A DNA stretch of 54,242 nt, from positions 1 through 54,242 of the forward strand of contig JAQXLU010000091.1 in the NCBI GenBank assembly GCA_029012285.1, given 5' to 3'. Each line of letters begins with the position of its first letter. Within the stretch, counting starts at the first letter, position 1. Shown here piece by piece: positions 1 to 54,242 of this stretch. The stretch is from Clostridiales bacterium (GTDB taxonomy: Bacteria; Bacillota; Clostridia; Christensenellales; Aristaeellaceae). The notes below the pieces were generated by a model. The model had not been told where the DNA came from and searched no databases. It was given only the letters and a program-made list of their open reading frames with translations. The translations under genes and the position numbers were made by a program.

Positions 1-93
1 CCTCCACCACCCCCCCCCCCTCACTTATTTGGGCCCCCGTCCGCCGGGCCGGGGCGGGGGCCCGGGGCGCCGCCCCCCCCCGCCGGAGGCCTC

Positions 94-160
94 GCGCCCG
101 CAGGCGCAAAGCAGCCTGACGCGCCTTTCGCGAATCCGCCAGGATTCGCTGAAACAGCCT
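94..160. repeat. 67-bp direct repeat, copy 1
   Basis: Begins GCGCCCGCAGGCGCAAAGC and ends ACAGCCT. The second copy at 251-317 has the same length and only a handful of substitutions. Each copy contains an inverted motif (CGAATCC, spacer, GGATTCG here; a shortened form in copy 2). It resembles dispersed intergenic elements of G+C-rich Clostridia; that family assignment is an inference. Confidence 0.8.
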
Positions 161-190
161 CACAACCCCACCAGCGCATCCAAAAAGGGT

Positions 191-235
191 CAAGGGACGA
201 CTGTCCCTTGCAGGGTCCAGGGGCGGCGCCCCTGG
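191..235. repeat. Tandem perfect hairpins between the 67-bp repeats
   Basis: CAAGGGAC/GTCCCTTG (191-198 with 203-210, loop GACT) is followed by CCAGGGGC/GCCCCTGG (217-224 with 228-235, 3-nt loop). Both stems are perfect 8-bp inverted repeats with no T-tract, so they look like a mobile or dispersed palindromic element rather than terminators. Confidence 0.7.
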
Positions 236-250
236 CCGCCAGCGGCCCCC

Positions 251-317
251 GCGCCCGCAGGCGCAAAGCAGCCCGACGCGCCTTTCGCGAATCCACCAAG
301 ATTCGCCGGAACAGCCT
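251..317. repeat. 67-bp direct repeat, copy 2
   Basis: Second copy of the element at 94-160. It starts with the same GCGCCCGCAGGCGCAAAGC and diverges mainly around the inverted motif (CGAATC, spacer, GATTCG). Confidence 0.8.
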
Positions 318-432
318 CCCCGCCCCATCAAGACCCTCAACCCCAAAAGCTCTTCATTCGCCGTCAACCGCAACCAATCCCGGGCTTCGTCCCCCATCGG
401 GCCGAAGCTCTCCCCAGGAGGTCGATTTTCCC

Positions 433-2772
433 ATGATGAGTTCCAAGGAGCTGCTCCAGCAAGCGGAAGCGCTGCTGATGATGAACGACCACATCACGCT
501 GGATAAGGCCAGCGCCACCCAGCTGCACAACGCCATTTCCACCGCCGCGATGATCGCGCTCTCCCCCACCTGGACGGCCTGCGAGGAGGCCCGCGAGGGC
601 AAGCGACAAGCCTACTACCTGTCCTCAGAATACCTGATGGGCCGCATGGTGTACAACAACCTGTACTGCCTGGGCTACCTGGATGAAGTGAAGGCCCTGC
701 TATCCGAGCGCGGCGTGGACATTGCCATGATGGAGGACATCGAGGATGACGCCTTCGGCAACGGCGGCCTGGGCCGACTGGCTGCCTGCTTCCTGGACAG
801 CGCGGTGACCATCGGCGTACCGCTGACCGGCTACGGGCTTAGGTACAAGTACGGTCTGTTCAAGCAGCGCTTCGAGGACGGGCGGCAGGTGGAGTCCCCC
901 GACGACTGGGCCCGCTTCGGTGACCCGTGGAGCATCCGCCGCATCGACCAGTCCGTGATCGTCAGGATGGCCACCGGGGACGTGCGCGTGGTGCCCTACG
1001 ACATGCCCATCATCGGCTACGGCGCGAAAAACATCGGCACGCTGCGCCTGTGGCAGACCGAGCCCATCAAGGCGGTGGATTTCTACCAGTTCAACGAGCA
1101 GCGCTATGAGCAGGCCGCCGCCGACCGCAACCGCGCCGAGGACATCGTCAAGTTCCTCTACCCCAACGACTCCCGCCGCGAGGGCAAGCAGATGCGCATC
1201 AAGCAGCAGTATGTGTTGGTGAGCGCAAGCCTGCAGGATATGCTGCGCGCCTACAAGAAGCGCCACGGGGATGATTACGCCTATTTCGTGCAGGAGCATG
1301 CCATCCAGCTCAACGACACCCACCCTGTCATGGCCATCCCGGAGCTGATCCGGCTGCTGATGGAAGACGACTTCACCTTTGAGGCTGCGTTCCAGATGGC
1401 TCGGGAAACCTTCGCCTACACCAACCACACCGTGATGCAGGAGGCCCTGGAAAAGTGGGACGCGGACCTGATGGCCTCCGTGTGCCCGGAGATCGTCGAG
1501 ATCATCCGGATGATCAACGACAAGTTCAAGCAGGAGATGGCGCAAAAGGGCTTCGAGGTGAAGAAAACCCGCTGTATCCTGTGGGACAATCAGATTCACA
1601 TGGCCCAGCTGGCGGTGTACGCCTCCTACGCCACCAACGGCGTGGCGGCCATTCACTCCGAGATCCTCAAAAACGACGTGTTTGCCGACTGGTACGCCGT
1701 GTATCCCGAGCGCTTCCAGAACAAGACCAACGGCATCACCCAGCGGCGCTGGCTCGGGCTGTGCAATCCCGAATTGTGCAAGCTGATTGAAAGCCGCATC
1801 GGCGATGGCTTCATAACCGATCTGTACAAGCTGCAGGAGCTGAAGCCCTTCATCGACGACACGCTGGCGCAGGATTTCATCGCCGTCAAGCGCGCCAAGA
1901 AGGAGCAGCTTTCTGCCGAGATCCTCAAGAAGGAGGGCGTGCAGCTTGACCCAGACATGATGTTCGACATCCAGGTCAAGCGGTTGCACGAGTACAAGCG
2001 CCAGTTCATGAACGCGCTGTCCATCCTGAACATCTACTACAAGCTCAAGGACGGCACGCTGACCGACTTCACCCCCACCGCGTATATCTTCGGCGCAAAG
2101 GCAGCTGCTGGGTATGCCCGGGCCAAGGCCATTATCAAGCTCATCAACATGATCGCCGACAAGGTCAACAACGACCCGGAGACCTCCCACTTGCTCAAGG
2201 TGGTGTTCGTGCAGAACTACAACTGCTCCTGGGCGGAAAAGATCATCCCCGCGGCGGACGTGTCCGAGCAGATTTCCCCTGCGGGTACGGAGGCCTCCGG
2301 CACCGGCAACATGAAGCTGATGCTCAACGGAGCGGTCACCCTGGGCACCTTCGACGGCGCAAACATCGAGATCGTCGAGCAGGCGGGCCGGGAGAACAAC
2401 TATATCTTCGGCGCGACGGTTGAGGAGCTCAACGCCATCAAGGCGACCTACGATCCCCGGGCCATCTACAAGGCCGACAAGGATGTGGCCCGCGTGCTGG
2501 ATGCCCTGGTGGACGGCACCTTCCCGGACGAGGATGGCATGCTCAAGGAGCTGGCCTCCTCCATCTTGCTGGGCGCGTCCTGGCATCAGCCCGACCATTA
2601 TTTCGTGCTGCACGACTTTGCCTCCTACATGGCACAGAAGCTCCAGTGCAACCGCGACTACCGCGACAAGCTGGCCTTTGCGAAGAAGTGTCTGTACAAT
2701 GTCGCCAGCTCGGGCAAGTTCTCCTCCGACCGCACCATCCGCCAGTATGCGGATGAGATTTGGCACGTTTGA
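433..2772 (+). CDS. glgP: Glycogen/starch/alpha-glucan phosphorylase
   Basis: A 779-residue GT35 phosphorylase that releases glucose-1-phosphate from alpha-1,4-glucans in the cytosol. Visible family landmarks are GNGGLGRLAACFLDS near the N-terminus, HLNDTHP-type NDTHP, HEYKRQ, and EASGTGNMK, whose lysine (about residue 628) is the pyridoxal-phosphate lysine. It ends in SSDRTIRQYADEIWH, as family members do. The start is ATG 433 (ATG 436 follows at once), with AGGAGG at 416-421; the frame is open further upstream but only through low-complexity sequence. It is slightly shorter than the roughly 800-residue E. coli enzyme at the N-terminus. A weak hairpin follows, so it appears monocistronic. 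No other glycogen genes are in the window. Confidence 0.97.
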   Translation: MMSSKELLQQAEALLMMNDHITLDKASATQLHNAISTAAMIALSPTWTACEEAREGKRQAYYLSSEYLMGRMVYNNLYCLGYLDEVKALLSERGVDIAMMEDIEDDAFGNGGLGRLAACFLDSAVTIGVPLTGYGLRYKYGLFKQRFEDGRQVESPDDWARFGDPWSIRRIDQSVIVRMATGDVRVVPYDMPIIGYGAKNIGTLRLWQTEPIKAVDFYQFNEQRYEQAAADRNRAEDIVKFLYPNDSRREGKQMRIKQQYVLVSASLQDMLRAYKKRHGDDYAYFVQEHAIQLNDTHPVMAIPELIRLLMEDDFTFEAAFQMARETFAYTNHTVMQEALEKWDADLMASVCPEIVEIIRMINDKFKQEMAQKGFEVKKTRCILWDNQIHMAQLAVYASYATNGVAAIHSEILKNDVFADWYAVYPERFQNKTNGITQRRWLGLCNPELCKLIESRIGDGFITDLYKLQELKPFIDDTLAQDFIAVKRAKKEQLSAEILKKEGVQLDPDMMFDIQVKRLHEYKRQFMNALSILNIYYKLKDGTLTDFTPTAYIFGAKAAAGYARAKAIIKLINMIADKVNNDPETSHLLKVVFVQNYNCSWAEKIIPAADVSEQISPAGTEASGTGNMKLMLNGAVTLGTFDGANIEIVEQAGRENNYIFGATVEELNAIKATYDPRAIYKADKDVARVLDALVDGTFPDEDGMLKELASSILLGASWHQPDHYFVLHDFASYMAQKLQCNRDYRDKLAFAKKCLYNVASSGKFSSDRTIRQYADEIWHV

Positions 2773-2801
2773 CGGCGCATCCATCCCCTCTGACGATGCC
2801 A

Positions 2802-2830
2802 GGCCGCAGTTCCTCGGAGCTGCGGCCTTT
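2802..2830 (+). terminator. Probable glgP terminator
   Basis: GGCCGCAG/CTGCGGCC (2802-2809 with 2820-2827) forms a stable 8-bp stem 30 bp past the stop codon. The T-run is only three bases, so termination may be partial. Confidence 0.5.
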
Positions 2831-2941
2831 GCGCTGCGCACAGGCCGGTCTGACTGATGCGCGCAGTCGCCGCGCCCTCGGCTTCATCCGGCAGAACGCG
2901 CAAAAAAACGCAGGAAATGCAGTCTTTTGCGCGAAAGCAGG

Positions 2942-2970
2942 TTGTTTCACCGCGGAACATGTGGTAAACT
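2942..2970 (+). promoter_or_regulatory. Candidate promoter of the esterase/ATP-grasp operon
   Basis: TTGTTT (2942-2947) and TAAACT (2965-2970) are separated by exactly 17 bp, about 55 bp before the first esterase start. Confidence 0.5.
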
Positions 2971-3025
2971 GATAGAAGCGGCTTTTACAGCCGTTAGATC
3001 ATAGGATTCATGGGAGTGTGTCAGC

Positions 3026-3793
3026 ATGATCGAAAAATGGGCGACAGATTTTCCCCTGCCCTCCGGCAGCGAGCCCCGCACGGTGTATGTATACGTCCCC
3101 GATGAGGCCGAGGACGACCCCGACGCCCGCTATCCCGTGCTATACATGTTTGACGGGCACAATGTGTTCTTCGATGAGGATGCGACCTACGGCAAGTGCT
3201 GGGGCATGAAGGAATACATGGACGACACCCACACGCAGATGATGATCGTTGCGGTGGATTGCGACCACAGCCCCGACAATGGCCGGTTGAAGGAGTACTC
3301 CCCCTTCAATTTCTCTGCCAAGGGCTTCGGGAGCATCCGCGGGCGCGGAAAAAGCACCATGGATTGGTTCACCCGCACCCTGAAGCCCATGATCGACGAG
3401 CGCTATCCGACCATCCCCGACCGGGAAGCAACCTTCATCGCCGGTTCCTCCATGGGTGGTCTGATGAGCCTGTACGCCGTAATTGCCTACAACGATGTGT
3501 TCTCCCGGGCAGCCTGTCTCAGCCCCAGCCTATGGGTGGCCCCTCGCCGGGTGGACAAGCTGGTCCGTGACGCGAAACTCACGCCGGATACGGTGATCTA
3601 TATGGATTACGGCTCCCGCGAGATGGGGAATCACACCGGCATCCGCAAGATCTTTGCCGCCGTCACCGCCAGGCTGATGGACAAGCGCGTCTGGGTCACC
3701 AGCCGCATCGTCCCCAATGGCGACCACTGCGAAGCCTGCTGGGAGGAGCAGATCCCCGTGCTGATGCACATCCTCCTCTACGAGCGTGAATAA
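3026..3793 (+). CDS. Alpha/beta-hydrolase, putative esterase family (esterase D/enterochelin esterase-like)
   Basis: 255 residues. The nucleophile elbow GSSMGG (serine near residue 142) and the following SLYAVIAYNDVFSRAACLSPSLW fit the putative-esterase family, as does the start motif YPVLYMFDGHNVFFDE. No signal peptide is visible, so it should be cytosolic. The start ATG 3026 has GGGAG at 3012-3016. The next esterase begins 41 bp downstream and an ATP-grasp protein follows, so the three probably form one transcript. Substrate unknown; acyl-sugar or peptide-ester hydrolysis is possible, but nothing in the sequence decides it. Confidence 0.88.
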   Translation: MIEKWATDFPLPSGSEPRTVYVYVPDEAEDDPDARYPVLYMFDGHNVFFDEDATYGKCWGMKEYMDDTHTQMMIVAVDCDHSPDNGRLKEYSPFNFSAKGFGSIRGRGKSTMDWFTRTLKPMIDERYPTIPDREATFIAGSSMGGLMSLYAVIAYNDVFSRAACLSPSLWVAPRRVDKLVRDAKLTPDTVIYMDYGSREMGNHTGIRKIFAAVTARLMDKRVWVTSRIVPNGDHCEACWEEQIPVLMHILLYERE

Positions 3794-3834
3794 GTCACCC
3801 TGGTGCAAGCAGCCGGGGCGAAAGGAGCCAATGT

Positions 3835-4581
3835 ATGCAGACCTACTACACCAAGTGGTATTCCCCCAGCATCGGCCGGGAGATGGAAATCAAGGTGTAC
3901 GGCCACGCGGGCCGTCCGGTGCTGTTCATCCCCTGCCAGGACGGGCGGTTCTTTGACTTTGAATCCTTCAAAATGACCGATGTATGGGCCCCCTGGATCG
4001 AGAGCGGGCAGTGCATGGTGTTCGCCATCGATACCCTTGACAAGGAGACCTACTCCGCCACCTATGAGCCCTATTGGCGCATCCGCCGCCACGAACAGTG
4101 GATCAACTACATATGCAATGAGGTTGTGCCCTTCATGCGCGCCATGGCGAACGACCGCAACGGCTGGACGGGCGTCCCCGGATGTATCGCCTTTGGCTGC
4201 TCCCTGGGGGCAACCCACGCGGCGAACCTCTTCTTCCGCCGCCCCGACCTGTTCGACGGGCTGCTGGCCCTCTCGGGCATCTACGACAGCAACTACGGCT
4301 TCCCCGGCTACATGGACGAATTGGTCTACGCCAACTCCCCGGTGCACTACCTGGGCGGCATGCCTGCGGATCACCCCTACATCCGCCAGTACAATGAGCA
4401 CAAGGGCGTGATCGTGGTCGGCCAGGGCCCGTGGGAGATCCCGGACAGCACCTTTGCTTTGCGGGACATCTTCTGGCAAAAGGGCATCCATGTGACCGTG
4501 GACGTCTGGGGACACGACGTGGCTCACGACTGGGACTGGTGGTACAAGCAGGTGCCTGTCCATCTGCCCCACATCCTGTAA
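3835..4581 (+). CDS. Alpha/beta-hydrolase, second putative esterase
   Basis: 248 residues, no signal peptide. It shares the family fold with its neighbour: GCSLGA nucleophile elbow (serine near residue 123), FRRPDLFDGLLALSGIYD after it, and a C-terminal GHDVAHDWDWW that supplies a plausible catalytic histidine. AAAGGAG at 3821-3827 sets the start at ATG 3835; an earlier overlapping ATG (3831) is in another frame. The two esterases are related but clearly diverged, suggesting an old duplication with different substrates or a heteromeric role. Confidence 0.86.
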   Translation: MQTYYTKWYSPSIGREMEIKVYGHAGRPVLFIPCQDGRFFDFESFKMTDVWAPWIESGQCMVFAIDTLDKETYSATYEPYWRIRRHEQWINYICNEVVPFMRAMANDRNGWTGVPGCIAFGCSLGATHAANLFFRRPDLFDGLLALSGIYDSNYGFPGYMDELVYANSPVHYLGGMPADHPYIRQYNEHKGVIVVGQGPWEIPDSTFALRDIFWQKGIHVTVDVWGHDVAHDWDWWYKQVPVHLPHIL

Positions 4582-4630
4582 TCGCCGCATACGCATCAAG
4601 CGACATTCATCATACAAAGGTGGTATTTTC

Positions 4631-5824
4631 ATGAAAAACTTCGTGTTCATCTCCCCCAACTTCCCCACCAACTACTGGCAGTTCTGCAAGCACCTGAAGG
4701 ACAATGGGCTGCGTGTGCTGGGCATTGGCGACTGCCCCTACAACGAGCTGCTGCCCGAGCTGCGCGCCTCCCTGCATGAGTATTACAAGGTTGGCAGCAT
4801 GGAGAACTACGACGAGGTCTACCGCGCCGTGGCGTTCTTCATCAGCAAGTACGGCCGCATCGACTGGCTGGAGAGCAACAACGAATACTGGCTGGAACGC
4901 GACGCGATGCTACGCACCGATTTCCACATCACCTCCGGCTTCCAGGTGGAGGACATGGAGCGCATCAAGTACAAGTCCAAGATGAAGCCCTACTACGAGG
5001 CGGTGGGCATCAAGACCGCCCGCTACCACATGGTGGACGACTTCAAGGGCTGCCGGAAGTTCATCGACGAGGTGGGTTATCCGGTCATCGTCAAGCCGGA
5101 CAATGGCGTGGGCGCATCCAGCACCTACAAGCTCAAGAGCGACGACGAGCTCCAATCCTTCCTTGCCAGCAAGGAGGCCCATGTTTCCTACATCATGGAG
5201 GAGTTCATCACCGCGGAGGTCAACAGCTACGACGCGATCATTGACTCCAAGGGCGAGCCGATCTTCGAGACCGGCAACGTGACCCCCAACTCCATCATGG
5301 ACGTGGTGAACAACGGCGACAACTCCATCTACTACATCGTCAAGAACCTGCCCGAGGATACCCGCAGGGCCGGCCGCGCCACGGTGAAGTCCTTCCGCGT
5401 GAAGAACCGCTTCGTGCACTTTGAGTTCTTCCGCCTGACCGCTGACCATCCCCACATGGGCAAAAAGGGCGACATCGTGGCCCTGGAGGTCAACATGCGC
5501 CCCTGCGGCGGCTTCTCCCCCGATATGATGAACTTCGCCAACTCCACCGATGTGTACAAGATCTACGCGGATATGATCGCCTACGATTCCTCCATGAAGG
5601 GCGTGGGCGAGCGCAACTACTGCGCTTTCGCCGGCCGCCGCGATGGCAAGAACTTCAAGCTGACCCATGACCAGCTGTGCAAGAAGTACGCTTCCAGCCT
5701 GAAGATGGTGTCCCGCATTCCCGACGCGCTCTCCGGCGCGATGGGCAATCTGATGTACGTCGCCACCTTCCCCACCGAGGAGGCCATGAGCGCCTTCTAT
5801 GCCGACGCGTGCGAAACCTGGTAA
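4631..5824 (+). CDS. ATP-grasp domain protein (carboxylate-amine/thiol ligase-like)
   Basis: 397 residues. After an N-terminal Rossmann-like domain (MKNFVFISPNFPTNYW), an ATP-grasp core is visible: GYPVIVKPDNGVGASSTYK (ATP-binding lysine and Gly-rich loop, about residues 150-168), YIMEEFI, and ALEVNMRPCGG (metal-binding Glu/Asn, about residue 287-295). Such enzymes couple ATP to ligation of a carboxylate with a nucleophile through an acyl-phosphate. SD AAAGGTGG (4616-4623). It closes a three-gene unit with two esterases, which suggests a make-and-hydrolyse pathway for an ester or amide metabolite; the product cannot be deduced. Confidence 0.85.
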   Translation: MKNFVFISPNFPTNYWQFCKHLKDNGLRVLGIGDCPYNELLPELRASLHEYYKVGSMENYDEVYRAVAFFISKYGRIDWLESNNEYWLERDAMLRTDFHITSGFQVEDMERIKYKSKMKPYYEAVGIKTARYHMVDDFKGCRKFIDEVGYPVIVKPDNGVGASSTYKLKSDDELQSFLASKEAHVSYIMEEFITAEVNSYDAIIDSKGEPIFETGNVTPNSIMDVVNNGDNSIYYIVKNLPEDTRRAGRATVKSFRVKNRFVHFEFFRLTADHPHMGKKGDIVALEVNMRPCGGFSPDMMNFANSTDVYKIYADMIAYDSSMKGVGERNYCAFAGRRDGKNFKLTHDQLCKKYASSLKMVSRIPDALSGAMGNLMYVATFPTEEAMSAFYADACETW

Positions 5825-5851
5825 GGCGCTGCACCGAATGCATCCATAGGA

Positions 5852-5883
5852 CGCGTCCCGCAACTGTCGGGACGCGCCTTTTG
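5852..5883 (+). terminator. Rho-independent terminator of the esterase/ATP-grasp operon
   Basis: Perfect 9-bp stem CGCGTCCCG/CGGGACGCG (5852-5860 with 5868-5876) followed by CCTTTTG. Confidence 0.85.
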
Positions 5884-5901
5884 TATTTGCAATTTCACCT
5901 G

Positions 5902-5930
5902 TTTCCTTTTGGGAAGATCTGTGCTATAAT
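5902..5930 (+). promoter_or_regulatory. Promoter of trkAH
   Basis: Extended -10 element TGCTATAAT (TATAAT at 5925-5930). The -35 at 17-bp spacing is poor (TTTCCT), as is usual for extended -10 promoters. Confidence 0.7.
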
Positions 5931-5980
5931 GGTTGTGTATACGTCTATTTCCGCAAACGCATTCATTAGGAGGCAGGCCT

Positions 5981-7345
5981 ATGCGTATCCTGATCGTCGG
6001 TGATGGCAAGGTGGGCCATACCCTGGCCACGGAGCTGCTCCGGGAGGGTCATGATATTACGATCATCGACCAGAATGAGGACGTGATCAGAAAAACCGAG
6101 GACAACCTCGACGTGATGTGCATCCTCGGCAACGGTGCGAACGCCTCCACGCTGATGGAGGCCGGGGTCGACCATGCGGACATCCTCATCGCCGCCACCG
6201 CATCCGATGAGATCAACATGCTTTGCTGCCTGATCGGCAAGAAGCTGGGCGCGAAGTTTTCCATTGCCCGCATCCGCGACCCGGAATACAGTGAATCCCT
6301 CCAGCTGCTCCAGCACGAATTGGGCATTGATATGACCATCAACCCGGAGCGCGCCGCTGCCCTGGAGATTTCCCGCATGCTGCGCTACCCCTTTGTCAAC
6401 AACATCGAGCCCTTTGCCAAGGGCCGCGTGGAGCTGGTGGAATTCCTGGCCCGCGATGCCGACGTGATCGTCGGCAAGCCCCTCAGGGAGCTGACCTCCC
6501 GACATTCCGACCTGCCCAAGGTGCTCTACTGTGCGGTGGAACGGGAAGGCGAGGTCGTTATTCCCGGCGGCGACTTCGTTATCGAGCCGGGCGACCGCGT
6601 CCACGTCGCTGCGGATATGCTTACGGTGACCCAGTTCTTCCGCCACATTGGCCGCAGCGCCAAGCCCGTCAAGGACGTGATGATCCTGGGCGGCGGTCGC
6701 ATCAGCTATTACCTGGCGAAGATGATCGAGAAGATGAACATCCGCGTGGTGATGTTTGAGATCAACCCGGAAAAGGCGAAAACGCTCTCCGAATTGCTGC
6801 CCCATGCGGACATCATCCTGGGGGATGGCACCGATCAGGATCTGCTGGATCAGGAGAACATCGCGGGGATGGATGCGTTCATCGCCCTGTCCGACCGCGA
6901 CGAGGAGAACCTGATGGCCGGACTATACGCAAAAACCCACGGCGTGCCCAAGGTGATCGTGAAATCCAACCGCTTTGCCTATAAGGACGTGATTGCCAAC
7001 CTGGGCCTGGAGAATCAAATCAGCCCGCGCCTCATCACCTGCAACACGCTGCTGCGCTATGTGCGCGCCCGCGTCAACGCCCGGGGCACCACCATTCAGA
7101 AGCTCTACCGCCTGGTGGATGGCAAGGCAGAGGCGCTGGAATTCATCGCCAAGAAAGGCGACCCCTACATTGGCATCCCGCTGCGCCAGCTGACCGTCCG
7201 CAAGGACGCGCTGGTGGCCATCATATTGCACAACGGAAAGGTCGTCGTGCCCTTTGGTGACGACACGATCGACGCCGGTGACAATGTGGTCATCATCTCC
7301 ACCGCCAGCGGGATTTCCGATCTGAACGAGGTCATCAAGAAATGA
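5981..7345 (+). CDS. trkA: Trk potassium uptake regulatory subunit TrkA
   Basis: 454 residues, the full two-module length of TrkA (KtrA proteins have one module). Each half has a Rossmann RCK_N domain: MRILIVGDGKVGHTLA at the N-terminus and VMILGGGRISYYLAK from about residue 230. Each is followed by an RCK_C domain (about 140-220 and 370-450). The cytosolic ring binds NAD(H)/ATP and gates TrkH. ATG 5981 with AGGAGG (5968-5973) is preferred over an upstream in-frame TTG. The stop overlaps the trkH start by 4 bp, implying translational coupling. Confidence 0.96.
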   Translation: MRILIVGDGKVGHTLATELLREGHDITIIDQNEDVIRKTEDNLDVMCILGNGANASTLMEAGVDHADILIAATASDEINMLCCLIGKKLGAKFSIARIRDPEYSESLQLLQHELGIDMTINPERAAALEISRMLRYPFVNNIEPFAKGRVELVEFLARDADVIVGKPLRELTSRHSDLPKVLYCAVEREGEVVIPGGDFVIEPGDRVHVAADMLTVTQFFRHIGRSAKPVKDVMILGGGRISYYLAKMIEKMNIRVVMFEINPEKAKTLSELLPHADIILGDGTDQDLLDQENIAGMDAFIALSDRDEENLMAGLYAKTHGVPKVIVKSNRFAYKDVIANLGLENQISPRLITCNTLLRYVRARVNARGTTIQKLYRLVDGKAEALEFIAKKGDPYIGIPLRQLTVRKDALVAIILHNGKVVVPFGDDTIDAGDNVVIISTASGISDLNEVIKK

Positions 7346-8787
7346 ATATCAAGCTGGTTTTCCGGCTGCTCGGCGCCATTCTCCTGGTGGAGGCGGCAGC
7401 CATGCTTCCTTCGCTGTGCATCGCCCTGGGCTATGGCGAGGGCGACGCGTTGGCCTTTGTGTGGACCATTCTGCTGATCCTGCTGGTGGGGCTGCCGATG
7501 CGCCTGCTATCCCGGGTGGAGCAAACCAATCTGCGCGCCCGGGAGGGCTTCCTGATCGTATCCCTGTCCTGGGTGCTGCTGTCGGTGTTCGGATCGCTGC
7601 CCTTTGTCATCAGCGGCGTGATCCCCCACCCCGTCGATGCGCTGTTTGAGGCCGTGTCCGGCTTCACCACCACCGGTGCGTCCATCATGACGCAGATCGA
7701 CAGCCAGCCCCACGGCATCATGTTCTGGCGTTCCTTCACCCACTGGATCGGCGGCATGGGCGTGCTGGTGCTGACACTGGCGCTTTTGCCGCAGATGTCT
7801 GGCCGCACCAGCCACCTGGTTCGCGCAGAATCCCCCGGCCCCACCCTGTCGAAGATCGTCCCCCGCATGGGCGACACCGCCAAGATTCTCTACCTGATTT
7901 ACGGCGCGCTGACGCTCCTGGAGTTCCTGCTGCTGATGCTGGCCGGGATGAACGCCTTCGACGCGGCCATCCACGCCTTTGGCACGGCGGGCACGGGCGG
8001 CTTTAGCAACTACGGCGCAAGCGTCGGGCACTTTGATTCAGCGCTGATCGACGCAATCATCACCGTGTTTATGGTGCTCTTCGGCGTGAACTTTGTCATG
8101 TACTACAAGGCCATCACCGGCGCGTGGCACGAGATCCGCGCCAATGAGGAGCTGAAGTGGTACCTGTCCATCTTCTTTGGCGCGATGCTCATCATCACGC
8201 TCATCATCCTGCCCGAGCAGGGCAATGTGTTCACGGCGCTTAGGTATTCGTCCTTCCAGGTGGCGTCGATCATCTCCACCACGGGCTTTGCCACCGCAGA
8301 CTTCGACTTGTGGCCAGTGGCAGCAAGGATGCTGATCTTCTGCGTGATGTTCGTCGGCTCGTGCGCGGGCTCCACTGCGGGCGGTATGAAGATCTGCCGC
8401 ATCGGCATGCTGAGCAAGCAAGCCCTGCGGGAAGTGCGCCACTCCATCCAGCCCCGCAAGACCATGGTGGTCCGCTTTGATGGCAAGGCGGTGGACGAGG
8501 GTGTGCTGCGCCAGGTCGCGACCTTCGCGTTCCTCTACATGATACTGATGATCCTCGGCGGCTTCCTGCTTTCTCTGGAGGGCAAGTACGACGTGCAGAC
8601 CAACCTGACCGCTGCGCTGACCTGCGTGAGCAATGTCGGCCCGGGGCTGGGCGCTGTCGGGCCGTCGGGCAATTTCGCCGGGTATGGGCCGCTGTCAAAA
8701 CTGCTGCTGAGCTTCCTGATGCTGGCCGGCCGCCTGGAGATCTTCCCGATGCTGGCGCTGTTCCATCCCGCCACGTGGCGCAAATAA
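7342..8787 (+). CDS. trkH: Trk potassium uptake channel subunit TrkH
   Basis: 481-residue polytopic membrane protein. The four pore-loop filter segments of the Trk/Ktr/HKT superfamily are readable in order: FTTTGASI, GTAGTGGFS, STTGFA and SNVGPG. The protein ends soon after the last pore loop with LAGRLEIFPMLALF, as usual. It forms the ion path gated by TrkA, encoded directly upstream in an ATGA overlap. A strong terminator follows 9 bp after the stop, so trkAH is a two-gene operon. Confidence 0.97.
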   Translation: MNIKLVFRLLGAILLVEAAAMLPSLCIALGYGEGDALAFVWTILLILLVGLPMRLLSRVEQTNLRAREGFLIVSLSWVLLSVFGSLPFVISGVIPHPVDALFEAVSGFTTTGASIMTQIDSQPHGIMFWRSFTHWIGGMGVLVLTLALLPQMSGRTSHLVRAESPGPTLSKIVPRMGDTAKILYLIYGALTLLEFLLLMLAGMNAFDAAIHAFGTAGTGGFSNYGASVGHFDSALIDAIITVFMVLFGVNFVMYYKAITGAWHEIRANEELKWYLSIFFGAMLIITLIILPEQGNVFTALRYSSFQVASIISTTGFATADFDLWPVAARMLIFCVMFVGSCAGSTAGGMKICRIGMLSKQALREVRHSIQPRKTMVVRFDGKAVDEGVLRQVATFAFLYMILMILGGFLLSLEGKYDVQTNLTAALTCVSNVGPGLGAVGPSGNFAGYGPLSKLLLSFLMLAGRLEIFPMLALFHPATWRK

Positions 8788-8796
8788 TGATGAATT

Positions 8797-8823
8797 CGCT
8801 GACGGCTTCGTCAGCGTTTTTTT
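8797..8823 (+). terminator. trkAH terminator
   Basis: Perfect 8-bp stem CGCTGACG/CGTCAGCG (8797-8804 with 8809-8816), GCTT loop, seven T residues. Confidence 0.95.
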
Positions 8824-8830
8824 GTGGCGC

Positions 8831-8863
8831 AAAAGGACGGCAGCCTGCTTGAAGCTGCCGTCC
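8831..8863 (-). terminator. Terminator of the surface-protein gene
   Basis: Perfect 10-bp stem GGACGGCAGC/GCTGCCGTCC (8835-8844 with 8854-8863). On the minus strand it is followed by TTTT, 7 bp after the stop of the 8871-13709 gene. Confidence 0.85.
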
Positions 8864-8870
8864 GGGATGG

Positions 8871-11800
8871 TTATTCGTCAATGTTTTGTTCGTCGCTTTG
8901 CGGGTACTGGCGGTTCGCCGTGCGGCGGCCTACCCGCTGGACACGCTGGGTGTCACCCGTCTGGGGCGCGCTTGGCTCCTGGGCCGCGGGACGGGCGTAG
9001 CTGCTCTCCGCATACCCCTGGGCGTCATGGTAGGGCGCGTACCGGTTGGTGGTCTGGTTCTGCGCTCCCTCCGGACGACGCGCGGTGGCCTGCTGGTCGG
9101 GGTACATGCCCGTGCGGGGCTGACCCTGCGTGCTGCGGGCATAGGGACGCTGCTGTGCGCGCGCCTCCTGGGCACGGCGCTGGGCCGCGCGCATGGCGAT
9201 CCGGCGGCGATTCTGCTGATAGCGTACCAGGGCGAACACACCGCCCACCGCCAGCAGGAGCAAGCCCACCACCACAGCCCAGATGAGCGCTGAGCCGCCG
9301 TCGCTGCTCTCGGTGGTCGGATAGGTCACATCGGGCAGCGGATTGAAGGTCGGCGTAGCCGTGGGGGACGCCGTCGGGGACGCAGTGGCCCAGCCGGGCA
9401 GCGGCTCCAGGGTCGGGGTGTTCTGGATGGGCGGAACCGTACCGATGGGATTGAAGGGCGCAAAGCTGGCGTATACGTCGGGGTTCTTGTTCACCCACTG
9501 GTCCTCGGCGGACACGATACCGCCGGTACCGGTGAAGCCCACATCGTCCATCGACGTGTTGCTGGACGCGGTGTTATTCTTGATGCCCTGCAGGTACTCC
9601 TCGCTCCCCAGGAAGCTCTCCAGCTCGGTGATGGTCATCTGCTTGAAGAAATCCCCATGGATGTAGCCTGTTTTTTCGCCGTAGCTGACCTTGTACCAGG
9701 TCACGCCGTTCACCTGCTCAGCGCCCAGCACCAAGCAGAAGGCGTAGCGCTTGAGCTCACCCACGCGCTTGGCGCTCGTGGAGGGTTCTTCACGCCAGTT
9801 GACGGAGCTGGCGTCCACATAGCCATAGGAGGACAATCCGTTGGTGTCAAAGGGCAGATTGGTGGTCACGGGTTCGGGCGTGGCATGGATGCGGTCGAGG
9901 TATTCTTCCTCCTCCGCGATGGTCAGCATGCGCACCAGGTCGGCCCGGATGTAGCCCCAATAGCCCTGGTAGTTCACGGAATGCCAGTACTGCCCATCCG
10001 CCGGGGTCTGCCCGGTGATGTACACAATGGTGCCGGCATCCAGGTTATCAATAATGCGGCTGAATTCGCTGGCCATCTGGCGGAAGGGCACCTCCGCGCC
10101 CAGCACCACGCCGTAGCCCTGCAGCTGCATGGGTTCGGGGGTAGCGGTGACCAGCTCGGTGGGCTCGGGCGTGTTGTTCTGCGCTTCCCAGAAGAGCAGA
10201 TAGGGCTCGGCCTCCTTGTCGGTGATTCTGCGCAGCGCAGCATCCGGCACGAAGCCCGCCTGCTTGTTCAGCGTGGATACGATGGCCCACATTTCGCCCG
10301 TATTGGGGTCGGGCACCTGATTGACCACGTTAACCAGCTCATTGGCGGCCAGACTTTGGATCACCGTCATTTCCGACGAGCTGATGCCCGTGCGCAGCTC
10401 CGTTGCCCGGGTGGTCAGCGCGTAGCCGACATAGGGCGTGGGGCTGGGAGACGCCGTGGGCGTTTCGCTGGGGAGCGCGGTGGGCGTGGCTGTTTCGACG
10501 GGCAGCGGCTCCAAGGTGGGCGTGAACGTGGGAGGCGGCGTGATCTCCTCAATCGGCGCTTGGGTCGGGACGTAGGTGGGCGTCACAGTAGGCGTTGCGG
10601 TGGGCGTAGCAGTAGGCGTCACGGTGGGGGTAGCAGTGAGCGTCGCAGTCGGCGCGGGCGTGAAGGTGGGCGCTGGGGTGCTGCCCGATGCATAAGCATC
10701 GCTTTGGGCCTGCGTCATGATCTCGAGGTAATTGCTCATCATGTAGCCGTACTTGCCATCGACGATAACCTGAGCCCACACCTCATGCGCGTCATTGTAG
10801 GTTTCCTGCAGGACGTACACCTTGGAATTCGTGCTCATCCGCTTGATCACGGTGTCCTTGCGAGCCGTACTGGGCTCGGAGCGCAGCGCGACGCTGTTGC
10901 CAGTCACCGTCGCATACCGGTAGACGTTCTCCCCCACCGGGATGGGCGTTTCATACACCAGCTTGTCGAAGGCCAGGACAACCTGGGCGGGATTCGCCTC
11001 GCCCTCGCGGGACACATAGACCTGCACCGGCTTGGCGCTGGTGGGGTCATAGCCGCTGGGGACGCGGTTGGCTTCCGCCTGGATGGTATGGTAACCGGTC
11101 GTCAGCTCCATCGTGAAGGGGCTGATGATCGCGTTGCCCTGCGCATCCACATAATTCACAATGATGGTCGCTTTCTTTTCCGGTGCGCGGTAGTAGAAGG
11201 CGATTTCCTCCGGGTCGGTGGTGCCGTCAGCAAAGACCTGAACGCGCAGCGTGTTCTCCATCATCAGCTCGTAGCCGGCGGGGAGATCGGTGGGATTGGC
11301 CTGGATGGTGTACGTGCCGGGCGCAATCTGCACATATTGAGTCGTTGCAATCAAGCGGCCCTCAGTGTCGTAGTAGCTCACAGGCAGTGTGAACTCCTGG
11401 GGCGCCTGCACCTGCTGGTAATAGAACACCACCTGGTTCTGGCTGGGCACACCATCGCGCACGGTGATGCTCACCTGGGTATCCGTACCGGCGAAGATCT
11501 CATAGCCCGCGCGCAGGTTTTCCGGCCTGGCCTCAATGATGTGGGTACCATTGCTCAGCTCGACGGTCTGGGCATCCGCCACATCCTCGCCCCGGTCGTC
11601 ACGGTAGTACACATGCACGGTGGCCTTCTGCTCTTCCTCCTGGGCCTTGCGGTAATAGAAGGCGATCTCCTGGGGAGAGAAGGTGCCGTTCTCGTACACC
11701 TCCACGGTGATGGAGGCATCGCTGACCAATTCATAGCCTGTGGGGACATGAGCTGCGTCCGGCTGAAGCTGATAAGTGCCGGCGGGCAGCGTCACGCTTT

Positions 11801-13709
11801 GGGGATCGGCGATTTCCGCGCCGTAGGTGTCAAAGTAGCTGACCTTCACCACCGCGGAGGCAGGCTTGGTCTGCTTGAGACGGTAGTAGAAGTACACATC
11901 CGTTTGGCTGGCAACGCCGCCCGATATGGTGATGCTGACCTCGGTCTGCATGCCGGGGGCGAGCTCGTAATCCGCCGAGAGGCCCTCGGGCGCGGCCTGG
12001 ATCACATACACGCCGTCCGCTTCAAAGCGGTGGGCCTGCACGGGGGCCACGTCGCGGCCACGGTCGTCCTGATAGTGCACGGTGACGGTCACCGGCTCCA
12101 GGCGACAGCGGAAGGACACCACTTCGGTGCTAATCGTGCCATCAGCGGCTACCTCCACCAGCTGGGACTGGTTTTCCTCCACCATGTAACCGGACACCTT
12201 GCTGCCATCCGGCTGGATGGTATATACGCCGGGAGCGAGCTCCATGGTGTCGCGGAGGATGACCGTACCGTCCGCCAGCTGATAAATGACGGTCAGCTTG
12301 GCGGTGGCAGTTTCTGTTTTTTGGCCCTCAAAGTAGAAATCGACGCTGCCGGGCTGGGTGCTGCCATCGTCATAAACGGTGACCTCCACGGACGTATTGC
12401 CCACGGGAATCAGGCCGCTGACCAGGCTTTCATCGACGGAAACGATAGATGTACCCACAGACAGCTGGACGCTGGTAGACACCAGCAAGCCCTGCTCCAC
12501 GTGCACATAGTTGACCGGGATGGTGACCTCCACCGGGGCGACGTAGGCATCGCGGTAGATGAACTGCACGTTCGCCACGCTGGCGGAGCCATCCGCATAG
12601 ACGGTGACCTCCGCGTAGCCAGCGCCGGTCAGCTCATAGCTGCCCACCAGGTCGCTGCTGGGGGTGACGGTGTGCGTGCCCTCCGGCAGGGTGATTTCCT
12701 TCACGTCCAGGGTTGTGCCGTTCTCGTGCAGGTAGTACACCGGGATGGTTGCTTCCACCGGGGCGGGATCATCATAGTAGAAAACCACGCTGGCCAGGTC
12801 CGTGGTGCCGTCCGGGTACACGGTGATGGTCACCGCCGCGTCGCTCGACAGCACATAGCCGTCCACCTTGGCGCTGTTGGGCAAGATGGTGTGCGTGCCG
12901 GGGGCGAGGTACACCTCCTGGAAGTCGAGGGTCGCGCCATTCAGGTGGTAGTAGGCCACCGGCACGGACACCTCTGCCACGGGCGTGGGGGTGGGTTCCT
13001 CGGTGGGGACAGGCGTGGGCGTGGCATCCTGACGGTACAGGAAGGTGATCTCCGGCGGATTGGCGTTGCCATTCTGATCCACCACGACATTGACCGACTC
13101 CGGCCCAAGGATGGTATACCCCTGGGTGCTGGCGGAGGCTGCCCACACCGTGGTGGTTTCCCCTGCCCAGCACTCCACATACTGGGCGTCCAGCTGCATG
13201 CCGTCCTCTGTGGCGTAGGTTACCATCACCTGCACCGGGAATGGCGTGAACTGCTCCTCCTGGGGCATGGGCTGGGAGGACACATACAGCATGATGGGCA
13301 GATCGGCCTGCTGTCCGTCCACCGCAAAGAACAGGGGGTAGGCGGACGCGGGAGACAGGTCGCGCGCGTCCATCTCATCCGTCCAGGTGAAGGACAGGGT
13401 TTGACCGCCCATATCATCCACCAGGTAGAAGGTGTAGGCGGGATTGGACGTCACTGCCTCCACCGTCAGCGTCTGATACGTGGCGGATGGATCCACATTG
13501 ACCCAATAAGCCCGCTCCGTGCTTTGCGGCACGGGCTGGGCCGTCGCAGACTTCTCCTGGCCGTTCGCGTTCATCCAGCGGAGGCTCAGAACGAGCTCAT
13601 CCCAAATACTGGATGCGTAAGCGGGGGTTAGGCAAGTCGTGATGCAGATCATCGCCGTCAGCAGAAAGGCTGCGATACGGCTGAGACACACTGCGCCATT
13701 GTGTTTCAT
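8871..13709 (-). CDS. Large repeat-rich surface protein (MucBP-like repeats, SH3 domains, C-terminal membrane anchor)
   Basis: 1612 residues. A Sec signal peptide (about 1-32, ending AYA) precedes a unique domain. About ten degenerate repeats of roughly 70-75 residues follow (about 155-920), each opening with a pattern like VTVHYQDDRG and closing in FYYR; they resemble MucBP/beta-grasp adhesin repeats. Next comes a bacterial SH3-like domain (925-996), a Pro/Thr linker (1006-1093) and three more SH3-like domains (1093-1363). Near 1471-1495 a single membrane helix leads to an Arg/Gln-rich cytosolic tail of about 110 residues. There is no LPXTG, so it is anchored by the helix with the tail inside. 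ATG 13709 has GGAGGG close upstream; an in-frame ATG 75 bp earlier lacks a signal-peptide context. Likely a wall-binding adhesin or envelope scaffold; the ligand is unknown. Confidence 0.9.
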   Translation of the reverse strand: MKHNGAVCLSRIAAFLLTAMICITTCLTPAYASSIWDELVLSLRWMNANGQEKSATAQPVPQSTERAYWVNVDPSATYQTLTVEAVTSNPAYTFYLVDDMGGQTLSFTWTDEMDARDLSPASAYPLFFAVDGQQADLPIMLYVSSQPMPQEEQFTPFPVQVMVTYATEDGMQLDAQYVECWAGETTTVWAASASTQGYTILGPESVNVVVDQNGNANPPEITFLYRQDATPTPVPTEEPTPTPVAEVSVPVAYYHLNGATLDFQEVYLAPGTHTILPNSAKVDGYVLSSDAAVTITVYPDGTTDLASVVFYYDDPAPVEATIPVYYLHENGTTLDVKEITLPEGTHTVTPSSDLVGSYELTGAGYAEVTVYADGSASVANVQFIYRDAYVAPVEVTIPVNYVHVEQGLLVSTSVQLSVGTSIVSVDESLVSGLIPVGNTSVEVTVYDDGSTQPGSVDFYFEGQKTETATAKLTVIYQLADGTVILRDTMELAPGVYTIQPDGSKVSGYMVEENQSQLVEVAADGTISTEVVSFRCRLEPVTVTVHYQDDRGRDVAPVQAHRFEADGVYVIQAAPEGLSADYELAPGMQTEVSITISGGVASQTDVYFYYRLKQTKPASAVVKVSYFDTYGAEIADPQSVTLPAGTYQLQPDAAHVPTGYELVSDASITVEVYENGTFSPQEIAFYYRKAQEEEQKATVHVYYRDDRGEDVADAQTVELSNGTHIIEARPENLRAGYEIFAGTDTQVSITVRDGVPSQNQVVFYYQQVQAPQEFTLPVSYYDTEGRLIATTQYVQIAPGTYTIQANPTDLPAGYELMMENTLRVQVFADGTTDPEEIAFYYRAPEKKATIIVNYVDAQGNAIISPFTMELTTGYHTIQAEANRVPSGYDPTSAKPVQVYVSREGEANPAQVVLAFDKLVYETPIPVGENVYRYATVTGNSVALRSEPSTARKDTVIKRMSTNSKVYVLQETYNDAHEVWAQVIVDGKYGYMMSNYLEIMTQAQSDAYASGSTPAPTFTPAPTATLTATPTVTPTATPTATPTVTPTYVPTQAPIEEITPPPTFTPTLEPLPVETATPTALPSETPTASPSPTPYVGYALTTRATELRTGISSSEMTVIQSLAANELVNVVNQVPDPNTGEMWAIVSTLNKQAGFVPDAALRRITDKEAEPYLLFWEAQNNTPEPTELVTATPEPMQLQGYGVVLGAEVPFRQMASEFSRIIDNLDAGTIVYITGQTPADGQYWHSVNYQGYWGYIRADLVRMLTIAEEEEYLDRIHATPEPVTTNLPFDTNGLSSYGYVDASSVNWREEPSTSAKRVGELKRYAFCLVLGAEQVNGVTWYKVSYGEKTGYIHGDFFKQMTITELESFLGSEEYLQGIKNNTASSNTSMDDVGFTGTGGIVSAEDQWVNKNPDVYASFAPFNPIGTVPPIQNTPTLEPLPGWATASPTASPTATPTFNPLPDVTYPTTESSDGGSALIWAVVVGLLLLAVGGVFALVRYQQNRRRIAMRAAQRRAQEARAQQRPYARSTQGQPRTGMYPDQQATARRPEGAQNQTTNRYAPYHDAQGYAESSYARPAAQEPSAPQTGDTQRVQRVGRRTANRQYPQSDEQNIDE
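10430..10690 (-). repeat. Pro/Thr linker-coding microrepeats
   Basis: Tandem degenerate units encoding TPT/ATPT/VTPT runs within the surface-protein gene. The units are 9-12 bp (GTGGGCGT-rich on the plus strand) and prone to slippage. They separate the first SH3-like domain from the later ones as a flexible spacer. Confidence 0.8.
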
Positions 13710-13755
13710 GGCGTGTCCCTCCTTTGTCAAGGAATCATAAAGGTTGTCATGATAT

Positions 13756-13784
13756 ATTATACTGCTATCATCATCTTTCGTCAA
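13756..13784 (-). promoter_or_regulatory. Promoter of the surface-protein gene
   Basis: Minus strand TTGACG (13784-13779), 17-bp spacer, TATAAT (13761-13756), about 45 bp before ATG 13709. Near-consensus, implying strong expression. Confidence 0.85.
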
Positions 13785-13893
13785 TGACAGGCAGCTGAAT
13801 CAAAACGCCCGGGCGGAATTTCCATCTGCCTTGGCAGGAATCCCCCGCCCCGCGTCGAATCAGTAAAGCAAATCACATGCGGGAGGCATACAG

Positions 13894-14442
13894 ATGAACG
13901 AGGAGAAGCTGATTGAAACCTACCAGGACGGCAAGGTTGTGTTTGAGGGCAAGATCATCCGCCTGGAGCACTGGACCGTGAAGCTCCCCAACGGCAAATC
14001 GGCCCTGCGGGAGGTGGCCTGCCACCCCGGCGCGTCCGCCGTCGTGGCGCTGGATAAGGACGGGAACATCATCCTCGTGCGCCAGTACCGCGCGCCCATC
14101 GGGCGGCTGACGATGGAGATTCCGGCTGGCAAGTTCGACCACCCGGGTGAGGATCCCCTCCTGTGCGCCCAGCGTGAGCTGAGCGAGGAAACCGGCCTGA
14201 TCGCTGATTCTTGGCGGAAGCTGACCGTGCTGGAAACCACGCCCGGCTTTTGCAACGAGCGCATCCACATTTATCTGGCCACGGGATTGCGCCAGGGCGA
14301 AACCCATCCGGATGAGGACGAGTTTGTCGCGACCCTCCGCATGCCGCTCGCAGAAGCGGTATCAAAGGTCATGGACGGCACGCTGCGCGACGGCAAGACC
14401 GCGCTGGCCATCATGATGGCCTCTGCCGCTTCCAAAGAGTAA
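13894..14442 (+). CDS. NUDIX hydrolase, ADP-ribose pyrophosphatase type
   Basis: 182 residues. The NUDIX box runs from GKFDHPGEDP to RELSEETGL (about residues 87-110). The catalytic REXXEEXG core is intact, but the first gap is one residue longer than the textbook GX5E. The N-terminal VKLPNGKSALREVACHPGASAVVAL and VRQYRAPIGRLTMEIPAG match ADP-ribose pyrophosphatases, which hydrolyse ADP-ribose to AMP and ribose-5-phosphate in the cytosol. Start ATG 13894 follows GGGAGG (13881-13886). Confidence 0.93.
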   Translation: MNEEKLIETYQDGKVVFEGKIIRLEHWTVKLPNGKSALREVACHPGASAVVALDKDGNIILVRQYRAPIGRLTMEIPAGKFDHPGEDPLLCAQRELSEETGLIADSWRKLTVLETTPGFCNERIHIYLATGLRQGETHPDEDEFVATLRMPLAEAVSKVMDGTLRDGKTALAIMMASAASKE

Positions 14443-14547
14443 ACGAGGCAGGGCTGCGTTTTCTTCCCCCGCGGGAAAAAAGATGACAAAAATGTTTCCA
14501 GTTTGCCTTTTTCGTGATGCCAAGACCTGCGTGAAAGGAGTGTCCAC

Positions 14548-14724
14548 ATGGCTGACAAAAAGCGCAGCGATCGCCGCTTTGCGATGCTCATCACCGTCCT
14601 GATGATCCTGCTGCTTCTGGCCGTTTGGCTGTTTGTGTACGGCTGCGCCACCAACGGCATCCCTGTGCCCCAGCTGCCGGGGCGGGAGCTGTCTGCCTGC
14701 GGGGCGATGCTGTGCCATGGGTGA
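14548..14724 (+). CDS. 58-residue single-pass membrane miniprotein
   Basis: Starts ATG 14548 seven bases after AAAGGAG. A charged N-terminus (MADKKRSDRR) is followed by one hydrophobic helix (about residues 11-31) and a short tail with three cysteines (GCATNGIP, LSACGAML, CHG). It could be an N-in membrane peptide or, less likely, an uncleaved secreted peptide. Its 3' end overlaps the acetyltransferase start by 8 bp (ATGGGTGA), so the two are probably co-translated. No family recognised. Confidence 0.65.
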   Translation: MADKKRSDRRFAMLITVLMILLLLAVWLFVYGCATNGIPVPQLPGRELSACGAMLCHG

Positions 14725-15361
14725 GCGTTGCTTTCTGTTGCGCTGGCTGACGCTACCCGCCGCCGAGCCAGACACGCCCCAGGCCTTCTTCGCCCGGCTT
14801 CCGGTGCTTCAGACAGAGCGTCTGATCCTGCGCAAAATGACCATGCGGGACGCCCCCGATGTGTACCGCTACGCCCGCGACCGAGAGGTGGCCCGCCATG
14901 TGCTATGGGAGGCTCACCAGTCCATCCTGGACACGCGGGGGTACATCCGCTACCTGCAAAGCCAGTACCGCAACGGCGAGCCGGGCAGCTGGGGCATTGT
15001 GCTGCGGGAAACCGGGCGGGTAATCGGCTCGATCGGGTATATGAGCTATTCGGCGGAGCACAGCACGGTGGAGATTGGCTACTCCCTCTCCCGGGAGCAC
15101 TGGGGCAAGGGGCTGATGACGGAGGCGCTGACCGCCGTCATGGACGAGACCTTCCGCGTGCTTGGGCTGCACCGGATTGAGGCGATGCACTTCACCGACA
15201 ACCCGGCCAGCGGGCGCGTGATGGAAAAATGCGGCATGCAGCACGAGGGCCATTTGCGGGAGCGCATCTGCTGCAAGGGCGTGTTCCGAGATGTTGAAAT
15301 GTGGGCCATCCTGCGCAAGGATTGGGAGAAGCGCGGCGCATCCGCATGCAATCGGATATAA
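14717..15361 (+). CDS. GNAT N-acetyltransferase, RimJ/RimL type
   Basis: 214 residues. The fold markers are LQTERLILRKMTMRDAPDVYRYARD (strand 1-helix 1), GSIGYMSY and EIGYSLSREHWGKGLMTEAL (acetyl-CoA loop, helix 3). LHRIEAMHFTDNPASGRVMEKCGM, FRDVEMWAI at the end completes the domain. It acetylates an amine using acetyl-CoA; ribosomal-protein or small-molecule substrates are both possible. The start is set by the overlap with the preceding miniprotein; the N-terminal 30 residues are poorly conserved and ATG 14717 has only a weak ribosome site, so coupling is likely. Confidence 0.85.
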   Translation: MGERCFLLRWLTLPAAEPDTPQAFFARLPVLQTERLILRKMTMRDAPDVYRYARDREVARHVLWEAHQSILDTRGYIRYLQSQYRNGEPGSWGIVLRETGRVIGSIGYMSYSAEHSTVEIGYSLSREHWGKGLMTEALTAVMDETFRVLGLHRIEAMHFTDNPASGRVMEKCGMQHEGHLRERICCKGVFRDVEMWAILRKDWEKRGASACNRI

Positions 15362-15395
15362 AAATGGCGTTGGGATCATGTCCCAGCGTCATTTT
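15361..15395. terminator. Bidirectional terminator shared by convergent genes
   Basis: Stem of AAAATGGCGTTGGGA with TCCCAGCGTCATTTT (15361-15375 with 15381-15395, two G-T pairs), loop TCATG. A/T-rich ends work in both directions. The minus-strand gene ends inside the loop, so the hairpin doubles as its last codons. Confidence 0.8.
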
Positions 15396-15567
15396 CTGAT
15401 TCCAGCCTGATGCCGGAAATGGTGATGGCCCGGAAATCCACCTCTTCGCCCATGCACTTCATGCAGTTATCACAGATTTTGTTCGGATCCAGGTCACAGC
15501 GGTCACATTCGCCGCAGCCATCGCAGATTTTTCCGTCCTGCAGGATGCATTCCTTTTTCGGATTCAT
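15376..15567 (-). CDS. Cys-rich miniprotein (63 residues)
   Basis: Eight cysteines lie in about 33 residues: CILQDGKICDGCGECDRC then ICDNCMKC, in CxxCxxC-type spacing that should bind zinc or an iron-sulfur cluster. The C-terminal half (GEEVDFRAITISGIRLE) lacks cysteine. ATG 15567 has GGGAGG nine bases upstream. It is divergent from lexA, sharing a 160-bp control region that contains a LexA box. I do not recognise a named family; a structural zinc protein or redox/metal sensor are both open. Confidence 0.75.
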   Translation of the reverse strand: MNPKKECILQDGKICDGCGECDRCDLDPNKICDNCMKCMGEEVDFRAITISGIRLESENDAGT

Positions 15568-15601
15568 GTGTCTTCGCCTCCCATGCCTGTCAAGCGGCTT
15601 C

Positions 15602-15630
15602 ATTATAGCACAGAAAGGGGGTTTCGCAAA
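15602..15630 (-). promoter_or_regulatory. Promoter of the Cys-rich miniprotein gene
   Basis: Minus strand extended -10 TGCTATAAT (TATAAT at 15607-15602) with TTTGCG (15630-15625) 17 bp upstream. The LexA box lies 19 bp beyond the -35, so LexA might influence it. Confidence 0.65.
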
Positions 15631-15648
15631 GGTTTTTTTCTTAAATAT

Positions 15649-15688
15649 CGAACAACTGTTTGATTTTTGTTTGCATCTATGTTATAAT
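15649..15688 (+). promoter_or_regulatory. lexA promoter with LexA (SOS) box
   Basis: CGAACAACTGTTTG (15649-15662) fits the Gram-positive LexA operator CGAACRNRYGTTYG-type dyad. Its right end overlaps a -35 TTGATT (15660-15665), followed after 17 bp by TATAAT (15683-15688). Binding would block polymerase, i.e. autorepression relieved by RecA-driven LexA cleavage. Confidence 0.85.
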
Positions 15689-15727
15689 GTTCCCATCCCT
15701 CAACACTAAATGTAAGGCGGTAGTGTT

Positions 15728-16339
15728 ATGCAAAGACCCCGTGGCGATAATCAGCAGCGCATCCTTGATTTCATCAAGTCGGAGATTCAGACCAAGGGCT
15801 ATCCGCCGTCCGTGCGGGAGATTGCCCTGGCGGTAGGGCTCAAGTCCACATCGACCGTGCATGGGCATCTCCAGCGGCTGGAAAAGCGCGGCTTGCTCCA
15901 TCGGGATGCAATGAAGCCCCGCGCCATGGAGATCATGGGCGACCCGAACTTTGTGCGCAACAATTCCACCGCGGTGCCCGTGGTGGGCCGGGTCACGGCT
16001 GGCGTGCCCATCCTTGCGGAGGAAAACCTCGATGAATACGTAGTCATCCCCGAGGTCATGCTGGGCGATGGTGAACACTTCATCCTGTTGGTTCGCGGCG
16101 ATTCGATGATCGAGGCCGGCATCCTCAATGGTGACTACATCGTGGTCAAGAAGTGCAGCGAGGCCCACAACGGGGATATTGTGGTGGCCATGATTGACGA
16201 TTCCGCCACGGTGAAGCGCTTCTTCAAGGAGAACGGCCACTTCCGCTTGCAGCCCGAGAACAGTGCCATGGCGCCTATCTACGCGGATGAGGTCACGATC
16301 CTGGGCAAGGTCGTATCCCTGTACCGCCTGGTGAAGTAA
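15728..16339 (+). CDS. lexA: SOS repressor LexA
   Basis: 203 residues. The N-terminal winged helix (about 1-68) contains the recognition segment YPPSVREIALAVGLKSTSTVHGHLQRL. The C-terminal self-cleaving peptidase has the scissile Ala91-Gly92 in RVTAG, the nucleophile Ser126 in RGDSM and the general base Lys163 in ATVKRF. SD AAGGCGG (15714-15720) precedes ATG 15728. Autoregulated through the operator at 15649-15662. Confidence 0.98.
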   Translation: MQRPRGDNQQRILDFIKSEIQTKGYPPSVREIALAVGLKSTSTVHGHLQRLEKRGLLHRDAMKPRAMEIMGDPNFVRNNSTAVPVVGRVTAGVPILAEENLDEYVVIPEVMLGDGEHFILLVRGDSMIEAGILNGDYIVVKKCSEAHNGDIVVAMIDDSATVKRFFKENGHFRLQPENSAMAPIYADEVTILGKVVSLYRLVK

Positions 16340-16405
16340 TCCTGGCTTTTTCCCTCTTTGCCGACGAACGATGCATAAAAATCTTGTGACAAGTTTTTTA
16401 ATACC

Positions 16406-16434
16406 TTGTCAAAGAGTATTTATTATGGTATGAT
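16406..16434 (+). promoter_or_regulatory. Promoter of the PAQR/fRMsr operon
   Basis: TTGTCA (16406-16411), 17-bp spacer, TATGAT (16429-16434). Confidence 0.8.
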
Positions 16435-16465
16435 AGTATCGAGCAACGGCAAGGAGGTTTTTATT

Positions 16466-17131
16466 GTGGAAAGCATGGAAACAAAGCACCGGATTTCCAT
16501 CCCCAAATACACCCTGGGCGAGGAGCTGATGAACAGCATCACCCATGGCATCGGCGCAGGGCTGGGCATCGCCGCCCTTGTGCTGTGCGTCGTCAAGAGC
16601 TGCCGACCGCTGGACGGGTACAAGCTGGCCTCCAGCATCGTGTTCGGGCTAACAACGACGCTCCTGTATCTGATGAGCTGCCTCTACCACGCGCTCAAGG
16701 TCAACCGAGCCAAGCGCGTTTTCCGCGTGATCGACCACTGCACCATCTTTCTGCTCATCGCCGGGACGTACACGCCGTATACGCTCATCACGCTGCGCGG
16801 CACGGTCGGGTGGGTGCTGTTCGGGGTAGTATGGGGTGTCGGCATCCTCGGGATTGTGCTCAACGCGGTGAATCTCCGACGGTACGCCAAGGTGTCCGTA
16901 GCCTGCTACATCATGCTGGGCTGGGTGGTGCTCTTCTCCATCAAGCAACTGGTAGCCGCCCTCGCACCGACGGGGCTGTGGTTGCTGCTGTCAGGCGGCA
17001 TCGCCTACACGGTGGGCGCCATCCTGTACGGCATCGGAGCCAAAAAGCGGTACTTCCACTCCGTGTTTCACTTTTTCTGCCTGCTTGGCACCGCGCTGCA
17101 TTTCTTCTCGATTTATCTTTACGTACTGTAA
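16466..17131 (+). CDS. trhA: PAQR-family membrane protein (hemolysin III/TrhA type)
   Basis: 221 residues with seven predicted helices. The conserved polar residues of the PAQR/CREST fold are present: NSITHGIGAGLGI in helix 1, SCLYHALK after helix 2, RVIDHCTIFLLIAGTYTPY, and FHSVFHFFCLLGTALHF in the last helix. These histidines form the intramembrane metal site. The family affects membrane fluidity; true haemolysis is doubtful. GTG 16466 has AAGGAGG (16451-16457) at 8 bp, better than the ATG three codons later. fRMsr starts 11 bp downstream, same operon. Confidence 0.92.
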   Translation: MESMETKHRISIPKYTLGEELMNSITHGIGAGLGIAALVLCVVKSCRPLDGYKLASSIVFGLTTTLLYLMSCLYHALKVNRAKRVFRVIDHCTIFLLIAGTYTPYTLITLRGTVGWVLFGVVWGVGILGIVLNAVNLRRYAKVSVACYIMLGWVVLFSIKQLVAALAPTGLWLLLSGGIAYTVGAILYGIGAKKRYFHSVFHFFCLLGTALHFFSIYLYVL

Positions 17132-17142
17132 CGGAGGACGCT

Positions 17143-17640
17143 ATGCACCAGGACATTTCATGGCCGCTGGAAAAAAACGCGCTGTATGCGCTGCTCTCGC
17201 AGCAGCTTGCCGCCCTGGTGGAAGGCTGCCTGCCGGTGTCCGCGCTATCCAACGCGGCAGCGCTTTTGTGGGAAGAGCTGCCTGATATCAACTGGGCCGG
17301 GTTTTACCTTTTGAAGGGCGACATGCTGCACCTGGGGCCTTTCCAGGGGAAAACGGCTTGCGTGCAGATTCCCGTGGGGCGCGGTGTTTGTGGCACTGCG
17401 GCAGCGACAAGACAAATTCTGGTGGTCAGAGATGTTCATGAGTTTCCAGGACACATTGCATGTGACGCGGCTTCCCGGTCGGAGATTGTGCTGCCCCTGC
17501 TCAGGGATGGCACGCTCTATGGCGTGATGGATATCGACGCACCCATGGTGGCCCGGTTTGACGAGGCAGATGCGGCTGGCCTAAACGCCCTGTGCGATGT
17601 GCTGATGCAGCAGGTGGAGTGGAACAACGGGCTGCTGTAA
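17143..17640 (+). CDS. msrC: Free methionine-(R)-sulfoxide reductase (GAF domain, fRMsr)
   Basis: 165 residues, a single GAF domain. The signature is complete: INWAGFYLL, GPFQGKTAC (first catalytic Cys), GRGVCGTAA (second), and VRDVHEFPGHIACDAASRSEIVLPL (third Cys). It reduces free Met-R-sulfoxide in the cytosol with thioredoxin and protects against oxidants. GGAGG (17133-17137) lies 5 bp before ATG 17143. Confidence 0.95.
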   Translation: MHQDISWPLEKNALYALLSQQLAALVEGCLPVSALSNAAALLWEELPDINWAGFYLLKGDMLHLGPFQGKTACVQIPVGRGVCGTAAATRQILVVRDVHEFPGHIACDAASRSEIVLPLLRDGTLYGVMDIDAPMVARFDEADAAGLNALCDVLMQQVEWNNGLL

Positions 17641-17651
17641 TCCCCCATCAA

Positions 17652-17701
17652 AAAAAGACTCATACACGCTTGCGGATCGTGCGGCGCGCATGAGTCTTTT
17701 T
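17652..17701 (+). terminator. Terminator of the PAQR/fRMsr operon
   Basis: AAAAAGACTCAT/ATGAGTCTTTTT (17652-17663 with 17690-17701), a perfect 12-bp stem with a long loop that can form an inner helix. The A/T ends make it potentially bidirectional. Confidence 0.85.
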
Positions 17702-17750
17702 GCATGCGGACTGATCTGCGCCCCTCCCCTGACTTTGGGATAATCGCACG

Positions 17751-17780
17751 AAAACGGCCGCTGTGTTTCCACAGCGGCCG
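17751..17780 (-). terminator. Terminator of the sugar-binding-protein gene
   Basis: CGGCCGCTGTG/CACAGCGGCCG (17755-17765 with 17770-17780), TTTC loop, followed on the minus strand by TTTT. Confidence 0.9.
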
Positions 17781-17801
17781 CAGCTTTCCTTGCGGATGCG
17801 A

Positions 17802-19142
17802 TTACTTCGCGTTGAAGGTGTCGCAAGCAGCCTGCCAGGCGGGCATGCCAGCTTCGATCAGCTCAGCGGGAGTAGAGCCACCCAGGCTCCACAGCAGGGA
17901 GCTGCCCAGGATGTCGTTGGAGGTGCCCAGCAAGACAACCTTGTTGGACGCAGCGTGCTCGGCTTGACGCAGCATGGCGTAGGTCTCGTCCACAGCACGG
18001 TCATCGGTGTAGTTGTACTTGTTGCCGATCCAGGCGTCCTCATCGTCGTAGCCGGGGGTCGCGTTGGTCCACATGTCAACGATGAACATGATGTTGGCCA
18101 CTTCTTCCTCGGTGTACACATTGGGGATCAGGTAGGTGTTCTCAGAAGCCACATGGATGTAGTTGTCGCCCTCGTTGGGCACGGGGAAGGCCACGCAGCC
18201 CCACTCGTCTTCCATGTCAGCCATTTCGGAGTTGTCGTTGTAGCCGCCGTAGGTCTGGTAGACATAGAAGGCGAAGGTGCCGGCCTTCCAAGCCTCCTTG
18301 AACCAGTCCCAGTTCGCGCCTTCGGGAGTGGGAGCCCAGTACTTGGACTGCATTTCCTTGCCCCAGTTCAGCGCGGTCAGGGTCGCTTCGGAATTCATGG
18401 TGGGCTGCAGCTTGCCATCGGCATCAAAGTCGAAGTAGGAGCCGCCATTGCCGAACACGGCCAGGTTGTACATGTCGTCGCCAGAGCCACCGAAGCCCCA
18501 AACGTCGATCACGCCGTCGTTGTCCAGATCCTGAGTGGTGGCCTTCAGCATGTCTTCAAAGGCAGCCCAGGTCCAGGTGCCAGCGGCCTGCATGTCATAG
18601 ATGGTGTTCCAGTCGATGTTCGCTTCTTGCAGGATGCGCTTGTTGAAGTACACGCAGCCACGGGGCTCAGAAGCGCCAGTGGAGAAGCCGTAGACCTTGC
18701 CGCCCATGGACCAAGCGTCGATGGTGGCCTGGTTGAACTTCTCAGCGGAGAAATCATAGTTGATGGGCGCAGCCACACCGTTGGCCACCAGGGAGCCGAC
18801 CTTGCCGGGCTCGATGATGTAGGCGCGGTAGGAGCCATCGGGAGCGGACACGAAGTTGATCATGTGCTCCGCGCAAGTGCCCCAGTCGCCACCCTGGATC
18901 TGCACGATCTTCACATTGTAGGTGGCTTCCAGCCAGTCACGGTAGTCGTACTGAGCCTGCTGTTCCTCGGTGGGTTCAGCCACGCGGTCAGCGCTGCCAG
19001 TCCAGTAGTCGTAGATGGTCACGGTCTTGCCGCCGAAGTCAAGGCCTTCCTTGACAGCGGGGTAGCCTTCGGGGGCCTCGGCGAACGCGATGCTCGCGCA
19101 GAGCATCATCGCAGCCAAAACCAGAGCAACCAGTTTCTTCAT
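17802..19142 (-). CDS. Extracellular sugar-binding protein of an ABC importer
   Basis: 446 residues. An N-terminal signal peptide (MKKLVALVLAAMMLCASIAFA) leads to a type I solute-binding protein (KTVTIYDYWTG..., WTWAAFEDMLKATTQDLDNDGVIDVWGFG, NSEATLTALNWGKEMQ). The cysteine in MMLC is not in a proper lipobox, so cleavage after AFA by signal peptidase I is more likely than lipidation; retention would then need another anchor. AGGAGG is upstream of ATG 19142. It has its own promoter, operator and leader hairpin downstream of the two permease genes, which allows much higher expression. Oligosaccharide specificity is inferred only from the GH26 neighbour. Confidence 0.93.
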   Translation of the reverse strand: MKKLVALVLAAMMLCASIAFAEAPEGYPAVKEGLDFGGKTVTIYDYWTGSADRVAEPTEEQQAQYDYRDWLEATYNVKIVQIQGGDWGTCAEHMINFVSAPDGSYRAYIIEPGKVGSLVANGVAAPINYDFSAEKFNQATIDAWSMGGKVYGFSTGASEPRGCVYFNKRILQEANIDWNTIYDMQAAGTWTWAAFEDMLKATTQDLDNDGVIDVWGFGGSGDDMYNLAVFGNGGSYFDFDADGKLQPTMNSEATLTALNWGKEMQSKYWAPTPEGANWDWFKEAWKAGTFAFYVYQTYGGYNDNSEMADMEDEWGCVAFPVPNEGDNYIHVASENTYLIPNVYTEEEVANIMFIVDMWTNATPGYDDEDAWIGNKYNYTDDRAVDETYAMLRQAEHAASNKVVLLGTSNDILGSSLLWSLGGSTPAELIEAGMPAWQAACDTFNAK

Positions 19143-19167
19143 AAGGGGTTCCTCCTTTTTATTTCTA

Positions 19168-19201
19168 TATAAGCGATTCACCAAGGTGCAATTCGCTTAT
19201 A
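19168..19201 (-). other. Leader hairpin in front of the binding-protein gene
   Basis: TATAAGCGA/TCGCTTATA (19168-19176 with 19193-19201) plus an inner CACC/GGTG pair, just 5' of the ribosome binding site. It has no T-tract; likely an mRNA-stabilising or processing structure. Confidence 0.6.
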
Positions 19202-19216
19202 CAGTAACGATGCTAT

Positions 19217-19234
19217 TTGTGACTTTTGTCACAA
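19217..19234 (-). promoter_or_regulatory. Operator palindrome TTGTGAC-TTTT-GTCACAA
   Basis: A perfect 7-bp inverted repeat containing TGTGA-N6-TCACA, the CRP/FNR-family pattern. It lies just past the expected transcription start of the promoter at 19245-19273, a position suited to repression. The regulator is unknown; LacI- or GntR-type proteins also bind such sites. Confidence 0.7.
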
Positions 19235-19244
19235 CCACACTTCA

Positions 19245-19273
19245 ATTATACACCAGCTATGCCTAAATAGCAA
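19245..19273 (-). promoter_or_regulatory. Promoter of the binding-protein gene
   Basis: Minus strand TTGCTA (19273-19268), 17-bp spacer, TATAAT (19250-19245). Confidence 0.85.
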
Positions 19274-19306
19274 GATGTATATTGTTTATTTTTTGTCCTT
19301 TTTTTA

Positions 19307-20317
19307 TTATTCCTTGCTGCCGGTCATCGCCAGGCTCTGCACGAAGAGCTTCTGCGTGAAGCAGTAGAGAATAATCAGCGGGATGCAGCAGATGAGCACG
19401 CCGATGGCAATCAGCTGCTGCTGGCGGCCGTTGGGGACGATAACCGCCTTGGACACATCCGCGGAGAAGTAGCGGCTCATGCGGGACACGATGGAGGACA
19501 ATTCCACTGAGTACACGCTGTAGGAGCTGAGGAAGTTGCGGCTGTAGAATAGATCCGTCCACTGCCAGACGAAGGAGAACAGGAAGCAGCTGGCAATGGT
19601 GGGCATGGCGTCGGGTAGCATGATCTGCGTGAAGGTGCGCAGGGTGCTGCAGCCATCCACGAAGGCCGCTTCCTCCAGGCTGTCGGGGACATTCTTGAAG
19701 TACTGCCGCAGCATGTAGATGTACAGACCGTTCTTCAGGCCCATGCAGGTCAGGCTCATCATGGCATAGGGGATGAGGGAGGTGCGCAGGTTGATGGGCT
19801 TGCCGTTGATGGCCTTGAAGATGCCCAGGATGTCAAAGTTCGCAAAGCTCATGTAAAGGGAGGTCTGGATCGTCGTCGGGGGGACGATGATCAGCAGCAC
19901 CACGCAGGCGAACCAGAACTTCTTGAGCGGGAACTGGTAACGGGCAAAGCCGTATGCCACAAAGGTGCAGGACACCACTTGGAGCAGCGACACCAGCAGG
20001 GAGATCCACAGCGTATTGATCATCGACGTGGGGAAGTTGGTCAGGTCAAAGACGATCTTGTAGTTCTCCAGCGTCAGGTGGCGCGGCACCAGCACGATGG
20101 TGGAATCGTACAGGTCGCTTTCCACCATGAAGCCAGTGGAGAAGCGGATCAGGATGGGCTGGATGATCATGAAGCACAAGCCGAACATCAGCAGCGCGCG
20201 GGCCACGGAAATGCACTTGCGCTTGATCTCCCGTTGAAGCAGGTATCCTTCGCTGCGGCGGTTGCGATCCCAGAAGTTCTTGTTCTTGCCAATGAAGACC
20301 GTATTGTTCTTACTCAT
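19307..20317 (-). CDS. Carbohydrate ABC transporter permease, MalG-like
   Basis: 336 residues, about six membrane helices. The ATPase-contact (EAA) loop reads EEAAFVDGCSTLRTFTQIMLPDAMP (about 210-235). It pairs with the MalF-like protein encoded just upstream (8-bp overlap) and the binding protein downstream. No ATPase gene exists in the locus, so a shared MsmX-type ATPase elsewhere is expected. Confidence 0.93.
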   Translation of the reverse strand: MSKNNTVFIGKNKNFWDRNRRSEGYLLQREIKRKCISVARALLMFGLCFMIIQPILIRFSTGFMVESDLYDSTIVLVPRHLTLENYKIVFDLTNFPTSMINTLWISLLVSLLQVVSCTFVAYGFARYQFPLKKFWFACVVLLIIVPPTTIQTSLYMSFANFDILGIFKAINGKPINLRTSLIPYAMMSLTCMGLKNGLYIYMLRQYFKNVPDSLEEAAFVDGCSTLRTFTQIMLPDAMPTIASCFLFSFVWQWTDLFYSRNFLSSYSVYSVELSSIVSRMSRYFSADVSKAVIVPNGRQQQLIAIGVLICCIPLIILYCFTQKLFVQSLAMTGSKE

Positions 20318-21302
20318 AAGACTTCACCGCCTTGGAGATGATGAACGAGCTGATGCCGATGAAGGCAAGGGCAATCGCGAAGTAGAGCCAGCTCATTGCG
20401 GCAGAGATGCCGAACTTGAAGTCCTGATAGGTGACCTGGTAGATCAGCTCCATCACCCTGTTGTCGTTCTTCATGAAGAAGTCGATGATGGTGTAGATGC
20501 AGTTGACCAACAGCAGGGGGCTGACCATGGGGAAGGTAATCTTCCAGAAGCCTTCCCAGGCGGAGCAGCCTTCCACGTCCGCCGCCTCGTACAGGGAGGG
20601 CGAAATGGACTGCAAGCCGGAGAGGAACACGATGATCTGAATGCCGGAGGCCATCACGATGTCGTAGATGGAGTCGATCATCTTGAACACAACGTCAAAG
20701 AATTCTCTGGCCATGCCGGACACGGAGAGCAGATCCTGCAGGGCCTGTGAGATGTTGATGCCCGAGGAGCCCTCCACGGCCTCCGCCATACCAGCCATCA
20801 TGTCGTAGAACTCGTTCTGATGCTCGATGCCGGGCAGCACGCCTGAGGACAGGATGACGGGCAGGAAGAAGATCGCGCGGCAGAGCACGCGGCCCTTGAA
20901 TTCCTGGTTGAGAATGACCGCGATGACGAAGCTCAGCACCAGCGTGGCGATGGTGTTGATGATCATCTGGCCGACTTCCTCCACCAGATACGTGTTGTAT
21001 TCCGGATCCACCAGCAAGGCGTGCTTGTAGTTGTTGATGCCCACCCAGGTCTGGCTGTAGCCCTGCCCGGGGATGAGCTTCACATCATTGAAGGAGAACC
21101 AGAAGGATTCCAGCAGGGGCTTGGCCATAAAGACGCAGAAGCCGATGATGAAAGGCAGGATAAACAGGGTGCCGATGCGGGCATTGCGGGCTCGCATGGT
21201 ATGGAACGTTTTGTTCTTGGGCATAAAGGGGATGTAAATGTACAGAGCATCCACAATGCCGTCATACCAATGCTCGCGGGATGCGTTCATATTCGCTGCC
21301 AT
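20310..21302 (-). CDS. Carbohydrate ABC transporter permease, MalF-like
   Basis: 330 residues. Helix 1 (GTLFILPFIIGFCVFMAKPLLESFWFSFND) and an EAA-type loop YEAADVEGCSAWEGFWKITFPMVSP mark a MalF-type subunit. An insertion between helices (about 145-200, EHQNEFYDMMAGMAEAVEGSS...) is longer than usual and partly helical. It starts 3 bp after the DUF5696 gene and overlaps the MalG partner, so the three are translated together. Confidence 0.92.
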   Translation of the reverse strand: MAANMNASREHWYDGIVDALYIYIPFMPKNKTFHTMRARNARIGTLFILPFIIGFCVFMAKPLLESFWFSFNDVKLIPGQGYSQTWVGINNYKHALLVDPEYNTYLVEEVGQMIINTIATLVLSFVIAVILNQEFKGRVLCRAIFFLPVILSSGVLPGIEHQNEFYDMMAGMAEAVEGSSGINISQALQDLLSVSGMAREFFDVVFKMIDSIYDIVMASGIQIIVFLSGLQSISPSLYEAADVEGCSAWEGFWKITFPMVSPLLLVNCIYTIIDFFMKNDNRVMELIYQVTYQDFKFGISAAMSWLYFAIALAFIGISSFIISKAVKSYE

Positions 21303-21305
21303 CCT

Positions 21306-23870
21306 TTACTGCCCCCTTTCCACAGTGTAGTCGCGGCCCTGGACGGTCACGCCGCCCTCAGCGTAGGCTTCACTGCCGTAGTTCACATAGACCTTGGTAC
21401 CGTCCTCATAGCCGGTGACGGACACGTCCGCCGTCAGCCAATCGTGGTAGACGATGCGCTGGCGATTGAGGCCCGCCATATCCTTCTGATAGCGGACGAT
21501 GAGGGCGTTAGCCGCTTCCGCCAGGGAGGCATAGTTCGCGCCGAAGAAGTTGCTGTGGTAGGTGTCCTGAAGCACCTTGCCATCCTCGGCCATGAAGGTG
21601 AAGTTCAATCCCGCGCCGTATTCGACGCAGCGCAGGAACTCCTGCACATAGTCGCCCGACAGGTTGAGAGGCTCGCCGGTGTAGTCCTTCATGCCGTGCA
21701 GCGCGATCTGGTAGAAGGGCACCGCCTCGTCGATGATGTTGTAGGGCGTACCGGTCAGGTCCATATCGGTGATCAGATCAGCGTAGGGCATCGCGTAATC
21801 GTTGCCCATGCGGATCATCACGCGCTGGCCCTGGGCCTTGGCGTCCAGCATGCTCTGAACGTTCATGCGTATGACCTCTTCGCGGGTGACGGTATCCTTG
21901 GGGTTGTAGTCGCCGCTGAGCAGGAAGCCGATATCGCGGAAGGAAATGCCGTAGGCCTTCATTTCCGACAGCTTGCCAATCAGGTTGTCGGTGTTGCGCT
22001 TGGCGTAGTCAGGCTTGACGAGGTAGTAGCTATTCAACCAGCTTGCAGTCTGATAGGTAACCACGTCAAAGGGCTCGAGGTACACCTGCTCTCGGGTGGT
22101 GTAGCGGGCCGCGTTGTTGAAGGCGATGAAGCCTTCCTTCACGCCGCTATCGTAGGCAAAGCAGTTCACGCCGTCAAAGTAGAGGGGCACGTTCATTTCC
22201 TTTGCCCGCTCAATCAGCTGGCTCATGGCCTTGCTGCCGCCCAGCTGGCGCTGCACCTTCACGCTGGTCATGACCTTTTGGGTCACGCCGCCGTTGGCCC
22301 AGCCCGCATAGCGGATGCTCAGGTTCTTCACTCCCCTACCGACCATGTCGGAGATGATCTCCTCCGCCTGCTGGAAGGTGGTGGTGGCATAGGGTACCTT
22401 CACGGGGACGCCGAACCTGACAACCTTCTTGTCAATGGCGCCGACCAGCTCCACCGACACGGGGCTCACCTCGGAGGCGGACGCTGCGGTCAATTCCGGA
22501 TACCGCGCCTCCAGGTAGTCGCCATAGGCGTTGGCCATGTCCACATAGCTGGCGGTGTTCAGGAAGCGGTAGCGGTGGACGATGGTCTCCTGGGGCACCT
22601 CTTTTTCAAACATGTACACCAACTGCGCAGTCTTGGCAGACACATTGTACTGATCCGCGTGGAGCACGTTGTACTTGGAGCAGATCCAGTTGTAGCTGTT
22701 GTAGCGCTGGCTGATGTCCGCCTGGACGCTGGCAAAGGAGGTCGCGCCTTCCATCAGGCACAGGAAGGAAGCGCCATTCTTCGCCATGCCGAACACCGGG
22801 AAGGAGCAACGGGTCTCGTTGATCATTTCCTTGCGGCGCACAGCGTAATCCCAGCCGTACATGTTGGCGTAGTAGCTGTTCTGCTGGAGTTTGCCATTGT
22901 TGAGATGAATGAGCGCGCCGCCGCCCTCGGGGACGAACATGAAGCCCTCATCCGCCGTGCCAGCCGCGCCGAACACCGGCAGGGGCGTGACGTAGGACAG
23001 CGGGTAGTTGGCCTTGTAGCGCATCTCGCTGTAGGGCAACTCAACCACCAGGTCGCCGTCCTCCAGGCGGTAGATCATGGTGACGTTGAACACAGCGCCG
23101 GAGTTGTCCTTTGCGCTCGCGACCAGCTGCTGGTCGATCTCGTAATCCTCCTGGGTGTAGTTGACCTCCGCGAAATAGTCCTGAATCTTCTTCTTGTTGT
23201 TTTCAGAGGTGTCGGACTTGAGGATGTACAGGGGTTGCTCCACCACGGAGGGATACATGGCGATGATTTCGTCCTTGTTTTTCTTGGAGTCCAGCTTGGC
23301 GGGATCATAGAGCGTGTAGTTGCTGGATAGCTTCTTCTTGGTAGAGCTGGACATCTGGCTCACAAAAGCGTCATAGCGCTTCTTGGTGATGGCCGTGGGG
23401 ATGATGTATACCTTTTCGATCTTGCCGATGGCGTAATCCACGCGAATGGAACCATCCTCCTGCTGGATGATGTCATAGTTGCCATTCTCGATGGAGTACT
23501 TGTAGTTGCTCAGCACCACCGTGCCGCTGGAGGTGGAATAGGTCACGATCGCGGTGGACTGCAAGCTCTCTTTGTTGGCAGCCACAGCCAGGGGATCCTT
23601 GGCCGCATCCGTGGGATTGGAGAGCCACTCCTGGCCGGACGCCTTATCCGTCACCTTGAATTGGGTCGTGGTGGGGTCAAGCTCAAAGAGTAGCTTGTCG
23701 TTCTCCATCTTCAGCGGCGTTTTCCCGCCCTCGTAGAACATGACGCGCGGGTTCAGCTCGTGCACCTCTTCCTCCTCCGTGTACAGGGGGATGATGACGA
23801 AGATGGTCAGCGCTGCCAGCAGGGCGATCACAATCGCGCAGGAAAGCAAGCGCAAAATGATTTTCTTCAT
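21306..23870 (-). CDS. DUF5696-type secreted/anchored protein
   Basis: 854 residues. One N-terminal membrane helix (about 6-28) suggests an uncleaved anchor with a large extracellular part: an N-terminal beta-rich half (KLLFELDPTTTQFKVTDKASGQEWLSNP...) and a C-terminal half with TIM-barrel-like features (GVKNLSIRYAGWANGG, VPLYFDGVNCFAYD, ISFRDIGFLLSGDYNP, RVMIRMGNDYAMPYADL). From memory this corresponds to DUF5696, often found beside sugar ABC permeases. The barrel-like half with acidic residues raises the possibility of a glycoside hydrolase or glycan-binding subunit, but no catalytic pair can be assigned. It sits between YIP1 and MalF genes in one operon. Confidence 0.78.
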   Translation of the reverse strand: MKKIILRLLSCAIVIALLAALTIFVIIPLYTEEEEVHELNPRVMFYEGGKTPLKMENDKLLFELDPTTTQFKVTDKASGQEWLSNPTDAAKDPLAVAANKESLQSTAIVTYSTSSGTVVLSNYKYSIENGNYDIIQQEDGSIRVDYAIGKIEKVYIIPTAITKKRYDAFVSQMSSSTKKKLSSNYTLYDPAKLDSKKNKDEIIAMYPSVVEQPLYILKSDTSENNKKKIQDYFAEVNYTQEDYEIDQQLVASAKDNSGAVFNVTMIYRLEDGDLVVELPYSEMRYKANYPLSYVTPLPVFGAAGTADEGFMFVPEGGGALIHLNNGKLQQNSYYANMYGWDYAVRRKEMINETRCSFPVFGMAKNGASFLCLMEGATSFASVQADISQRYNSYNWICSKYNVLHADQYNVSAKTAQLVYMFEKEVPQETIVHRYRFLNTASYVDMANAYGDYLEARYPELTAASASEVSPVSVELVGAIDKKVVRFGVPVKVPYATTTFQQAEEIISDMVGRGVKNLSIRYAGWANGGVTQKVMTSVKVQRQLGGSKAMSQLIERAKEMNVPLYFDGVNCFAYDSGVKEGFIAFNNAARYTTREQVYLEPFDVVTYQTASWLNSYYLVKPDYAKRNTDNLIGKLSEMKAYGISFRDIGFLLSGDYNPKDTVTREEVIRMNVQSMLDAKAQGQRVMIRMGNDYAMPYADLITDMDLTGTPYNIIDEAVPFYQIALHGMKDYTGEPLNLSGDYVQEFLRCVEYGAGLNFTFMAEDGKVLQDTYHSNFFGANYASLAEAANALIVRYQKDMAGLNRQRIVYHDWLTADVSVTGYEDGTKVYVNYGSEAYAEGGVTVQGRDYTVERGQ

Positions 23871-23885
23871 TGTCTTACTCCCTCC

Positions 23886-24563
23886 TTAATACAAGCGGAA
23901 TGCGATCTCACGATACAGCGAGATGAAGTAGCTCGCGGCATCGCCCAGAAGGCTGAAGAACACAAGCAGCAGGAAGATGATGATCAGCGCGCCCACGACG
24001 GTGACCACCAGGAAGATCATCGTCTTGCCGGGGCCGTAATCGTGCACCTGCATCAAGCCCACAAAGATGAGGAACATGCACCAGAGTGAGGAGAAGCTGG
24101 ACAGCACGCTGTAGAACGCCGCCTCATCAAAGGAGATGATGTTGCTGACGAACACCAGGGGCAGCTGGATGAGCGTATAGGGCACCAGCGCGTAGCACAT
24201 GGCGACGTAAATATCGCTGAAGCGGCCCTTGCCGTCAAACAGGGTCGTCATCGACCAGTTGGCCAGGCACAGGATCAGGAACGGTAACAGGATGGAGGCC
24301 GATTGCTCAAACACGTTGATGTACTGGATGGGCGCATTGATGAACTGGAAGTTGGTGAACATCAGCTGCACCACGCGGGTGATCAGGAACAGCGCCAGGA
24401 AGGTGGTCGCCGCGCCGATGGAGCCGCGCTTTTCATGGGTCAGATCCCAAAAGCCGTCAAAGGGATGGAAGAGCACATACTTGGCGTACTTGACCGAAGA
24501 AACGTACTTGTCCCACTTGGCGTGGCGGACAGCGCTCTTATTTCTGGACTTTGTTGCGTTCAT
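23886..24563 (-). CDS. YIP1-family polytopic membrane protein
   Basis: 225 residues with five to six hydrophobic segments after a basic N-terminus. The stretch FHPFDGFWDLTHEKRGSIGAA followed by LLPFLILCLANWSMTTLFDGKGRFSDIYVAMCYALVPY is typical of YIP1 proteins. Function in bacteria is unknown. GGAGGTGG lies 6 bp before ATG 24563, which is 26 bp inside the preceding NHL gene. Its place among transporter subunits suggests an accessory role in assembling the uptake or glycan-handling complex. Confidence 0.85.
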   Translation of the reverse strand: MNATKSRNKSAVRHAKWDKYVSSVKYAKYVLFHPFDGFWDLTHEKRGSIGAATTFLALFLITRVVQLMFTNFQFINAPIQYINVFEQSASILLPFLILCLANWSMTTLFDGKGRFSDIYVAMCYALVPYTLIQLPLVFVSNIISFDEAAFYSVLSSFSSLWCMFLIFVGLMQVHDYGPGKTMIFLVVTVVGALIIIFLLLVFFSLLGDAASYFISLYREIAFRLY

Positions 24564-26055
24564 ATGCTTCCACCTCCATTCTCATCTTCTTGAACATGCG
24601 CAGCACCAGCGGGATGATCATCGCAGCAGCCAGTATGGCGATCAGCCAGCCGATGTTCTGCTCCACCCAGATCTTGCGGTAGAAGCGGAAGGCACGGCCA
24701 TAGTTGTCGCGGTCACGGGCCATCTTGAAGTAATCCATGGCTTCCTTGTACTTCTCCTGCCGCATCAGGGAACGGCCGATGCCGCGGAACGCCAGGTTGT
24801 AGTTGGCGTTGAGCTTGAGCACTTCCTCCCAGATCTGCGCCGAACCGTCGTAATCGCCGGAAAGGTAGGTCGCGTTGGCATCATAGATCATGTTGCCGTA
24901 CTCGGTGGGCCTAAAGGCGGTGATGGTGCCGCCCAGCTGATCCAGCACGAAGAGGTCACGGCCCATATGCTCGATGGACACGGCGGAGGTAAAGGTACCG
25001 TCGCTGTTGCCGCTGGTACCGAAGGCCCAGAGCATCACGCCCTGCTTGTCGTAGCCGAAGATGCGGCCGCGGGTCTGATCCACCGCCACGTAGATGTCAT
25101 TCTCCAGCACGGTGATGTCCACCAGCTTGGAGGGACCCTGCGCCTGGGACTGCTCGATCCAGTACAGGTCGCCAATGGGGGGATAGCGGTCGTTTTTGAT
25201 GAGGATGTCGTTGCCGATACCGTTCAGGCGGCGGATGGGCTGCGCCACGTCGTAGAGCAAATCGTACTCGCTGAACACGGTATTGGTAGCGTAGATGAAG
25301 GAATCCTCATCCATGTAGATGTTGTGGTACTCCGTGGGAACAAAGGAAGCCTGCTGAGCACGCTGTTCCTTGGTCATGAAGTAAGTTTTCCACATGTATT
25401 CGGCGATGTTGTAGCTAACCTTGTTGGCGCCCACAAAGCCGGTGAAGCGGGTATCGGCCTCAAACTTGACCAAGCCCTTGTTGACGTTGGTCGCCAGCAG
25501 GAACACGCGGCCCGCCACATCCACCACCAGCTTGGTGGGCAGGAAGCTCAGGCTCTGGTCGAAGGTCGCGTCGGTGGGCTTGACGAACTGCTTGATGAAG
25601 TTCAATTCCTTATCCACCATCACCACACGGCCGTTGTAGGTGTCGGCAATGTAGATGTTCTCGTCCGGATCGACATAGATGTCGCTGGGCGTGTTGAAGG
25701 TTTCGATCTCGCTGCCCTTGATCCGGTCGATGATCCGCACCAGGGTGAAATCATCCCCTTCCCTGCGGATCTGCAGGATGCGGTTGTTACCGGTGTCGGC
25801 CACATAGATGTCGTTGTTGCGCACAAAGAGGCTCTGGGGCTTCTTCATTGCAACGTCCAGACCCAGGTCGCCGCTGTAGATCACGTCCGCCACGCGGTAC
25901 GCATCGGGCGATTCACGGATGTCGCTCCAGTAGTCATAGTTGTATGTATACGTACTGGGGTAGGCGTCATCGACGGCCTGGGCAGTGTTTATTGAAGCAA
26001 AGATGAAAACGGTCATGATCAGCGCTAAAAGCCGGTACATCACCTTCACGGTCAT
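24538..26055 (-). CDS. NHL-repeat beta-propeller with TPR and C-terminal membrane helix
   Basis: 505 residues. A signal sequence (ending NTAQA, about residue 27) is followed by a six-bladed NHL-like propeller, with blades such as IYVADTGNNRILQIRREG, IYIADTYNGRVVMVDKEL and IYVAVDQTRGRIFGYDKQG. Then come two TPR-like helical pairs (YLSGDYDGSAQIWEEVLKLN, LMRQEKYKEAMDYFKMARD) and a final membrane helix (GWLIAILAAAMIIPLVLRMF). An extracellular scaffold or glycan-sensing partner is likely. ATG 26055 is only 3 bp past AGGAGG; GTG 26049 has better spacing and gives two residues fewer. Confidence 0.82.
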   Translation of the reverse strand: MTVKVMYRLLALIMTVFIFASINTAQAVDDAYPSTYTYNYDYWSDIRESPDAYRVADVIYSGDLGLDVAMKKPQSLFVRNNDIYVADTGNNRILQIRREGDDFTLVRIIDRIKGSEIETFNTPSDIYVDPDENIYIADTYNGRVVMVDKELNFIKQFVKPTDATFDQSLSFLPTKLVVDVAGRVFLLATNVNKGLVKFEADTRFTGFVGANKVSYNIAEYMWKTYFMTKEQRAQQASFVPTEYHNIYMDEDSFIYATNTVFSEYDLLYDVAQPIRRLNGIGNDILIKNDRYPPIGDLYWIEQSQAQGPSKLVDITVLENDIYVAVDQTRGRIFGYDKQGVMLWAFGTSGNSDGTFTSAVSIEHMGRDLFVLDQLGGTITAFRPTEYGNMIYDANATYLSGDYDGSAQIWEEVLKLNANYNLAFRGIGRSLMRQEKYKEAMDYFKMARDRDNYGRAFRFYRKIWVEQNIGWLIAILAAAMIIPLVLRMFKKMRMEVEAYERNKVQK

Positions 26056-26107
26056 TCCCCTCCTGTTCTGAATGGTATTTGTCAGCCAATCTTGGTGATC
26101 CAGCATT

Positions 26108-27316
26108 TTAGTCCTTGATACCGGAGCTGGCCATGGTCTCCAGGATTTGGCTCTGGCTCAGAACAAAGATGAAGATCGGCACAGCCATGACCACCACGGT
26201 GACCGCCGCAGCCTGACCGGCGCGGGCAATGCCGCCAGCCTGAATCTGCTGCAGGGCGTACACCAGGGTTTTCTTGGCCTCGGAGTAGATAACCGTGGAT
26301 GCGCTGGTGTTCCACAGGCTCTGCACGGAGAAGATGATAACCGTCAGCCACGCGGGCTTGACGTTGGGCATCACGATGCTCCAGAAGATGCGGAACTCGC
26401 CGGCGCCATCGATGTGCGCAGCCTCGATGATGGCTGTGGGCAGGCCCTCCATGAACTGCTTCATCATGAACAGGCCGATGGGGGCTGCGAAGGCGGGCAG
26501 CAGCAGCGCCCAGTAGGTGTCGATCATGTGCAGCTTGCTCATGATGACGTAGTTGGGGATGCCGGTGACGTAGCCGGAGAACATCAGCGCCGTGGTGACG
26601 ACGGTGAAGAAGAGCTTGCCGCCGGGGAAATCGTACTTGGCCAGCACGAAGGCCGCCATGGAGGCGATCACCAGATGACCGAAGGTACCCATCGCCGTGA
26701 TGAACACGGTGTTGAGGATGTAGCGGCTAAAGGGCACCCAGCTCTGGCCCATGGTGACGATCAGGTCGGAGAAGTTATCCGTCGTGGGATGCTGGGGCCA
26801 GACCGTCGGCGGGAAGCGGAACAGCTCGTCCAGGGGCTTGAGCGCCGAGCCAATGGCAAAGACCAGCGGGAAGGCCATCGCGCAGGCCACCAGGGCCAGC
26901 ATCAGGTAAATACCGATGTCGCCGCCCAGGGAGCGGTTGGGGTGGCGGCGCTTGAACAGGTGCTTGCGGGGCTTGACGATGCGCTCGCCGCGCATTTCAG
27001 CCAGGCGGTGCAATTCATCCGCCCTGCTGCGGGCACGGGGCTTGTTCTCCCACAATTCGTCCATGTGGTGGAACACCTTCAGGCCGTTGGAGAGGACAAA
27101 GACGTATTCCGTTTCATCCTTCATCTTCACGGTGATGGTGCTGGCCATACCGCCGTTGCGCACGTTCTTGAGCACCGCGATGTCCGCATAGGACATTTCG
27201 ACCGTCTGCTTCTTGCTGACGAAGCGCGCTCCGCCATCCTCGGCGTAGATCGTGCCGTGATATTTCTTCCCTTTCAGGAGCAGGGTACCATTGGATTTGT
27301 AATTCGTCTCACTCAT
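26108..27316 (-). CDS. MalG-like sugar permease with N-terminal PH/GRAM-like domain
   Basis: 402 residues, about 120 longer than a usual MalG. Residues 8-90 form a predicted small beta domain (LLLKGKKYHGTIYAEDGGARFVSK..., ADIAVLKNVRNGG, ITVKMKDETEYVFVLSN) with the strand order and turn residues of bacterial PH/GRAM domains. A basic linker (about 95-125) follows, then the permease with EAA loop EAAHIDGAGEFRIFWSIVMPNVKP. The extra domain would face the cytosol, where it could bind lipid, the ATPase or a regulator. It starts just upstream of the NHL gene and 2 bp after the MalF partner. Confidence 0.9.
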   Translation of the reverse strand: MSETNYKSNGTLLLKGKKYHGTIYAEDGGARFVSKKQTVEMSYADIAVLKNVRNGGMASTITVKMKDETEYVFVLSNGLKVFHHMDELWENKPRARSRADELHRLAEMRGERIVKPRKHLFKRRHPNRSLGGDIGIYLMLALVACAMAFPLVFAIGSALKPLDELFRFPPTVWPQHPTTDNFSDLIVTMGQSWVPFSRYILNTVFITAMGTFGHLVIASMAAFVLAKYDFPGGKLFFTVVTTALMFSGYVTGIPNYVIMSKLHMIDTYWALLLPAFAAPIGLFMMKQFMEGLPTAIIEAAHIDGAGEFRIFWSIVMPNVKPAWLTVIIFSVQSLWNTSASTVIYSEAKKTLVYALQQIQAGGIARAGQAAAVTVVVMAVPIFIFVLSQSQILETMASSGIKD

Positions 27317-27317
27317 A

Positions 27318-28268
27318 TCAGGTACCCACCTTTTCCAGTGCTGCAGAAATGAATTTCTTGCACAGAATCATGACCAGGAACAGCAGCGTTGCGATGGCGG
27401 AAGCATAGCCCATCTCGAAGCGGCTGAAGCCGTAGTCGAACAGATGCGTCACGACGGTACGGGCGGCGTAGTCCGTGGAGGGATAGCCGGCCAGGGCGCG
27501 GGGCACATCGCAGACGTTGAAGGCGGAGGTGATGCTCATCACCGCGCCAAAGAGCAGCATGGGCTTCATGCTGGGCAGCGTGATGTGGTACAGCTCCTGC
27601 CAGCGGTTGCGCACGCCGTCCACATAACCGGCCTCGTACATGCTCTTGTCAATACCCTGGAAGCCGGCCACGAAGGACAGGAAGCCCGTGCCCATGCTCA
27701 TCCACAAAATGACGACGATCAGCACCGGCATGATGTAATTGGGGTCAGTCAGCCAGAGCTTGGGCGCGTCGATCAAGCCGAAGTTGAGCAGCATGGAGTT
27801 CAGGTAGCCGTAGGCGTCGCCACGGAAGATGATGGAGAAGATCGAATACGCGGTGCCCGCGATGCTGGGCGCGTAGAAGATCACCACGGCGATGGCGCGC
27901 AGCCACTTGGGCAGCTCATTGATGAACCAGGCGAACATGAAGGACAGGATGTAGCCCACCGGGCCGGTGATAACCGCGATGACGAAGGTATTCTTCACCG
28001 AGGTCAGGAACACCTCGTCCTGCAAAATCAGGTTGACGTAGTTCTGCAAGCCCACAAAACGGGCGGGTTCCAGGATGTTGTAATAGGTAAAGCCGTAGAA
28101 GATGGATGTGCAGATCGGCAGGATGAAGAAGGTGATGAACAGCAGCGCGTAGGGCGCGAGGAAGAGGTAGCAAACCTTCATCCGCTTCGCCTTCGCCCAG
28201 CCGTAGCGGAACTGCTCCATCTTCATGCTGCAATAACGGCTGGCAAGACCCGACTGGCGATTGCTCAT
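27318..28268 (-). CDS. Carbohydrate ABC transporter permease, MalF/LacF-like
   Basis: 316 residues, six helices: YLFLAPYALLFITFFILPICTSIFYGF as first helix and YEAGYVDGVRNRWQELYHITLPSMKP as the ATPase-contact loop. The ATGA overlap with the binding-protein fusion upstream and the 1-bp gap to the MalG partner show tight co-translation. Confidence 0.94.
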   Translation of the reverse strand: MSNRQSGLASRYCSMKMEQFRYGWAKAKRMKVCYLFLAPYALLFITFFILPICTSIFYGFTYYNILEPARFVGLQNYVNLILQDEVFLTSVKNTFVIAVITGPVGYILSFMFAWFINELPKWLRAIAVVIFYAPSIAGTAYSIFSIIFRGDAYGYLNSMLLNFGLIDAPKLWLTDPNYIMPVLIVVILWMSMGTGFLSFVAGFQGIDKSMYEAGYVDGVRNRWQELYHITLPSMKPMLLFGAVMSITSAFNVCDVPRALAGYPSTDYAARTVVTHLFDYGFSRFEMGYASAIATLLFLVMILCKKFISAALEKVGT

Positions 28269-31180
28269 TTCTTATCCTCCTCTCCGTAAAGCGGCAGACC
28301 GAATTCCTTACGCTTGATGTTGATTTCCTCGTTGATGGTGTGGGTGTAGGTCAGCAAGGTCTCGCGGGGATCGTCCTTGTCGTTGATGACCTTGCGGATG
28401 GCGTTGGTCATGTGACGGGTGGTGGAGTAGCCGCCAGCGATTTCCGGGAAGCCACGGGTATCCTTCTGCTGCGCCTTGAGCACTGCCAGCTGATCGGCGG
28501 ACCAGGCCAGCTGATCCAGCGCTTCGGTGTTGGCGGTGGCGTAACGGGCGGAGGAGCCCAGCACGCTTTCCATCTCGCGGCCGAAGCGGGCCTGCGCGTC
28601 CGCGGACACCCACCACTTCATGAAGGTCCAGGCGTTCTGCTTCACCTGCTCATCATCGGTCGCGATCATCATGCAGCACAGGCCGTTCGCATGCACGGTG
28701 TGATCAACCGTGCCATCCGCCTGCTTGGTGCCGGGATAGAGCGTGAAATCCCACAAGCCACGAATCTCGGGAGCGGACACAGCCAGCGTGTTATACAGGC
28801 TGTACTGGCCCACGCCGATGGGCATCTCGCCCGAACGGAAGCGGCTCACGAAGTCGAACACGGTGGGCAAGCCGTAGTCATTGTACAGGCTGGTGTAGAA
28901 CTCGAAGGCCTTCACACCCGCCTCGCTGTCGATCACGGTGCGGGTCTTTTCTTCATTATAGATTGCGCCGCCGTTCTGATAGATCATGGAGTTGAAGCCG
29001 GACATGTCCGGGTTGAGAATATCGGGATACGGCACACCCACGGACATGTTGTTGCCCTGGATGGTCGGCAGCATGGCGATGATGTCATCCCAGGTCTCAG
29101 GCACTTCCAGGCCCAGGTCGGCCAGGATGTCGGTGCGGTAGAACAGCACGGAAAAGAGCTGTGTCTCGGGCAGACCATAAACGCCCTTCGTCTTGCTGTT
29201 GTCATAGGTCAGCGGCTCCAGCGCGCTAGCGTAGAAGGGCTTGACCACCTCGTCAAAGTCGGGGAACTGGGTCAGATCCTCCACCGCGTTACGCATGGCA
29301 TAGTTGACGGCAAACCAGCCGTCCACGCTCAGCACCACATCCGGGCCGATGCCCGCCATGACGGCGCTGAGGATGGCGTCGGGTGCAACCAGCTGCACGT
29401 TGACCTTCACGCCGTACTGGCTGGTGAAGGTATCGTCGATCATGGTTTTCAGCACGGTGGACTGGTCGCGGCCGGTCACCAGCCAGACCTCGATTACGTC
29501 CTCCGCCTTTTCGTCGTACACATCGCCCAGGGCGTTGTAGTCCACAAAATAGGAAGCGACACAGGCGCGAACCTCATGGACCAGGCTGGCGAAGAAGTTG
29601 TTGGACACAGGCTTGACCTTCGCCTGTTCGCCGGAAACGATGATGGCGTCAATGTCCAGCTTGGACTCCGCCATGTTCTGCATCGCCGTGCCCAGGGAGG
29701 TGATGTTGTCCTTGAAGTTGGTGAAGGACTGGGTGATGCGCTCGTTGCGAGCCACAAACTGCTCCAGCTGCACGGCCAGGGTCTGCGCGACAGCCACGCG
29801 GTCGTTCTTCTGGCCGGTCATGTCAACGGTGTCGTCCACCAGCTTATACAGGCGCATGCTTTCCAGCTCCATCGCCTCAATGACCTCCGGATACACCTTG
29901 GCAAGGTTGTAATCGCGGAAGCGGTCGGGGTTGACGCCGGTGAGCACCAGCACCTTGCGGTAAATCTGGTTCAGGCGGTAGATGCTGGACTCCATCTCCT
30001 TGAGGATGCCGCCCATCTTGCCCAGGGTGACCTCCAGGCGGATGGCGTGCTTGCCAGCGGTCAGGTAGAAGCGGTAGGGCGTGCCCTGTGCGTCTGACAG
30101 GGTATGCATCTGCCACTTGGTGTTGTAGGCGAAGGCCACGGAAGCCATCTCGTCAAAGGGAATCTCGCCGTCGATGTACACGCTGCGGCAGGAGAGGCCG
30201 CCGCGCTGGTAGGTCTGGCGCGCCTTGATGGAGACGTTGTAGTAGCCGTCCTCCGGAACCTCAAATTCCCATTCGATCCACTGGCCGGGGGTGTTCCACG
30301 GATCGCCGCCGATGTAGTTGAGGATGGTATGGTACACATCATAGGGCTCGGTCGCGGGAGAAGCGTGATCGTAGCGGGCGTACAGGGAGGGAGAGGAGCG
30401 GGTCACGGCATGCTCGCCCTGGATGGTGGTGGACCACTTCTTCGCAGTGTCGGACATGCTGACCTCGGGCTGGGCCGCCAGGTAGCTCTCGTAGGACTGG
30501 CGCGACGCCACGGGAACGAGCTGAATGCTACGGATGATCATCGGTTCATTGATCGCCTTGAGGGTGAGCTTGTTCTCACCCTTGGCGAAGTAGAACTGAT
30601 AGGGTTCGGTCTCATAGCCCATATCGTCCCGGCAGAAGGCGGTCTGGTACTCGAACTTTTCCACCTGCGTGGGACGGATCTCGTTGCCCTGGTTGTCCTT
30701 GCGGACCTCGCCGCCGTCCACCCACAGCCGGGAGAAGCGCATCGTGTCCGCACCGGCAAAGGGCAGCGCATCATTGATGCGCAGCTCGCGCTCAATGTCC
30801 ACGCCGCGGGATTGCACCGTCAGGTATTCCACCTGAACGGTATACATGCCGTCAGCAGGGACATTGACCTTCCAGCTGGTCACGGCGCCATCGGCCGTGT
30901 AGACCTCGGGGTTGCCAGCGGCATCCTGCTGGAGGGTACCGTCCCCCTCGAAGGCTACGACATTCACAGCGATCGCCGCTTCGCCGGGGGCTACGCCCTC
31001 ATGCTGGCGAAGATAGAGATCGTAGGTGTCGTTGCGGCCGATACCGGTCACATCCGTTGTCAGGTCACGGCCTGCGTACTTGTCATGGTAGCTCTGCTTG
31101 CCTCCGCTGAGCAGCACAAGGGCCACGACAAGGATCGCTACAACCAGAACGCCGACAAGAATACGCCACTTTTTTCGCAT
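28265..31180 (-). CDS. Sugar-binding protein fused to N-terminal carbohydrate-binding-like domains
   Basis: 971 residues. A membrane helix or signal (about 5-25, no lipobox cysteine) is followed by two beta-sandwich domains (about 60-245 and 250-395), with CBM6/35-like phrasing such as VTSWKVNVPADGMYTVQVEYLTV and IEWEFEVPEDGYYNVSIKARQ. A helical segment (about 395-550) then leads to a complete solute-binding domain (about 560-960; QYGVKVNVQLVAPDAILSAVMAGIGPDVVLSVDGW, LGLEVPETWDDIIAML). AGGAG sets ATG 31180. It probably captures polysaccharide or oligosaccharide at the surface and hands it to the permeases downstream. First gene of the long operon. Confidence 0.9.
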   Translation of the reverse strand: MRKKWRILVGVLVVAILVVALVLLSGGKQSYHDKYAGRDLTTDVTGIGRNDTYDLYLRQHEGVAPGEAAIAVNVVAFEGDGTLQQDAAGNPEVYTADGAVTSWKVNVPADGMYTVQVEYLTVQSRGVDIERELRINDALPFAGADTMRFSRLWVDGGEVRKDNQGNEIRPTQVEKFEYQTAFCRDDMGYETEPYQFYFAKGENKLTLKAINEPMIIRSIQLVPVASRQSYESYLAAQPEVSMSDTAKKWSTTIQGEHAVTRSSPSLYARYDHASPATEPYDVYHTILNYIGGDPWNTPGQWIEWEFEVPEDGYYNVSIKARQTYQRGGLSCRSVYIDGEIPFDEMASVAFAYNTKWQMHTLSDAQGTPYRFYLTAGKHAIRLEVTLGKMGGILKEMESSIYRLNQIYRKVLVLTGVNPDRFRDYNLAKVYPEVIEAMELESMRLYKLVDDTVDMTGQKNDRVAVAQTLAVQLEQFVARNERITQSFTNFKDNITSLGTAMQNMAESKLDIDAIIVSGEQAKVKPVSNNFFASLVHEVRACVASYFVDYNALGDVYDEKAEDVIEVWLVTGRDQSTVLKTMIDDTFTSQYGVKVNVQLVAPDAILSAVMAGIGPDVVLSVDGWFAVNYAMRNAVEDLTQFPDFDEVVKPFYASALEPLTYDNSKTKGVYGLPETQLFSVLFYRTDILADLGLEVPETWDDIIAMLPTIQGNNMSVGVPYPDILNPDMSGFNSMIYQNGGAIYNEEKTRTVIDSEAGVKAFEFYTSLYNDYGLPTVFDFVSRFRSGEMPIGVGQYSLYNTLAVSAPEIRGLWDFTLYPGTKQADGTVDHTVHANGLCCMMIATDDEQVKQNAWTFMKWWVSADAQARFGREMESVLGSSARYATANTEALDQLAWSADQLAVLKAQQKDTRGFPEIAGGYSTTRHMTNAIRKVINDKDDPRETLLTYTHTINEEINIKRKEFGLPLYGEEDKK

Positions 31181-31243
31181 AAACTCACCACTCCTGTTGC
31201 ATTGATGTGTCACCCATTGTCATCGTAGAATCACTCAACCGCA

Positions 31244-31279
31244 ACATGACCTGCTTGTATTGCGAAGGTCAGGTCATGT
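31244..31279 (-). promoter_or_regulatory. Inverted-repeat operator ACATGACCTG-N16-CAGGTCATGT
   Basis: Perfect 10-bp arms (31244-31253 and 31270-31279) between the main promoter and the first gene. On the minus strand the right arm overlaps a second weak promoter (TTGACA 31282-31277, 17 bp, TACAAG 31259-31254). A regulator dimer bound here could block the second promoter and roadblock the first. Confidence 0.7.
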
Positions 31280-31302
31280 CAAAGCATGGATACTATGTGA
31301 TA

Positions 31303-31331
31303 ATTATATGGAATTCCGTCAATTCTGTCAA
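31303..31331 (-). promoter_or_regulatory. Full-consensus promoter of the transporter operon
   Basis: Minus strand TTGACA (31331-31326), exactly 17 bp, TATAAT (31308-31303). A full sigma-A consensus implies high potential activity held back by regulation, in line with the adjacent operator. Confidence 0.9.
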
Positions 31332-31439
31332 GGACTCGACGTACATTTTATTCGTATTTCCCAAACGTCAAATCTCGTCACCATCTGACAAGGAGCGGTC
31401 ATTCAAATTGTATTTTGTCATCTTCTGCTTATATTTTGC

Positions 31440-31468
31440 TTGATTAAACCAGAATAACATGGTAACAT
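31440..31468 (+). promoter_or_regulatory. Promoter of the GH26 gene
   Basis: TTGATT (31440-31445), 17 bp, TAACAT (31463-31468), 45 bp before ATG 31514. The rest of the 333-bp divergent region (31332-31439) is A/T-rich with several GTCAA/TGACA motifs but no gene. Confidence 0.65.
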
Positions 31469-31513
31469 ATATACATCGGCAAACGTACAAAATATTTTTT
31501 GGAGGAACACATC

Positions 31514-32962
31514 ATGAAGCACATCCTGGCGGGCATCCTCGCAGGAGCCCTCACGCTGCCGCTGTGCATCGCCTCTGCCGAGGAAAGCATGGTATACGAG
31601 GCCGAGCAGGCGGCGCTGAAGGGCACATTGACCGTGAAAACAGACATCCAAGCGTCCGGCTGGAAGGTAGTCGGCGGCTTCGAGCAGGGTACGGACGCGG
31701 TTGATTTCATCATCGACGTGCCGTCGGACGGGCTCTACGACCTGGTGCTGACCTGCAAGGGCATCGGCGGAAGCAAAATCAACAACCTGCTGGTGGACGG
31801 ACAGCAGCAGGGCACCTTCGAGTGCGGCAGCATCGCCTACACGGACGCGCCCGTGCGCAGCGTGCTGCTCAGCGCCGGTACGCACACCGTCTCCGTCACC
31901 CCCTCCTGGGGCTGGATGTACCTGGACAAGCTGACCGTCACCCCCTCCGCTGCCATCCCGGATAGCGTGTACGAGGTCTCCCCTGCCCTCATCAACCCCA
32001 ACGCTACCCAGGAGGCCCGCAAGCTCTACGCCTACCTGTGCAGCATCTACGGGAAATACACCCTGTCCGGGCAGGTTTGCGACAAGGGGCTGGACGGGAC
32101 AGAAATCAAGGCCATCCATGAGGTGACGGGCAAGTACCCCGCCATCCTCGGTCTGGACATGATGGACTACACGCCCTCCCGGATAGCCTTGGGTGGACGC
32201 AGCGACGCGGTGGAGCAGGCCATCCGCTTCCATGAGCAGGGCGGCATCGTCACCTTCTGCTGGCACTGGGCCGCGGCCAAGCAGTACATCCTGGACGGCA
32301 AGGACAAAAACGGCAACCCCCGCTGGTGGGGCGCGTTCTACACCGAGAACGTCACCTATGATATTGAAGCGGTCATGAACGGTTCTGATCCCGAGGGCAA
32401 GGCGCTGCTGGACAAGGACATCGCTGGCATCGCCGAACAGCTGCTCCGCTTGCAGGAGAAAGGGATTCCGGTGCTGTGGCGGCCCTTGCACGAGGCCTCC
32501 GGCGGCTGGTTCTGGTGGGGTGCGAAGGGCGCTGAGCCCTGCAAGCAGCTATGGATCTACCTCTACGACCAGCTGACGAACGTCTACGGCTGCAACAACC
32601 TCATCTGGGTCTGGAACGGCCAGGCCGCAGACTGGTATCCGGGTGACGCCTATGTGGACATCATCGGTGAGGACATCTATGCCGCCCAGCATTCCTACGG
32701 CGCGCAGAGCCCCAAATTCATGGAGGCGCTGGATTACACGGACACCAACAAGATCATCGCGCTGACGGAGAACGGCGTGCTCTTCGACATCGACCAGGTG
32801 GTCGCCGCCAACGCCCGCTGGGCCTGGTTTGATACCTGGTGCGGCGATTTTGTGCAGCAGGGCGGCAAGTATTCCGAGGCCTACACCGAGGCGGAGGTGC
32901 TCAAAAAGACCTACAACAGCGAGTACGTCCTCACCCTGGACGAGCTGCCGAAACTGTACTGA
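31514..32962 (+). CDS. Secreted beta-mannanase, GH26 with N-terminal CBM35-like domain
   Basis: 482 residues. Signal peptide about 1-22 (ending ASA). The CBM35-like domain (about 23-135) starts MVYEAEQAALKG and ends MYLDKLTVTP. The GH26 catalytic barrel (about 155-480) shows LSGQVCDKG, CWHWAAA, the acid/base Glu327 in RPLHEASGGWFWWG, VWNGQAADWYPGDAYVDIIGEDIY, and the nucleophile Glu419 in ALTENG. It cleaves beta-1,4-mannan outside the cell. GGAGG is 8 bp before ATG 31514. Divergent from the two-importer locus, with which it probably forms a mannan-utilisation unit. Some GH26 enzymes act on xylan or mixed-linkage glucan, so mannan is likely but not certain. Confidence 0.94.
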   Translation: MKHILAGILAGALTLPLCIASAEESMVYEAEQAALKGTLTVKTDIQASGWKVVGGFEQGTDAVDFIIDVPSDGLYDLVLTCKGIGGSKINNLLVDGQQQGTFECGSIAYTDAPVRSVLLSAGTHTVSVTPSWGWMYLDKLTVTPSAAIPDSVYEVSPALINPNATQEARKLYAYLCSIYGKYTLSGQVCDKGLDGTEIKAIHEVTGKYPAILGLDMMDYTPSRIALGGRSDAVEQAIRFHEQGGIVTFCWHWAAAKQYILDGKDKNGNPRWWGAFYTENVTYDIEAVMNGSDPEGKALLDKDIAGIAEQLLRLQEKGIPVLWRPLHEASGGWFWWGAKGAEPCKQLWIYLYDQLTNVYGCNNLIWVWNGQAADWYPGDAYVDIIGEDIYAAQHSYGAQSPKFMEALDYTDTNKIIALTENGVLFDIDQVVAANARWAWFDTWCGDFVQQGGKYSEAYTEAEVLKKTYNSEYVLTLDELPKLY

Positions 32963-32977
32963 TATGCCCCTTCCCGG

Positions 32978-33024
32978 GCAAAGAGAACGCCTCCGGACAT
33001 TGCTTCCGGAGGCGTTCTCTTTGC
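32978..33024. terminator. Very long bidirectional terminator hairpin
   Basis: Perfect 20-bp arms (32978-32997 with 33005-33024; begins GCAAAGAGAACGCC), 7-nt loop. It separates the GH26 gene from the aroF transcript arriving on the other strand. Confidence 0.85.
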
Positions 33025-33029
33025 GCTAT

Positions 33030-33176
33030 TCAAAACCGACAAACGGTCTGTTTTGTTCTCTCCATACAGTTCTTTGACCTGACGATCACGCCGTTGGCCA
33101 CGATGGTGTGGCAGAGCTCATTCAGCGGCGTTTCGCCAGGCTCAACGCGCACTGATCCGTTCATGGATTCCGGCAT
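33030..33176 (-). CDS. Possible 48-residue ORF after aroF
   Basis: Open from ATG 33176 to a stop at 33030, in the short space between aroF and the long hairpin. It encodes a basic, Cys-containing peptide (MPESMNGSVRVEPGETPL at the start). There is no convincing ribosome site (only GGTACGG). It may be chance; kept at low confidence because it fits the aroF transcript exactly. Confidence 0.22.
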   Translation of the reverse strand: MPESMNGSVRVEPGETPLNELCHTIVANGVIVRSKNCMERTKQTVCRF

Positions 33177-33198
33177 TTCCGTACCAAAGTCGGTTTTG

Positions 33199-34203
33199 TC
33201 AGTTCTGCACGACCTCACGGATGGCCTTCACCCGGCGTACCACATCCGCAAACTGCTCGGGGGTCAGGGACTGAGCGCCGTCGCACAGGGCGTTCTTGGG
33301 GTCGTTGTGAACCTCGATCATCAACCCATCCGCGCCGCAGGCGGTGGCTGCCATCGCCATGGGCTTGACCAGCTTGGCAACGCCGGTGGCATGGCTGGGG
33401 TCGATCAGCACCGGCAGGTGGGTCTTTTCCTTGAGCACCGGCACGCTCGACAGGTCAAGGGTGTTGCGGGTGGCCGTCTCGTAGGTGCGGATGCCCCGCT
33501 CGCAGAGGATCACCCGGTCATTGCCGCCAGCCATAATGTATTCGGCGGACATCAGCCACTCCTGGATGGTGTTCGCCAGGCCGCGCTTGAGCAAGATAGG
33601 CTTGTCCGTATGGCCCAGCACCTTGAGCAGCTCGAAGTTCTGCATGTTGCGCGCGCCGACCTGGATCACGTCCACATCCTCGAACAGGTCCAGGTGCGCC
33701 GCGTCCATGATTTCGGTGACGATCGGCAATCCGGTTTCCTGCTTTGCCAGCTTCAGCAGCCGCAAGCCGTCGGCATGCAGGCCCTGGAAGGCATACGGGG
33801 ACGTGCGGGGCTTGAACGCGCCGCCGCGCAGGAGCGTCGCACCGGCCTCCTTCACCGCCTTGGCCACGGTGATGATCTGCTCCTCCGTCTCCACACTACA
33901 CGGCCCGGCGATGATCTGAAACAGCCCGCCGCCGACCTGCACGCCGCCACAGTCGATGACCGAATCCTCCGGGTGGAACTTGCGGTTTGCCTTCTTATAG
34001 GGCTCCTGCACTCGGCGGACAGCCTCCACCGCGTCCAGGGAGGCGATCAGATCCGCATCCACGCGGGTGGTGTCACCCACCAGGCCCAGGATAGTCGAAT
34101 GGTCGCCCTTGGATTCGTCGATGCGCAATCCGAGCTGCATCAGGAAAGCTTTGAGCTTGTCAATCTGCTCCTGCTTAGCATGATCCTTCAAAATCACAAT
34201 CAT
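33199..34203 (-). CDS. aroF: 3-deoxy-7-phosphoheptulonate synthase (DAHP synthase, type I-beta)
   Basis: 334 residues. An N-terminal ferredoxin-like regulatory domain (about 1-70, [21 protein letters not shown]) precedes the catalytic barrel (about 90-330): [56 protein letters not shown] and IDPSHATG, carrying the metal Cys/His/Glu ligands and PEP/E4P residues. It condenses PEP and erythrose-4-phosphate, the first step of aromatic amino acid synthesis. GGAGGG precedes ATG 34203. Expression appears controlled by a Tyr/Phe-codon attenuator just upstream. Confidence 0.97.
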
Positions 34204-34236
34204 GGTTTATCCCTCCTATATCCTTGTTTGTCGCAC

Positions 34237-34306
34237 AAAAACGCCCTGCCAGCCGCTTGGGCCATGCAGGGCGGTCAGGATTCCTCGCGCAAAAATCACG
34301 CCCTGC
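34237..34306 (-). promoter_or_regulatory. aroF transcription attenuator (terminator/antiterminator)
   Basis: On the minus strand three copies of one arm alternate: GCAGGGCG (34306-34299, at the leader-peptide end), CGCCCTGC (34273-34266) and GCAGGGCG (34249-34242). Arms 2 and 3 form a terminator followed by TTTTT (34241-34237). Arm 1 can instead pair with arm 2 as antiterminator. Ribosome position on the Tyr-rich leader would choose between them. Confidence 0.88.
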
Positions 34307-34355
34307 AAAACATATACAGTGCGTAATAATAGTAACCGTTCACGCGGCTGAGCAT
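34296..34355 (-). CDS. Tyr-rich leader peptide of aroF
   Basis: Nineteen residues, MLSRVNGYYYYALYMFCRA: five tyrosines (four in a row) and one phenylalanine. AGGAGG stands 9 bp before ATG 34355, and the stop TGA (34298-34296) directly precedes the attenuator stem. The codons sense charged tRNA-Tyr (and tRNA-Phe), the end products of the pathway that aroF starts. The peptide itself is not expected to have another role. Confidence 0.88.
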   Translation of the reverse strand: MLSRVNGYYYYALYMFCRA

Positions 34356-34384
34356 GGTGCGCGTCCTCCTTGCTTGATGACTTT

Positions 34385-34413
34385 ATCATACACCCATCCG
34401 GCGCGGAATTCAA
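34385..34413 (-). promoter_or_regulatory. Promoter of the aroF leader
   Basis: Minus strand TTGAAT (34413-34408), 17 bp, TATGAT (34390-34385), 25 bp after the sigH stop. No terminator separates sigH from it, so some read-through is possible. Confidence 0.8.
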
Positions 34414-34437
34414 GGGGAAAACTGTACTTTTGCTGTA

Positions 34438-35142
34438 TCAGTCGTCCGCGGACTCCTCCAGGTACTTTTCCAGCTTGCGCTTGACGCGCTGCAGGGCGTT
34501 GTCGATGGACTTTACATGGCGGCCCAGCATATCAGCGATTTCCTGGTAGCTCTTTCCATCCAGGTAGGCAGCGAGCACCTCCTGCTCCAGGCCGGATAGC
34601 ACCTCGTCGATCTTCTGGTGGATGCCGCGCAGATCCTCCTGGGAGATGAGCAGCTCCTCGGGGTTTGCGCTGTGGCCCTCAGCGCAGACATCCAGCAGCG
34701 TGCGGTCGCTTTCCTCGTCGTAAAGGGGCTTGTTGAGCGACACATAGCTGTTGAGGGGGATGTGCTTTTGCCTCGTCGCGGTCTTGATGGCAGTGATGAT
34801 CTGCCTGGTGATGCACAATTCGGCAAAGGCGCGGAAGGAGGACAGCTTCTCCGGGCGGAAGTCGCGGATGGCCTTGTACAGGCCGATCATGCCTTCCTGC
34901 ACGATGTCCTCATGGTCCGCCCCGATGAGGAAGTAGCTCCGGGCCTTGGAGCGCACAAAGTTCTTGTACTTGTTCAGCAGATACTCTACCGCCACCGAAT
35001 CGCCGGTGCGGCACAGCGCCACAACGTCCTCGTCCGTCATATCCGCGTATTCCGCAGCGTTTTCCGGCGCTTTGGGTTGCGGCGAGGCCGTCTCCGCCCC
35101 TGCTTCGGGGGGCAAGATCGTGGTTTTCATACGCTCGTCCAT
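34438..35142 (-). CDS. sigH: RNA polymerase sigma factor SigH (Spo0H family)
   Basis: 234 residues. After a Pro/Glu/Ala-rich N-terminal lead (about 5-25) come region 2 (VEYLLNKYKNFVRSKARSYFLIGADHEDIVQEGMIGLYKAIRDF) and region 4 (LSGLEQEVLAAYLDGKSYQEIADMLGRHVKSIDNALQRVKRKL). Both are close to SigH, which drives early sporulation and stationary-phase genes. The start is chosen at ATG 35142 with AGGA eight bases upstream; ATG 35151 and 35130 are alternatives. It follows rae1 in the conserved rlmB-rae1-sigH order. Confidence 0.93.
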   Translation of the reverse strand: MDERMKTTILPPEAGAETASPQPKAPENAAEYADMTDEDVVALCRTGDSVAVEYLLNKYKNFVRSKARSYFLIGADHEDIVQEGMIGLYKAIRDFRPEKLSSFRAFAELCITRQIITAIKTATRQKHIPLNSYVSLNKPLYDEESDRTLLDVCAEGHSANPEELLISQEDLRGIHQKIDEVLSGLEQEVLAAYLDGKSYQEIADMLGRHVKSIDNALQRVKRKLEKYLEESADD

Positions 35143-35164
35143 GTCGTTCATCCTGCTTTGCAAG

Positions 35165-35674
35165 TTATTGTCCCCTGCGGAGCCTTTCCAGGGCTTCCTG
35201 TACATCCTTGGGCAGGCGGGAGGCAAGGGAGGAACGGGTCAGGGTTTGGGGGCTGGCGTGGGCGTCAAAACCGGCCTGGCGCAGCTGACGCAGCTCCCGC
35301 AGCAGCTCCCGGGCGGTCATGCGCGTCGCGCCCGAGCCCAGCACCATGGCTTGCTCCGCGCCGTCACTGGTGGCCACGCGGGCCTTCCGGTAGCGGGGCT
35401 TCTGGGCCACCAGGCGCTCGATGTAGGCATCCGCTGTCTCGCCGTGCCTGGTGAACACGAGGGTCAAGTCGCCATGCCTTTCCTCGGTGGTGAGGCGCTT
35501 CTCCGACTGATAGCCGTCAAACACCAGGATCACCTCTTCCCCGGTGTAGCCGCAGTAGTCCATCAGCAGGTGCTGCAAGCGGTCGCGGGCTTCGTCCATC
35601 GTCCAGCCCTGCTTTTCCGCTTCCTTCCACGCGCCAATGACATTGTAGCCATCGACAATCAGCAGATCCTTCAT
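35165..35674 (-). CDS. rae1: NYN-domain ribonuclease, Rae1/YacP type
   Basis: 169 residues. PIN-like NYN fold: LLIVDGYNVIGAWKE at the start, EEVILVFDGYQ, VVFTRHGETADAYIERLV and VATSDGAEQAMVLGSGA, whose aspartates form the metal site. In Bacillus Rae1 cleaves mRNA in the ribosomal A site. The C-terminal Arg-rich helix (SRLPKDVQEALERLRRG) is usual. Four-base overlap (ATGA) with rlmB. Confidence 0.93.
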   Translation of the reverse strand: MKDLLIVDGYNVIGAWKEAEKQGWTMDEARDRLQHLLMDYCGYTGEEVILVFDGYQSEKRLTTEERHGDLTLVFTRHGETADAYIERLVAQKPRYRKARVATSDGAEQAMVLGSGATRMTARELLRELRQLRQAGFDAHASPQTLTRSSLASRLPKDVQEALERLRRGQ

Positions 35675-36843
35675 GCCTTGCGGGAGGACAGCACGCGGTA
35701 CATCATCACACCCGCCGCCACGGAGGCGTTTAGGCTGTCGATGTGGCCCGCCATGGGCAGGGAGACCTTCTTGTCGCAGCGGTCGGCCACCAGGCGGCTC
35801 ACGCCCTCGCCTTCGCTGCCGACCACCAGCGCCACGCCGCCCTTGAAATTGACGCGCTCATAGTCCTCGCCATCCATGTCCATGGCGTAGGTCCAGATGT
35901 TGCGCTCCTTCAATTCCTCGATGGTGCGGCTTAAATTGGTCACGCGGGCGACTTTCATGTGCTCCACAGCACCGGCGGAAGCCTTCACCGCGGCAGGGGT
36001 CAGCCCCACGCTGCGGCGGTCGGGCACGATCACGCCATGCGCGCCCACACACTCGGCGGAGCGGATGATCGCGCCCAGGTTATGGGGGTCGGTCACGCCG
36101 TCCAGCAGAATGAGGAAGGGCTCCTCGTGCCTGCGCTCCGCTTCTGCCAGCATGGCCTCCACGGTGGAGTAGGCATAGGCGGACGCAAAGGCGATCAGCC
36201 CCTGATGATGCTGGGCCAGCTCATCCAGGCGGGCCTTCTCGACCTCCTGGACGATGATGTGCTGCTCCCGGGCCTTCTGGACGATCTCCCGGGCAGAGCC
36301 GGACAATTCGCCCCTGAGCACCAACAGCTTTTCGATGTCGCGGCCGGCCCGCAGCGCTTCCCGGATGGGATTGCGGCCCACCAGCAGGTTTTCGTTGACC
36401 GCGGCGTCCATCGTTTCCGGGGCGATGGGCGCAGTCGTCGCAGGGCGATACTCGCTGTCCCGGTAGCTGGGCGCGGGCTTGGGTTCGACGGGCCTGAAGT
36501 CACGGCGATCCTCCCGCTGAGCGGGCCTGCGCTCACCGTATGGGCGATCCTCCCGCTTGCCATAGGGCTTACGTTCCCCGAAGGAACGCTCCTCCTGCCT
36601 GCCATAGGGCTTGCGCTCGCCATAGGGACGGTCCTCCCGCTTGCCGTAGGGCTTGCGGTCGCCGTAGGGACGGTCGTCCTCGCGCTTGGCATAGGGCTTA
36701 CGCTCGCCATAGGGACGGTCCTCCTCGCGCTTGGGGCCGAAGCGCCGCGCGCCTGTGTACTGGCTACCCTCGTCGGCCCAGGAGCCGGCGGCGTGATTCT
36801 TCTTTTGCGGCTTGCGGCCCGGTGCGTCATTGTAATATGCCAT
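35671..36843 (-). CDS. rlmB: 23S rRNA 2'-O-methyltransferase RlmB (TrmH/SpoU family) with repetitive N-terminus
   Basis: 390 residues. The first 140 are disordered and dominated by repeats of the kind YGERKPYGKREDRP (about seven copies), strongly basic. The substrate-binding domain (about 150-225; VGRNPIREALRAGRDIEKLLV) and SPOUT knot follow, with LDGVTDPHNLGAIIRSAECVGAHGVIVP, LVVGSEGEGVSRL and SLPMAGHIDSLNASVAAG. It methylates a guanosine in the 23S peptidyl-transferase region. The extension may be an RNA-binding tail. Confidence 0.95.
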   Translation of the reverse strand: MAYYNDAPGRKPQKKNHAAGSWADEGSQYTGARRFGPKREEDRPYGERKPYAKREDDRPYGDRKPYGKREDRPYGERKPYGRQEERSFGERKPYGKREDRPYGERRPAQREDRRDFRPVEPKPAPSYRDSEYRPATTAPIAPETMDAAVNENLLVGRNPIREALRAGRDIEKLLVLRGELSGSAREIVQKAREQHIIVQEVEKARLDELAQHHQGLIAFASAYAYSTVEAMLAEAERRHEEPFLILLDGVTDPHNLGAIIRSAECVGAHGVIVPDRRSVGLTPAAVKASAGAVEHMKVARVTNLSRTIEELKERNIWTYAMDMDGEDYERVNFKGGVALVVGSEGEGVSRLVADRCDKKVSLPMAGHIDSLNASVAAGVMMYRVLSSRKA

Positions 36844-36861
36844 GTTGCTTCTCCTTGATCC

Positions 36862-37596
36862 TCACTGTTCGTCTTGGTTGTTCAGCGTATTGAGCCAGGC
36901 CTTGCGGGCCTCGCGAATCTCCACCATTCTGCCGCAGGTCTTTTCCCCCTCAGGGCAGCCGCCGCGCAGGCAGCCGGGTCCCGCATCCTCAAAGAGCGCG
37001 GGTGCGACCTCCATGCACAGCCGGTGCATCTCCGTGGCCAGGGCGCGTATCTCCCACTGGGCGCGGGAGCACATCCGCAGGCTGAAAAAGTGGCGCAGCT
37101 CCCGCACATTCATGGTGACCATCATGCGGGTTTCGCATGCACCGGGCAGCACAAAACGCGCGTCCTCGTTGCCGCCCTCGCCCGTGCCCAGCTTCTGCTG
37201 CCAGGCGGTGTACCACTGGTGCAGCGTATCCATCTGCTGCTCGAACTCGGTCACAGCTTCCGCGCCCAGCGCCTCGATCTTCGGCGGGATGATATAGCCA
37301 AAGCCGTTCTCGTAGCTGACATAGCGCTGGCTTTGCACGGAGAAGCTGGCCAGGCGGTGTCTGGTGATCTGCGCCAGCAGCACGCGACTAACCCCCTCGA
37401 TGCCGAAGGTGAAGGACGCATGCTCCAGCACGGAATCATGCCCCATCCCCATGATCTTGTGGACGAAGGCCGTCTGATCCTTGGCTTCGACCCGCTCCAG
37501 CAGGTCATCCACCCGGGCCTTGGAGTAGCACAGCCGCGCCCCCAGGGCCACGACCTCCTCCGGGCTGAGCGTGTGGCGAATCAGCGCCACCTTCAT
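36862..37596 (-). CDS. thyX: Flavin-dependent thymidylate synthase
   Basis: 244 residues. The ThyX motif RHRLASFSVQSQRY (RHRX7S) and HDSVLEHASFTFGIEGVSR, ALGAEAVTEFEQQM and RELRHFFSLRMCSRAQWEIR are all present. It makes dTMP from dUMP using methylene-THF and FAD/NADPH. ATG 37596 lies 1 bp after the mrnC stop with AGGAG inside the mrnC end; ATG 37611 is an alternative. A C-terminal Cys-rich segment (GPGCLRGGCPEGEKTCGRM) is typical of clostridial ThyX. Confidence 0.96.
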   Translation of the reverse strand: MKVALIRHTLSPEEVVALGARLCYSKARVDDLLERVEAKDQTAFVHKIMGMGHDSVLEHASFTFGIEGVSRVLLAQITRHRLASFSVQSQRYVSYENGFGYIIPPKIEALGAEAVTEFEQQMDTLHQWYTAWQQKLGTGEGGNEDARFVLPGACETRMMVTMNVRELRHFFSLRMCSRAQWEIRALATEMHRLCMEVAPALFEDAGPGCLRGGCPEGEKTCGRMVEIREARKAWLNTLNNQDEQ

Positions 37597-37597
37597 C

Positions 37598-38017
37598 TTA
37601 CTCCTGGGCATGGTGCGTTTCCTCCTGACTTTGGGTGAACAGGGCAAGCAGGCGTTCCTCCTGCCCGATGAGGTACAGATAGCCAATGAGCGCCTCCAGG
37701 GCCGTGGCGGCGCGATAATCGGCCGCATCCTGGTTCTTTGGCGCTGCATGATGCGCGTGAGCGTTGCGTCCCCTACGGGCGACATCCGCCTCGACATCGG
37801 TCAGCAAGCACTCGATGCGCCGCAGAGCCTCCGCCTGGGCATGGGCGTTGACGCAGGCCACCGCGTCCTTGTGGACATGGCGGGCGCTGCGGCCCTTGTA
37901 GATCACGCGGCTGCGGACGAGCAGCTCCCACACCACATCACCGATATAAGCCAGCTGAAGCGGGTTGAGCATCCGTGCGCGGGCTTCCTCCATCGGCGCT
38001 GACTCGCGAAGGGTCAA
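37598..38017 (-). CDS. mrnC: Mini-ribonuclease III
   Basis: 139 residues, the usual Mini-III length (RNase III catalytic domain, no RNA-binding domain). The core is LNPLQLAYIGDVVWELLVRSRVI with its catalytic acidic residues, and YRAATALEALIGYLYLIGQEERL with the second acidic cluster. It matures 23S rRNA ends. The start is TTG 38017, chosen because AAGGAGG (38026-38032) stands 8 bp upstream; ATG 37993 has no ribosome site. Confidence 0.92.
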   Translation of the reverse strand: MTLRESAPMEEARARMLNPLQLAYIGDVVWELLVRSRVIYKGRSARHVHKDAVACVNAHAQAEALRRIECLLTDVEADVARRGRNAHAHHAAPKNQDAADYRAATALEALIGYLYLIGQEERLLALFTQSQEETHHAQE

Positions 38018-38080
38018 ACGGTTCGCCTCCTTGCGGGAACGCGACCATTCGCCTTCCCTGTGCATATGCATACATGTTTT

Positions 38081-38109
38081 ATTATAGCATAACCGGTACA
38101 GAACGGCAA
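38081..38109 (-). promoter_or_regulatory. Promoter of the mrnC-thyX-rlmB-rae1-sigH operon
   Basis: Minus strand TTGCCG (38109-38104), 17 bp, extended -10 TGCTATAAT (TATAAT 38086-38081). Confidence 0.8.
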
Positions 38110-38131
38110 CACCTTTGCGCCTGAACGGCAC

Positions 38132-38159
38132 AAAAAAACCTTCAAGCGGCGCTTGAAGG
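38132..38159 (-). terminator. tRNA-Lys operon terminator
   Basis: CCTTCAAGC/GCTTGAAGG (38139-38147 with 38151-38159) followed on the minus strand by seven T. Confidence 0.95.
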
Positions 38160-38171
38160 CTTCCAATTTCG

Positions 38172-38244
38172 TACACCATCAGGGACTCGAACCCTGGACA
38201 CCCTGATTAAGAGTCAGGTGCTCTACCAACTGAGCTAATGGTGC
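38172..38244 (-). tRNA. tRNA-Lys (anticodon CTT), copy 1, no encoded CCA
   Basis: Cloverleaf readable on the minus strand: GCACCAT acceptor, GTTGGTAGAGC D-arm, CCTGA-CTCTTAA-TCAGG anticodon arm (CTT), GTTCGAGTC T-loop. The 3' end continues CGA, not CCA, unlike copies 2 and 3, so CCA must be added. Last gene of the tandem transcript. Confidence 0.95.
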
Positions 38245-38262
38245 ATATAGAATCCGGGTTGC

Positions 38263-38338
38263 TGGTACACCATCAGGGACTCGAACCCTGGACACCCTGA
38301 TTAAGAGTCAGGTGCTCTACCAACTGAGCTAATGGTGC
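38263..38338 (-). tRNA. tRNA-Lys (anticodon CTT), copy 2, CCA encoded
   Basis: Same 73-nt body as copy 1, with encoded CCA (38265-38263). Confidence 0.96.
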
Positions 38339-38355
38339 ATATGAACCCGGATTCT

Positions 38356-38431
38356 TGGTACACCATCAGGGACTCGAACCCTGGACACCCTGATTAAGAG
38401 TCAGGTGCTCTACCAACTGAGCTAATGGTGC
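38356..38431 (-). tRNA. tRNA-Lys (anticodon CTT), copy 3, CCA encoded
   Basis: Same body and encoded CCA (38358-38356). It is first in the transcript, about 30 bp after the promoter -10. Confidence 0.96.
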
Positions 38432-38461
38432 ACATGCCGCATCACGCGGTCAACGGATGAT

Positions 38462-38489
38462 ATTATACCGTATTTTGTGAAATTGTCAA
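38462..38489 (-). promoter_or_regulatory. tRNA-Lys operon promoter
   Basis: Minus strand TTGACA (38489-38484), 16 bp, TATAAT (38467-38462). Confidence 0.9.
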
Positions 38490-38546
38490 TAGGTTTTAGA
38501 AATTTTCCTGAGAATTTTGTTCCGGCGAGTACCGTCTGCGCCAACA

Positions 38547-38575
38547 CAAAAAGCGGCTTTACGCCGCTTTTTGTT
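38547..38575 (-). terminator. Ferredoxin gene terminator
   Basis: ACAAAAAGCGGC/GCCGCTTTTTGT (38547-38558 with 38564-38575), 12-bp perfect stem with A/T ends; it works on either strand. Confidence 0.9.
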
Positions 38576-38592
38576 CGCTCATGTTCGCTTTA

Positions 38593-38760
38593 TCAGGCTT
38601 CGGGAGCGGAAACGGGGCAGGTGTCAGCGCAAGCGCCACAGTCAATGCACAGATCGGCATTGATCTCGTACTTGCCGTCACCCTCGGCGATCGCGCCCAC
38701 GGGGCAGCCCTCGGCGCAAGCGCCGCAAGCGATGCAGGCATCGGTAATCTTGTAAGCCAT
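38593..38760 (-). CDS. 2[4Fe-4S] ferredoxin
   Basis: 55 residues, the length of clostridial ferredoxins. Two cluster motifs are CIACGACAEGCPVGAI and CIDCGACADTCP, each CxxCxxCxxxCP. It carries electrons at low potential in the cytosol. GGAGG is upstream of ATG 38760. Single-gene unit with its own promoter, palindromic leader site and terminator. Confidence 0.97.
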   Translation of the reverse strand: MAYKITDACIACGACAEGCPVGAIAEGDGKYEINADLCIDCGACADTCPVSAPEA

Positions 38761-38783
38761 AATCGTGACCTCCTTGCAAAATT

Positions 38784-38797
38784 TCGACATCTGTCGA
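38784..38797. promoter_or_regulatory. Palindrome TCGACA-TC-TGTCGA in the ferredoxin leader
   Basis: Perfect inverted repeat between promoter and ribosome site. It is likely an operator, possibly for a redox or iron regulator; the identity is not deducible. Confidence 0.5.
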
Positions 38798-38807
38798 GGC
38801 TGATGTT

Positions 38808-38836
38808 ATCATACACCGCTCAGGCCAAGTTGTCAA
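38808..38836 (-). promoter_or_regulatory. Ferredoxin promoter
   Basis: Minus strand TTGACA (38836-38831), 17 bp, TATGAT (38813-38808). Confidence 0.9.
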
Positions 38837-38856
38837 GCCTTGCGGGTCGAATTTTC

Positions 38857-40020
38857 TCATTTTCCGGTGTTTTCCGCCTCTTTCATGGCACGCTCCAGGG
38901 CGGCCTTCCAGGCGTTGGGCGCGGTTGCGGCGGATGCCTCCTGGGCGGGCTCGGTGACCACCGGTGCGTCCGCTTCGGCGGGGATTTCCTCCGCCTTGAC
39001 CTCAGCGGGCTTCTCCTGGGCCTTCTCCGGGGCGGGACGGGACTTCTCGCGCCGCTCGGGCTTCTCCCCCGCCTCGCGGTGGGGCTTGCGCTCCTCGCGG
39101 GCGGGGCGCTCCTTCCGGGGGCGTGGCTCATCCTGGGCGTCGGGCTTTTGCGCCGCATGATCAGCGCATTCCGCAGCGATCTCCTCCGCCTCCTCGCGGT
39201 GAACAGCGGCTGCGCCGGGGCGCTGCACCTCGTCCATCGGGTAGTCCTTGAGCTCACTGGAATCGCCCTTTTGGATGCGCACACGCACGGTTTCCTTGAT
39301 GATGTTCAGCTCCCACACCACGCCCGGGCCGTCAGGGGTCATGACCTCCTTGCCGACCTTGGGCATCTTCTTGCGGGTCTGCTCGTATTGATCCTGCTCG
39401 TACTTGAGGCAGCACATCAATCGGCCGCACACGCCGGAAATCTTGGTGGGATTGAGGGAGAGGTTCTGCTCCTTGGCCATCTTGATGGACACGGGCTGGA
39501 AATCCCCCAGGAACGCGCCGCAGCAGATGGGACGACCACAGATGCCCAGGCCGCCCAGCATCTTCGCCTCATCGCGCACGCCGATCTGCCTTAGCTCGAT
39601 ACGGGTCTTGAACACGCCGGCCAGATCCTTGACCAGGCTGCGGAAGTCCACACGCCCGTTGGCGGTGAAGTAGAAGAGGATCTTTGAATTGTCGAAGGTG
39701 TACTCCACGCTCACCAGCTTCATGTCCAGCTTGTGCTCGCTGATCTTCTTTTGGCAGATCTGGAAGGCCTCTTTCTCGGCGGCCTTGTTGTCGTGATGAT
39801 GCTGGATGTCCTCCGCGGTGGCGACGCGCACCACCGGCTTGAGCGGGCTTTGCAGCGTGGTATCGTCAATCTCCTTGATGCCCGTCACCACCTCGCCGAA
39901 CTCCACGCCACGGGAGGTTTCCACCAGCACATAATTGCCGGGCGTGGGCCAGAACTCGCCCGGGTCGAAGAAATACAGCTTTCCGGCGTTCTCAAAGCGA
40001 ACGCCAATTACATTGACCAT
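38857..40020 (-). CDS. ricT: PSP1/RicT (YaaT) family protein
   Basis: 387 residues. The conserved PSP1 core (about 1-270) includes GLGICGRPICCGAFLGDFQPVSIKMAKEQ and SGVCGRLMCCLKYE; these cysteines bind [4Fe-4S] clusters in the RicA/F/T complex that aids RNase Y processing. The last 120 residues are a charged, Pro/Glu/Arg-rich tail specific to this lineage. It overlaps holB by 13 bp. Bacillus has the same darA-holB-ricT order (with yaaR). Confidence 0.94.
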   Translation of the reverse strand: MVNVIGVRFENAGKLYFFDPGEFWPTPGNYVLVETSRGVEFGEVVTGIKEIDDTTLQSPLKPVVRVATAEDIQHHHDNKAAEKEAFQICQKKISEHKLDMKLVSVEYTFDNSKILFYFTANGRVDFRSLVKDLAGVFKTRIELRQIGVRDEAKMLGGLGICGRPICCGAFLGDFQPVSIKMAKEQNLSLNPTKISGVCGRLMCCLKYEQDQYEQTRKKMPKVGKEVMTPDGPGVVWELNIIKETVRVRIQKGDSSELKDYPMDEVQRPGAAAVHREEAEEIAAECADHAAQKPDAQDEPRPRKERPAREERKPHREAGEKPERREKSRPAPEKAQEKPAEVKAEEIPAEADAPVVTEPAQEASAATAPNAWKAALERAMKEAENTGK

Positions 40021-41057
40021 CGATTCTTTTCCTCCATCAGGCTCAGCAGCAGCTGTTCCACCACCGCCTGCCAGGTCACTTGATTCGCCCTCATCCGGCG
40101 CGCCGTGCCGACCGCTTCCATGAGGGAGATAAACGATTGGAGCTCCCCTTCCCGGGCAAGCCGCTGCCAGGCCGGAGGGTAATCCGCCAGCAGGGCTTCA
40201 TCCTGCCTTCCAAAGCGCACCAGCTGCAGCTGGCGGAGCATGTCCTCCACATCATCAAGCAGCTCGTCGGATTCGTCCTTGCGATCCTTCCAGGCGGTGG
40301 ACACCTTCAAAATATCCCCTCGGCTTTGCAGCTCGAAGAAGTCCCGCATCACGTCCCCACGGCGCTGCCAGTAGGCTTCATCCGCCGCGACGGCGATCGC
40401 CCGGCCGATGCTGCCGCCGGACACGCTCAGCGCCTTTTGCGCCATTTCCGGCGACACGCCATGCTCGCGCAGCACCTTGAGCACCACATCATCCGGCCAG
40501 GGATGCATTTTCAGCGCCCTGCACCTGCTGACGATGGTGGGCAGCAGCAACTCCGGCGACTCTGTGGTCAGCAGGAACACCGTGCCAGCCAGCGGCTCCT
40601 CCAACGTTTTGAGCAGCGCGTTCTGGGCGGGCTGATTCATCTTCTCCGCCCGCTCGATGATAACGATGCGTCGCCCGCCCTCAAAGGTATGTTGCCCGAC
40701 CAGGCTGTTGACATGGCGAATCTCATCCACGGGGATGCTTGCCATACCTGCCTTCACCTCCGGCGACAGGGGCTTGCCCGGCATGACCGTGATAACGTCC
40801 GGGTGGTTGCCATCCCGCACCTGGATACAGGCAGGGCATACGCCGCAGGGTTTGCGCTCCCCCTTGCACAGGAGGTACTGGGCCATCAGGCGGGCCAGCG
40901 TGCGCTTGCCCATGCCGGACGCGCCGCTGATGAGATACGCATGCACAAAGCTGCCATCCTCCAGCGTGCGGATCAGTCCATCGTAAAGCGCGCCCTGCCC
41001 CCGGAAGTCGGACAGGACGGGCATCAAATCCCCCTTGGCGCTTTCTGCGGCGGACAT
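40008..41057 (-). CDS. holB: DNA polymerase III clamp-loader subunit delta'
   Basis: 349 residues. The AAA+ fold shows SGASGMGKRTLA (P-loop region), the zinc-binding CKGERKPCGVCPAC, IVIIERAEKMNQPAQNALLKTLEEP, and sensor region LLTTESPELLLPTIVSRCRALKM. It loads the sliding clamp with DnaX and HolA. AGGAGG lies just upstream of ATG 41057. Sits between darA and ricT. Confidence 0.95.
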   Translation of the reverse strand: MSAAESAKGDLMPVLSDFRGQGALYDGLIRTLEDGSFVHAYLISGASGMGKRTLARLMAQYLLCKGERKPCGVCPACIQVRDGNHPDVITVMPGKPLSPEVKAGMASIPVDEIRHVNSLVGQHTFEGGRRIVIIERAEKMNQPAQNALLKTLEEPLAGTVFLLTTESPELLLPTIVSRCRALKMHPWPDDVVLKVLREHGVSPEMAQKALSVSGGSIGRAIAVAADEAYWQRRGDVMRDFFELQSRGDILKVSTAWKDRKDESDELLDDVEDMLRQLQLVRFGRQDEALLADYPPAWQRLAREGELQSFISLMEAVGTARRMRANQVTWQAVVEQLLLSLMEEKNRWSM

Positions 41058-41069
41058 TCATCGTCCTCC

Positions 41070-41405
41070 TTACAGCTTGACAAACTGATCCACGGAGAGC
41101 ACGAACACCGTCGCGCCGCCGACGGTCACCTCCACCGGGTAGGAGGACATGCCGGGCATGGTGCCCATGCTGCCCAGGGCGGAGGGGGCGGTGGTCGTCT
41201 GTTTGCGGCACTTGCAGACCTGCTCGATGATGCCCATGACGCACTGGAGCTTGTCATCGTTCACACCGATGAGCAGCGTGGTGTTGCCCGCGCGCAGAAA
41301 GCCGCCAGTGGTGGCCAGCTTGGTCACACCGTAGCCGTTTTTCATCAGCTGATTGACAAGGCGGGACGTATCTTCGTCCTGGACGATGGCGATAACGAGC
41401 TTCAT
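41070..41405 (-). CDS. darA: Cyclic-di-AMP receptor DarA (PII-like, YaaQ)
   Basis: 111 residues. The PII-like fold starts MKLVIAIVQDEDTSRLVNQLMKNGYGVTKLATTGGFLRAGNTTLLIGV, and the large loop carries KQTTTAPSALGSMGTM before VEVTVGGATVFVLSVDQF. It binds c-di-AMP as a trimer. AGGAGG is 8 bp before ATG 41405; holB follows after 12 bp. Confidence 0.94.
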   Translation of the reverse strand: MKLVIAIVQDEDTSRLVNQLMKNGYGVTKLATTGGFLRAGNTTLLIGVNDDKLQCVMGIIEQVCKCRKQTTTAPSALGSMGTMPGMSSYPVEVTVGGATVFVLSVDQFVKL

Positions 41406-41447
41406 ATATACAACCTCCTCTGTTCGGAGCATGATGCTTCCCCTAAC

Positions 41448-41476
41448 AGTATACAACAGGCGCGCAAGAAATGCAA
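41448..41476 (-). promoter_or_regulatory. Promoter of darA-holB-ricT
   Basis: Minus strand TTGCAT (41476-41471), 17 bp, TATACT (41453-41448). Confidence 0.75.
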
Positions 41477-41507
41477 GCCGCCGCGCAGGGATTTCATTTC
41501 GCCACAG

Positions 41508-41534
41508 AAAAACGCCGCAAAAACCGTTGCGGCG
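41508..41534 (-). terminator. purC terminator
   Basis: CGCCGCAA/TTGCGGCG (41513-41520 with 41527-41534) followed on the minus strand by TTTTT. Confidence 0.9.
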
Positions 41535-41541
41535 CATATCT

Positions 41542-42255
41542 TTACTGTTCGCCCATCATCCGGTGCAGCAGGTCCTGGTAGGCCTGCTCCACATTGCCCA
41601 GATCGCGGCGGAAGCGGTCGATGTCCATGGGCTCATGGGTACGGGCATCCCAGAAGCGGGAGGTGTCCGCGTCGATCTCATCCACCAGCAGGATGCGCCC
41701 CTCATAGCGGCCGTACTCCAGCTTGAAGTCCACCAGCTCCACCCCGATGTCCGACATGTACTCGGTGAGAATCTTGTTGATTTTCAACGAGGTCTCCAGC
41801 ATGAAATCAACCTCGTCGCTGGTGGCCAGGTGCATGGCCATGATGTGGGTCTTGTTGATGACAGGGTTCTCCAGGTACTCGTCCCGCAGCACGATCTCGA
41901 CGATGGTGGTATCCAGCTTGGTGCCGGTTTCCATGCCAATCCGCGCGCCCAGGGAGCCTGCCACGCGGTTGCGCACCTTGATGGTGATCGGGATGGTCTC
42001 CGCCCGCTTGATGAGGGACTGGCGGGCGTCCAGCTGCTCGATGAAGTGATTCTCGATGCCCTTCTCCGCCAGCATGCGGTACAGATGGGCACACACCGCG
42101 TTGTTGACCTCGCCCTTGCCCAGGATGCGGCCGCGCTTGAGGCCATGATACGCCAACGCTTCGTCCTTGAAGTAGACAACGGCCGTTTTAGGATCGTTCG
42201 TTTCGTAGACCCGTTTGCCCTTGCCTTCCGACAGCAGCTTGCCAATTTCCACCAT
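41542..42255 (-). CDS. purC: SAICAR synthetase (phosphoribosylaminoimidazole-succinocarboxamide synthase)
   Basis: 237 residues. GKLLSEGKGKRVYET (ATP site), IPITIKVRNRVAGSL, LVDFKLEYGR and VDEIDADTSRFWD are the family marks. It joins aspartate to CAIR in purine synthesis. AAGGAG stands 9 bp before ATG 42255. It stands alone rather than in a pur operon, and no purine riboswitch is visible upstream. Confidence 0.97.
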   Translation of the reverse strand: MVEIGKLLSEGKGKRVYETNDPKTAVVYFKDEALAYHGLKRGRILGKGEVNNAVCAHLYRMLAEKGIENHFIEQLDARQSLIKRAETIPITIKVRNRVAGSLGARIGMETGTKLDTTIVEIVLRDEYLENPVINKTHIMAMHLATSDEVDFMLETSLKINKILTEYMSDIGVELVDFKLEYGRYEGRILLVDEIDADTSRFWDARTHEPMDIDRFRRDLGNVEQAYQDLLHRMMGEQ

Positions 42256-42329
42256 AGAGGCACGCTCCTTCATATGAATGCGCTCCGGGAAAAGACGAAC
42301 ATTCATTGTCCGTCACCGGATAATATGGT

Positions 42330-42358
42330 ATTCTACCACCTTTTCTACACGGGTACAA
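42330..42358 (-). promoter_or_regulatory. purC promoter
   Basis: Minus strand TTGTAC (42358-42353), 17 bp, TAGAAT (42335-42330). Confidence 0.6.
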
Positions 42359-42525
42359 GAGGAAAACGTGCGTTTCTCGCGTTTTTGTGTATTCTCCACG
42401 AAAAGCCTGCCTTCACCTGTGCAAAGTCCAGCAAAACGGGCTGTCAGAGATATTCGGTTTTGTTCAATCTGCGCATGCAGGCCCAGCGGCTCATCCGAAC
42501 ATTCCATACCTGAACAAAAACAGGA
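42359..42525. other. Intergenic, no feature seen
   Basis: Between the purC promoter and the ispH-rpsA terminator. No gene, stable hairpin or promoter recognised. Confidence 0.5.
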
Positions 42526-42548
42526 GACCGGCATCTGCCAGCCTCCTG
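42526..42548 (-). terminator. ispH-rpsA terminator
   Basis: CAGGAG/CTCCTG (42531-42536 with 42543-42548) enclosing short inner complementarity, then TTTTT on the minus strand. Confidence 0.75.
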
Positions 42549-42569
42549 ATGGGTTGCGTAAAATGGGGA

Positions 42570-44543
42570 TTACTCAGCGGACTGCTCGGCCTCTGCAGCA
42601 GCCTCTTCGGCGGCAACAGCTTCCACATCCACAGCGACGGGTTCGAGTTCTTCCACCTCTTCGAAGTTGAACTCATCCTCTACCGCCTGACGGATGGACA
42701 GGGAGATGCGCTTCTTCTCGGTATCCACGGACAGCACCTTCACGCGGACAATCTGGCCGACCTGGACAGCGTCCTCGACCTTGTTCACGCGGGTGGGCGC
42801 GCACTGGGAGATGTGCACCAGGCCATCCAGGCCGGGCTGCAGCTCAACAAAGGCACCGAAGTCGGTGATACGCACGACCTTGCCCTCGACAATCGCGCCT
42901 TCGGGGTACATTTCAGCCGCATTGTCCCAGGGACGGGGCATCAGCTGCTTGTAGCCCAGCTGGATGCGCTTGCGCTCGCGGTCCAGGGACAGGATTTTGA
43001 CGTCAACCTCCTGGTTGGGCTTGACGACCTCGTTGGGATGGGAGATGCGGCCCCAGGACAGATCGGTGATGTGGATCAGGCCATCCACGCCGCCCACGTC
43101 GACAAACGCGCCAAAGGCGGACAGGCGGCGCACGATGCCGTGGATGATGATGCCCTCTTCCAGGCGGCTCCAGGCCTCTTCCTCGCGGGCAGCGGTCTCC
43201 TCAGCGATGACCTGCTTGCGGGAAGCCACGATGCGCTTCTTCTGCTTGTCGACCTCGATGATCTTCAGCTTCATTTCCTTGCCGACGAAGTCAGCAATCT
43301 TCTCCACGTAGTGCTGGGCCAGCTGGGAAGCGGGCACGAAGGCGCGCACGCCCTCCACGTCGCAGATCAGGCCGCCCTTGACGGCTTCCTTGCCGGTGCC
43401 AACCACGTATTCGCCGTTCTCGAACTTGACCAGCAGGGCCTCCCAGGCCTTGCGGTTGACGATGTTGCGCTGGGACAGAACCACGTTGCCCTCGCCGTCG
43501 TTGACCTTGACGATCTCAGCCTCGATCTCGTCGTCGAGCTTGACATCCTCCTGGGTCAGATCGGTGCGCTTGATGATGCCGTCAGCCTTGTAGCCGATGT
43601 TGACGCAGACTTCATCATCAGTGATCTGCACAACCTTACCGGTGACGGTCTGGCCAGCGCGGATGCGGGTCAGGCTCGCCACGACGGCGTCCATGGTAAA
43701 CTCGGTGTTCTGCATGTCGGTCATTTGGGTTACAACCTCCTTAAGTGAACCGTCGGGCGTGGACGCCCCAGCGGTTATTCCTATGAATTCGGAATGTATA
43801 TTTGCAAAGGCAGGCGGAATCTCCGCCGCGCTCTCTACCAGGATTGTCCGCGGGCACAGCGCCTTGCAGGCCGCGTACAGCTTTTGCGTGTTGGCGCTTT
43901 CCCTGCCGCCCACCACGATCATCGCATCAACCCGTGCGGCCAGCTCGCGCGCCTCCCGCTGGCGGGTCGCGGTGGCCTTGCAGATGGTGTTGTGCACCTG
44001 CAATTCCCCCACTCGGGTTTGCAGCACCCCGATGATGGCTTCCCATTTATCGGGGGGGAAGGTCGTCTGCGCGGCGGCCAGTGCCCGAGGCAGCTTCGGA
44101 AGCAGCGCAGCCTCCTCCCGGGTGGCAACGACGTACACATCGCCCCCGGCCCAGCCGCAGGTGCCCTTGACCTCCGGATGCTCCTTCTCGCCCACCATGA
44201 TGACGGGCGTGCCATCCGCCGTGCCGTCGGCGACAATGCGGTGCAGCCGCTCCACGAAGGGGCAGGTCAGATCCAGCACGGTGCATCCGCAATCGGTCAG
44301 CTGCTTGAGCACATCGGGCGATACGCCATGGCTGCGGATGAGCACCTGACGGCCTGCTGCCTCCGCCGGGGAGGCAATCGCCGGCACGCCGTGCGCCCGA
44401 AGCATCTCCACCACCGTCGGGTTATGGATCAGCGCGCCCAGGGTGCAGGATGGCACATCCGACCCAGCAACCTCCATGGCTGCCTCCACGGCACGGCGAA
44501 CGCCCATGCAGAAACCCGCGTGTGCTGCGACCTCAAGTGGCAT
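42570..44543 (-). CDS. ispH-rpsA: Fused HMBPP reductase IspH / ribosomal protein S1
   Basis: 657 residues. Residues 1-285 are IspH, the last MEP-pathway enzyme, with its three cluster cysteines in AGFCMGV, GTCGWAG-type and NTICKATATRQ segments and HNPTVV/RSHGV histidines. From about 300 four S1 RNA-binding repeats follow (GQTVTGKVVQI, VGTGKEAVKGGLICDVEGV, IIIHGIVRRLSAFGAFVDVG, GAIVEGKVVRITDFGAFVEL), ending in an acidic Glu/Ala tail. This fusion is known in Clostridia. AAAGGA precedes ATG 44543. Confidence 0.97.
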   Translation of the reverse strand: MPLEVAAHAGFCMGVRRAVEAAMEVAGSDVPSCTLGALIHNPTVVEMLRAHGVPAIASPAEAAGRQVLIRSHGVSPDVLKQLTDCGCTVLDLTCPFVERLHRIVADGTADGTPVIMVGEKEHPEVKGTCGWAGGDVYVVATREEAALLPKLPRALAAAQTTFPPDKWEAIIGVLQTRVGELQVHNTICKATATRQREARELAARVDAMIVVGGRESANTQKLYAACKALCPRTILVESAAEIPPAFANIHSEFIGITAGASTPDGSLKEVVTQMTDMQNTEFTMDAVVASLTRIRAGQTVTGKVVQITDDEVCVNIGYKADGIIKRTDLTQEDVKLDDEIEAEIVKVNDGEGNVVLSQRNIVNRKAWEALLVKFENGEYVVGTGKEAVKGGLICDVEGVRAFVPASQLAQHYVEKIADFVGKEMKLKIIEVDKQKKRIVASRKQVIAEETAAREEEAWSRLEEGIIIHGIVRRLSAFGAFVDVGGVDGLIHITDLSWGRISHPNEVVKPNQEVDVKILSLDRERKRIQLGYKQLMPRPWDNAAEMYPEGAIVEGKVVRITDFGAFVELQPGLDGLVHISQCAPTRVNKVEDAVQVGQIVRVKVLSVDTEKKRISLSIRQAVEDEFNFEEVEELEPVAVDVEAVAAEEAAAEAEQSAE

Positions 44544-44685
44544 GAACAGCTTCCTTTCGCAAACTTGCTGTTTAGCATGAATTCAACGCGAATCGCAAAA
44601 TTCCTGCTTGTTTGCAGATATTTTTTCAAAAAATTTTTGCAAGCACAAAAAGCCCCCGCTTTAGCGCTTTTCATCCCGGGGAGGT

Positions 44686-45339
44686 TCAATCCTCCGGGCG
44701 CTGCGCGTCCAGGGCGGCGTAGGTTTGCGTGATGCGGCCCAGCAGCAGCTTGCAGCTATCGGTGTTCACGCCCATCTCCTGCAAATCGTCCATCATGATG
44801 GGCTTGCCTACATACACATGCAAGCGGCGGAACAGCCGCAGCCTGCCCGCGATGTATACCGGCACCAGCGGCACCTTGGCGCGCAGGGCGATCATCGCCA
44901 CACCCGATTCCAGCTCCGTCATCAGGCCGTTATGGTAGCGAGTTCCCTCCGGGAAGATGCCCAGAACGTGCCCCTCGCGCACCACGCGCATGCAGGCGCG
45001 CATAGCCTCCATGTCGGTGTTGTGGCGGTCCACCGGGATGGCCCGCAAATGATTCGCAAACCAGGCGAAGGGCTTGCACTTCCACAATTCCTTCTTTCCG
45101 ACAAAACGAATCTGCTCCTTGGGCGCGGCCACGGCCATGATAACGGGGTCAAGCATGGTGGTGTGGTTGCCCATCAGGATGAAGGGCGCATCCAGGCTGC
45201 TAATGTGCTCAAGCCCGTGGTACTTCACCGGCAGGAACGTCCGGAACAGCCCGCTGACCAGCGGCAGGCCAAGGGTATAGATGATGGCCTTCTTCTCCTT
45301 GGGCTGGGACAGCTGCGTCTGCTTATTCTCTTCACGCAT
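44686..45339 (-). CDS. plsC: 1-acyl-sn-glycerol-3-phosphate acyltransferase
   Basis: 217 residues. NHTTMLDP (NHX4D catalytic motif, about residue 58) and FPEGTR (about 129-134) identify a PlsC acyltransferase that makes phosphatidic acid at the inner membrane face. It overlaps the end of cmk by 8 bp. The order cmk-plsC-ispH/rpsA is common in Clostridia. Confidence 0.95.
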   Translation of the reverse strand: MREENKQTQLSQPKEKKAIIYTLGLPLVSGLFRTFLPVKYHGLEHISSLDAPFILMGNHTTMLDPVIMAVAAPKEQIRFVGKKELWKCKPFAWFANHLRAIPVDRHNTDMEAMRACMRVVREGHVLGIFPEGTRYHNGLMTELESGVAMIALRAKVPLVPVYIAGRLRLFRRLHVYVGKPIMMDDLQEMGVNTDSCKLLLGRITQTYAALDAQRPED

Positions 45340-46003
45340 GGTTTTTTTCCTCCACGATGGCGAGGATGTGATCGACCACCTGCTCGAAGGTCATATCGGT
45401 GGAATCCACGATCACCGCGTCCTCCGTGGGGCGCAGGGGGTCGACCTCTCGGTTCATGTCCTGCGCATCGCGGGCGCGCAGATCCCGCAGCACGTCCTCA
45501 TAGGGGGTGGGATCGCCCTTTTGCTGCATTTCCAGATAACGGCGGCGGGCCCGTTCCTCCGCTGAGGCAGTCAGGAAGAGCTTCACCGTGGCATGGGGCA
45601 GCACGCGGACGCAGATGTCGCGGCCGTCCACCAGCATGGGGGTGCTGCTTGCCAGCTTTTGCTGGATGGCCACCATCTCCCGGCGGACACCCGCATAGCG
45701 CGCCACAGTGGACGCGGCCATCGAGACCTCCGGCGTACGGATGAAGTCCGTCACGTCCTCCCCGTTGACGATGGTGCGCTGCCCGTTCTCCCCCTGGGCG
45801 ACAGACACGTCGATGGATTGCGTATGGGCGGTGACGGCGGCTTCATCCGCCAGGTCAACGCCTGCGCGCAGGGCTGAAAGACCCACCGCGCGGTACATGG
45901 CGCCGGTATCCAGATGCAGGATGCCCAGGCGGTTTGCCACCGCGTGGGCGATGGAGGACTTGCCCGCGCCGACGGGGCCATCCATGGCAATATTCAGAAC
46001 CAT
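45332..46003 (-). CDS. cmk: Cytidylate kinase
   Basis: 223 residues. P-loop GPVGAGKSS, LDTGAMYRAV, DGRDICVRVLPHATVKLFLTAS and RDAQDMNREVDPLRP are diagnostic. It phosphorylates (d)CMP. GGAG is 8 bp before ATG 46003. Follows a HutP-family gene. Confidence 0.97.
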   Translation of the reverse strand: MVLNIAMDGPVGAGKSSIAHAVANRLGILHLDTGAMYRAVGLSALRAGVDLADEAAVTAHTQSIDVSVAQGENGQRTIVNGEDVTDFIRTPEVSMAASTVARYAGVRREMVAIQQKLASSTPMLVDGRDICVRVLPHATVKLFLTASAEERARRRYLEMQQKGDPTPYEDVLRDLRARDAQDMNREVDPLRPTEDAVIVDSTDMTFEQVVDHILAIVEEKNHA

Positions 46004-46035
46004 TGCGATTTCTCCTCTGTAGAATGATAGAACAA

Positions 46036-46455
46036 TTATACGGCACGGTGCCCCATGCCCACGCACACCTCGTTGAGGTGCACCAGCCCGACGGTGAAGA
46101 ACACCGCCACGGCCACATGCCCGTTGGTACGGGCCACGCCGATCTTTCCGCCCACGTTCAAGCCCATGGCCTTGTCGGTCACCTGGATCACCGCGTCATG
46201 GGCGGCGCCTGCCACAGCGCCTTCCTCGTGGGCCTTCTCACCGATCAGGCCCTCCCGTTTGGCGATCACCACCGCGCGCTCGATGATCTTCATCACCGAG
46301 GACACATAGTCCCCGCCGAAATCCGACGCGGCGGATACAATGCCCTGCGCCGCCAGGTGCTGCTTGAGCGCAGCTTCCTCCTCGCGGCTGGAGGTCATCG
46401 CTAGGTTGATGGCCGCACGGGCCACATCCCGGCTGTCGGGCGTTTTTTCTGTCAT
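46036..46455 (-). CDS. HutP-family RNA-binding regulator
   Basis: 139 residues. VARAAINLAMTSSREEEAALKQHL, a central AHEEGAVAGAAHDAVIQVTDKAMGLNVGGKIGVAR and C-terminal VAVAVFFTVGLVHLNEVCVGMGHR match HutP. HutP is a histidine- and metal-dependent antiterminator in Bacillus. No hut genes are nearby, so the target here is unknown. Start ATG 46455 with GGAGGG upstream. Confidence 0.88.
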   Translation of the reverse strand: MTEKTPDSRDVARAAINLAMTSSREEEAALKQHLAAQGIVSAASDFGGDYVSSVMKIIERAVVIAKREGLIGEKAHEEGAVAGAAHDAVIQVTDKAMGLNVGGKIGVARTNGHVAVAVFFTVGLVHLNEVCVGMGHRAV

Positions 46456-46491
46456 GGGGTGCGCTCCCTCCTCAAAGGCCTTGTGGACATC

Positions 46492-46520
46492 ATTATACAT
46501 GATTGGAGCCAGGGTTTCAA
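46492..46520 (-). promoter_or_regulatory. Promoter of hutP-cmk-plsC
   Basis: Minus strand TTGAAA (46520-46515), 17 bp, TATAAT (46497-46492). Confidence 0.85.
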
Positions 46521-46539
46521 GCAGTTTTTGCAAAAGCGC

Positions 46540-47049
46540 TTAGGGCATCAAAAGGCCGCACAGCGCCGCCCCGGCCAGGTAGGCCGTCAGGGACACAGCC
46601 AGCGCATGGGGCAGCTTCTTCACGCCCGCCGCACCCAGGTACACGGTCATGGTGTAGAAGATGGTCTCGCTGGAGCCCATGAGCACCGAGGCGATCCGCC
46701 CGGCCCGGCTGTCCGCGCCGCAGCTGGCAAAGATGCCCTCCAGCGCTGCCAGGCTGCCCGAGCCGGTCAGAGGGCGCAGCAGCAGCATGGGCGCAACCTC
46801 CGGGGGAAGGCGCAGCAGCCGGGTGAGGGGCGAAACCAGCTGCGTCAGCAGATACGATAGCCCGGAGGCATTCACCGCGGCAAGCATCAGCAGCATACCG
46901 CACAGCGCAGGCAGCAGCGATGCCGCGCTGCGCAAGCCCTTCTCCGCACCCCGTAAAAACGCGCCGTACACATCACACCCCGCCATCAGCCCCCGCAGCA
47001 CGATCAACCCCACCAGGCCCACGATCGCCGCGCCTGACCATCCGTTCAC
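46540..47049 (-). CDS. spmB: Spore maturation protein B
   Basis: 169 residues, nucleoside-recognition (Gate) membrane fold: AAIVGLVGLIVLRGLMAGCDVYGAF, LRPLTGSGSLAALEGIF, SSETIFYTMTVYLGAAGV. The GTG 47049 start follows GGGGAGGG at 7 bp; an ATG 45 bp earlier would add a Cys-rich stretch inside spmA and lacks a ribosome site. Even so the gene overlaps spmA by 77 bp. Needed for spore core dehydration with SpmA. Confidence 0.92.
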   Translation of the reverse strand: MNGWSGAAIVGLVGLIVLRGLMAGCDVYGAFLRGAEKGLRSAASLLPALCGMLLMLAAVNASGLSYLLTQLVSPLTRLLRLPPEVAPMLLLRPLTGSGSLAALEGIFASCGADSRAGRIASVLMGSSETIFYTMTVYLGAAGVKKLPHALAVSLTAYLAGAALCGLLMP

Positions 47050-47614
47050 GCACTTTCCCTCCCCTTTGCAGGATGCACAAAAGCATAGCCCCAAGCGCCG
47101 TCGATATCCCGCTGACCAGCAACGTCATTGCCCACACATCCGCCGGGTCAGATGCGCCTGCGGACTGACGCAGCGTGATGACCGTGGTGGGGATCAGCTG
47201 CAAACTTGTGTTGTCCAGAACCAAGAGCATCCCCAGCGCCCGCATGCCAGATTCGCCCAGCGCGGCGAGCCGTTTCGCCGCCATGATGCCCGCCGGGGTG
47301 GCCGCATTGCCCAGGCCCAGCAGATTGGCGGAGAGATTCACGGACATCGCGTCCCAGGCCGCCTCGTCCGTCATGCCCGGGAACAGCGGCGTCAGCAAGC
47401 GGCGGAAGAGTCGCCCCAGCCGCGCCACATCCCCCGTGTCGCACAGGATCTCCATCAGCCCGCTCCAAAGCATCATGCTGGCCAAAAGGGTCAGGGCCAG
47501 TCTGACCGCCTGCTCCCCGCTTGACAGCATGGCGCTGGCCGTCGGTGGCGATTGCTTCGTAACCAGCGCTACCCCGGCAGACATGAGCATCATGAGCGTC
47601 CAAATCCGCCCCAT
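46973..47614 (-). CDS. spmA: Spore maturation protein A
   Basis: 213 residues. MGRIWTLMMLMSAGVALVTKQ, SANLLGLGNAATPAG and LLVLDNTSLQLIPTTVITLRQSAGA are SpmA hallmarks. The last 25 residues (RRGDRGPGGVDRAAG...) run in another frame through the start of spmB and are not typical of the family, as if the original stop was lost. GGGAGG precedes ATG 47614. Confidence 0.94.
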   Translation of the reverse strand: MGRIWTLMMLMSAGVALVTKQSPPTASAMLSSGEQAVRLALTLLASMMLWSGLMEILCDTGDVARLGRLFRRLLTPLFPGMTDEAAWDAMSVNLSANLLGLGNAATPAGIMAAKRLAALGESGMRALGMLLVLDNTSLQLIPTTVITLRQSAGASDPADVWAMTLLVSGISTALGAMLLCILQRGGKVRERMVRRGDRGPGGVDRAAGADGGV

Positions 47615-47755
47615 ATGCAGCCCTCCCTTTGGTTTCGGACAGACTTGTAGAATTATTATACACTGATATATATATTTTTATATATAACGTGATTTAATAA
47701 GCTTCGTTAACAGTAGATTCACAGCAAATTTATATATCAAAATATAGATTTTTCC

Positions 47756-47784
47756 TTGACAAACAAACATGAAACGCGTAAAAT
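47756..47784 (+). promoter_or_regulatory. Promoter of the AbrB-type regulator
   Basis: TTGACA (47756-47761), 17 bp, TAAAAT (47779-47784). The 100 bp upstream are very A/T-rich with alternating TA runs, a likely DNA-bending or AbrB-type binding region. Confidence 0.85.
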
Positions 47785-47791
47785 TATACTG

Positions 47792-47814
47792 GCATTGGTT
47801 GGTTGTGCCAATGC
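47792..47814 (+). other. Leader hairpin GCATTGG/CCAATGC
   Basis: Seven-bp perfect arms (47792-47798 with 47808-47814) at the expected 5' end of the regulator mRNA; may stabilise it or act as an operator. Confidence 0.5.
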
Positions 47815-47856
47815 AGCACTAAAGCTGTATCCGAAACGAATGATCAGGAGGCAAAT

Positions 47857-48114
47857 ATGGCAATGAAATCTACCGGCGTTGTGCGTCAACTCGATACACT
47901 CGGCCGCATCGTGCTGCCCATCGAACTGCGCAGAACCATGGATATCGGCTTCAAGGACATGGTGGAAATCTTTGTGGAGGACGACCGGATCATCCTCAAA
48001 AAGTATCATCCCGCCTGCATTTTCTGCGGCGATGCCCGCGATGTGGTACCCTACAAGGGCAAGCTCATCTGCAAGGCCTGCATGGCTGAGCTGACCGCCC
48101 AGAGCCAGGAATAA
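47857..48114 (+). CDS. AbrB/SpoVT-type transition-state regulator with C-terminal zinc-finger-like segment
   Basis: 85 residues. The swapped-hairpin DNA-binding domain is clear (GVVRQLDTLGRIVLPIELRRTMDIGFKDMVEIFVEDDRIILKKY). It is followed by CIFCGDARDVVPYKGKLICKACM, a CxxC...CxxC zinc-ribbon-like tail found in some clostridial AbrB proteins. Starts ATG 47857 with AGGAGG. It probably controls growth-phase genes. Confidence 0.93.
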   Translation: MAMKSTGVVRQLDTLGRIVLPIELRRTMDIGFKDMVEIFVEDDRIILKKYHPACIFCGDARDVVPYKGKLICKACMAELTAQSQE

Positions 48115-48140
48115 GCGTATGTATCATTTCCTGTGCGTAT

Positions 48141-48168
48141 AGCGGACGTTGTTTTCGTCCGCTTTTTT
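48141..48168 (+). terminator. Regulator gene terminator
   Basis: AGCGGACG/CGTCCGCT (48141-48148 with 48156-48163) and a run of T. Confidence 0.92.
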
Positions 48169-48206
48169 CTATGCGGAGAAAACATGAAACATGAATCGCT
48201 TTGCGA

Positions 48207-48235
48207 TTGCATCCGCCCCCGCATTGGGGTATAAT
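48207..48235 (+). promoter_or_regulatory. Promoter of thioesterase-tmcAL
   Basis: TTGCAT (48207-48212), 17 bp, TATAAT (48230-48235). Confidence 0.88.
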
Positions 48236-48272
48236 AAGGGCCATGACATGGTACAGAAAGGAAGGTTTGCTT

Positions 48273-49004
48273 ATGCGCAATACCTATACGCAGGAATTCC
48301 ACATCGCTTCCTATCAGACGGACGTGAAGGCCCGCATCAGGCCCAGCGCCATCCTTGAAATGATGCAGGAGATCGCCGGGGCACACGCAGACGCCCTGGA
48401 TGTGGGCCGTCGCAAGCTCGCACCGAAAAACCTCGCCTGGGTGCTGACCCGCGTGGAGGTGCACATGGAGCGCTACCCGATGTTCGGTGAGCGCATCTCG
48501 GTGGAGACATTCCCCATGCCTAACAGGCGGGTGTTCTTTCCCCGCTACTATATCTTCCGGGACAGCGAGGGACGTCAGCTGGGCTGCGCGGGCAGCCTCT
48601 GGGTGGTTCTGGACGTGACCACCCGCAAGATGGCGAACGCCTCCGAAATCGCCCTCCTCCTGCCCGACAACAGCGCCCTGACCGCCCCCATGGGCATGCC
48701 CGCCATCGTGGAGGACATCGGCGGCGAGCACCGGGAGGCCCTGCGCACCCCCGTCTACACCGATCTGGACATGAACGGGCACGTCAACAACACCCGCTAC
48801 CTGGACTGGTGCTGCAACGAGCTGGGCGTGGATACGATGTGCAACAGCACGCTTTGCCAGTTTGCGGTCAACTTCAACCAGGAGATTCTCCCCGGGCAGG
48901 AGGTGCGCACCGTGCTGCACCGGGAGGGAAACCGCTTCTCCTTCTCCGGGTTTGAGGGGGAGAAGCGGCATTTCGACATCGGCGGTGTGCTCAGCGAGGA
49001 ATAA
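48273..49004 (+). CDS. Acyl-ACP thioesterase (FatA/FatB-like)
   Basis: 243 residues, two hot-dog domains. The first begins YTQEFHIASYQTDVKARIRPSAILEMMQEIAGAHADAL; the second has TPVYTDLDMNGHVNNTRYLDWC with the catalytic Asp/Asn/His set. It releases fatty acids from ACP in the cytosol. AAAGGAAGG stands 7 bp before ATG 48273; ATG 48243 has no ribosome site. tmcAL follows after 16 bp. Confidence 0.94.
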   Translation: MRNTYTQEFHIASYQTDVKARIRPSAILEMMQEIAGAHADALDVGRRKLAPKNLAWVLTRVEVHMERYPMFGERISVETFPMPNRRVFFPRYYIFRDSEGRQLGCAGSLWVVLDVTTRKMANASEIALLLPDNSALTAPMGMPAIVEDIGGEHREALRTPVYTDLDMNGHVNNTRYLDWCCNELGVDTMCNSTLCQFAVNFNQEILPGQEVRTVLHREGNRFSFSGFEGEKRHFDIGGVLSEE

Positions 49005-49020
49005 AAAGGAGGCCGTCGCC

Positions 49021-50202
49021 ATGCGTGTGGTGGGCGTGATTGCCGAGTACAACCCCTTCCATTTGGGCCATGCCCACCACCTGGCGCAGGCCCGATGCCT
49101 TTCCGGGGCGGACGCAGTGGTGGCCATCATGTCCTCCGTGTTCACCCAGCGGGGCGACGCGGCGCTCTTATCCCCCATCGACCGGGCCCGGATGGCGCTT
49201 TCCGCTGGGGCGGACGCGGTTTTTGCCCTGCCTGCCGCCTGGGCGGTGCGGGACGCGGAGCACTTCGCGCTGGGGGGCGTGGCCATCGCGGCGGGATTGG
49301 GCTGCGACGCGCTGTCCTTCGGGACGGAGGTGCACGAGCTGCCCCGCATGCAGCAAGCCGCGCAGCTGCTGGAAGCGCCGGATGCTGCGTTTTCCACTGC
49401 CGTGCAAACGCGGATGCAATCCGGGCTGCCCTACCCCAGCGCCATATCTGCCGCGCTGGAAGCAGCCCTGCCCGGCGCAGGCGTGCTGCTGGAAAGCCCC
49501 AACAGCACCCTGGGCATCTGCTACCTGCGCGCCATGCTGCATTTGGGAACGTCCATGGCCGTCGTGCCAGTGCAGCGCATCGGCGGCTACCACGACACCC
49601 GGCTGCAAGGGGGACTTCCCTCTGCCACCGCTCTGCGGGGGGCCATCCTGCGGGGCAACTGGCCCACGGTGCGCGCCGCGATGCCACAGGAGGCCTATCG
49701 GGTGCTGCGCGCTGCTGCGGCGCAGGGGCGCATCCACCAGCCCGATGCCCTTGACACAGCGCTGCTCTACCGGCTGCGCACCATGTCAGCGGCGGATTAC
49801 GCCGCGCTACCGGATGTGTCCGAGGGCATCGAGCACCGCCTGGCCGCTGCCGCCGGGGTCGCCCATTCCCGTGAGGCGCTGCTGCAATGCGCCAAGACGC
49901 GGCGGTATCCCTACGCGCGGCTGTCGCGCCTGGCAACCCATGCGCTGCTGGGTCTGACGGACGCCTTCCTCCGGGCGGAGGAGCTGCCTCGGGCTGCGTG
50001 GCTGCTGGGCTTTCGCCGGGACAATCGGGCGCTGCTGACGCACCTCAAGGAGCACGCCACGCTGCCCATCCTCGGGAAGGCGGCAGACGCTGACCGCAGC
50101 GCCCCCTGGTTTACCGCAGAAGCGCGCGCCTACGACCTGTGGGCGCTGGGCGCGGGGTTGCCCGCCGGATTGGCCCTGACGCAGGGCGTGACCGTGGTCT
50201 GA
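49021..50202 (+). CDS. tmcAL: tRNA(Met) cytidine acetate ligase
   Basis: 393 residues. GVIAEYNPFHLGHAHHLAQAR (HIGH-like nucleotidyl-transfer motif), VFTQRGDAALL, LESPNSTLGICYLRAM and TRRYPYARLSRLATHALLG are the family marks. It uses ATP and acetate to form ac4C at the tRNA-Met wobble base. AAGGAGG is 8 bp before ATG 49021. G+C is very high (hand-counted about 77% in 49201-49260), sharply unlike the cas genes that follow. Confidence 0.94.
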   Translation: MRVVGVIAEYNPFHLGHAHHLAQARCLSGADAVVAIMSSVFTQRGDAALLSPIDRARMALSAGADAVFALPAAWAVRDAEHFALGGVAIAAGLGCDALSFGTEVHELPRMQQAAQLLEAPDAAFSTAVQTRMQSGLPYPSAISAALEAALPGAGVLLESPNSTLGICYLRAMLHLGTSMAVVPVQRIGGYHDTRLQGGLPSATALRGAILRGNWPTVRAAMPQEAYRVLRAAAAQGRIHQPDALDTALLYRLRTMSAADYAALPDVSEGIEHRLAAAAGVAHSREALLQCAKTRRYPYARLSRLATHALLGLTDAFLRAEELPRAAWLLGFRRDNRALLTHLKEHATLPILGKAADADRSAPWFTAEARAYDLWALGAGLPAGLALTQGVTVV

Positions 50203-50367
50203 ACGCCAAAAGGAGCTGCCGTAGGGGGCATTTCGGTAAGACAGGTTTGCTCATAGCATTGTCTGTCATATTTGGATTGCTTATTGTACACGATCTTATA
50301 TTGTGTGTGATTATTGTGTAACCAGTTAATCCCATCACACAAGCCAGTATACTGGATATACACACGA
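50203..50367. other. Intergenic A/T-rich stretch after tmcAL
   Basis: No gene with a ribosome site. An open frame ending at 50321 encodes a hydrophobic string (GLLIALSVIFGLLIVHDLIL) but lacks a credible start. A perfect palindrome CCAGTATACTGG lies at 50344-50355; its role is unknown. Confidence 0.45.
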
Positions 50368-50461
50368 AGGCTGGGATGCATTGCGCATCTCAGCCTCCTT
50401 CTTTGGGGAAATATATCTTATAACATTTCAATCCACGCATCGAACACGGTGATTGATGCGA
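50365..50461 (-). ncRNA. Candidate Cas-regulating RNA (CreR-like) upstream of cas3
   Basis: Predicted transcript from about 50461 (7 bp after the -10 at 50473-50468). It begins with an orphan I-C-like repeat and continues with a spacer-like stretch from 50424, starting GTTATAAGATATATTT, into the hairpin at 50396-50368. The stretch matches a TTC-flanked site (50505-50520) before the cas3 promoter at 14 of 16 bases. After processing by Cas5c it could load Cascade and repress cas3-cas5c-cas8c by blocking the promoter. Partial pairing would favour binding without Cas3 cleavage. The 3' end is approximate. Sequence layout is seen; function is inferred. Confidence 0.75.
50368..50408 (+). terminator. 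Hairpin after tmcAL, possible 3' boundary of the divergent RNA
   Basis: AGGCTGGGATGC/GCATCTCAGCCT (50368-50379 with 50385-50396, one G-T pair), followed on the plus strand by CCTTCTTT. On the minus strand the same stem has one mismatch and a poor T-tract, so it could be only a weak end for the RNA starting near 50461. Confidence 0.65.
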
Positions 50462-50462
50462 C
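50425..50462 (-). CRISPR. Single orphan/degenerate type I-C repeat
   Basis: Minus strand begins GTCGCATC and ends GATGCGTGGATTGAAAT, i.e. the conserved I-C ends (GTCGC..., ...GCGTGGATTGAAAT) and stem CGCATC/GATGCG. The loop is about 13 nt, giving 38 nt against the usual 32. No second copy lies within reach, so this is not an array. The operon's true array is probably outside the window. Confidence 0.85.
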
Positions 50463-50467
50463 AACTT

Positions 50468-50496
50468 ATTATAGCAAGAATCGCACACAACTTCAA
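50468..50496 (-). promoter_or_regulatory. Promoter of the repeat-bearing RNA
   Basis: Minus strand TTGAAG (50496-50491), 17 bp, extended -10 TGCTATAAT (TATAAT 50473-50468). The predicted start is within the first bases of the repeat, with no leader. Confidence 0.82.
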
Positions 50497-50501
50497 CATA
50501 A

Positions 50502-50520
50502 TTCGTTATTATATATATTT
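50502..50520 (+). promoter_or_regulatory. Putative Cascade target (TTC PAM plus seed match) before cas3
   Basis: TTC at 50502-50504 (the I-C PAM) is followed by GTTATTATATATATTT. Compared with the spacer-like GTTATAAGATATATTT, only positions 6 and 8 differ. A full-length Cascade footprint from here reaches about 50538 and so covers part of the cas3 -35. Confidence 0.7.
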
Positions 50521-50535
50521 TAAAGTCGAATTCTG

Positions 50536-50564
50536 TTGACAAACTGTTTCCCATACGCTAAAAT
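50536..50564 (+). promoter_or_regulatory. Promoter of the cas operon
   Basis: TTGACA (50536-50541), 17 bp, TAAAAT (50559-50564); expected start near 50571, leaving a 47-nt leader to cas3. Confidence 0.88.
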
Positions 50565-50617
50565 AAGTAGTAACAGGGATATTCAGTGCGTTTATCGATT
50601 AGACGGGGAGCGAAAAT

Positions 50618-52984
50618 ATGCATATAGCACATATAGCCATTGATCCACAAACAAAGGCATGTTGCATTCAGACTTGTACGGAACATTCACGTTCTGTTGC
50701 TGCTTTGGCACAAGGAGTCCTTGTTACCTGTGGGTTAGGTTCAACGGGATACCTTGCAGGATTGTTGCACGACTGCGGTAAGTTCACAGATGAATTCGAT
50801 GAGTACATCACGAAAGCGAGTAACAACGAACCCGTTCACAGGGGTAGTGTGATCCACACATTCGCCGGTGTGCGATGTGTCATGGAGCTGTTTCATTCTC
50901 TACCTGAGCAGTCTATGGAAAATATTGTGGCCGAGGTCATTGCCATTTGCATCGGCAGTCATCACGGCTTGATTGATCTATGGAACGAACGGCACGAAAG
51001 CGGCTTTGATCATCGGCTGAAGCAGCAACCAGCCTATGACCGTCGGGCGATCACGTCCTTTTATGAAGAATGTGCATCCAAAGACGAAATCGACCAGCTT
51101 TTCAACGACGCGAAGAAGGAGATCATATCCTATTTTCAGCCAAAGATCCATGCTTATGTCAAAAGCCAAAAGGAATGCTGCTATGCTCTTGGCCTGCTGG
51201 TGCGCCTGATCACCTCGGCTATCGTGGAAGCAGACAGGACGGACACCCGATGCTTTATGGACAACCTCCCCCTTCCACAGAACAACCCGCCTGACTGGGC
51301 AGAATGTGCCGCACAGGTTAATGCACACATTGCTTCCTTTCCACAGGAGAAACCCATCCAGTTGGCGCGCAGAGCTTTTTCCGACCGCTGTGCCGAGGCT
51401 GCAAAGAACGCACCCGGGCTTTACCGGCTCGACCTGCCCACTGGCGGTGGTAAAACGCTGGCTGCCTTGCGTTTTGCTGTGCTTCATGCTGAAAAGAACA
51501 AGCTGCGCAGGATTTTTTATGTTGCTCCATTCCTTTCCATTATCGAACAGAATGCCAATGTGATCAAGTCGGCGGTGGGTGACAGCATTCCCGTGCTGGA
51601 GCATCATTCCAATCTGGTACAGGAAGAAGCAACGACGGAGCAGGTGGCGCAAACGGAATATATGCAGGAAACATGGGATGCACCCATGATCATCACTACC
51701 TTTGTACAACTGCTGAATACACTGTTTAGTGGCAAAATGTCCTCGGTACGACGTTTCCATGCATTATGCGAAAGCGTCATCATCATTGATGAAGTGCAGT
51801 CCCTGCCATCCAGGATGCTTTCCATGTTCAACTGCGCGATCAATTTCCTGGTCAGATGCTGCAAAGCCACAGTGGTGCTTTGCTCCGCGACACAGCCGGC
51901 TTTCGACAAAGCAGAACGCAAGATGCTCCCCTGTGAAACGCTGATCAGCGATGAGATGTTCAAGCAATATGCGCCGCTTTTCCAACGGACGAGGATCCAG
52001 GATGCCGGTTCCTTTTCCATGACGGAGCTTGCCGACCTTGCACTCAAAACGCTTGAATCCACAAACAGTCTGCTGGTGGTTTGCAATACCAAGCGCGAGG
52101 CTGCGGATCTGTTTTGCGCGCTGGCTGAAGTAACAGACGCAAAGCTTTTCCACCTATCCGCCGGAATGTGCATGGCACACCGCAAAGAGGTGCTGAACGA
52201 TATACAGGCAGCCTTGGATGGTAAGGAAAAGCTGATTTGCGTATCCACCCAATTGATCGAGGCTGGCGTGGACATCAGCTTTGGTTCAGTTATTCGTCTG
52301 GCCGCCGGGCTGGACAGCATTGTGCAATCTGCTGGACGGTGCAATCGCCATGGCGAACACACCGAGCCGCAGCCGGTGCGCATTTGTACGCTGAAAAACG
52401 AAAAGTTGGGGCCGCTGAAAGAGATCAGTGAGGCACAAGCTGCCTTGACAAAGCTGTTGGTGGAATATCACCAGCATCCGGCATACTACGATCACAACCT
52501 TGCCTCTGATGCAGCTGTACGTGACTATTATACGGCCCTGTATGTCGATATGCCGAAGCGTGCACAGGATTATTACGTCAACGAACAATACCTTTTTGAG
52601 CTGCTTTCGACCAATAGGCAGTTTTGCCTAAATTCTTCGGCCCATTATCAACTCAATCAGGCTTTCCGCACAGCTGGGGAGTGGTTCGAAGTATTTGACA
52701 GCGCCAGCGAAAGCATCCTCGTTCCCTATAGGGAAGGAAAGGAAATCATCGACCAACTGCCAGAGGAAAAGCGCCAATACGCCCTTTCCGATATAGCCGC
52801 GCTGCTGGAAATAGCAAAACCCTACACCATCTCTGTGACCGCCAGACAAATCGAACAGATGCAAAAGAAAGGTATGCTGTTCACACGGCTGAACGGCAGC
52901 ATCCATGTTCTGAACGACTGCTATTACGACAACAATATCGGCATAAAGGAGGGAAATGATCTGTGCAGCACCCTAATATTGTAG
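50618..52984 (+). CDS. cas3: CRISPR-associated helicase/nuclease Cas3 (type I-C)
   Basis: 788 residues. N-terminal HD nuclease domain (about 1-215): His23 in TEHSRS, His51-Asp52 in LLHDCGKF, His115-His116 in GSHHGL. The superfamily 2 helicase follows with PTGGGKT (274-280), DEVQ (391-394), CSAT, and motif VI QSAGRCNRHGE. It degrades DNA marked by Cascade. GGGGAG stands 7 bp before ATG 50618. Base composition is lower in G+C than tmcAL (hand-counted 43% at 50641-50700), pointing to acquisition by transfer. First gene of the operon, overlapping cas5c by 22 bp. Confidence 0.98.
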   Translation: MHIAHIAIDPQTKACCIQTCTEHSRSVAALAQGVLVTCGLGSTGYLAGLLHDCGKFTDEFDEYITKASNNEPVHRGSVIHTFAGVRCVMELFHSLPEQSMENIVAEVIAICIGSHHGLIDLWNERHESGFDHRLKQQPAYDRRAITSFYEECASKDEIDQLFNDAKKEIISYFQPKIHAYVKSQKECCYALGLLVRLITSAIVEADRTDTRCFMDNLPLPQNNPPDWAECAAQVNAHIASFPQEKPIQLARRAFSDRCAEAAKNAPGLYRLDLPTGGGKTLAALRFAVLHAEKNKLRRIFYVAPFLSIIEQNANVIKSAVGDSIPVLEHHSNLVQEEATTEQVAQTEYMQETWDAPMIITTFVQLLNTLFSGKMSSVRRFHALCESVIIIDEVQSLPSRMLSMFNCAINFLVRCCKATVVLCSATQPAFDKAERKMLPCETLISDEMFKQYAPLFQRTRIQDAGSFSMTELADLALKTLESTNSLLVVCNTKREAADLFCALAEVTDAKLFHLSAGMCMAHRKEVLNDIQAALDGKEKLICVSTQLIEAGVDISFGSVIRLAAGLDSIVQSAGRCNRHGEHTEPQPVRICTLKNEKLGPLKEISEAQAALTKLLVEYHQHPAYYDHNLASDAAVRDYYTALYVDMPKRAQDYYVNEQYLFELLSTNRQFCLNSSAHYQLNQAFRTAGEWFEVFDSASESILVPYREGKEIIDQLPEEKRQYALSDIAALLEIAKPYTISVTARQIEQMQKKGMLFTRLNGSIHVLNDCYYDNNIGIKEGNDLCSTLIL

Positions 52985-53682
52985 AGTTCGAGGTCTACGG
53001 ACCCTACGCTCTGTTTTCCGATCCTCTGATGCGCGTGGGCGGCGAGAAAAACAGCTACCAGGTGCCTACCTACGAAGCACTGAAAGGCGTTTTGTCTTCG
53101 GTTTACTGGAAACCCACCATCATCTGGTACATTGATGAAGTGCGCATCCTGAACCGCATCCAGACAGAGGTCAAGAGCATCCGTCCCATCAAGTACAACG
53201 GCGGCAATGACCTGGCCTACTACACCTACCTAAAGGACTGCCGCTACCAGGTACGGGCCCATTTCGAGTGGAACATGAACCGTCCTGAACTGGCAGGGGA
53301 CCGGAACGAAAACAAACATCACGAGATCGCCAAAAAGATGATCCGCCGTGGCGGCCGCAGGGATGTATTCCTGGGTACTCGCGAGTGCCAGGCCTATGTG
53401 GAGCCTTGCGTGTTCGGTGAGGGAGCGGGCTATTATGACGATCTGCCACAGCTTTCCTTCGGTGTGATGTACCATGGCATAACCTATGCTGATGAGGCTT
53501 ACTCCGAGGACACTGCAGGAAAAATGACTGTCAATCTCTGGCGACCAGTCATGGAGAAGGGGATCATCAAATTCGTCCGGCCAGAAGAGTGCCCCATGCA
53601 CAAGCCCATCAAAGCTATGAGCATGAAAACCTTTGGCGAGGGTAATTTCTCCGGCCTGCGTGAATACGGGGAGGTGACCTGA
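52963..53682 (+). CDS. cas5c: Cas5c (Cas5d) pre-crRNA endoribonuclease and Cascade subunit
   Basis: 239 residues. VEFEVYGPYALFSDPLMRVGGEKNSYQVPTYEALKGVLSSVYWKP is the Cas5 start; Tyr48, Lys118 and His119 (in NKHHEIAKK) correspond to the catalytic Tyr/Lys/His of I-C enzymes. In type I-C Cas5 replaces Cas6: it cuts at the repeat stem base and holds the 5' handle. The start is GTG 52963 with AAGGAGGG upstream, inside the cas3 end. The stop shares one base with the cas8c start. Confidence 0.97.
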   Translation: MQHPNIVEFEVYGPYALFSDPLMRVGGEKNSYQVPTYEALKGVLSSVYWKPTIIWYIDEVRILNRIQTEVKSIRPIKYNGGNDLAYYTYLKDCRYQVRAHFEWNMNRPELAGDRNENKHHEIAKKMIRRGGRRDVFLGTRECQAYVEPCVFGEGAGYYDDLPQLSFGVMYHGITYADEAYSEDTAGKMTVNLWRPVMEKGIIKFVRPEECPMHKPIKAMSMKTFGEGNFSGLREYGEVT

Positions 53683-54242
53683 TGGGACTTTTGCAAAAGG
53701 CACTTGAAACCTACGAAGCAATGGAAGGCCTTGTGGGCATCTATGAAGACGGCAAAGAAGAACCCCTGGCCCCCATCGGCCACATCGTGACCAAGGCGCA
53801 GATCGAGGTCACCATCAATGCTGATGGCACATTCGTTGGTGCCAAACAAGCTGACAAGGATCAGAAGATCATCATTCCAGTAACGGAGGAATCCTCTGGC
53901 CGTACAAGCAGTCCTGCCGCCCACCCACTGTGCGAGCAACTGGGCTACCTGCTGGGCGATGATGAGGTCAAGTTTGACCTGTACATTAACAACCTTACGC
54001 AATGGTGCCAGTCGGCATATGCGCATCCCAAAGCAAAAGCAGTTCTGACCTACACCCAACAGCGCACGCTGCGCAGCGACCTGATCAACGCCGGAATATC
54101 TCTCGACAAAGAAAAAGACATGGTTTGCTGGCGTGTGCTTGGCTTTGGCATTTCAGACCATTCCGCTGTTTGGGAGGATGTCGACCTGATGAAAGCCTAT
54201 TCCTCCTACTATCTGTCGCAAAAACAAGGCGAGACCAATCTT
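53682..54242 (+). CDS. cas8c: Cas8c (Csd1) large subunit, 5' part, cut by window end
   Basis: First 187 residues, open to the last base. MGLLQKALETYEAMEGLVGIY, PLAPIGHIVTKAQIEVTINADGTF and the long helical region to LMKAYSSYYLSQKQGE are typical of Csd1/Cas8c (full length about 600). It recognises the PAM and recruits Cas3. Starts ATG 53682 in a TGATG overlap with cas5c. cas7, cas4, cas1, cas2 and an array would be expected beyond the window. Confidence 0.96.
   Translation, partial: MGLLQKALETYEAMEGLVGIYEDGKEEPLAPIGHIVTKAQIEVTINADGTFVGAKQADKDQKIIIPVTEESSGRTSSPAAHPLCEQLGYLLGDDEVKFDLYINNLTQWCQSAYAHPKAKAVLTYTQQRTLRSDLINAGISLDKEKDMVCWRVLGFGISDHSAVWEDVDLMKAYSSYYLSQKQGETNL

Follow-up and report, generated by a model that had tools for sequence, protein, structure and literature searches.

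A probable one-repeat guide RNA gene of CreR type beside the cas3 promoter of a type I-C CRISPR system, with counterparts in related loci

The turning of a CRISPR effector on the promoter of its own cas genes is an established principle, and the RNAs involved, called CreR, usually, though perhaps not necessarily, take the form of a mini-CRISPR with two repeats. Shmakov et al. (2023, NAR 51:8150) are said to have described CRISPR-derived regulatory elements, mostly of type I, in which standalone repeats carry guides that partly match cas promoters. In its passages on the subject, PMC13131331 names CreR for types I-B, I-E, and V-A. The element analyzed here shares with these RNAs a crRNA-like sequence partly matching a cas promoter, as well as transcription into RNA and autorepression by the system's own effector (PMC13131331, PMC12737573, in the portions treating CreR), the latter two being predictions in our case. 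It differs from them in belonging to subtype I-C, its handle and stem being such as Cas5c processes, and, whereas CreR is also called a mini-CRISPR RNA (PMC12948488, in the passage concerned), in having a single repeat closed by a 3′ hairpin.

Other described systems are more distant. CreA of the type I-B CreTA module is likewise an RNA with a repeat-like and a spacer-like part that guides Cascade to a promoter (PMC8730458, in its section on CreTA). There the guided promoter drives a toxin, whereas here it is that of the cas genes, leading to cas3, with no toxin gene seen among open reading frames of at least 50 amino acids, a scan that a toxin RNA would escape. The long-form tracrRNA of type II-A also directs an effector, through a short complementary stretch, against the promoter of its own cas genes (PMC8730458, same section), but it works with Cas9 and a 9-bp match, and its parts are unrelated to those of the I-C element. 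Finally, the phage RNA anti-CRISPRs called Racr consist of solitary repeat units, also for type I-C, but these are viral and inhibit CRISPR by repeat mimicry, according to the relevant part of PMC10651486; instead of a mimic carried by a virus or plasmid, we found elements standing with cas operons and a matched promoter site in 40 of 142 loci. In the literature that we searched, which took in neither the primary CreR paper nor Shmakov et al. (2023), there was no CreR of type I-C; the I-C form may be new, unless one of these two publications predicts it.

The window that we analyzed, a stretch of 54,242 nucleotides from a Clostridiales bacterium (contig JAQXLU010000091.1), ends within a cas operon of the plus strand. 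The cas3 gene (50618-52984, with its ATG at 50618; 788 amino acids) scores above the cut-offs of NCBIfam TIGR01587 and TIGR01596, cas5c (52963-53682, 239 amino acids) reaches 239.7 bits with TIGR01876 for a cut-off of 85, and cas8c (53682-54242) is cut by the contig end, its 54.2 bits to TIGR01863 falling below the whole-protein cut-off. The Cas8c protein resumes on contig C29 of the same genome, together with the remaining operon genes and an array whose repeat is GTCCCACCCCGCTCGGGGTGGGTGGATTGAAAT. The system is assigned to type I-C by its Cas5c, Cas8c, and Cas3 together with an I-C repeat. Its operon promoter, TTGACA-17-TAAAAT (50536-50564, plus strand; -35 at 50536-50541, -10 at 50559-50564), ends 53 nt ahead of the cas3 start. 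No open reading frame of at least 50 amino acids starts between this promoter and cas3; two listed frames overlap the gap (50314-50523, plus strand; 50390-50554, minus strand), neither of them starting downstream of the promoter.

An initial annotation had read this gap as holding a candidate CreR-type autoregulatory RNA in front of an I-C cas operon, an interpretation that the evidence presented below supports; its coordinates for the repeat, the promoters, the guide, the TTC, the site, and cas3 were all re-found in the window sequence. The lone type I-C repeat GTCGCATCAATCACCGTGTTCGATGCGTGGATTGAAAT occupies 50462-50425 of the minus strand and includes a 6-bp stem, CGCATC/GATGCG in the fold, followed by the 11-nt handle TGGATTGAAAT (50435-50425). 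Compared with the true array, as that annotation had proposed, the repeat has a handle identical to that of contig C29 and a different stem. Ahead of the repeat, the promoter scan and the sequence itself give a -35 box TTGAAG (50496-50491) and, after a 17-nt spacer, a -10 box TATAAT (50473-50468), the placement of which puts the predicted start of the RNA at about 50461-50462, on the first bases of the repeat. Directly behind the latter lies a 16-nt guide, or pseudo-spacer, GTTATAAGATATATTT (50424-50409), and 26 nt after the start of the guide begins a hairpin of -20.3 kcal/mol (50366-50398, also minus strand), which is predicted to form the 3′ end of the RNA in place of a second repeat, even if its tail shows no clean U-run. 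Folding of 50462-50362 returns the repeat hairpin and the strong 3′ hairpin, with -35.5 kcal/mol and a z score of -5.0. The lone repeat of the window is annotated here as part of a predicted RNA gene.

The partner of the guide is found on the plus strand, where TTC (50502-50504), a type I-C PAM, precedes the site GTTATTATATATATTT (50505-50520), identical to the guide in 14 of 16 positions and lying just upstream of the cas3 -35 box. The mismatches fall at guide positions 6 and 8, and position 17 differs too, in agreement with the earlier claim that pairing stops after base 16. That claim had also taken position 6 to be a base flipped out in Cascade, which stands, while position 8 is a true mismatch. 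By arithmetic, the full 34-nt protospacer extends over 50505-50538 and ends inside the -35 box, so that a Cascade footprint would reach it as had been suggested. Two divergent promoters have their -35 boxes on either side of the site (50491-50541), an arrangement in which bound Cascade might also limit its own guide. Two sequence features of a CreR are present in this locus, namely a repeat-like element beside cas genes with the handle of its own array, and a spacer-like part that is partly complementary to the cas promoter region and accompanied by a PAM.

Could such a match arise by chance between A/T-rich stretches, as the initial annotation itself had cautioned? Guide and site are indeed A/T-rich, and guides of other loci do reach chance similarity, since 40 of the 41 guides surveyed below, when compared with the regions of other loci, attained 12/16 in 41 of 1558 trials. 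The caution is fair, but it fails to explain the match. When the 155-nt gap was shuffled 20,000 times with its dinucleotide composition preserved, a 14/16 match of any kind occurred in 0.105% of the shuffles and a TTC-flanked one in 0.005% (a single shuffle), while no shuffle gave a TTC-flanked match at 13 of the 14 positions other than 6 and 12. The target site is unique in the 2.8-Mb genome assembly when at most one mismatch is allowed outside positions 6 and 8. Promoter-like sites in this stretch are not enriched over chance (3 found versus 2.3 expected). Given also that 41 of 53 candidates in the survey score at least 12, with mismatch positions far from even, we assign a near-negligible probability to chance similarity.

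Close relatives provide a further kind of evidence, co-variation of the guide with its PAM-flanked site, which the initial annotation had proposed to look for, its absence being a refutation of that reading, and which we took as a criterion of our own for a CreR. Four metagenome-assembled relatives ("Clostridia bacterium" from the gut of water deer, goat, sheep, and roe deer) have cas3 proteins with 76-85% identity. In L015, L016, and L017 a lone repeat stands before cas3, and the guides are all different, each matching its own TTC site; these are the same three loci as L084, L086, and L081, to which L085 adds a further relative. When these four and the window are compared pair by pair, 40 of 47 differences at read positions occur in guide and site alike, all seven exceptions being at position 8; at positions 6 and 12 of the same five loci, only 2 of 18 differences do so. 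Eight of the 14 read positions vary in this set, and seven of the eight stay matched in all five loci, position 8 being the one that does not. L081, like the window pair, has a single true mismatch among its read positions. In the fourth of the gut relatives, that from roe deer (L018, also L083), the stretch upstream of cas3 contains neither guide nor site and keeps TTGACA-17-TAAAAT, a promoter read by eye; this is perhaps a natural deletion.

The same genome has a second I-C system on contig C158 (L019), with an array handle GGGTT, and this system too possesses an element, antisense between cas3 and cas5 at about 6162-6282 of that contig. Its lone repeat, GTCGGAC-GAGT-GTCCG-TGGGTTGAAAC, has the GGGTT handle like its own array; the guide ATGTTgTTGGTcTGTAA pairs with the site TTT-ATGTTaTTGGTaTGTAA, with mismatches at 6, 12, and 18, the first two being the only ones up to base 17. 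The site lies 4 nt beyond TTGACA-17-TATATT before cas5, a promoter read by eye, the automatic scan having picked another one. When the guides are exchanged, the first set against the gap of the second system and the second against the gap upstream of cas3, the best match is 11/16 and none is flanked by TTC or TTT; judged by their letters, each guide fits its own I-C system only. Five genomes of the family set had two I-C loci fetched: both loci bear an element in two of them (the genome of the window and G030, with L081 and L121), and neither does in G056, G114, and G253.

How widespread are these elements? Searches for Cas5c found it in 56 of 308 genomes of the family (all 59 places outside our own genome were fetched, plus one contig with cas3 only), in 34 of 297 of the order (20 of 26 new places fetched), and in 66 of 392 of the class (60 of 66 non-own places fetched). 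Together with the window and contig C158, this amounts to 142 loci with 219 regions upstream of cas3 or cas5. These contain 53 lone-handle candidates, of which 41, spread over 40 loci, have a site matching in at least 12 of 16 positions, a cut chosen on the two-humped list of scores; the 12 candidates scoring below it were excluded from position counts. By these criteria 102 of the 142 loci, some on incomplete contigs, are without an element; loci that have one make up 23 of the 62 from our own genome and the family, and 17 of the 80 from the order and the class. The target site is flanked by TTC in 34 cases, TTT in 4, and GTC in 3, and it lies in the cas3-cas5 gap in 26, upstream of cas3 in 14, and upstream of cas5 in 1; of the 41 guide genes, 37 run antisense to the cas operon. 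L206 and L212 are weak, with a TTT flank and scores of 12/16 and 11/16, and L206, kept among the 41, may be due to chance; L186, also under the cut, matches at positions 1-11 except 6. A high-scoring TTT-flanked pair in Zymomonas was rejected, being an inverted repeat without a handle.

Beyond the class, Cas5c occurs in 103 of 398 genomes of the phylum search, from which 20 loci were hand-picked to spread down the list and counted apart; two have an element, L257 (mismatches at 6 and 12) and L263 (6 and 10). Cas5c was matched in 33 plasmid records, nine of which were examined; none of these I-C loci, that of Desulfovibrio vulgaris included, had a lone handle with a site of at least 12/16. L219, from a plasmid of Paenibacillus amylolyticus, shows in its cas3-cas5 gap a lone antisense repeat, behind which come a guide and a T-run hairpin; its TTC site scores 10/16, matching guide positions 1-5, 7-9, 11, and 16 only.

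The distribution of matches along the guide is highly uneven. In 40 distinct guides (the one repeated in L167 and L168 being counted once), and with sites chosen by weighting all 16 positions equally, identity is 95-100% at positions 1-5, 35% at 6, 93-100% at 7-11, 28% at 12, 93-97% at 13-15, 80% at 16, and 57% at 17, and then falls to 15-40% at 18-30, around the 29% expected from composition. The match spans about three read segments and then stops. Counted for positions 1 to 16 of all 41 elements, mismatches number 0, 2, 0, 1, 0, 26, 2, 3, 2, 0, 1, 30, 2, 1, 3, and 8; hence 56 of 81 fall at 6 or 12, with a binomial p of 5e-32 if the loci were independent, an independence that this value overstates since the loci are related. 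Following the first matches, the pattern used to recognize handles had been relaxed and GTC admitted as a flank; in the subset of 34 elements with TTC only, 46 of 61 mismatches are at 6 or 12 and the pattern stands. Among 199 cross-locus chance matches, 14.4% of mismatches are at these two positions, versus 12.5% expected. Moreover, a handle-blind search of the first 97 regions for TTC-flanked pairs, in which positions 6 and 12 were ignored (they were scored in the survey of 142 loci), returned 19 pairs, against 2 from three sets of shuffled regions; in 16 of these pairs the partner is found directly behind a CRISPR handle, and the other three are the same pairs on the opposite strand. In Class 1 effectors every sixth base of the guide is flipped out, as stated in the part of PMC11127173 dealing with guide pairing, and bases 6 and 12 are consequently expected to go unread; the profile of guides and sites would then be the imprint expected of such an effector.

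Other parts of the guide gene recur as well. A -10-like box stands upstream of the repeat in 35 of the 41 elements (null 23%); its commonest distance from the stem, seen in 17 of these 35, is 7-8 nt, which predicts a start at the repeat itself. For the 34 elements with an own array found, the handle of the lone repeat is exactly that of the array in 18, with a mean likeness of 10.41 of 11 versus 9.77 between loci, a result that none of 10,000 permutations equaled; L098, with GGATT for the GGGTT of its own array, is an exception. In 40 of 41 cases the guide is followed by a hairpin of -8 kcal/mol or stronger (mean z -4.7 versus mononucleotide shuffles), with at least five T in the nine bases after it in 15 of 41; a second TTGAAA, sought 20-130 nt downstream as in a two-repeat mini-CRISPR, is absent in 40 of 41. 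The site starts between -35 and +65 from the best-scoring cas -35 box in 36 of 41 elements (null 28%), and the 34-bp protospacer overlaps the best-scoring cas promoter in 19 of 41 (null 20%). The overlap count is weaker than the distance count because many sites are just upstream of the -35 box, as are 15 of the 22 without overlap.

Taken together, this evidence makes it very likely that the minus-strand segment from 50462 to about 50366 is a CreR of type I-C, a guide RNA gene with one repeat whose RNA, loaded in Cascade, would repress the cas3-cas5-cas8 operon without cutting. The sequence basis of this reading comprises the promoter-like boxes, the repeat, the guide, the PAM, the site, and the co-variation in relatives. 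Since the guide nearly matches a site beside the promoter of the operon, the immune complex probably turns down its own production. The RNA, transcribed from a promoter of its own, would begin at the repeat and end at the 3′ hairpin, and Cas5c would cut it at the foot of the stem so that the 11-nt handle remains. The loaded I-C Cascade would then bind the TTC-flanked site just upstream of the cas3 -35 box, where about 16 paired bases, in three five-base segments read by Cas7, may suffice to hold it on the promoter while being too few to license Cas3. Indeed, the recruitment of Cas3 follows R-loop formation over the entire guide (PMC11127173, in the portion on interference), which a 16-base match should not allow. 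For the I-C system of Neisseria lactamica, the pertinent sections of PMC10865793 report the use of TTC and TTT PAMs and lowered expression when Cascade is aimed at a promoter. Plentiful array crRNAs, or an anti-CRISPR disabling Cascade, would free the site and let cas expression rise, and Cascade bound between the divergent -35 boxes may restrain the guide as well.

Could the RNA be mainly a sponge for Cascade, or an activator, rather than a repressor? Any crRNA-like RNA would occupy Cascade, but a pure sponge needs no matched site, and a protein bound within the -35 to +65 interval that holds most sites should hinder the polymerase; we consider this quite unlikely. A reading modeled on CreTA, in which Cascade, directed by the RNA, keeps a hidden toxin (an RNA or a mini-gene) silent and thereby becomes indispensable to the cell, is very unlikely: it draws on the similar build of CreA, a repeat-like and a spacer-like part with a partial match to a promoter (PMC8730458, passage on CreA), but the promoter beside our site leads to cas3 with no frame of at least 50 amino acids starting in between, neither of the two overlapping frames starts downstream of that promoter, and the sites elsewhere distribute among the gaps before cas3 and cas5 as given above.

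It might also be argued that a single repeat near cas genes is the relic of a decayed array, a leader-end repeat, or the remnant of a viral mimic, without regulatory role, given that solitary phage repeats act as anti-CRISPR RNAs, I-C included (PMC10651486, in the part on Racr). None of these needs a matching site, whereas the pairing here is kept by paired changes and bears the 6/12 pattern; in the window as in the listed elements, moreover, the stem departs from the array repeat in its letters while the handle stays close to it. We regard such an origin as exceedingly improbable.

If the CreR reading is true, cas expression would be tied, by a built-in guide directing Cascade against the promoter of its own genes, to the amount of free Cascade and, through it, to crRNA load and anti-CRISPR attack. 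The forty natural pairs of guide and site would then offer an evolutionary readout of the bases that I-C Cascade checks and of the length up to which a match still represses without cutting, a readout that is directly testable and useful for I-C gene-repression tools. In its boldest form, which we see as evenly poised between right and wrong, the hypothesis is that more than a quarter of the I-C loci sampled in the class are under the control of a minimal guide gene, with its own promoter, one repeat, a guide of about 17 nt, and a terminator hairpin, which co-evolves with the cas promoter, each system having its own. Positions 6 and 12 would be unread, selection would end the match at the third Cas7 segment as the natural limit for binding without cutting, and Cascade sitting between divergent promoters would limit both operon and guide.

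Some minor observations complete the picture of these loci. The sites of L095, L132, and L137 are GTC-flanked, for which a different PAM may be in use, and in L132 and L137 the guide gene has the sense orientation. In L201 a single I-C locus combines an element before cas3 with another before cas5, the two having separate TTC sites. At gathering thresholds, Rfam gave three tRNAs and no other match in the whole window, the minus strand of which carries three tandem tRNA-Lys (CTT) genes at 38171-38431.
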